A program made the translations under genes and the position numbers. This document shows, one piece after another, positions 1 to 33,719 of a stretch of 33,719 nucleotides of DNA (positions are counted from its first letter, which is position 1; the number at the start of each line of letters is the position of its first letter). This DNA comes from a virus. The DNA lies in IMG/VR virus record IMGVR_UViG_3300035670_000789, positions 1-33,719 of that record. One strand, given 5' to 3'. The notes beneath the pieces were generated by a model. That model saw only the letters and a program-made list of their open reading frames with translations, made no database searches and was not told where the DNA came from.

Positions 1-16
1 TGTAAGCGCGATTACA
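1..16. promoter_or_regulatory. Small dyad TGTAA-N6-TTACA, possible operator
   Basis: TGTAAGCGCGATTACA has 5-bp perfect arms around six bases, and outer bases ATTG/CAAT give partial further symmetry. It lies 94 bases upstream of the -35 box of the first early promoter and is also present at 33466-33481. A regulator such as the XRE protein of gene 5 or the RHH protein of gene 4 could bind it; this is inference. Confidence 0.35.
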
Positions 17-109
17 CAATCATCGAGCCTAGCCGCACACAGAAATCGAGCCCGCGCAAAAGAAATTCGCAAACCCCCTAAAAATGGGGCATTTTCGCTC
101 ATATCAGGC

Positions 110-138
110 TTGACTACGCGGCGATATTATGGCATACT
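110..138 (+). promoter_or_regulatory. Early promoter for genes 1-4, sigma-70 type
   Basis: TTGACT (110-115), a 17-base spacer, then CATACT (133-138). The expected RNA start is near 145, giving a leader of about 60 bases before gene 1. The leader can fold into two hairpins: 154-168 (CGGGC/GCCCG) and 178-191 (GCGGC/GCCGC with a GAGA loop). The same promoter recurs in the right terminal repeat. Confidence 0.65.
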
Positions 139-177
139 CTAGATAGTAAGCGGCGGGCATGGAGCCCGGCGCGAGAC

Positions 178-197
178 GCGGCGAGAGCCGCATGGAG
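178..197 (+). promoter_or_regulatory. GNRA stem-loop abutting ribosome site of gene 1
   Basis: GCGGC (178-182), loop GAGA, GCCGC (187-191), then AT and GGAG (194-197), 8 bases before the ATG at 206. This is the first of six closely similar stem-plus-Shine-Dalgarno modules in the genome (see also 588, 913, 8758, 8985, 20795). Confidence 0.6.
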
Positions 198-205
198 ATT
201 GAGAG

Positions 206-586
206 ATGACGGACGCATTGAGCGAGTACGTTGACGAGTGTAAGGCGCAGATCGCGAACCTGGCCGAGAACTGCAGCTGTGGGGAGTTTTTGACGGCGGC
301 GGGAAGCGCGCTGATCGGCGCCGAGGAAACGGCTATCGACGTCGCGCGCCGGTGCTACCGGCCAGGTATGACGGTTGATGACCTGCGAGACCTGCGCCGA
401 ATCCATCCGTCAACGGTCGGGGCCGACGACTATGCGCAGGATCGCATCCCCTACGCCGGCAGCGGACGCGAGCCGGGAGAGTTCTTCGAGGAACTTCTAG
501 GGGAGTGGCGGCTGACCGGCCATTACGGAAGCGCTGCACATCTTTGGTGGCGGCGGCAATTGGTCGAAACGGTTCTGGTCGGGTAA
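206..586 (+). CDS. Gene 1: small acidic early protein, function unknown
   Basis: A 126-residue protein with no family that I recognise. It is net acidic, has a cysteine-containing stretch near residues 24-26 (CSC) and a tryptophan pair near the C-terminus. The start follows a clear GGAG and stem-loop. It is the first gene after the early promoter, a position where phages often encode proteins that redirect or inhibit host functions; that role is inference from position only. The first 49 bases are duplicated at the right end of the window. The long reading frame on the opposite strand here is a composition shadow. Confidence 0.75.
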   Translation: MTDALSEYVDECKAQIANLAENCSCGEFLTAAGSALIGAEETAIDVARRCYRPGMTVDDLRDLRRIHPSTVGADDYAQDRIPYAGSGREPGEFFEELLGEWRLTGHYGSAAHLWWRRQLVETVLVG

Positions 587-587
587 C

Positions 588-607
588 GCGGCGCGAGCCG
601 CAAGGAG
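588..607 (+). promoter_or_regulatory. GNRA stem-loop abutting ribosome site of gene 2
   Basis: GCGGC (588-592), loop GCGA, GCCGC (597-601), then AAGGAG (602-607), 8 bases before the ATG at 616. The stem begins one base after the stop codon of gene 1 (584-586), so it occupies nearly the whole intergenic gap. Confidence 0.65.
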
Positions 608-615
608 AACGAGAG

Positions 616-912
616 ATGATCACACTGAGCGAGATGGTGGGACGGTTCGGGGACCTGCTGCGTAGCGCAGAGGTTGACGGCCTGGAGTGGACGGCGGAAT
701 ACCAGACCGACGGTGTCCATTGCCGGTTCGCCGCGGTGGACGAGGATCGCGGGCGCGCCTATCTGCTGACGGTGGACCGGGCGGACCTGTCGGCCCGGCT
801 CTGGAGCACGGACGTCGAGGCGCTCTGGGATCTCGACGTGGACCTGTGCGAGAGCGACGGGATTTTCCGGGCTCTGGACCAGGTGCATATGATCGAGGTG
901 GCGGCAAGCTAA
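616..912 (+). CDS. Gene 2: small acidic early protein, function unknown
   Basis: A 98-residue protein, strongly acidic (about 21 Asp/Glu against 8 Arg and no Lys), with one Cys in each half. The ATG at 616 is chosen because AAGGAG precedes it by 8 bases; an upstream in-frame ATG at 505 would lie inside gene 1 without such a site. No recognisable family. Acidic early proteins of this size include DNA mimics and inhibitors of host enzymes in other phages, so that is one possibility, but no motif proves it. Confidence 0.75.
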   Translation: MITLSEMVGRFGDLLRSAEVDGLEWTAEYQTDGVHCRFAAVDEDRGRAYLLTVDRADLSARLWSTDVEALWDLDVDLCESDGIFRALDQVHMIEVAAS

Positions 913-932
913 GCGGCGCGAGCCGCAGGGAG
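913..932 (+). promoter_or_regulatory. GNRA stem-loop abutting ribosome site of gene 3
   Basis: GCGGC (913-917), loop GCGA, GCCGC (922-926), then AGGGAG (927-932), 7 bases before the ATG at 940. The stem starts on the base after the gene 2 stop codon. Confidence 0.65.
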
Positions 933-939
933 AACGGAT

Positions 940-1194
940 ATGACGATCTATCAGATGAACCAAGACGGCATCGGCCAGCTACAGGCGGAGCTTGCGGCGG
1001 TCGGCGGCGACCGGCTTGGCGAACACGTCGAGGGCTGGATCGAGAACGCAGTGACAGCCTGGACTGACCATGTCGAGCGGGGCCAGGCCCCGAACTTCGA
1101 GGTTGACGGCTACTATGCACTGAGCGGACATCCGGAACATATCACCGTCGAGGCCGATTGGTTCGACGCGGTCGAAGTGGACGGTGGCGAGTAA
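940..1194 (+). CDS. Gene 3: small very acidic early protein, function unknown
   Basis: An 84-residue protein with about 17 Asp/Glu and only two Arg, giving a net charge near -15. The C-terminal half is rich in aromatic and acidic residues (WFDAVEVDGG). No family recognised. It is co-transcribed with genes 1, 2 and 4 and preceded by the same stem-loop and ribosome site. After its stop, the sequence GCGGCGC at 1195-1201 looks like a left stem arm without its partner, so gene 4 lacks the full stem-loop. Confidence 0.75.
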   Translation: MTIYQMNQDGIGQLQAELAAVGGDRLGEHVEGWIENAVTAWTDHVERGQAPNFEVDGYYALSGHPEHITVEADWFDAVEVDGGE

Positions 1195-1219
1195 GCGGCG
1201 CAAAATACGAGGACGCGAC

Positions 1220-1630
1220 ATGAAAAAACAAACATCCCCAATCCAAATCCGCCCCGACGCAGAGCTTGCGGCCGCCGTGGACCGGCGCAGGCGCCCGGGC
1301 GAGTCCCGCAACGCGGTAGCGAAACGCATGCTCCAGCGCTACCACGTTCTGACCGACCTGCTGCGCGCGGAGGCGCGGGCGGAGTTCTCCCGCGCCGAAT
1401 CCGAGCAAATCATGCAGGCGCTCATGGAGTCGCGAGACCAGCTCCCCGCCGGCCTAGAGAACATGCTCTGGGCGCTCATATCGGGCCGCGTATGCGGCAA
1501 CGTTGCGGTGCGCCTGAGCAACGGCCTAGTCGCCCAGGGCTTCGCCGACGCGCTTGACCAGTTCCGGGCGGCCCAGTCCGACGAGGATCGGGACGCGATC
1601 CTCGATTCGCTTGGCGGACCAGCGGAATAA
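1220..1630 (+). CDS. Gene 4: ribbon-helix-helix-like DNA-binding protein
   Basis: A 136-residue protein. Residues 5-45 fit a ribbon-helix-helix (Arc/CopG/MetJ-like) fold: a short strand (SPIQIRPD), a first helix around ELAAAVDRR and a second around SRNAVAKRMLQRY. The rest is helical, with no recognised domain. The ATG at 1220 is chosen over an upstream in-frame ATG at 1184 because CGAGGA precedes it and 1184 lies inside gene 3. It is the last gene before the second promoter and probably represses early transcription; that role is inferred from fold and place. Confidence 0.55.
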   Translation: MKKQTSPIQIRPDAELAAAVDRRRRPGESRNAVAKRMLQRYHVLTDLLRAEARAEFSRAESEQIMQALMESRDQLPAGLENMLWALISGRVCGNVAVRLSNGLVAQGFADALDQFRAAQSDEDRDAILDSLGGPAE

Positions 1631-1633
1631 GGC

Positions 1634-1662
1634 TTGACAAACCGGCTGTGTTGTGCTATCAT
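1634..1662 (+). promoter_or_regulatory. Promoter for the regulator gene 5 and downstream genes
   Basis: TTGACA (1634-1639), 17-base spacer, TATCAT (1657-1662): the best sigma-70 match in the window. It starts three bases after the gene 4 stop. The RNA start is expected near 1669. The leader contains CCGC-GCGA-GCGG (1675-1686), a 4-bp stem with a GNRA loop just before the ribosome site. ATCCGGACA at 1661-1669 covers the predicted start and matches 9 of 10 bases of the palindrome repeated in gene 12. Confidence 0.8.
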
Positions 1663-1702
1663 CCGGACAGACGTCCGCGCGAGCGGCGGAAAGGAGTATC
1701 AA

Positions 1703-1912
1703 GTGAAACAGGCAATTGGGACCGTCGGAAGCCGCGTCCGCGGGTGGCGGTGCGAGCGCGGGCTGAACCAGCGCGAGTTCGCCGAGCAATGCGGTGTCTC
1801 GCGGTATACCGTCGCGACGATCGAGCGAGGCAAGGCGGCCGGACCGGATACGCTCAAGGCGATTGCCCGCGTGATGGGCACGAGCGTAGAGAGCCTGGGC
1901 TGCCAAAACTGA
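1703..1912 (+). CDS. Gene 5: XRE-family helix-turn-helix regulator
   Basis: A 69-residue Cro/CI-like DNA-binding protein that is essentially only the HTH domain. LNQREFAEQCGVSRYTVATI is the classical helix-turn-helix, followed by ERGKAAGPDTLKAIARVMG as the fourth and fifth helices. The GTG at 1703 is chosen because AAGGAG lies 8 bases upstream and the promoter at 1634-1662 excludes earlier starts. It has its own strong promoter and heads the operon with genes 6-8 and the recombination genes. With no divergent partner it is more likely an early-transcription switch than a lysogeny repressor. Confidence 0.85.
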   Translation: MKQAIGTVGSRVRGWRCERGLNQREFAEQCGVSRYTVATIERGKAAGPDTLKAIARVMGTSVESLGCQN

Positions 1913-1937
1913 GGCGAAACACACAGGAGATCAACGA

Positions 1938-2162
1938 GTGAAACACGGAATCAGAACCAGTTATGCCTACGGAAAATGGGTCGGAGAGTCGGTCATCGGC
2001 GGACGCATCGTCTGGACGGGGCCCCAGCGCGAAAGCCGGGCGGACGCGCAACGCGACGTGGTCGAGTTCGACCGGGACGCGCAGAGGAAAGAGGAGTTTG
2101 TTGAGCGCCTGGCGCTGTCGGCGGCGAACGACCAGCTCGCCAGGGCGCGGGCCAGGGCGTAA
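1938..2162 (+). CDS. Gene 6: small charged protein, unknown
   Basis: A 74-residue protein starting with GTG, preceded by AGGAGA at 1925-1930. The first 30 residues read like a small beta sheet (SYAYGKWVGESVIGGRIVW) and the rest is a charged helix (RADAQRDVVEFDRDAQRKEEF). No family recognised. It lies 25 bases after gene 5 and is probably co-transcribed with it. Confidence 0.65.
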   Translation: MKHGIRTSYAYGKWVGESVIGGRIVWTGPQRESRADAQRDVVEFDRDAQRKEEFVERLALSAANDQLARARARA

Positions 2163-2169
2163 AAGGAGA

Positions 2170-2195
2170 GCCCCGCCGCGGCGAAACGGCGGGGC
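2170..2195 (+). terminator. Strong GC hairpin between genes 6 and 7
   Basis: GCCCCGCCG (2170-2178) pairs perfectly with CGGCGGGGC (2187-2195) around the 8-base loop CGGCGAAA. No U-tract follows, so it may act as an attenuator, an RNA-stability element or a processing site rather than a full intrinsic terminator. Confidence 0.5.
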
Positions 2196-2244
2196 CAAGA
2201 CGAAACATCGACGGAATCAGAACCAAAACCGAAAGGATCTTACC

Positions 2245-2460
2245 ATGCCACTCACCATCGAAGCAACCCTGACCGAGGCGCGCGACAGTCTGCGGCGCCT
2301 GGTCAAGCTGGGCTACACGGCCCACGGAATCCGCCACCTGCTTCACGAGCGAATCGACACCGACTGCGACCTGCACAGCTTCGCCGAGAGCGTCGAGCGC
2401 GACGGCTACATCGCGGGCTATCTGCAGGCGGCGCTTGACATGCACGCCATCGGCGAGTAG
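2245..2460 (+). CDS. Gene 7: small helical protein, unknown
   Basis: A 71-residue, mostly helical protein (EARDSLRRLVKLGYTAHGIRH and similar). No family recognised. The ATG at 2245 follows GAAAGGAT at 2231-2238. A longer reading of the same frame would run through gene 6 in another frame and through the hairpin at 2170-2195, so it is not used. Confidence 0.6.
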   Translation: MPLTIEATLTEARDSLRRLVKLGYTAHGIRHLLHERIDTDCDLHSFAESVERDGYIAGYLQAALDMHAIGE

Positions 2461-2465
2461 CGGCG

Positions 2466-2588
2466 ATGGACATCCACATTGCACTTGATCGGTTGCGCTA
2501 CCTGTTGGCGCAGCCGGAGGAAACCGAGGACGAGGAACCGGACCCGCGGGATAGCGACCGCTGGGCCTTTGAAGCGGAGGAAGCATGA
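2466..2588 (+). CDS. Gene 8: very small acidic protein, unknown
   Basis: A 40-codon reading frame filling the gap between gene 7 (stop 2458-2460) and gene 9. It has no strong ribosome site but lies five bases after a stop, so translational reinitiation would suffice. Its stop overlaps the gene 9 start as ATGA (2585-2588), the same junction used by most genes here, which supports it. The C-terminal two thirds is almost all acidic (EETEDEEPDPRDSD). It also carries the ribosome site for gene 9 (GGAGG near its end). Confidence 0.55.
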   Translation: MDIHIALDRLRYLLAQPEETEDEEPDPRDSDRWAFEAEEA

Positions 2589-3361
2589 CGGAACAATCGA
2601 CAAACAACCTTGGCGTCTGGAAACAGTTCGCGGACCCGCCTGAGTGGGCGCTCGGAAAACCCCTGCCCGAGGGCGGCGGGACGCCGGTCAAGGCGCTCTG
2701 GATGATTCGGTGCGCAACGGAACTCTGGGGCCGCGCGGGTTCCGGTTGGGGCTGGGAGGCTGGCCCGGCGCAGTTTGACGAGCAGTCCGGATTCTGCCGG
2801 GTGCTAGCTCGGGTCTGGGTCGAGTCCAGAGACCAGGCCATTGAAGAGGAAGCGCAGTGGCCCATCTGGCAGAAGTCGAAATACGCGAAGGCGGGCGAGA
2901 CGCCGTATTCGCACCCGGTCATCAATGGATGGAAGCGAGACGAAAACGCGGCGATGAAATGCCGGACGCACGCTATCAGCAAGGCGCTAAGCCGGTTCGG
3001 CATCGCGAGCACGATCTACATGGGATACGACGACCGGTGGGAACAGGACCGCGACCAGGACGGCGGCGGCAACGGCGCGGCGAAACCCGCCGCGTCGGCC
3101 GGCAACGGCGGCAACGGAAAGACGAAGCCTGCCGCCAACCCCGACGCCGCAGAGCGGAGCCGCCTGCAGAGCGTCATCCGCGCGGCGCAGGCGAACCTGA
3201 ACCTGAGCAACGAGGAGATGCGCCAGTTCAGCGCCGAGGTGTTGGGCGGCGCGAGCACGAAAACCATGGCGCTCGATGCACTCGCCCGCGTGCCGGTGCA
3301 GCTCCGGGACTGGGCGGAACAACGCGAACCGGCGGCGGCCGGGACGGAGGCGCCGTTCTGA
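2585..3361 (+). CDS. Gene 9: Rad52/ERF-like single-strand annealing protein (probable)
   Basis: A 258-residue protein. Residues about 20-150 contain a globular part ending in AMKCRTHAISKALSRFGIAS followed by an acidic turn, a pattern like the helical KAL-x2-x-G stretch of Rad52/ERF-type phage annealing proteins. A Gly/Ala/Asn-rich linker (about residues 159-185) joins it to a small helical C-terminal domain of the kind often seen in annealing proteins. It lies directly before an SbcC-like ATPase and SSB, the expected partners. The assignment rests on motif resemblance and context; it could instead be an unrelated DNA-metabolism protein. Confidence 0.5.
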   Translation: MTEQSTNNLGVWKQFADPPEWALGKPLPEGGGTPVKALWMIRCATELWGRAGSGWGWEAGPAQFDEQSGFCRVLARVWVESRDQAIEEEAQWPIWQKSKYAKAGETPYSHPVINGWKRDENAAMKCRTHAISKALSRFGIASTIYMGYDDRWEQDRDQDGGGNGAAKPAASAGNGGNGKTKPAANPDAAERSRLQSVIRAAQANLNLSNEEMRQFSAEVLGGASTKTMALDALARVPVQLRDWAEQREPAAAGTEAPF

Positions 3362-5196
3362 TGCGACTACACTCAATCCAAATCCGCAACGTGCGGTGCG
3401 TCGATGATGAGCTCATCGACGTTAGCGGCCGGAGTCTATTTCTGCTCGGCCACAACGGCACGGGCAAATCGACGGTGCTCGAATGCGTCCGGCTGGCCCT
3501 GTTTGGCCGGTGCGCCTGGACCGACGCCCGCGGCAAAGTCCCGCACCCCGACCGGGTCCACGGGCAACAGGGCGAGTGGTCCGAGGTGTTTACCGAGTGG
3601 CGGCGCGGCAACGACAACCTTCGCGGCGAGGCCCGCATCGAGGGCGGCAAAGTCAAGTGGTCCATGGTAGACCTTGGCACGGGCGAAATCTGGGAGTCCC
3701 CGGCAAAGTTCTGGGGCGACAACATGGAACGCGCCTACATGGCGGCGACGCTCACGGGGTCCAGTCTTGGGCTACTGTCCGGGCTGCTGTGCGAACAGAG
3801 CGAGACTCTGTTCGGGCTCGACGCGGTCGAACGGGAATGGCCCGGGGTGCGCGGGCTTGCGGACCGGGCCCAGTCCCTCGGGTTCATCATGGACCGGCTG
3901 CAAGACCGCCAGGGCTGGGAACGCCTGGGCCTGACAGCGTACAACCGGCGGCGCGATGTCAAGAAGGAAGCGAAGGCAAACGCCGCGGTCCTCGGGGACT
4001 ACGGCGACTTCGCGGGCAGCATCGAGGCGGCGGAACAGGCGGAGCAGGCGGCGCGCGCGAAGGTAGACGAACAGCGCCGGGTTGTCTCGGGGCTCAATCA
4101 GGCGCTCGGCGAACTGCGGGCACACGAAGGCGAGCCCAGCCCGGGCGAGCTGCGCGACCGGCTAACCGAAGCAGAGGCGGCGCTCGAAAGCGCCATCGCC
4201 GAGGCGAACGCCGCGGAGTGCGCGCGACAGGAGGCGGAGTCCGAGCTGGCGGACGCGAAGGCGAAGGCGGCGGCGGCGGCGGCGGACGCGGCCCGCGAGC
4301 GGAAACAACTCGACGCCCTGAGCGCCGACTGCCCCGAGTGCCCGACCTGCGGCCGGGCTTGGTCGAAGGCGGCCCGCGAGAAGCTCCTGAACGCAACGAC
4401 CGCGTCGGTCGGAATCTTGAACGTTGCCGAGCAGCAGGCCCGCGAGCTCCTGGAGTATTGCGCGGACCAAGTGCGGGCGGCGGCCGGGGACAGCAGCGAA
4501 TCCGAGCGCGCGGCGGCGGCGGCGCACGCGGCGGTGGTCGAGCTGCGCAAAGCGCTGGAACGGGCGACCGCGCCAGAGGTCCGGCACGGCGAAGGCGAAG
4601 CGCTAATCGCGGACCTGGAACGCGCCGAAGCGGAGCTCGGGCGGCTGGATGCCGCCTGCCGGGCGGCCCATGACCGCGTGACCCGCTGGGCGGAATGCGG
4701 CCGGCTGCGCGCGGCGATTGACGAGGCTCGGCGCATCGAGGCAGAACTCGACGCACTGGTAGACGCCTTCTACCACGGTCAGATTCTCGACAAGGTCGCG
4801 GCGCACGCCGAGACCCCGGCGCTGGTGCGGTTGGCCAACGAGGCGCTACCCGACGGCTACGTCATTGAGGCGGCCGGACCGGCGCTCACACTGTGCGCCC
4901 CGGGCGGAACCCCTATCCCCGTCGAAGCGGCGAGCAGCGGCGAGCTGTGGCGCGTCGCGGCGGGGCTGGCCTACGCCCTGGCCCGCGAGACCGGCGCGCC
5001 GCTCATCATCGACAACGCCGACGCCTTGGACTACTCCGGGCGTCTTCACCTTCAGGAGATGCTCGGCGATGACTCGGTACAGACCATTGCCGCCGCGGCC
5101 TGGTCGAATCCGCAACCCTACAACCCTGACACCATGGCTGCCCGGTTCCCGGGCGTAACGGTCCGCTGGATGGAGAACCAAGCATGTCTGATCTGA
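3361..5196 (+). CDS. Gene 10: SbcC/Rad50-like SMC-type ATPase
   Basis: A 611-residue ATPase of the Rad50/SbcC/T4 gp46 type. The N-terminal Walker A is GHNGTGKST at residues 30-38. A long Ala/Glu/Arg-rich coiled coil spans about residues 200-500 and is broken by CPECPTC at 324-330, the zinc-hook CXXC. The C-terminal lobe has the ABC signature SSGE at 525-528 and Walker B LIID at 548-551. The ATG at 3361 shares a base with the gene 9 stop (TGATG); the open frame continues upstream but inside gene 9. The usual partner nuclease (SbcD/Mre11/gp47) is absent from the genome. It probably processes or tethers DNA ends during recombination-dependent replication. Confidence 0.85.
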   Translation: MRLHSIQIRNVRCVDDELIDVSGRSLFLLGHNGTGKSTVLECVRLALFGRCAWTDARGKVPHPDRVHGQQGEWSEVFTEWRRGNDNLRGEARIEGGKVKWSMVDLGTGEIWESPAKFWGDNMERAYMAATLTGSSLGLLSGLLCEQSETLFGLDAVEREWPGVRGLADRAQSLGFIMDRLQDRQGWERLGLTAYNRRRDVKKEAKANAAVLGDYGDFAGSIEAAEQAEQAARAKVDEQRRVVSGLNQALGELRAHEGEPSPGELRDRLTEAEAALESAIAEANAAECARQEAESELADAKAKAAAAAADAARERKQLDALSADCPECPTCGRAWSKAAREKLLNATTASVGILNVAEQQARELLEYCADQVRAAAGDSSESERAAAAAHAAVVELRKALERATAPEVRHGEGEALIADLERAEAELGRLDAACRAAHDRVTRWAECGRLRAAIDEARRIEAELDALVDAFYHGQILDKVAAHAETPALVRLANEALPDGYVIEAAGPALTLCAPGGTPIPVEAASSGELWRVAAGLAYALARETGAPLIIDNADALDYSGRLHLQEMLGDDSVQTIAAAAWSNPQPYNPDTMAARFPGVTVRWMENQACLI

Positions 5197-5615
5197 AGCT
5201 GCCGGAAATTAACGAGGTGCGCCTTGCCGGGCGCCTGACCCGGGACGCCGAACTGAAGTACTTGCCGAGCGGGACCGCCATCGCGGACTTCTCCGTGGCG
5301 GTGAGCAAACGGCGCAAAGGCGAGGACGGGAAATACACCGAGCAGGTCGCGTTTATCGACGTCGCGGCCTGGGGCAAGCTGGCGGAGTTCTGCGGCGCGC
5401 AGCTTCGGAAGGGCGCGGCGGTATACGTCGCGGGCGAGCTGCGTCAGGACTCGTGGGAGGACCGCGAGTCCGGCCAGAAGCGTAGCAAGACGAAGGTCAC
5501 GGCCAGCTCGGTGCAGACCCTCGAATGGCCGGACCGTGACGATAAACCGCGGCGCGAAACGGGCATCAGCGGCGGGCCCGCAACCGATGACGACGACGGC
5601 GACATGCCGTTTTAG
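5184..5615 (+). CDS. ssb: Gene 11: single-stranded DNA-binding protein
   Basis: A 143-residue SSB. The OB-fold (about residues 8-115) shows family landmarks: NEVRLAGRLTRDAELKYLPSG, then FSVAVSKRR, FIDVAAWGKLAE and GAAVYVAGELRQDSW. The C-terminal tail DDDDGDMPF (135-143) is the acidic peptide used to bind replication and repair partners. It overlaps gene 10 by 13 bases. It coats single-stranded DNA during phage replication and should cooperate with the annealing protein of gene 9. Confidence 0.95.
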   Translation: MSDLKLPEINEVRLAGRLTRDAELKYLPSGTAIADFSVAVSKRRKGEDGKYTEQVAFIDVAAWGKLAEFCGAQLRKGAAVYVAGELRQDSWEDRESGQKRSKTKVTASSVQTLEWPDRDDKPRRETGISGGPATDDDDGDMPF

Positions 5616-5626
5616 GGTTGGAACGC

Positions 5627-5694
5627 CCGGCCCAATGTGAGGGCCGGTTCCCGCCGGGCCGGTGTTGATAATCCCCAGGCCCGGCCCGGCGGGA
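5627..5694 (+). terminator. Two tandem GC hairpins between ssb and the initiator gene
   Basis: The 95-base gap after ssb holds a perfect 7-bp stem (5627-5633 with 5641-5647, 7-base loop). It is followed at once by a perfect 14-bp stem (5649-5662, TCCCGCCGGGCCGG, with 5681-5694) around an 18-base loop. No U-tract follows; the ribosome site AAAGGAAG of gene 12 comes next. They may attenuate transcription or separate the ssb and initiator messages. Confidence 0.6.
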
Positions 5695-5710
5695 GGTCAG
5701 AAAGGAAGTC

Positions 5711-6718
5711 ATGAAGATAGGCATCACGCAACACCCGAAGACCGGCGGCTTGGCCCGCCGACTCGGCGTATGCGTCGCGCAGGCCGTAGGGCACCTGGAG
5801 CTGCTCACGCACTTCACGGCGTCCTACGCCCGGCGCGGCGACGTCGGCAGGTGGACGGACGCGGACATTGCCGAGGGCTGCGGCTGGACCGGCGACCCGG
5901 GCGAGTTCATCGCGGCGCTGGTAGAAACCAGGTGGTTGGACCAATGCGCCGAAAACAGGCTGCTGCTCCACGACTGGGCGGACCACGCACCCGAGTATGT
6001 CGCCAAGGCGCTCAAGCGGAAGGGCGAATCGTTCGCGGTTTGCGTCTCGGCGGACGCAGTCCAGACAACGGCGGAACGTGTCCGGACAGTGTCCGGACAA
6101 AGTCAGACAGAATCCGGACAGCGTCCAGACAACGGCGGAACATGTCCGGACAGTGTCCGGACAGAATCCGACAGCGACCGGACGCAGTCCAGACAAGAGC
6201 CGATTTTGTCCACCCTACCATGCCCAACCATGCCAAGCCCAACCTATTCGACTCCGTCTGCCGGACAAAATCCGACGGCGGAATCTGTCCGGACAGACAC
6301 GGACGGAATCTGTCCAGACACGGACGGAATCTGTCCAGACACGGACGGAATCTGTCCAGACGCAGACGGCGTCCAGGAGCCGGTTGCCGACGGACTTCGT
6401 CCGCCGGACCCGAAGGACCAGCCAGTCATGACGTTCCCGGTCGAGTCCGGGGTCTGGACGCTCACTGAGTCGGCGGTCGCCGAGTTCAGGCGCACGTTCA
6501 GGAACCCGCCATGGTTGGAGCTCGAACTTGACAAGGCGCGGCTATGGCTGGTGGCAAACCCGGCGAAGCGGAAGACGGCTCGCGGCATGATGAGGTTCCT
6601 TGCGTCCTGGCTGTCGCGTGCCCAGGAAAACAAAGAGACGAAACTGAACGGAGGTACTAATGGGAAACATCGATTTGGCGAAGTCGATCCTAACGACCCG
6701 GAGTTGTGCTTCTCATAG
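5711..6718 (+). CDS. Gene 12: winged-helix replication initiator with internal repeats
   Basis: A 335-residue replication protein. The N-terminal domain (about 1-100) reads as a winged-helix domain seen in phage replication organisers: GDVGRWTDADIAEGCGW, EFIAALVETRWLDQ, LLLHDW. The middle (about 115-240) is a low-complexity stretch created by DNA repeats. The C-terminal part (KARLWLVANPAKRKTARGMM, then RFLASWLSRAQEN) resembles the DnaT-like module that contacts helicase loaders. The ATG at 5711 follows AAAGGAAG. It overlaps the loader gene 13 by 59 bases, matching the classical initiator-plus-loader pair. As in lambda O, the origin probably lies inside this gene. Confidence 0.75.
   Translation: MKIGITQHPKTGGLARRLGVCVAQAVGHLELLTHFTASYARRGDVGRWTDADIAEGCGWTGDPGEFIAALVETRWLDQCAENRLLLHDWADHAPEYVAKALKRKGESFAVCVSADAVQTTAERVRTVSGQSQTESGQRPDNGGTCPDSVRTESDSDRTQSRQEPILSTLPCPTMPSPTYSTPSAGQNPTAESVRTDTDGICPDTDGICPDTDGICPDADGVQEPVADGLRPPDPKDQPVMTFPVESGVWTLTESAVAEFRRTFRNPPWLELELDKARLWLVANPAKRKTARGMMRFLASWLSRAQENKETKLNGGTNGKHRFGEVDPNDPELCFS
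6051..6196. repeat. 64-bp-period tandem repeat, origin-like
   Basis: Units begin at 6051, 6115 and 6179 (the last is partial, 18 bases). Segments 6061-6099 and 6125-6163 are identical except for one base (G6078/A6142). Each full unit contains two copies of the perfect palindrome TGTCCGGACA spaced 11 bp apart (6079-6088 and 6090-6099; 6143-6152 and 6154-6163). A 64-bp period is not a multiple of three, so the three units are translated in three different frames. This points to selection on DNA rather than protein. Confidence 0.8.
6281..6368. repeat. 21-bp iteron-like repeats, origin-like
   Basis: GAATCTGTCC recurs at 6281, 6306, 6327 and 6348 (spacing 25, 21, 21 bp) within 21-bp units that continue as AGACACGGACG. 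The first unit contains a fifth perfect TGTCCGGACA (6286-6295); the others carry TGTCCAGAC. The repeats encode the heptapeptide DGICPDT. Between this array and the 64-bp repeats lies a relatively AT-rich stretch (about 6196-6256) that could be a melting region. Confidence 0.75.
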
Positions 6719-7454
6719 GTGCGACGCCTGCGGGGCTCCCATTGAGCCCGTGCTCGGCGAGGTCTGCGGCGTGGTCATCACGTCCCCGGTCTGCGACGCC
6801 TGCGCGCAGGCTGCCCGGGCAGAATCCGACCGCATCGTTGCGGAGTCCCGGGCGCGGTCACAGCGGGAGCTGCTCATCGAGCGGGGCCTGCTGCCGCCTG
6901 AATCGCGCGTGGCGACGTTTGAGCGGGCTGGACAGGTGGACGCCCGGGACCAGCGGCATTATGCCGCCATGGACGCGGCGACGCGGCAGGACGGCCGGCT
7001 GCAGCGGAACCTGTTCCTCTTCGGCAGGAAGGGCGCGGGTAAATCGTTCCTCGGCCTGTGCCTGCTGAACCGGGGCATGGCGGCGGGTCTGAGCGTCGCC
7101 CAGTTCTCGGGGCATCGGGTCATCCAGGACGCGACCAAGGACCGGCGCCACACACGAACCGCCGGGACGGTGGGCCTGCTGCTACTCGATGACGTGCATC
7201 TCGTCAGCTTCCCTTGGCGCTCATGTCTCGCGGAGCTGCACGACCTGTTCGACGCGCGGGCCAAGGCGAGCCTGAGGACCATCCTCACATGTCAATACCC
7301 GGCGACCCCGGGCAGCGCGCGGGCCGGGAAATACCCCACGACCTGGGCGCAGTGCATGGCGGCCGAGACGGGCGGCGAGACGCTCGCGGTTGGCGCGATA
7401 CTGGACCGTCTGAAACCGCTGGAACTCGAGTTCCTCGGGGAGTCAATGCGATGA
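6660..7454 (+). CDS. Gene 13: DnaC-like AAA+ helicase loader
   Basis: A 264-residue ATPase. Walker A is GRKGAGKS (122-129) and Walker B is LLLLDDVH with D177-D178, spaced as in DnaC/DnaI/IstB loaders. The N-terminus carries two CXXC-type pairs (C21/C24 and C45/C48) that could bind zinc, as in several phage and DnaI-type loaders. The ATG at 6660 follows GGAGG at 6650-6654 and lies within gene 12 in another frame. Since no complete helicase gene is present, it probably loads the host DnaB at the phage origin with gene 12. An IstB-type transposition protein is unlikely because no transposase is present. Confidence 0.8.
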   Translation: MGNIDLAKSILTTRSCASHRCDACGAPIEPVLGEVCGVVITSPVCDACAQAARAESDRIVAESRARSQRELLIERGLLPPESRVATFERAGQVDARDQRHYAAMDAATRQDGRLQRNLFLFGRKGAGKSFLGLCLLNRGMAAGLSVAQFSGHRVIQDATKDRRHTRTAGTVGLLLLDDVHLVSFPWRSCLAELHDLFDARAKASLRTILTCQYPATPGSARAGKYPTTWAQCMAAETGGETLAVGAILDRLKPLELEFLGESMR

Positions 7455-7660
7455 GCGAGCCAGAAATCACAATCACGGTCAACATCAACGTTGAGATACC
7501 AGTGGAGCCCATTTGTGCCGATTGCGATTTTGTCGATGCATGTGGGAATACCATCTGGTGCAACCTGTTTCACCGCCAGCTTGACGGGACCGGGATCATC
7601 AAGGTGTGCGAAGCGTGCATCGAGGCCCGCGAGGCAGCGCAACGGGAGGCCAGCGCATGA
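7451..7660 (+). CDS. Gene 14: small cysteine-rich protein, likely zinc-binding
   Basis: A 69-residue protein. After a short strand-forming N-terminus (EITITVNINVEIPV) it has CADC, a further two cysteines and a final CEAC near residues 53-56, a zinc-ribbon-like arrangement. The start overlaps the gene 13 stop as ATGA. Function unknown. Confidence 0.65.
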   Translation: MSEPEITITVNINVEIPVEPICADCDFVDACGNTIWCNLFHRQLDGTGIIKVCEACIEAREAAQREASA

Positions 7661-7983
7661 GCGAGCAAACCGTACAAGACACGGCCGAGCTGGTCGAGGC
7701 CTGCGGCATCGCGGGCGCGGTAGTGGACGGGCTGCGGGCGCAGGGCAAGCTGACGGCGTTCTGGCGACTCGTGGCAAAGTGCATCTGCGCAGAGGCCGAT
7801 GAGATGGAGGTCGATTGCGCGGTTGAAGGCGTGGACCACGAGACCGACGGCGCAATCATGTATCGCCGGGGCTGCCTGGGCGCATACGCCAAGCCCGGCG
7901 AGGACAAGAAGATCACGTTTGGCCGAGGCCGGCGGCGACGCGGCGGGCAGGATGGCGTTGCGAACAGCAGGAGGGCTCGGTGA
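7657..7983 (+). CDS. Gene 15: small protein with basic tail, unknown
   Basis: A 108-residue protein. The N-terminal 60 residues are helical and contain CICAEADEMEVDC. The C-terminus is strongly basic (FGRGRRRRGGQDG and following), suggesting nucleic-acid contact. The ATGA start overlaps gene 14. The C-terminal codons also encode the AGGAGG ribosome site of gene 16. No family recognised. Confidence 0.65.
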   Translation: MSEQTVQDTAELVEACGIAGAVVDGLRAQGKLTAFWRLVAKCICAEADEMEVDCAVEGVDHETDGAIMYRRGCLGAYAKPGEDKKITFGRGRRRRGGQDGVANSRRAR

Positions 7984-8405
7984 TGGAGAACGGAAACATT
8001 GACTGCCGCGCTTGCCAATGGGCAGACGGCGACCGGTGCGCGTTGCACCGGCTGCCGCTGGACCAGCTGTCCGGATGCAGCCGGTTCAGACCGACGGTGG
8101 CCACGACTGGGCCAGAGGCGAAGCCGCGCGTATCGTGGCGCGTTGTTATACACGACCTGCTCGCGCTGGCCTGCCTCTCGGCGGCAATTGCCGTAAACAT
8201 GTTTGTGCTGTCCGCAATGCTGGACGCCATTCTCGCGCCTGCGCCTGAGCCGGAGCGCGTCGTTGTCCCGATGCCAGCGGCGTTCTGGGACAAATCGTAC
8301 ATGCGCAGCCACGCGATCCCGCACTGGGATCTGTTCTCGATGCCCGCGGCGTACTGGTACAGCCCGGACGGGCGGATTGACATCAAGGAAATGAAAGGAG
8401 AGTGA
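7983..8405 (+). CDS. Gene 16: cysteine-module membrane protein
   Basis: A 140-residue protein from ATG 7983; a GTG at 7980 is an equally spaced alternative after AGGAGG at 7969-7974. Residues C8, C11, C19 and C32 form a C-x2-C-x7-C-x12-C module repeated exactly, at the same positions, in gene 17. Residues about 52-80 (DLLALACLSAAIAVNMFVLS) form one transmembrane helix. The C-terminal part contains two similar peptides (PMPAAFWDKSYMRS and SMPAAYWYSPDG). The module may bind zinc or iron on one side of the membrane. Function unknown. Confidence 0.65.
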   Translation: MENGNIDCRACQWADGDRCALHRLPLDQLSGCSRFRPTVATTGPEAKPRVSWRVVIHDLLALACLSAAIAVNMFVLSAMLDAILAPAPEPERVVVPMPAAFWDKSYMRSHAIPHWDLFSMPAAYWYSPDGRIDIKEMKGE

Positions 8406-8406
8406 A

Positions 8407-8781
8407 ATGAGCGGGGAACATGCAGCGTGCGCAAACTGCCTGAACCGCACGGGCCGATATTGCGAGGCCTACGACCTGCCCGTTTCGTGCTGCGGCCCGT
8501 GCGCCCACTACCGCGCGACTGGCCGCGAGCCGGGCGGCCGCGGGCATGAGATTTTCGGCCTGACATGCACGATCTGCCGGTGGCGCAAGGGCGAAACGTG
8601 CCTAATGTATGACGAGCCTATTATGCAGTCCGGCTCATGCTGGCGCGGCGAAATCGAATCAGAATGGGCCGCGCGCATCAAGGCGTTTGTCGAAGCCTGG
8701 ACGCAGCGCGACGCGGACCGGGCCGCCGTGCGGGAGGCAACGGCCGAACTGGCGAGAGCGGCTGAGCCGCAGGAGGGCTAG
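8407..8781 (+). CDS. Gene 17: protein with two cysteine modules
   Basis: A 124-residue protein with two copies of C-x2-C-x7-C-x12-C: C8/C11/C19/C32 and C54/C57/C65/C78. Each copy also shares an acidic residue and a Pro (YDLP, YDEP) between the third and fourth cysteines. A charged helical C-terminus follows. AAGGAG precedes the ATG by about 6 bases. The repeats and the copy in gene 16 imply duplication within the genome. A metal-binding role is likely; the partner is unknown. Confidence 0.7.
   Translation: MSGEHAACANCLNRTGRYCEAYDLPVSCCGPCAHYRATGREPGGRGHEIFGLTCTICRWRKGETCLMYDEPIMQSGSCWRGEIESEWAARIKAFVEAWTQRDADRAAVREATAELARAAEPQEG
8758..8776 (+). promoter_or_regulatory. Stem-loop abutting ribosome site of gene 18
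   Basis: GCGGC (8758-8762), loop TGA, GCCGC (8766-8770), then AGGAGG (8771-8776), 7 bases before the ATG at 8784. Here the element lies in the last codons of gene 17 rather than after its stop. Confidence 0.5.
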
Positions 8782-8783
8782 AT

Positions 8784-9014
8784 ATGTTCATTGAAACGCA
8801 GACGCTGACCGAGCCGCCAGGGTTTGACCGCGAGCGGAGGAGGAAAAACGGTGGCGCGTGGGAATGCGGCTTCTTTTGTGAGGTCCGCATGGGGCGCGGG
8901 TGCCACGCCAAAGATCTGGTCCCGACGCCGGAATGCGCGGCCATTTTCGAGCGCGCCGCGAATGATGCGCGGAAGGCAAACGCGGCGGCTGGGCCGCAGG
9001 AGGAGCACGGATGA
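8784..9014 (+). CDS. Gene 18: small protein with cysteine cluster, unknown
   Basis: A 76-residue protein with four cysteines in the middle (ECGFFCEVRMGRGC and PEC), possibly metal-binding, and a helical C-terminus. The start is supported by the stem-loop and AGGAGG upstream. Its last codons again carry a stem-loop and AGGAGG for gene 19. Confidence 0.6.
   Translation: MFIETQTLTEPPGFDRERRRKNGGAWECGFFCEVRMGRGCHAKDLVPTPECAAIFERAANDARKANAAAGPQEEHG
8985..9003 (+). promoter_or_regulatory. Stem-loop abutting ribosome site of gene 19
   Basis: GCGGC (8985-8989), loop TGG, GCCGC (8993-8997), then AGGAGG (8998-9003), 7 bases before the ATG at 9011. Same geometry as at 8758. Confidence 0.5.
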
Positions 9015-9538
9015 GACTGTTAGCATGGATTGTCACAAACGGAGACCGGCTCCGCGACGGGCGGCCGGTCCCGCCGGTTGGCGAGTGGACGGAATGCTAC
9101 GATTACGCGAGCCTGCGCATGCTGGACGCGCTGCGATGGGTGCCTGGTCGGTGGACGAAGCGCCCAATGCTGCATCGCGTCGAGTGCGAGGAAATTATAG
9201 ATGTGGGGCAGGACTCGCTGACGTGCCAGCGCCTGCGCGGTGTCGCGAGCCTGGACGCGACGCCGCTTCTCCGAGAGTGTGCGGAGTTCATCATCTGGCT
9301 AGGCAGGCGGCTGGTATGGAACGTGAGCCTGCGCGCCGTGTATCTGGCTCCGACCCGACCAGAGCACGAGGGCCTGCTCGACATTGCGTCGCGAGTTGCT
9401 GCGGCTGCGTGTGATTGCGTCGAGCCTGGCCAGCCGTTCGCGCGGCGCTCGAAGGATCTTGCGTGGCTGCGGCTGCACGAGGTAATCGAACAACGGGCGC
9501 TCCAGTTAATGGGGCTGCCGCAGGAGGGAGACGAATGA
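9011..9538 (+). CDS. Gene 19: hypothetical protein with ALDALR-type motif
   Basis: A 175-residue protein. The N-terminal half has a pattern (YASLRMLDALRWVPG followed by HRVECEE) that I associate with a widespread small phage protein family of unknown function; the match is by eye only. The C-terminal half is helical with two cysteines (CDC). The start overlaps gene 18 as ATGA. No enzymatic motif was seen. Confidence 0.65.
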   Translation: MRLLAWIVTNGDRLRDGRPVPPVGEWTECYDYASLRMLDALRWVPGRWTKRPMLHRVECEEIIDVGQDSLTCQRLRGVASLDATPLLRECAEFIIWLGRRLVWNVSLRAVYLAPTRPEHEGLLDIASRVAAAACDCVEPGQPFARRSKDLAWLRLHEVIEQRALQLMGLPQEGDE

Positions 9539-9804
9539 GCAACAGCACAGAGAGTCACTGGTTCTACGTCGTCGAGCACCAGCTGGTGCGATGCCCGCCG
9601 CGCGTGCATCCAGATGGCGAGGTGTGGCTCTCACGGCGGGACTGGGGCACGGGCCGTGAGGTCTGGTGGTGCAGTGAGCTATGCGGGCTCTATACCCGCT
9701 GCCCGTTTGGCCGGACCGAATACGACGAGCAACGGCTAGACTGCGCGGCCCTGTTCGGCGCGGATGACCCGGAGATCCCGGAACCAGAGGAGGACGACGA
9801 ATGA
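9535..9804 (+). CDS. Gene 20: small Trp/Cys-rich protein, unknown
   Basis: An 89-residue protein with several Trp and five or more Cys, including CSELCGLYTRC, and a strongly acidic tail (EIPEPEEDDE). The ATGA start overlaps gene 19 and is led by GCCGCAGGAGG. It may be a metal-binding protein; no family recognised. Confidence 0.6.
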   Translation: MSNSTESHWFYVVEHQLVRCPPRVHPDGEVWLSRRDWGTGREVWWCSELCGLYTRCPFGRTEYDEQRLDCAALFGADDPEIPEPEEDDE

Positions 9805-9971
9805 GCGAATCATACCGCCCATATCCGCCTTATGCAGGCGCCAGGTGGTGCGCAAACTGCCGGACCTGGTGGCCGCCCGGGATAGGCCCGGTGCGGTGCG
9901 GCGAGACGGCGAGCGGGGAGGCGTGGTGCGAAATCAGGTGCGTCCGGTGCGGCGCGGAACTGGAGGCGTGA
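9801..9971 (+). CDS. Gene 21: 56-residue zinc-ribbon-like protein
   Basis: A short frame between genes 20 and 22 with ATGA overlap at its start (9801-9804) and AGGAGGACGACGA as ribosome site. It contains CANC at residues 17-20, single cysteines at 33 and 43, and a C-terminal CVRC. The Tyr/Pro-rich start (SYRPYPPYAG) is notable. The close fit between neighbours and the CXXC pairs support a real gene. Confidence 0.6.
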   Translation: MSESYRPYPPYAGARWCANCRTWWPPGIGPVRCGETASGEAWCEIRCVRCGAELEA

Positions 9972-9973
9972 CG

Positions 9974-10342
9974 ATGACCCGACGTGAGCGAATCAAACAC
10001 CGGCGCGCGGTGCTCGGCGCGATGCTCGCCAACGATGAAACGGCGCGGCGCGTCTACGCCTTCATGGCGGGCTCGGGGCTACGGTTCAACGGCGTATTCG
10101 GGCGCGGGCCGGACCGGACCGTGTTCGAGGCAATGGTGTTCATGGCGGGCACGGGCCGGACGGTGGACCCGCCAGCGGTGGCGGCGATGCTGGATGGGTG
10201 GGCTGCGCTGGACCAGGTTGGCGGGTTCTCCAAGCTGGCGGACCTGTTGTGCTGTGCCGACGACACATACCCGGCGGAGTTCCACCTCGGCCGGCTGATT
10301 GGGGCTGTCTACTGCCCGCCGTGGGCGGAAGGCGGCAAATGA
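9974..10342 (+). CDS. Gene 22: stand-alone DnaB N-terminal domain protein
   Basis: A 122-residue protein that matches by eye the N-terminal domain of replicative helicase DnaB. It has a VLGAMLANDE start helix, then DRTVFEAMVFMAGTG, VDPPAVAAMLDGW and LDQVGGFSKLADL, in the order and spacing seen in DnaB (V-L-G-x-L, R-x-I-F, P-V-D, L-D-x-V-G-G). The RecA-like motor with Walker motifs is missing; the gene stops cleanly and overlaps gene 23 as ATGA. In DnaB this domain forms the collar and contacts primase. Alone it could modulate host DnaB or primase, or be a remnant. The ATG at 9974 lies 2 bases after the gene 21 stop; a longer upstream reading would run into genes 20 and 21. Confidence 0.7.
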   Translation: MTRRERIKHRRAVLGAMLANDETARRVYAFMAGSGLRFNGVFGRGPDRTVFEAMVFMAGTGRTVDPPAVAAMLDGWAALDQVGGFSKLADLLCCADDTYPAEFHLGRLIGAVYCPPWAEGGK

Positions 10343-10542
10343 CCAGCACCCACCACTGCGCGAACTGCGGCCGACGGCTCGGGACTGTCGAGACACGAGA
10401 AGCCGTCGGCCGCGGCGGCAGCTACACCTGGCGGCGGCGGCGTTGCGGCCATTGCGGGCTCACCATCGAGACCCTGGAGATAGAGCGGCCCGAGGGAATG
10501 CGGCTGGACGTCGTGAAGCCGAAGACCAGCGGCCGGAACTGA
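10339..10542 (+). CDS. Gene 23: NrdR/Ogr-like zinc-ribbon protein, possible late regulator
   Basis: A 67-residue protein. CANC (7-10) and CGHC enclose a basic stretch (YTWRRRRCGHCGLTIETLE) that resembles the zinc ribbon of NrdR and, more loosely, the Ogr/Delta late activators of P2-like phages. It starts as ATGA within gene 22. It is the last gene before the late promoter at 10569-10597, a natural place for a late-transcription activator. The fold assignment is moderately secure; the role is inference. Confidence 0.55.
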   Translation: MTSTHHCANCGRRLGTVETREAVGRGGSYTWRRRRCGHCGLTIETLEIERPEGMRLDVVKPKTSGRN

Positions 10543-10568
10543 GACGGGGCGTAGACTACATTTTGTCG

Positions 10569-10597
10569 TGGACAGATTGCGGGAGTCATGGTATCCT
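10569..10597 (+). promoter_or_regulatory. Late promoter upstream of the terminase genes
   Basis: TGGACA (10569-10574), 17-base spacer, TATCCT (10592-10597). It lies in the 73-base gap between gene 23 and gene 24, the first real gap since 5711. All packaging and structural genes follow without a comparable promoter, so this is the likely late promoter. The -10 box is weaker than at 1634, which fits a need for an activator. Confidence 0.6.
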
Positions 10598-10615
10598 CGT
10601 GCGCAGGAGGACGTG

Positions 10616-10978
10616 ATGAATCCGCGCCAACGCAAGTTCGTAGAGGCGTACGAGGGAAACGCGAAGGCTGCTGCACAGGCGGCCGGTTACGCCACGCCCA
10701 GCGTTGACGGCGCGCGACTAATGAAAAATGCTGAAATCGTTGCGGCTATTGCTAGACGGGAGTCTAAGAATGCTAGCCCAATGATAGCCGACCGTGAAGA
10801 ACGGTTCCGGTTCTGGTCACAAGTCATGCGCGATTCGCTGGAGGATATGCCCGTTCGGCTGAAGGCGTCCGAGCTGCTTGGCAAGGCCAACGGCGACTTC
10901 TTAGACCGCGTCGAGCACTCCGGGGAAACTACCATCACCGTCCTGAAGCCAAACTTTGAGGACTGCGCCGATGAGTAG
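10616..10978 (+). CDS. terS: Gene 24: terminase small subunit
   Basis: A 120-residue protein. The N-terminus NPRQRKFVEAYEGNAKAAAQ followed by AAGYATPSVDGARLMKNAEI is the typical helix-turn-helix of phage small terminases (Terminase_2 type), which recognise the packaging site. The rest is helical for ring assembly. The ATG at 10616 follows AGGAGG at 10605-10610; an upstream GTG would overlap the promoter. It overlaps the large subunit by 8 bases. Confidence 0.85.
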   Translation: MNPRQRKFVEAYEGNAKAAAQAAGYATPSVDGARLMKNAEIVAAIARRESKNASPMIADREERFRFWSQVMRDSLEDMPVRLKASELLGKANGDFLDRVEHSGETTITVLKPNFEDCADE

Positions 10979-12206
10979 CGCCACGGCCAGAATAGACCTG
11001 AGCGCTATCCCGTGTTGGACCAATCGCGTTTACCGTGCGCTATTTGATGAGCCCGCGCGGTTCCTCGTGCTGGTCGGCGGGGCCGGGTCGGGCAAGTCCG
11101 TGTTCGCCGCGCAGAAGCTGCTCTACCGCGCCATGGCCGAACCGGGCCACCGGTTCGCCGTGATGCGCAAAGTCGGCGCCACGCTGCGCAACTCGGTGTG
11201 GACCTTGATGAGGTCCGTCCTCGGGGACTGGGGCGTGTTGCCTGCCTGGCGCTCGAACCAGAGCGAGATGGTGCTTACGTTCCCGCCGTCGGGCTCGCAA
11301 ATCATCTGCCTGGGCCTTGACGACCCCGAGAAGCTGAAGAGCATCGCGGGCGTCTCGGGGTTCTGGTTGGAGGAGGCGACCGAGTTCAACGAGGGCGACC
11401 TCGACCAAGTGAACCTGCGCCTGCGCGGCCGGACCGCGGGCTACAAGCAGATCGTCCTGAGCTTCAACCCCATCTCCGCCTACCACTGGCTGAAGCGCCG
11501 GTTCTGGGACACGCCCGGCGTTGCCGAGCGTGCTCGCATCGTGCGCACGACCTACCGGGACAACCGGTTTCTGGACGCGGAATATGTCCGCGAAATCGAG
11601 GCCCTCGAACAGCAGAACCCGTCGCTCTGGCGCGTCTACGGCCTGGGCGAGTGGGGCCAGGTCGAAGGCCTGGTCTACGGCCCGCCCGACGTGCTAACGC
11701 CCTGGCCAGGCGAGTTCGACGACCTTTGCTATGGACTGGACTTCGGGTTTAACAACCCGACGGCCCTATTGCGCCTGGACTGGCGCGACCGTGAGCCGTG
11801 GGTAACGGAGCGCCTGTATTCGGGCGGCCTGACCACGCGCGATCTGATCGAGCGGATGCCTGAGCTGGTCCCGGAACGCTGGGCTCCCATCTACTGCGAC
11901 GCCGCCGAGCCGGACCGAATCCGCGAGCTGTGCGACGCGGGATGGAACGCCATCCCGGCGGAGAAAGGCCCGGGCTCGGTGCAGGCCGGCATCTCGTTCG
12001 TCCAAGGCCTGACCATCCACAGCCGCCCCGAGAACACGAACCTGAACGCGGAGTTCGCCGCATACGCCTGGTCGAAGGACCGCGACGGCCGGACGCTCGA
12101 TGTGCCGGTGAAGTTCGCCGACCACGGCATGGACGCGCTGCGCTACGCCGCCTGGTCACATGTCGGATGCCGCGGGGCCGCTCCCCGTATCGGGAGGGCC
12201 TGGTAA
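10971..12206 (+). CDS. terL: Gene 25: terminase large subunit
   Basis: A 411-residue packaging motor. The ATPase has Walker A GGAGSGKS (36-43) and Walker B FWLEEATEF around residues 131-139, with coupling motif LSFNPIS. The RNase H-like nuclease domain has acidic residues at D257 (GLDFGFNN), D310 (YCDAAEPD) and D384/D388 (DHGMD). Length is usual for the PBSX/SPP1-like Terminase_3 group. That group commonly packages by headful, which would agree with the circular overlap of the contig. ATG 10971 overlaps terS. Confidence 0.95.
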   Translation: MSSATARIDLSAIPCWTNRVYRALFDEPARFLVLVGGAGSGKSVFAAQKLLYRAMAEPGHRFAVMRKVGATLRNSVWTLMRSVLGDWGVLPAWRSNQSEMVLTFPPSGSQIICLGLDDPEKLKSIAGVSGFWLEEATEFNEGDLDQVNLRLRGRTAGYKQIVLSFNPISAYHWLKRRFWDTPGVAERARIVRTTYRDNRFLDAEYVREIEALEQQNPSLWRVYGLGEWGQVEGLVYGPPDVLTPWPGEFDDLCYGLDFGFNNPTALLRLDWRDREPWVTERLYSGGLTTRDLIERMPELVPERWAPIYCDAAEPDRIRELCDAGWNAIPAEKGPGSVQAGISFVQGLTIHSRPENTNLNAEFAAYAWSKDRDGRTLDVPVKFADHGMDALRYAAWSHVGCRGAAPRIGRAW

Positions 12207-13537
12207 TGGGCTGGCGCGACTGGTTCAAACAGGCTCCTCCTGCGGCCGGGGCGAAGACCCTAGACCCGGAGCTTATGACATCGAGTTCGCCGGGCTGGAC
12301 TACGCTGGTCGGGTCTGCGCTGGGCAACTGGCAGCACTCCAGCGATCTGTTCGGCAAGGCTACGGATGCGAACCTCGAAGCGTGGTACACCCACCACCCA
12401 ACGGTCTATGCCTGCTGCCGCCTTCTCGGCAAGACGGCGCCGGAGCCGGAGCTCGAAATCGGCCAGCGCGTGCGCGGGACGTGGATGGCGCTGGCGGCGT
12501 CGCCGACGCTCGACGTGCTTGCGAGCCCGAACCCGACCATGAGCTACAACGAGCTCATGCAGTACCTCGCCATCCGGTTGGCGCTGACGGGCCGGGCCTA
12601 CGCATGGAAAGTCCGCGCCAAATCGGGGCGGCGCGTGGTCGAGTTGTGGCCGCTGCCTACCGCCTGGGTGACGCCGGTCTGGCCCGAGAACGGCGGCGCA
12701 TCGCGGCCGTTGGGCTACCGCATCGCCGGGCAACATGGGCTGGTCCCGGTCGAAGACCTGGTCGAGATTCGCATCATCGACCCGGCGGGCATGACGGGCG
12801 GCGTGGGCGCCATGCGCGCCTGCTACCGCGACGCCTGTATCGACGCTGAGCGCGAGAACTACCTCGCCGAGATGCTGCTGAACCTGAAAGTCCCCGGGCT
12901 GGTCTACTCGACCGACCGGGTCATGAGCCCAGACCAGCGCCGGGCGTTCCGCGACCAGCTCCACGACGCCGTAGGCCGCGGCAAACGCGGCGCGCCCTTG
13001 ATTCTGGAGGGCGCGGGCAACGCACGGCTGGACGTCCAGAACCCACTTCAGGACATGGACTGGCCGGGCTTGACCAGCCTAACCGACACGCGCATCTGCA
13101 TGGCGTTCGGCATCCCGCCGATTCTGGTGGGCTCGCGCGCCGGGCTCGACCGCTCGACCTATGCGAACTACCAGCACGCCCGCCGAAGCTTCTACATCGA
13201 GACCATGGCGGGCTTGTGGGACACGCTCCAGGACGGGCTCACGCTGGGCCTGCTGCGCGCCGAAGGCGACCAGCGGCTACAGTTTCGGTTTGACTACCAG
13301 AGCCTGCCGGAGTTTCAGGAAGACGAAAACCAGCGCGCGGACCGCGTGCTGCGCTCATACGACGCCGGGCTAATCACAGCGGACGAGGCCCGGGCGGAGC
13401 TCGGCTACTCGCCCATGACCCCGGCGCAACGCGACGAGCTCGCGCCCAAACCCGTGCCACCGCAGCTCGCGGCGCCGCAGGAACAGCCGCAAGAGCAGCC
13501 GCAACCGGCGGAGCCGCCGCAGGAGCCGACGAAATGA
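12206..13537 (+). CDS. Gene 26: portal protein
   Basis: A 443-residue HK97-type (Phage_portal family) protein. Landmarks include a start with HHPTVYACCRLLGK, PNPTMSYNELMQYLAIRLAL with TGRAYAWKVR, LWPLPTAWVTP, and AFGIPPILVG then STYANYQHARRSFYIETMAG. It forms the dodecameric ring at one capsid vertex, through which DNA passes. A Pro/Gln-rich tail (PQEQPQEQPQPAEPPQ) ends the protein. The ATG shares one base with the terL stop; the open frame extends upstream into terL and is not used. Confidence 0.95.
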   Translation: MGWRDWFKQAPPAAGAKTLDPELMTSSSPGWTTLVGSALGNWQHSSDLFGKATDANLEAWYTHHPTVYACCRLLGKTAPEPELEIGQRVRGTWMALAASPTLDVLASPNPTMSYNELMQYLAIRLALTGRAYAWKVRAKSGRRVVELWPLPTAWVTPVWPENGGASRPLGYRIAGQHGLVPVEDLVEIRIIDPAGMTGGVGAMRACYRDACIDAERENYLAEMLLNLKVPGLVYSTDRVMSPDQRRAFRDQLHDAVGRGKRGAPLILEGAGNARLDVQNPLQDMDWPGLTSLTDTRICMAFGIPPILVGSRAGLDRSTYANYQHARRSFYIETMAGLWDTLQDGLTLGLLRAEGDQRLQFRFDYQSLPEFQEDENQRADRVLRSYDAGLITADEARAELGYSPMTPAQRDELAPKPVPPQLAAPQEQPQEQPQPAEPPQEPTK

Positions 13538-13740
13538 GGCGATGGATTCACCGATTGTTCGGGCTCATGCCGGAGCCGGAGCTGAACCCGGAGCCCGTGC
13601 CTGTCCCGCGCCGGTTCGTGCGCGTCGAGATGCACGACCAGGGCGGCCAACTGCTTGTCCAGACCTGCGGGATTGTCCCGGCAGGCCAGGAAGGCGCATC
13701 GACCTATATCAACCGCGTCATGCTGACGTCGAGGAACTGA
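13534..13740 (+). CDS. Gene 27: small protein between portal and head protein, unknown
   Basis: A 68-residue protein with ATGA overlap to the portal gene. It has a short basic N-terminal helix (RRWIHRLFGL), a Pro/Glu linker and a strand-rich C-terminal half (RFVRVEMHDQGGQLLVQTCG). No family recognised; by position a minor head component or assembly factor. Confidence 0.6.
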   Translation: MRRWIHRLFGLMPEPELNPEPVPVPRRFVRVEMHDQGGQLLVQTCGIVPAGQEGASTYINRVMLTSRN

Positions 13741-13741
13741 C

Positions 13742-15508
13742 GTGTCTGTAGCAACGCAACACACACCAGCCCCTACCCGGCTGGCCAAGGCCCGCGAGCG
13801 CGAAATGGAACGCGCGTTGCGGGACGTGTTGCGCGCGGCTATCCGCCGGGCTGCGGCGAAAATCGCCCTGGGCGTTAACGTGGACGCAAGGGCCGAGCGA
13901 GAAGCCGAAGATGCCCAGGAAGCGCTGAACCTGGCGAAGGGCCAGGCGGCGTTGCGCTATGCCGTCTCGGGCTACAAGGCCGCGTCTGCTGAAGCAGGCA
14001 AGGCGTGGGCGGTTGCGGACGCGAAGGCGGGGTTCGGGTTCGATGTTGAGGCCTTCGGCGCGGACGAGCTTGTTGCCGTTGCGCTGCGGGGCGACGTCGA
14101 GGCCTATTTGAACCAGACGGCGAAACTCGAAACCGCCACCACGGCGGAGGAATACAGGCGCCTGCTCAGGCAGGCGATGGAACACGAGGAACAGGCCGCG
14201 GGCGGGACTCGCGGCATGAACATCGACGAAGTTGCGAAGCTGTTCCGCGAGAGCGGGCTCGCCTGGTCCGATAAGCGGGCCGTGCTCATGGCCCGGACCC
14301 TGGTCCACTGGGCGCATAACGAAGGCGCGCTCCAGGGCTACCGGGACGCGGGCGTTGGCGCGGTCGAGTGGATGACCACCGAGGACGACGCGCTTTGCCC
14401 CTACTGCGCGGCCCTGGACGGCGCGAAGGTGCCGGTCCGCGACGGCAAGACCCCGTTTGCCGAGGCTGGCGACGAGGTCACGGGCTCCGACGGGACGACG
14501 CTCTCGGTCCGGCTGACCGTGACACACCCGCCGCTGCACCCGCACTGCCGGTGCGCGCTGGTCCCGGTGCTAACCGATGAGCCCGCCGTGAAGCCCAAGC
14601 CGAAGCCGAAGCCGAAGCCCGCGCCGAAACCCAAGCCCAAACCGGCAGCGAAACCGAAGCCGGCTGCGCCGCAGTTCCAGGCGGGCATGACCGACGAAGA
14701 GATCGCGCTCGACGCTGTCTCCGGCGTGGACATTGCGCCGCGCGAGTGTTCGCCGACCGCCAAAGACCCGGCCGCAGCGATGCGCGCCGACCTGGGCCGC
14801 ATCGAGTCCAGCCTACGGGCGGCCGCCGGGGGCTACGGAAGCGACCTGCGCGTTGCGGCCCGTATCGAGCGCCGCCTTGCCCAGGCTCGCCAGGCGTGCC
14901 GGGACGCCCTGTTCGCGCCGCCGCCGACGAAGCAGAAAAAGAAGCTCAACCCGATTGTCGGCGGCAAGCTGTCGCAAGCCGACATCGACGAGGTTACGGG
15001 CTGGTATGAGCGCGTTGCGGGCGGCTGGATGCGGCCGGGCAACGTGTATTTCGACAAGACCAAGCCGGGGCAGACGCGGGGCTACTTCCGGCAGGACATG
15101 TTCGAAGCTACCGGCGTGCTCGAAATCAACATGCCGTTTTTCGCCAGCAAGAAGACGATTGCCCACGAGCTCGGCCACGCGCTTGAGGCGAATCACCCCG
15201 GCCTGCACAATGCCGCGAAAGCCTTTCTGGACTACCGGACCGCTGGCGACGTGGTCGAGCGGCTGGATGCCATTTCCCCGGGCCGCGGGTTCGACCCGCT
15301 CTTTGAGGTCTGCAAGCGCGACAAGTTCGACGACCCCTACTGCGGGAAGATCTACCCGGGAGGCAAGGCGACCGAGATCGTCTCGATGGGGTTTGAGCGG
15401 CTGTACGACAAGCCCGACGGGTTCGCCGAGAGCGACCCCGAGTATTTCAACGTCATGGTGCGCATGCTGCGAGGCGACTGGGCCGGAGGGAACACCCAAC
15501 TATGGTGA
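13742..15508 (+). CDS. Gene 28: Mu F-like head morphogenesis protein fused to a zinc metallopeptidase
   Basis: A 588-residue, two-domain protein. The N-terminal half ends in the Phage Mu F / SPP1 gp7 signature: CPYC at 219-222 with AALDG, and HPHCRC at 266-271. A Lys-Pro linker (about 283-308) follows. The C-terminal domain contains HELGHALEANH, with H475, E476, H479 and H485: an HExxH zinc-peptidase motif with a third His spaced as in metzincins, but Glu where their Gly usually sits. A conserved end (ATEIVSMGFERLY, then DPEYF) is typical of head-protein peptidase tails. The N-terminal part is a minor capsid protein; the peptidase could process virion proteins or act during entry. Start GTG 13742. 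Confidence 0.8.
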   Translation: MSVATQHTPAPTRLAKAREREMERALRDVLRAAIRRAAAKIALGVNVDARAEREAEDAQEALNLAKGQAALRYAVSGYKAASAEAGKAWAVADAKAGFGFDVEAFGADELVAVALRGDVEAYLNQTAKLETATTAEEYRRLLRQAMEHEEQAAGGTRGMNIDEVAKLFRESGLAWSDKRAVLMARTLVHWAHNEGALQGYRDAGVGAVEWMTTEDDALCPYCAALDGAKVPVRDGKTPFAEAGDEVTGSDGTTLSVRLTVTHPPLHPHCRCALVPVLTDEPAVKPKPKPKPKPAPKPKPKPAAKPKPAAPQFQAGMTDEEIALDAVSGVDIAPRECSPTAKDPAAAMRADLGRIESSLRAAAGGYGSDLRVAARIERRLAQARQACRDALFAPPPTKQKKKLNPIVGGKLSQADIDEVTGWYERVAGGWMRPGNVYFDKTKPGQTRGYFRQDMFEATGVLEINMPFFASKKTIAHELGHALEANHPGLHNAAKAFLDYRTAGDVVERLDAISPGRGFDPLFEVCKRDKFDDPYCGKIYPGGKATEIVSMGFERLYDKPDGFAESDPEYFNVMVRMLRGDWAGGNTQLW

Positions 15509-15753
15509 CCATCCGGCGGAATAGCGACACCATCTTTATCCAGGACGCTCACATTGCGGCCACGAGCGGCGAAGTTGAGCGCATCCTTGCCGAGTGGCAA
15601 GCCGAGACCTACAACGGCCCGCAGGCCTACAAGCCCGAGCCTATCGACACGCAGATTGCGCGCGACCTGGTTGCGGTGTTCGGCGGCGAAATCGTCGAGG
15701 ACACATCGCCGCGGGCTGGCTCGGGCGAGTTTGACAACGAGGTGGTCTACTGA
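15502..15753 (+). CDS. Gene 29: small acidic protein, unknown
   Basis: An 83-residue protein that overlaps the end of gene 28 by 7 bases and the start of the protease gene by one. It is acidic (EVERILAEWQAE, GGEIVEDTSPR) and has no family that I recognise. GCCGGAGGGAAC precedes its ATG. Its place between a head protein and the prohead protease suggests a head-related role. Confidence 0.65.
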   Translation: MVTIRRNSDTIFIQDAHIAATSGEVERILAEWQAETYNGPQAYKPEPIDTQIARDLVAVFGGEIVEDTSPRAGSGEFDNEVVY

Positions 15754-16544
15754 TGAACAAGCCGGACAAACACATCCTGCGCCACGGGCGCATCACGTTC
15801 CAGGCCAAGGCGCTAGACGCTGGGCCGCACGGCACGCTTGAGGGCTATGCCGCCACGTTCGACAACGTGGACCAGTATGGCGAGGTGTTCCGGCGTGGCG
15901 CGTTTGCGAAAACCATCCGCGAGCGCATCGCGGCGGGCATGGTCCCGCTCATGAGCCGTCACCTGCTGTTCGGCGGCGACGTCAGTGACGTCATCGGGAC
16001 GGTGAAGTCAGCCGTCGAAGATGCCCACGGGCTCAGCATCATCGCGGAGTTTTCGGCAGACGATGCCGCACAGGCCATCCGCGAGAAGATCGTAGGCGGC
16101 CACGTCCGCGGACTGAGCGTCGGATACAACACCATCAATTCCAGCATCGGCTACATCGACGGGAAAGAAGTCCTTGAGCTGTTTGAAGTGCGCCTTGCCG
16201 AAGTGACCGTGACGCCGTTCCCGGTCAACGAGCAGGCGCTGATTACGGCCGCGAAAGCGGTATCGAATGTATCGAGCCTGATAGGCCGCGACGCACCCAT
16301 TACGGACCGCGACGCGCTCATGCAGGCTATTCACGAGCTGCGACGGGCTACGGACGCCCTGCAAACCGCAGCCAAATCTGAAACGGGAGACTCCGCTGTC
16401 GCGCCGTTACCCACCCCTGACGATGGGGCCGGGTTCCACGCTGAGGAGCTGGAGCTCGCCAGATGCACGCTGGTTTTGGCCAGCCTGCACGTGACTGGAG
16501 CCCCCTATGCCTATGACGATGAAGGAATTGGTGGCGCGCCTTGA
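15753..16544 (+). CDS. Gene 30: HK97-type prohead protease
   Basis: A 263-residue protease of the U35 family. Motifs in order: LEGYAATFDNVDQYGEVFRR with GAF; VPLMSRHLLFGGDVSDVIG (the region of the catalytic His); GGHVRGLSVGYN (catalytic Ser region); and LFEVRLAEVTVTPFPVNEQA, the conserved end of the fold. It cleaves the capsid N-terminal scaffold during maturation. A variable C-terminal extension of about 90 residues may serve as a scaffold portion. Its final 38 bases overlap the capsid gene in another frame. Confidence 0.9.
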   Translation: MNKPDKHILRHGRITFQAKALDAGPHGTLEGYAATFDNVDQYGEVFRRGAFAKTIRERIAAGMVPLMSRHLLFGGDVSDVIGTVKSAVEDAHGLSIIAEFSADDAAQAIREKIVGGHVRGLSVGYNTINSSIGYIDGKEVLELFEVRLAEVTVTPFPVNEQALITAAKAVSNVSSLIGRDAPITDRDALMQAIHELRRATDALQTAAKSETGDSAVAPLPTPDDGAGFHAEELELARCTLVLASLHVTGAPYAYDDEGIGGAP

Positions 16545-17952
16545 CGGTGCGCACGCCGAGATGACCCGCCTGCTTGGGCTGGCCAACTCGGCGAAGTCGG
16601 AAGGAAAAGCCGACCAGGCCGCGCAGTACATGGCGGCCTTCAATGTGAAACAGGAAGAGTTCCGCGGCCTGCAGGGCGAGTTCGCCAACGCGAAAGCGCT
16701 GGACGAGGTCGCCCGGACCGCGGCGGAAGCCAAGGCGCTGATTGCGCCGGGGCAGTCTGTCAACGTCAACCCGGCGGACCCGCCGAAGCCGGAGGCCCAT
16801 CCGGCGGATGCGAAGTCCATCGTGGTCGGCTCGCCCGAGGAAGACGCGCGCCAGAAATACCAGTTTTTCATGACCTGGGTGAAGTCCGGCGCGAAAGCCC
16901 TGGACGGCCGCGCCTTCGACGCCATCCGCGCGCGTGATGGCCGCATCGCGGACCGCGACGGACAGCAGGCGGTAGACATGCCGGCCTGGATGTTCCGCTC
17001 GATGGTTCACGACGACGCGGGCGGCGCGAAAGCGGTGCTGTCCAGCCACACCACGGGCGGTTCGACGGACTCGGGCGCGGGCAAATTGTTTCCGCACGGG
17101 TTCCTGCCGCAGCTCCTCGAAAAGCCGGTCTACCAGCCGATGATCTTCGACCGCTGCCGCCGCGAGGTGTGCAACACGGGCCAGCTGGATATTCCCGTGG
17201 TCGAGGAAAGCACGGGCGGCGGGAACTTCGGCGGGGTCGCCTTCACGTGGAAAGCGGCTTCTGCAGAAGGCTCTGACAAGGGCTCCACGGACCCGACGTT
17301 CCGGCAGGCGTCCATCATCACCTATGAGCTTTCGGGCTACTGTGAGGTGACGGCGCGTGCGCTGCGGCGGCCCGAGGTGGACCTGCAGACCTGGCTCACG
17401 CAGACCTTCGGCAACGCCTGGCGCCACCAGGTGAGCCTGGCCGTGCTGCGCGGCGCCGGGGCCGGGTCCTACCAGCCCACGGGCATCCTGACGACCGTGG
17501 GCGCGGTTGCAGCCCAGTGCATCAACCGCGCGACGGCGTCTCAGGTGTCCTGGGCCGACATCACGAACCTCGAGTTCGGCATCACTAAGGCCGTCCGCAA
17601 CGGCGCCGTGTTCATCATGGACGACTCGGTCGAGAAGTACCTCAAGCAGGACGTCGATTCCGAGGGGCGCCCGTTGTTCACGGCGGACACGGCGAACAGC
17701 ATCCGCGACCGCATCGCGGGCTACCCCTACGAAGCCCACGAGCACGGGCCCACGCTCGGCACCAAGGGCGACGTGATGTTCGGCAACTTGTCGAATTACG
17801 TCGTCGCCGTCGAGGAAGGGATGGCGATTGCGCGCTCCGACGAAGTCGGGTTCAAGACGAACACTATTGTGTTCCGTCTGATCTCGATGGTCGGCGGCGG
17901 GCTCATCATCCCATCCACGTTCTCGGTGCTGGACGTCCCGGCCGGAACTTAA
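16507..17952 (+). CDS. Gene 31: major capsid protein, HK97 fold
   Basis: A 481-residue HK97-type capsid precursor. Residues 1-100 are helical and Ala/Glu/Lys-rich (the delta scaffold domain removed by the protease). The shell portion shows family features: GAGKLFPHGFLPQLLEKPVY, LDIPVVEESTGGG, FTWKAASAEGSD, the long strand with ELSGYCEVTARALRRPE, and VMFGNLSNYVVAVEEGMAI near the end. GGAG six bases upstream supports the ATG at 16507 even though it lies within gene 30. It should be the most abundant virion protein. Confidence 0.95.
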   Translation: MPMTMKELVARLDGAHAEMTRLLGLANSAKSEGKADQAAQYMAAFNVKQEEFRGLQGEFANAKALDEVARTAAEAKALIAPGQSVNVNPADPPKPEAHPADAKSIVVGSPEEDARQKYQFFMTWVKSGAKALDGRAFDAIRARDGRIADRDGQQAVDMPAWMFRSMVHDDAGGAKAVLSSHTTGGSTDSGAGKLFPHGFLPQLLEKPVYQPMIFDRCRREVCNTGQLDIPVVEESTGGGNFGGVAFTWKAASAEGSDKGSTDPTFRQASIITYELSGYCEVTARALRRPEVDLQTWLTQTFGNAWRHQVSLAVLRGAGAGSYQPTGILTTVGAVAAQCINRATASQVSWADITNLEFGITKAVRNGAVFIMDDSVEKYLKQDVDSEGRPLFTADTANSIRDRIAGYPYEAHEHGPTLGTKGDVMFGNLSNYVVAVEEGMAIARSDEVGFKTNTIVFRLISMVGGGLIIPSTFSVLDVPAGT

Positions 17953-18003
17953 TCCTCCCTGCGTGCAGCGGGTTCCCCCGCCTGCTGCCGTTTCCTGCTG
18001 CCG

Positions 18004-18041
18004 TGGCCCGGGCGGGTTCCTCCTTTGGCCCGCCCGGGCCA
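18004..18041 (+). terminator. Strong hairpin after the capsid gene
   Basis: A perfect 13-bp stem: TGGCCCGGGCGGG (18004-18016) and CCCGCCCGGGCCA (18029-18041), loop of 12 bases. A weaker stem (17965-17972 with 17977-17985, one bulge) precedes it. No U-tract follows. It lies in the 111-base gap after the capsid gene, where a partial terminator or 3'-end stabiliser would let capsid exceed later proteins. Confidence 0.7.
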
Positions 18042-18063
18042 ACCCCGAAACCGCGAGGACTGC

Positions 18064-18840
18064 ATGAGCGACGCGCGACCGATAGCGATACTTACAGCGC
18101 TCTGGCACAGGCCGGACGTTGCGCGGGCGTGCCTGTCCTGGATGGCCCGCGAGTACCCGGACGCGGTTCGCGTTGCGGTCGGGTCGCTCGATGGCGACTC
18201 CGGCGCGCGGGTTCTGGCGGGGGCGTGCGGCTGGGAATACCTGGACGCGCCGAACCGGCCGCTGTCGCGGAAGTGGCAGGCCGGGCTCGCGTGGATAGGT
18301 AGGCACCTCGACGTATCCGCGGTGATGACCGTGGGCTCTGACGACGTCGTGACGCGCGGGGCGTTCCATGGGCTGCTCAACGTGGCCACGGCCCACAAGC
18401 ACGCGGCCGGGTTCCCGGACATGTGGTTCTGGAGCCCCGACGCGGGCGAGCTCGGCTACCACGCCGGGCCATCCCAGAAGACGGAGGTGCTGCCGTCGTG
18501 CGCGCCGGACGCCCTGACCTGGGGCGCGGGCCGCGTCTACTCGCGGGCGCTGCTCGACCGTATCGAGTGGCGGCTGTGGTGCGACGACGCCGACAACTGC
18601 CTAGACTCGCTCGCGGACTGCCGGCTTCGGGCCGTGACAGACCCGCGGCGGTCAACCATCGCGGTCCCGATGGCGGTGGCTGGGGGGATTGCGGTTGACA
18701 CGAAGAGCCTGACGAACATCTGGGGCTGGAAGAGCATCCAGCGCGGGGTTCGTCGCAACACGCTGCGAGGCGCGGCTGCCCAGGCCATGCTCGCGGCGTA
18801 TCAGATGGAGGGATTATGGGACTTGCGAAAGGCGCTGTGA
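18064..18840 (+). CDS. Gene 32: GT-A type glycosyltransferase-like protein
   Basis: A 258-residue protein. The N-terminus PIAILTALWHRPDVARACLS is the first strand and helix of a GT2-like nucleotide-sugar fold, and VGSDD (D93, D94) lies where the metal-binding DXD motif is expected. A later conserved block reads LTWGAGRVYSRALLDRIEW. It sits between the capsid and connector genes, so it is expressed late. It may glycosylate a virion protein or a host glycan; the substrate is unknown. ATG 18064 follows GAGGA. Confidence 0.65.
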   Translation: MSDARPIAILTALWHRPDVARACLSWMAREYPDAVRVAVGSLDGDSGARVLAGACGWEYLDAPNRPLSRKWQAGLAWIGRHLDVSAVMTVGSDDVVTRGAFHGLLNVATAHKHAAGFPDMWFWSPDAGELGYHAGPSQKTEVLPSCAPDALTWGAGRVYSRALLDRIEWRLWCDDADNCLDSLADCRLRAVTDPRRSTIAVPMAVAGGIAVDTKSLTNIWGWKSIQRGVRRNTLRGAAAQAMLAAYQMEGLWDLRKAL

Positions 18841-18842
18841 AT

Positions 18843-18974
18843 ATGACCAGCGTGAAGCTGAAAGAACCGCTGATGCTCGACGGGAAACGCTGCAAGGCGG
18901 GCCAGGTTGTTAGCCTGCCTGCTGACGATGCGGCAGCCCTGGTCCGGCGGCAACAGGCGGAGCGCGTGAAATGA
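18843..18974 (+). CDS. Gene 33: 43-residue phage protein, unknown
   Basis: A short frame between genes 32 and 34. The protein starts with a strand-rich half (VKLKEPLMLDGKRCKAGQVV) and ends in a small helix (LPADDAAALVRRQQAE), like many small connector-region phage proteins of unknown role. Its stop overlaps the gene 34 start as ATGA. An in-frame GTG at 18837, overlapping the gene 32 stop, is an alternative start. Confidence 0.6.
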   Translation: MTSVKLKEPLMLDGKRCKAGQVVSLPADDAAALVRRQQAERVK

Positions 18975-19516
18975 GCTCGGCTGTCACGCTCGCCCAGGCG
19001 AAGGCCCATCTGCGGCTTACCACCACGGAAGTAAACACCGAGGTGCAAGACCTACTCGACGCCGTCGAGGAATGGGTCTGCCGGGTCTGCGGCATCAAGC
19101 TGAGCGAGACCGCGAGCATCACCGAGTACCTGGACGGCGGCGGCCGCATGTTGCAGCCGACCAGCCTGCCTGTCATTTCGGTGACGTCCATCACAGACGA
19201 GCGCACGGACGCGGCCGTTTCGGCGGACGCCTACGACGTCGCCGAGTGGGGCATCTACCGGGCGCTCGACCAACAGTGGACGCTCGGGACCAGGCGCTAC
19301 AAGGTGGTATACAAGGGCGGCTATGGCGGGACCGGCACGGGTTCGAAGGCGATTCCTGCCGGGGTTCGGCTGGCCATCCTGACCATGCTCGGGCGGATGT
19401 GGGACGCGCGGTCCGGCCAGTCCGCGGAATCGAACGAGGCATCGATGTCGTTCGAGGCGGTCTCGGACGGGGCGATTCTGGCCCTGCTTGACCCCTACCG
19501 GATGAGCCGATGCTGA
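18971..19516 (+). CDS. Gene 34: head-tail connector (gp6-like)
   Basis: A 181-residue protein matching the HK97 gp6 / phage head-tail connector family. It has VTLAQAKAHLRLTTTEVNTE, then LLDAVEEWVCRVCG, a strand region LPVISVTSITDE, and GVRLAILTMLGRMWDAR near the C-terminus. It forms the ring under the portal. ATGA overlap with gene 33. Confidence 0.8.
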   Translation: MSSAVTLAQAKAHLRLTTTEVNTEVQDLLDAVEEWVCRVCGIKLSETASITEYLDGGGRMLQPTSLPVISVTSITDERTDAAVSADAYDVAEWGIYRALDQQWTLGTRRYKVVYKGGYGGTGTGSKAIPAGVRLAILTMLGRMWDARSGQSAESNEASMSFEAVSDGAILALLDPYRMSRC

Positions 19517-19707
19517 ACACCCCAGTAAAAGTATCGCGGCCCAGCCGGACGCCGGACGGCGTAGGCGGCAGCGTGGTGACGGCCGGAACGCAGTCTACGC
19601 TCTGGGTGGGCCTGAAGGTCCACCAGGACGAGGTGAACATGACGTTCCGGGCCGAGGAAGATGTGCGAGTCGGGGACCTGGTGCAGGCCCCGAGCGAAGG
19701 GAGTTGA
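19510..19707 (+). CDS. Gene 35: possible short head-closure protein
   Basis: A 65-residue protein overlapping the end of gene 34. It begins NTPVKVSRPSRTPDGVGG and contains LWVGLKVHQDEVN, reminiscent of the small beta-barrel of stopper proteins (head-tail joining family), though it is shorter than usual. Function is assigned mainly by position. Confidence 0.5.
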   Translation: MLNTPVKVSRPSRTPDGVGGSVVTAGTQSTLWVGLKVHQDEVNMTFRAEEDVRVGDLVQAPSEGS

Positions 19708-19709
19708 CA

Positions 19710-20000
19710 ATGAAACCTGGTATTGAGACCAGCGAATACAAACAGACCCAGCGCGCTAACGTGCTCACGGTGGTGGGCGTGGCGGCGGGCGCTACCGTGG
19801 CGGTCCTGGGCGAGTTCTCGCCCGTGGGCGGCACGGCGGGCCAAATCTGCGGCGCTATCGTGGCGGTGGCGTCCATCCTCTACAACACGCTGACCACGCT
19901 TGGGTACACGTCGGCGCGGACGAAGCTGAAGGCTACGGAACATCTGCGGGCTATCGCGGAAACGCGGCGCGAGCGGAAAGGCGAGAACGTTGACCATTGA
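19710..20000 (+). CDS. Gene 36: two-helix membrane protein, holin-like
   Basis: A 96-residue protein with two hydrophobic segments: about residues 18-34 (VLTVVGVAAGATVAVLG) and 44-64 (around GAIVAVASILYNTLTTLG). A charged C-terminus follows (TRRERKGEN). The size and topology fit a holin. AAGGGAG lies 6 bases before the ATG. It lies far from the lysozyme gene (22966), with gene 38 also a membrane protein, so either could be the holin. Confidence 0.55.
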   Translation: MKPGIETSEYKQTQRANVLTVVGVAAGATVAVLGEFSPVGGTAGQICGAIVAVASILYNTLTTLGYTSARTKLKATEHLRAIAETRRERKGENVDH

Positions 20001-20520
20001 CCCGCTGACGCTGCCCGAGTTCTCCGAACTCGCGGCGAAAGACTCCTACTGGAAAGGCCGGTGGGATTATATGTGGCTCGTCATCGATATGGCGAAGCGC
20101 GAGAACCCTCGGTCCATCCTCGAGATCGGGCCGTGGTCGCGGCCGCTGTTTCGCGGCCCGGGCTGCTGCACGATGGGCATGGACCAGGCGGCGAAGATGC
20201 TGCCGAAGGAGTTGACCTACTGGCACGACGCCACCAAGCCCTGGCCGGTCTCGGACAAGCGGTTTGACCTGTGCGTTGCTACCCAGGTCTGGGAACATCT
20301 CAAAGGCGGCCAGCAGGCGGCGTGGGCGCAAGTCCGGCGGTGTTGCCGGGCGGCGATTCTGAGCCTGCCCTATCGGTGGAACTGCCCGAGCGACCCGATA
20401 CATCACATGGTCACGGACGGCCAGATAGCTGAGTGGACGCAACATTGTGAGCCTGTCGATGCGCTGGTTCTCCCCGGCCCGCCGCAGCGGTGGATCGGGT
20501 TATGGAGGTTTGCTGAATGA
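19990..20520 (+). CDS. Gene 37: class I SAM-dependent methyltransferase-like protein
   Basis: A 176-residue protein. SILEIGPWSRPLF (about 42-54) corresponds to SAM-binding motif I and FDLCVATQVWEHL to motif IV with the following helix, as in small Methyltransf_11-type enzymes. The start is TTG at 19990, overlapping gene 36; no better start precedes motif I. Substrate unknown. A role in modifying glycans together with the glycosyltransferases of genes 32 and 54 is possible (inference). Confidence 0.65.
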   Translation: MTIDPLTLPEFSELAAKDSYWKGRWDYMWLVIDMAKRENPRSILEIGPWSRPLFRGPGCCTMGMDQAAKMLPKELTYWHDATKPWPVSDKRFDLCVATQVWEHLKGGQQAAWAQVRRCCRAAILSLPYRWNCPSDPIHHMVTDGQIAEWTQHCEPVDALVLPGPPQRWIGLWRFAE

Positions 20521-20792
20521 GCTCAGGCGAAGTCAAGGACATCTGGGACGTATTGAACACGATACGCGACCGGCTCGGGACCATCGGTGAGCGCATGGCG
20601 ACCCTGGAGGAATCCGTGCGTGGCCGCCCCCGGCCATGCCCTGACTTCCTCGCCCATCTCCGCCAACACGAGGCGGAGTCGGCGGCGCAGGCCCGCGTGT
20701 CCGACCGGTGGTGGACAGTAGTGTTGCGCGTCGCGTCGGCGGCGCTGATTGCGTTTGGCGGGGCGATGCTCGCCCTGCTGCTGAACAAGTAA
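20517..20792 (+). CDS. Gene 38: coiled-coil plus transmembrane protein, possible holin
   Basis: A 91-residue protein: N-terminal amphipathic helix (about 5-36, VLNTIRDRLGTIGERMATLE), a short polar middle and one transmembrane helix at about 67-88 (VVLRVASAALIAFGGAMLAL). This layout resembles XhlA-type proteins, which help holins in other phages. ATGA overlap with gene 37. Confidence 0.55.
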   Translation: MSSGEVKDIWDVLNTIRDRLGTIGERMATLEESVRGRPRPCPDFLAHLRQHEAESAAQARVSDRWWTVVLRVASAALIAFGGAMLALLLNK

Positions 20793-20794
20793 CG

Positions 20795-28452: not shown

Positions 28453-29315
28453 CGCTAAGGGAGCTGACCGGGAAGGAGAGCCCGCGCATCGCCGCCACGG
28501 GCGAGAACGGGATGACCATGACGCGGACCTATGTGGTCTCGGACGCGACCAACCCGGTTGATGTGCTGGCGCTGTTGCCAGCCTACGGCTCGGCGGACGC
28601 TGAGCTGGCCAGCATGCTGGTTGACGCCGTCAGGCTGGAGCCTTATGAGGGCGCGGTCCGTGTGGTGGTGGAGTACAAGCAGGCCGCGGCTCGGTGGTGG
28701 GGCAACATGGGCCTGCCCTACCTGAACGCCGCCGGCGAGGAATGGACGTTCAGCATCGAGGCGCAGCAGGAGCACATCACGTCCGTCCGAGATTCGAGCT
28801 ACGCGGCCCATTACCCGGCGGCGTCGGAGCTGGCCGTGGGCAACGCCATCGGAAAGAGCGGCGATTCCGTCGAGGGCGTGGACGTCTACCGGCCGCGCAT
28901 GTCCATGCGCTGCGCGCGGTCCTACGACTCGATAGCGCTCACCGGGCTGGATACGGTGCTCGCCCTGACCGGCATGGTCAACTCGGACCCTTGGATGGGG
29001 TTCGCTGCGGGCACAGTGCTTTTTCTCGGCGCGGAAATCGCCTGGCTCAAAGAGGGCCAGGTGAAGGTGAGCTACAGTTTTCTTGTGGGCGCGTGGCAAC
29101 TGGCCCAGTCTATTACGCTCGTGGACGGGTCCACCGTCGAGGTGGACATACCGCCGTGGGACTATCTGTGGTATGTCCACACGAAGAAGGCGGTGGGCTC
29201 GGGCGACACGGCCGACGCGCAGCCAGGCATTCAGAGCGTCCACATTGCCCAGGTCTACGACCGCGGAAACCTGGCGGCCCTCGGGCTGCTCGGGCCGCCG
29301 GTGGTGTTCGCATGA
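28449..29315 (+). CDS. Gene 50: tail protein, probable tail-tip component
   Basis: A 288-residue protein directly after the tape measure, where siphophages encode the distal tail. It contains aromatic patches (EEWTFSIEAQQEH, QVKVSYSFLVGAW, IPPWDYLWYVHTKK). I recognise the C-terminal WDYLWY pattern from other environmental siphophage tail proteins, but no named family. ATGA overlap with gene 49. Confidence 0.6.
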   Translation: MTLRELTGKESPRIAATGENGMTMTRTYVVSDATNPVDVLALLPAYGSADAELASMLVDAVRLEPYEGAVRVVVEYKQAAARWWGNMGLPYLNAAGEEWTFSIEAQQEHITSVRDSSYAAHYPAASELAVGNAIGKSGDSVEGVDVYRPRMSMRCARSYDSIALTGLDTVLALTGMVNSDPWMGFAAGTVLFLGAEIAWLKEGQVKVSYSFLVGAWQLAQSITLVDGSTVEVDIPPWDYLWYVHTKKAVGSGDTADAQPGIQSVHIAQVYDRGNLAALGLLGPPVVFA

Positions 29316-30034
29316 GCATGCCGCGCCACGTAAACGCAGGCGACCCTATTCGCGCATCACACCACAACGCTGTGGTGGATACGCTGCGATCCCTCCGCGT
29401 GACCGGCTCCGGCTTGCAAGTGGACAGCGGTCCCGCCGGAGCGGTCATACGGAGAAGCGAGCCCGCGATCGACAACCGGCCCGCGACGGTGATTCAGGTC
29501 CGCAACACGGGCGCGGCGGTGCTTCAGCAGTACCGGCCCGCTATCATCGCGGGCGTCATGTTCGACGCGGACCGGGACGAGTTCCACACGGGCGCGGCCC
29601 AGGTCTACGACGCCGAACCCGCGGCGTCGAGCGATGGGAATGGGCTCGCCTTCGTTGTCGCGATCGAACCCATCCAGCCCGAGTACGTCGGGCGCGCGGT
29701 AGCGTCGGGGATTGTCCCGTGCTACCTGACCGGCGAGAACGCGAACGGCTGGGCCGACCTGCGCCCGGGCGAGTCAACCTCTGCGTTGACATGCCGCGGC
29801 GGCGGCCAGGCTCAGGTGTTGTGGGCGGCAGACGGCGACGCCGACCGGCTCGGCGTGGTGCGGTTCCCGGCGGGCGGCGGGCTGGACATTGAGGAGTGCG
29901 ACGTGTTCCCGGCGCTGCCGGATGAGCCGACGCTGATTTGGTGTCACGGCGGCCTGTGGGCGGCTGGCCCGGGGTCCGTCATCTGGCGGCCGCTCGACTA
30001 CTATACGACGGCAACGGGAGTTCCTGGAACATGA
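29312..30034 (+). CDS. Gene 51: tail-tip or hub-associated protein, unknown
   Basis: A 240-residue beta-rich protein that starts MPRHVNAGDPIRASHHNAVV, a motif seen in phage structural proteins of the distal tail. No enzymatic motif. The ATGA start at 29312 is chosen; the same frame is open far upstream but inside gene 50. It is probably a virion protein. Confidence 0.6.
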   Translation: MSMPRHVNAGDPIRASHHNAVVDTLRSLRVTGSGLQVDSGPAGAVIRRSEPAIDNRPATVIQVRNTGAAVLQQYRPAIIAGVMFDADRDEFHTGAAQVYDAEPAASSDGNGLAFVVAIEPIQPEYVGRAVASGIVPCYLTGENANGWADLRPGESTSALTCRGGGQAQVLWAADGDADRLGVVRFPAGGGLDIEECDVFPALPDEPTLIWCHGGLWAAGPGSVIWRPLDYYTTATGVPGT

Positions 30035-30282
30035 GCGACGCAGTGAATCAGCCGAGTCACTACATGATTAATAACGTGCGGGTCTGCATCAATGGCCGCA
30101 CGTACTACGCCAGTGTCGAGTGTCGCGACGTTATCGACGCGCTCGACATGGGGCGCTGGCTCGCGCAGGCGCTTCAATACCTGTGGCGCGCGGGCCGGAA
30201 GGGCGTCGCTATCGAAGACCTGCGGAAGGCGCAGCGGCTCATCCAGTTTGAGATTGACCGCATCGAGCGAGGCGAGGAGTGA
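30031..30282 (+). CDS. Gene 52: DUF3310 family protein
   Basis: An 83-residue protein with the DUF3310 pattern: VNQPSHYMI near the start, ECRDVIDALDMG, and LQYLWRAGRKGVAIEDLRKA with QRLIQFEIDRIE. The family is common in phages, usually in early or nucleotide-metabolism regions, and its biochemical function is unsettled. Here it lies within the tail operon, an unusual place. ATGA overlap with gene 51. Confidence 0.85.
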   Translation: MSDAVNQPSHYMINNVRVCINGRTYYASVECRDVIDALDMGRWLAQALQYLWRAGRKGVAIEDLRKAQRLIQFEIDRIERGEE

Positions 30283-31517
30283 GCTACTCCAAGGCCGATA
30301 TTGGCGAGGACTACCAGGACGCCGGGATTTTCGACGACTTCAACGGCGGCATCGGGTTCCCCGTCTCGCGGCGCGGACTGGAAGCCATCAAGGCGCAGCT
30401 CGACGGGCGGCTCGACTTTATCGGCCGGTCCGCCTGCACGGTCAAGCTGTTCGAGGACGACCCGGGTTGGTCGGTCCAGACTCATCCGCGGACCTACCTG
30501 GCGCAGAAGCTCAACGAGTTCCGCGCCGAGATGGCGCGCATGGCGAGCCCGGCGGCGGTGACGCGGCCGCTGAACGTGCGCTGGCGCTGGATAGACCGCG
30601 ACGATTACCCGAGCGACGGGGCTTATTACGATGGGCCGACCGCCATCGAGCACATCGCGGCCCAGACCGCAAACGCAGGGATTGTCGGGCCGGACAGCCG
30701 GAACGACAACTGGTTTAACGCGATGCAGGAGTATCAGACCATGTTCCGCTACCTAACGCGGAAGCTGGTCTACACCCCGACCGAAGACCCGGCCATGCCA
30801 TACTACGCAGCGACGCCTAAACCATGGTGGTGGCACTGGACGCCCTACACGCCGGGGTCCCTGTGGCCCGCACTTCCGATCCAGACGCCATCGCCGGGGG
30901 CTTACTACGATGCCCCGCTTTGGCTCCCTCAGCTTGCGGTTGGCGCACGATTCTACCGGGCCGTGAGCGGCGGACACCCGGACTCCTATGGCTGGATTGG
31001 CCAACACACCGACGTGGTCGGCGTCGAGCTGACGCCGTACTGGCGCACGGACCGGCCCATCTCGGTCAGGCTTGGCGCGCAGACCGAAGGCCAGCATTAC
31101 GGTTGGTCCTTCACGATGGACGTTGTGAAGGCCGCGGGCATTGAGGGAATAACCGACGGCGCGCACGCCGGAACGTCCTGGCTGACGCTGACGCAGGCGA
31201 ACCCGCAGCCGCAGGCGCTCTGCCGGGCGAACACGACGAAATACCCTCCAGCCGACGGCAGCCCGCTGTATTTGTCAGTCCGACTGACGTGCTCGGTTCA
31301 GGAGCCGCTGTTCTTCCAGTGGCCGCTCACGAACGGCGCGCCGAACTACCCAGACCCGACGGTCCCGCTGCCCTGGCCAAGCGCCTACGCCGGAAAGCCC
31401 TACCAGACGGAATACGACGGGGCCAGCGCCGAGGTATACGGCTGGCTCGAACTGGAATACACAAGCGCAGATAGCGGCGACCTGACGCGAGTGCAGGTCA
31501 ACATCCCGAGGCTGTGA
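30279..31517 (+). CDS. Gene 53: large late protein, unknown, probably virion
   Basis: A 412-residue protein starting with GTG (GTGA overlap). It is rich in Trp, Tyr and Pro, with striking clusters such as KPWWWHWTPYTPGSLWPALP, and has a strand-rich C-terminal domain (EVYGWLELEYTSADSGDLTR). No family recognised. The composition resembles carbohydrate-binding or tail-tip proteins, so a role in host contact is possible; this is only inference. Confidence 0.6.
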   Translation: MSYSKADIGEDYQDAGIFDDFNGGIGFPVSRRGLEAIKAQLDGRLDFIGRSACTVKLFEDDPGWSVQTHPRTYLAQKLNEFRAEMARMASPAAVTRPLNVRWRWIDRDDYPSDGAYYDGPTAIEHIAAQTANAGIVGPDSRNDNWFNAMQEYQTMFRYLTRKLVYTPTEDPAMPYYAATPKPWWWHWTPYTPGSLWPALPIQTPSPGAYYDAPLWLPQLAVGARFYRAVSGGHPDSYGWIGQHTDVVGVELTPYWRTDRPISVRLGAQTEGQHYGWSFTMDVVKAAGIEGITDGAHAGTSWLTLTQANPQPQALCRANTTKYPPADGSPLYLSVRLTCSVQEPLFFQWPLTNGAPNYPDPTVPLPWPSAYAGKPYQTEYDGASAEVYGWLELEYTSADSGDLTRVQVNIPRL

Positions 31518-32947
31518 TGACCGGCGAAGCCCTGATACTCATCCCGACGCACCGGCGGCCCGGGCTGCTGGCGGAGGCCATTGCGAGCGGGCTCCGGCAG
31601 GACTATGCCGGACCCGTGCGCGTGGTGGTGGTGAGCGACGCGGACCCGTCAGCGCGGCCCGTGGCGGAAGCGGCGGGCGTCGAGTACATCGAGCTGCCCG
31701 AGCACGGCGACCTGAGCGGCTGCATGAACCGAGGGTTCCAGGAGATGACGCCCGAGACCCGGTATGTGATGATGCTCCAGGACGACGACCAGGCGCAGCC
31801 GTGGAAGCTGCGCGTGCTCGCCGAAGCCCTCGACCGGGACCAGCGGCTCGGGGCGGTCTGCTCGCTATCCGAGACCATCGACGCAGCCAGCAACACGCAT
31901 CCCGTCAACGCGGCCCGGCTGGCGAAATATCTCGCCTGGGGCCACGGCGGCATCACGCGCGAAACGATGGTCGAGCGGAACCGCATCGACCAGCCGACGG
32001 TCCTCTGGCGCGCGGCGGCGGTGCGGCAGATTGGCGGGTTCAACCCGGCGCTGCACCGGTCCGAAGAGACGGACTACCACATGCGCATGCTCGACGCGGG
32101 CTGGCGCATCGGGTTCCGGCCCATCGTGACGGCTCGATACCGGCTCTGGGACGACGGCAAGACGTTGAGCGACCCGGCAGGCATGGGCGCTGAAGGCGCG
32201 GCGGTCCGGGCCCGGTTCCGGGCGCGCTGGTTTGGCGCGTCGTCGAACGTCGTCGTGTGTCTCGCCACGGTCCGCGAACGGCGGCGGGCGCTGGTAGATG
32301 TGCTCGCGAGCCTATGCCCGCAGTGTGATGACGTGCGGGTGTACGTCCACGGCTACCAGAAGCCGCACAAGGGCCTGCAGCGGTTCCCGGTGACGCTGGC
32401 GTGGGGCTGGGAGCACGGAGACCGGGCCGCGGCGGACAAGTTCTGGTGGGCTCCTGGGTTGCCGGATAACGCCTATCTCCTGACCTGCGACGACGATCTT
32501 GTTTATCCGGCAGACTACGTCCGGCGGATGGTTGACGCCGTCGAGTTCTATGGACGGCGGCGCGTGGTCGCGGCCCACGGGGTCAACTGGCATCCGCGGC
32601 CAATTCGGAACTACCACCGCGACCGGTTCATCTTCCACTTCAACCGCCACGTCTGCGCAGACGTGCCCGTCCATGTTCCAGGGACCGGCTGCATGGCCTA
32701 CCACACGAGCCTATGGACCGTGACGCCAGACGACCTGCCGTGGCGGCGGGGCGTCGATCTGGGCGTGGCGCTGAAGGCGCAGCGGGAGGGTATCGGATGT
32801 ACCGTCATCGGCCATGACGCCGGGTGGATTCGGCTCGCCCCGCACGCAGACCAGGGGCGGTCCATCTTCGCCGAGGGCTCCAGGACCGGCGCGCCTGATC
32901 TGGCCGAGGCCGTGAACGCCTGGCCCGCATGGCGGTGGCCTGCGTGA
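31517..32947 (+). CDS. Gene 54: tandem GT-A glycosyltransferase
   Basis: A 476-residue protein from ATG 31517 (GAGG 5 bases upstream; GTG 31514 is an alternative). It contains two glycosyltransferase-like domains. The first (1-235) has LILIPTHRRPGLLAEAIASG, VVVVSDADPSARP and the DDD motif at D89-D91, with HRSEETDYHMRMLDAG typical of GT2 enzymes. The second (from about 240) begins VVVCLATVRERRRALVDVL and has DDD at D325-D327 (TCDDDLVYPADY). Both carry metal-binding acidic motifs, so both may be active. Substrate and acceptor are unknown; its late expression suggests a virion or host-surface glycan. Confidence 0.75.
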   Translation: MTGEALILIPTHRRPGLLAEAIASGLRQDYAGPVRVVVVSDADPSARPVAEAAGVEYIELPEHGDLSGCMNRGFQEMTPETRYVMMLQDDDQAQPWKLRVLAEALDRDQRLGAVCSLSETIDAASNTHPVNAARLAKYLAWGHGGITRETMVERNRIDQPTVLWRAAAVRQIGGFNPALHRSEETDYHMRMLDAGWRIGFRPIVTARYRLWDDGKTLSDPAGMGAEGAAVRARFRARWFGASSNVVVCLATVRERRRALVDVLASLCPQCDDVRVYVHGYQKPHKGLQRFPVTLAWGWEHGDRAAADKFWWAPGLPDNAYLLTCDDDLVYPADYVRRMVDAVEFYGRRRVVAAHGVNWHPRPIRNYHRDRFIFHFNRHVCADVPVHVPGTGCMAYHTSLWTVTPDDLPWRRGVDLGVALKAQREGIGCTVIGHDAGWIRLAPHADQGRSIFAEGSRTGAPDLAEAVNAWPAWRWPA

Positions 32948-33228
32948 GATACCGGCCCAAGACGGACGCCAACCAGGCGGAGATTGTGGCGGCGCTGCGG
33001 GCCGTTGGCGCGACGGTCCAGATACTCGCGGCCGTCGGCGACGGGTGCCCCGACCTGCTCGTTGGGTTTCGGGGGACGAACTACCTGCTCGAAGTCAAAG
33101 ACGGGGCAAAGCCGCCTTCGGCGCGGCGTCTGACCGAGGCGCAAACCGAGTGGTTCGCGGGCTGGCGCGGGCGCGCGGCGGTGGTCAATAGCGCCAGAGG
33201 TGCGCTGGCGGAAATCGGGGCGCTCTGA
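32929..33228 (+). CDS. Gene 55: VRR-NUC-type nuclease
   Basis: A 99-residue PD-(D/E)XK nuclease of the VRR-NUC type. It has TDANQAEIVAALRAVGA (with E18), GDGCPDLLVG (D42) and LLEVKDG (E55 and K57), followed by LTEAQTEWFAGWRG. The family includes Holliday-junction resolvase-like phage enzymes. It could resolve branched replication intermediates before packaging and may supply nuclease activity missing next to the SbcC-like ATPase. It overlaps gene 54 by 19 bases and ends the late operon. Confidence 0.8.
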   Translation: MAVACVRYRPKTDANQAEIVAALRAVGATVQILAAVGDGCPDLLVGFRGTNYLLEVKDGAKPPSARRLTEAQTEWFAGWRGRAAVVNSARGALAEIGAL

Positions 33229-33276
33229 CGCGGCGAGGCGCCACGTTCTATCCATTGGCATTGCCCGAAACCTGCC

Positions 33277-33306
33277 GACGGACAATTAGGCGTCTAATTG
33301 TCCGTC
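33277..33306. repeat. Perfect 13-bp inverted repeat
   Basis: GACGGACAATTAG (33277-33289) and CTAATTGTCCGTC (33294-33306) are exact reverse complements around a 4-base loop GCGT. The element starts 49 bases after the last late stop codon and is followed by CTAATTTTCC, so it could be an intrinsic terminator. The right arm is repeated in direct orientation nearby, which points instead, or in addition, to a protein-binding site. Confidence 0.75.
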
Positions 33307-33407
33307 CTAATTTTCCGTCGAGTCAAAGCGGAATAGGCCCTAGAATCAATGGGTTTCGAGCGAACACGACATCAGGATGGATTAATTAGGCAGGCTAATT
33401 GTCCGTC
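33294..33407. repeat. Three direct copies of CTAATTGTCCGTC
   Basis: Copies lie at 33294-33306, 33307-33319 (one mismatch, CTAATTTTCCGTC, directly abutting the first) and 33395-33407. The third also has ATTAG five bases upstream, so it can form a short dyad. Repeated 13-mers in both orientations within about 130 bp look like iterons or operators. Which protein binds them cannot be told from sequence. Confidence 0.65.
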
Positions 33408-33423
33408 GGGAGCCGGCGCCACA

Positions 33424-33459
33424 TAGACCCGTCCGGTCCGTTTTAGACCCGTCCGGTCC
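33424..33459. repeat. Tandem 16-bp repeat TAGACCCGTCCGGTCC
   Basis: Two identical 16-mers at 33424-33439 and 33444-33459, with a 20-bp start-to-start spacing (about two helical turns). They end just before the dyad at 33466. The regular spacing suggests a protein-binding pair. The core CGTCCGG resembles the TGTCCGGACA motif found in the origin-like region inside gene 12. Confidence 0.65.
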
Positions 33460-33465
33460 AGTGAT

Positions 33466-33719
33466 TGTAAGCGCGATTACACAATCATCGAGCCTAGCCG
33501 CACACAGAAATCGAGCCCGCGCAAAAGAAATTCGCAAACCCCCTAAAAATGGGGCATTTTCGCTCATATCAGGCTTGACTACGCGGCGATACTATGGCAT
33601 ACTCTAGATAGTAAGCGGCGGGCATGGAGCCCGGCGCGAGACGCGGCGAGAGCCGCATGGAGATTGAGAGATGACGGACGCATTGAGCGAGTACGTTGAC
33701 GAGTGTAAGGCGCAGATCG
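33466..33719. repeat. Terminal direct repeat, right copy
   Basis: Second copy of bases 1-254, including the non-coding dyad, the first early promoter and the first 49 bases of gene 1. With this overlap removed, the unique genome is 33,465 bp. The single C/T difference lies in the promoter spacer and probably reflects variation in the sampled population. Confidence 0.9.
33671..33719 (+). CDS. Gene 1, partial second copy at window end
   Basis: The first 16 codons of gene 1 recur here as part of the terminal repeat, cut by the window end. It is not a separate gene. Confidence 0.85.
   Translation, partial: MTDALSEYVDECKAQI

Follow-up and report, generated by a model that had tools for sequence, protein, structure and literature searches.

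Does a repeat array inside a phage initiator gene mark the site at which replication begins, or is it the product of repeat expansion in a tolerant stretch of protein? The locus that raises this question lies in IMG/VR record IMGVR_UViG_3300035670_000789, the whole of which (33,719 bases) was analyzed and is referred to here as the window. Its first and last 254 bp (1–254 and 33466–33719) form a direct repeat with a single mismatch, although the ends are not classed as repeats in the record; because of this repeat, the window is probably a complete phage genome of ~33,465 bp. Three adjacent genes frame the question:

5184–5615, + strand: SSB gene (PF00436, E 2e-31)
5711–6718, + strand: initiator gene that carries the candidate origin (335 aa; phrog_9474, 'replication initiation protein')
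6660–7454, + strand: DnaC-like helicase loader gene (phrog_50, E 2.2e-12)

The initiator protein matches phrog_9474 over residues 2–141 (E 1.5e-18), a family also matched by 74 of 74 aligned relatives, and the order of SSB, initiator and DnaC-like loader fits an origin at this position. Searched by tblastn with the window's loader as query, the other 95 loci described below yielded no relative. Immediately upstream of the SSB gene, the exonuclease-family (phrog_7838) and SbcC-like genes at 2585–5196 suggest a recombination module. Elsewhere in the window, an ORF at 23504–24742 contains in-frame tandem repeats of 63 and 69 bp and encodes an alanine-rich protein.

Repeat array within the initiator gene

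An earlier note on this DNA described a 64-bp tandem repeat read in three frames and proposed it as a strong candidate for the replication origin. The elements considered here are:

6051–6196, unstranded: 64-bp tandem array, with sites at 6058, 6079, 6090, 6111, 6122, 6143, 6154, 6175 and 6186
6079–6099, unstranded: pair of perfect TGTCCGGACA palindromes, 11 bp apart
6143–6163, unstranded: pair of perfect TGTCCGGACA palindromes, 11 bp apart
6213–6244, + strand: CC tract, seven CC dinucleotides at 5–6 bp steps
6258–6369, unstranded: second site cluster past the CC tract, comprising the perfect site at 6286 and 21-bp repeats at 6294–6369 with TGTCCAGACA

For the array at 6051–6196, TRF gives a period of 64, 2.3 copies and 86% matches. 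The units at 6051, 6115 and 6179 fall in frames 1, 2 and 0 relative to 5711, and the differing peptides quoted for them are correct on translation. Each unit had been credited with a pair of perfect palindromes, which is so for units 1 and 2 but not for the third, an 18-bp stub (6179–6196) with one degenerate site. All five perfect TGTCCGGACA copies in the 33.7-kb record lie within the initiator gene, at 6079, 6090, 6143, 6154 and 6286, with frame offsets of 2, 1, 0, 2 and 2, so that all three reading frames are used; the expected count in the window is 0.03, and 0 of 100 dinucleotide shuffles reach five. Sites with at most two mismatches number twelve and span 6058–6362, a wider region than previously stated, and the second array at 6294–6369 keeps its 21-bp period in frame.

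The window by itself can also be read as a neutral minisatellite, in which slippage expanded a short repeat within a disordered linker whose length is free to vary as long as the frame is kept. The linker is indeed predicted to be disordered, tandem duplication alone yields frame-shifted DNA identity, and units 1 and 2 differ at only 10 of 64 bases. None of these differences falls within either perfect palindrome. When synonymous codons are shuffled with protein and codon usage fixed, exact TGTCCGGACA copies average 0.49 and reach at most 3 in 3000 shuffles, against five observed. Same-protein shuffles yield a mean of 7.0 sites with at most two mismatches against the observed twelve, a number that 11 of 3000 shuffles reach; because such shuffles often produce imperfect sites, the weaker TGTCCGGACA-like sites are partly due to the encoded peptide. 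Thus, the window-only case for selection at the DNA level is fair but not decisive, since two units are too few and slippage or a recent duplication also gives frame-shifted identity. To call the array direct evidence of DNA conservation, as had been done, is too strong from the window alone; the claim holds once relatives are added.

The repeats overlie a linker between two folded domains

An AlphaFold2 model built on 74 aligned sequences divides the initiator as follows:

5711–6040, + strand: N-terminal winged-helix domain, residues 1–110 (pLDDT mostly >95)
5993–6019, + strand: candidate specificity helix, residues 95–103 (K99), a helix in the AlphaFold2 model whose residue 99 predicts shared repeats
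6041–6415, + strand: disordered linker, residues 111–235, whose DNA contains the candidate origin (pLDDT mostly ~50)
6416–6646, + strand: C-terminal domain, residues 236–312 (pLDDT mostly 83–94)

The repeat DNA coincides with the disordered central linker. The C-terminal domain is similar to the corresponding end of a replisome organizer from a Ruminococcus phage. For the N-terminal domain the model suggests a weak similarity to the RepA_N-type fold: the top four VIA matches are the plasmid initiators 4pql, 4pt7, 5kbj and 4pta, with weak Z scores of 5.6–4.8, followed by the DnaD N-terminal domain (Z 4.3), and 4pt7, 4pta and 5kbj are given as RepA_N proteins in the available text of PMC7145576. 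Foldseek returned no structural match at E 0.001, and the initiator protein matches no Pfam family at E 0.5, RepA_N included. At a threshold of E 0.001, the window's protein has no match among O-like families; among the relatives, the O-like phrog_678 matches 8 of 74 and phrog_345 matches 4 of 74.

Relatives carry other repeats at the same place

A search with the N-terminal domain, blind to the motif, recovered 95 relatives (80 viral and 15 genome loci), or 96 genes with the window's; of these, 84 were kept, the window's included, as non-redundant genes with a linker of at least 120 bases. A single-protein search of viral contigs for relatives gave three pattern matches, none of them a relative. 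Perfect TGTCCGGACA occurs in only 6 of the 96 genes, the window's among them, and the printed linkers mostly have repeats of their own, named by eye as TGTCGCGACA, GTGCGCAC, TTCCGGAA, CCTAAGGAGG, GTACGTAC, GGTTGCAACC and others. Identical 7-mers recur at a lag of 11 in 27 of 84 linkers versus 2.3% of 2008 control segments, at a lag of 10 in 37 of 84 versus 1.5% (a count that includes 5-bp tracts), and at a lag of 22 in 16 of 84 versus 1.1%. Lag 20 is likewise raised, and all of these values are far above synonymous shuffles; the mean lag-11 count, for example, is 1.62 in linkers and 0.06 under synonymous-codon shuffling. The palindrome score, a stricter measure, is less uniform: it exceeds all 60 shuffles in just 38 linkers and fails to do so in 46, so not every family member is a clear case.

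The DNA that follows the N-terminal domain is therefore strongly enriched in short repeats at lags of one and two helical turns, and the motif mostly differs from phage to phage. The comparison with related initiator genes proposed in the earlier note thus turns out in favor of its origin candidate, with helically spaced repeats of other sequences at the equivalent place. Ruminococcus phage phiRgIBDN1, which comes from a named collection, shows the same kind of arrangement: its replisome organizer gene contains five copies spaced at 11 bp.

The motif itself also recurs more remotely. A scan of IMG/VR for two TGTCCGGACA sites 11 bp apart identified 25 stretches. Four of these (L018, L021, L028, L032) encode relatives of the N-terminal domain with 34–52% identity to the window's, and five more (L008, L012, L014, L024, L030) have, by eye, TGTCCGGACA at the equivalent place in other initiator-like proteins, one of which has a Lin1244_N domain. 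For the initiators of L008, L012, L024, L006, L091, L056, L106 and L003, Pfam at E 0.1 gave no name; the sole match among these eight was LisH for L024 (E 0.066), below the LisH cutoff. Seven other whole records, selected via TGTCCGGACA itself, hold 10 copies, 8 of them inside the candidate initiator gene and the remaining 2 located ~30–40 bp beyond its stop. Dispersed TGTCCGGACA pairs were also seen in contigs that look actinophage-like by eye (L009–L011, L016, L020, L022, L023, L025–L027, L029, L031), where they lie outside initiator genes and, in some cases, directly upstream of genes. A literature search by title and start of abstract, with partial coverage, returned no paper on this initiator family or on a CC-periodic origin tract, and the papers that matched TGTCCGGACA dealt, judging by their titles, with unrelated subjects such as p53 and primers.

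Residue 99 and repeat sequence

The test for covariation between residues and repeats covered 74 of the 84 genes, with 3 truncated genes and 7 near-duplicates excluded. Once overall identity is allowed for, no column has a stronger association with shared repeats than residue 99 (partial r 0.276, against ≤0.153 in 200 label permutations, a control that does not preserve phylogeny), and the next-ranked columns, 103 and 95, are residues of the same helix. Among pairs with <45% identity, 24.5% have at least two repeated 6-mers in common if residue 99 matches and 2.9% otherwise. The median column ratio is 1.08; the ratio of the near-invariant column 10 lies above that of column 99 but derives from few unlike pairs. 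In this first set, K99 accompanies GTC..GAC-like sites, glycine CTnAG-like sites and H98 GCGCAC-like sites.

A held-out set comprised the 34 of 78 further loci with <80% identity; the class words used in this test, such as CTnAG, were picked after both sets had been seen. Sharing among its pairs with <45% identity is 14.2% if residue 99 matches versus 3.6%, and column 99 ranks second of 104–105 columns, with column 14 or 2 above it. Two held-out loci (L298, L313) sit on contigs already seen (L041, L021) and were dropped from the pooled set of 106, in which the residue-99 effect points the same way in each of the six identity bins. These comparisons, which control for phylogeny only in part, point to a statistical link between the helix that adjoins the linker and the sequence of the repeats.

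The neutral minisatellite is very improbable in light of the relatives, whose repeats have unrelated sequences but occupy the same place with one-turn spacing, far above both controls and synonymous shuffles. Moreover, TGTCCGGACA recurs in remote initiators, and the repeat sequence tracks residue 99.

A strand-biased CC tract and no AT-rich DNA beside the repeats

The iterons are accompanied by a second periodic element. In the window, a chain of seven CCs is reached by 1 of 103 other segments. Across the family, 70 of 84 linkers have a tandem tract with a 5- or 6-bp period, usually downstream of the repeats, that scores above the 99th percentile for 1223 controls. CC every 5–6 bp on the coding strand, in chains of at least six, occurs in 50 of 84 linkers and in 4 of 1223 controls, and GG chains of at least six on the same strand occur in 1 of 84. 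The CC signal may in part be proline-repeat coding, because 29% of synonymous shuffles keep chains of at least six and 252 of 441 CCs share one frame. Tracts with a 5-bp period, however, cannot hold a reading frame. An AT-rich unwinding region beside the iterons was sought in the 84 relatives and not found: AT excess relative to the locus is ~0 across linkers and −0.033 in tracts.

A scan for CCWAACC tracts was tried as a marker of initiators and rejected as non-specific. By eye, ~18 of the stretches inspected (80 of 115) lie in initiator-like genes, and the others lie upstream of start codons or elsewhere. Among the scanned stretches, 5-bp CCWAACC tracts are found just upstream of or near the start codons of other genes in L134, L135, L142, L150, L157, L173, L182, L191 and L199.

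Candidate origin and alternative explanations

These data are best read as an iteron origin that lies inside a gene, as in lambda O and RepA_N systems; it would be read by the product of that gene and has no AT-rich element near the iterons. We put at roughly 0.8 the probability that the array, within the initiator gene, supplies the iterons of this phage's origin of replication. The origin candidate of the earlier note gains strong comparative support from the phased repeats of relatives at the same place and from the covariation of residue 99 with the repeats. Cumulative GC skew, which that note had offered as a check, does not bear it out; the curve rises over most of the record and has no turn at 6 kb.

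Two further explanations place the function of the array elsewhere. First, the sites may be an operator array: the initiator, or some other regulator, would bind them to regulate how the replication operon is transcribed, and not to start replication. Phased palindromic sites suit an operator too, and autoregulation by initiators is known in general. This explanation is nevertheless improbable: in relatives the sites lie mid-gene over a disordered linker and are coupled to a second, strand-biased tract, like the lambda O and pSK41 origins. Second, the true origin may be the intergenic region 33229–33465, with the gene array serving another role. That region contains CTAATTGTCCGTC in three copies and once more in inverted form, has two TAGACCCGTCCGGTCC, adjoins the terminal repeat and is AT-richer by eye, but it has no TGTCCGGACA within two mismatches, and we consider it the least probable of the explanations weighed here. 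It is possible that 33229–33465 is an operator or a second origin; by analogy with SPP1, which has oriL and oriR, a second origin would be compatible with both the gene-array and the 33229–33465 readings.

For the intragenic origin, a plausible mechanism is that the palindromes recruit the N-terminal domain, probably in the form of dimers that stack on the same side of the duplex; the helix formed by residues 95–103 would read the half-site. DnaB would be brought in by the C-terminal domain together with the neighboring DnaC-like protein. Because no AT-rich element was found there, the strand-biased CC tract by the iterons may be the site of strand opening or of loader or helicase engagement. 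Helix, iterons and tract lie within ~380 bp and could move together as one specificity cassette. A broader proposal is more tentative, at slightly under even odds: that this is a widespread phage initiator family with a self-contained specificity cassette, in which one residue or a few (98–99, with 95 and 103) of a single helix would act as a code for palindromic iterons. These iterons, hypervariable and spaced by one turn, would be encoded by the same gene a short way downstream, and the strand-biased CC tract (every 5–6 bp) would be a new origin element that replaces the AT-rich unwinding region.

Comparison with known systems

The architecture of an intragenic origin is already known from lambda O, SPP1 gene 38 and pSK41 rep, as far as the available text of the papers cited here describes them. 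In lambda and Stx phages, direct-repeat iterons are bound by the initiator gene product, with four iterons in lambda and six in Stx phages, plus an AT-rich region; the window resembles them in its direct repeats in the middle of the initiator gene and its nearby helicase loader gene (available text of PMC7466680). Unlike lambda, it has one-turn palindromes, a CC tract, no AT enrichment and no family match to O. The pSK41 origin lies centrally in rep, over a dispensable linker between the winged-helix DNA-binding and C-terminal domains, and in pPR9 an N-terminal domain plus origin have been swapped naturally (available text of PMC5703833). The window's repeats similarly overlie a central linker between two domains, and the weak fold similarity to this group ranks first. 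The Rep boxes in that system, as described in that text, contain AT-rich tracts, whereas the window's family has mostly GC-rich hypervariable palindromes and no Pfam RepA_N match.

In SPP1, gp38 binds direct repeats inside its own gene (oriL) and loader and helicase cooperate, a layout like that proposed for the window; an AT-rich unwinding element is reported for SPP1, whereas the linkers and tracts of the window's family are not AT-rich (available text of PMC6316719). At B. subtilis oriC, the DnaA-trio and DnaD recognition elements are periodic strand-specific motifs by the initiator boxes that guide opening and helicase loading (available text of PMC10201434). The window shares with them a short, periodic, strand-biased motif next to candidate initiator sites, but those trios and TnnT motifs are read as single strands, and the candidate element here is CC every 5–6 bp. 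Three features appear to be new here: hypervariable one-turn iterons throughout the family, the connection of these iterons with a single helix, and a CC tract instead of AT-rich DNA.

To our knowledge, the origins of uncultured phages are seldom known; if the present reading is correct, the sequence of the initiator gene would suffice to identify an origin. The tracking of sites by residue 99 makes a DNA-recognition code testable, and the many natural initiator–iteron pairs would be ready material both for such a protein–DNA code and for replicons that work orthogonally. The CC tract would raise the question of how strands open without an AT-rich element. Finally, the cassette layout would explain how one recombination event changes replicon specificity or incompatibility, comparable to what the available account describes for plasmid pPR9.
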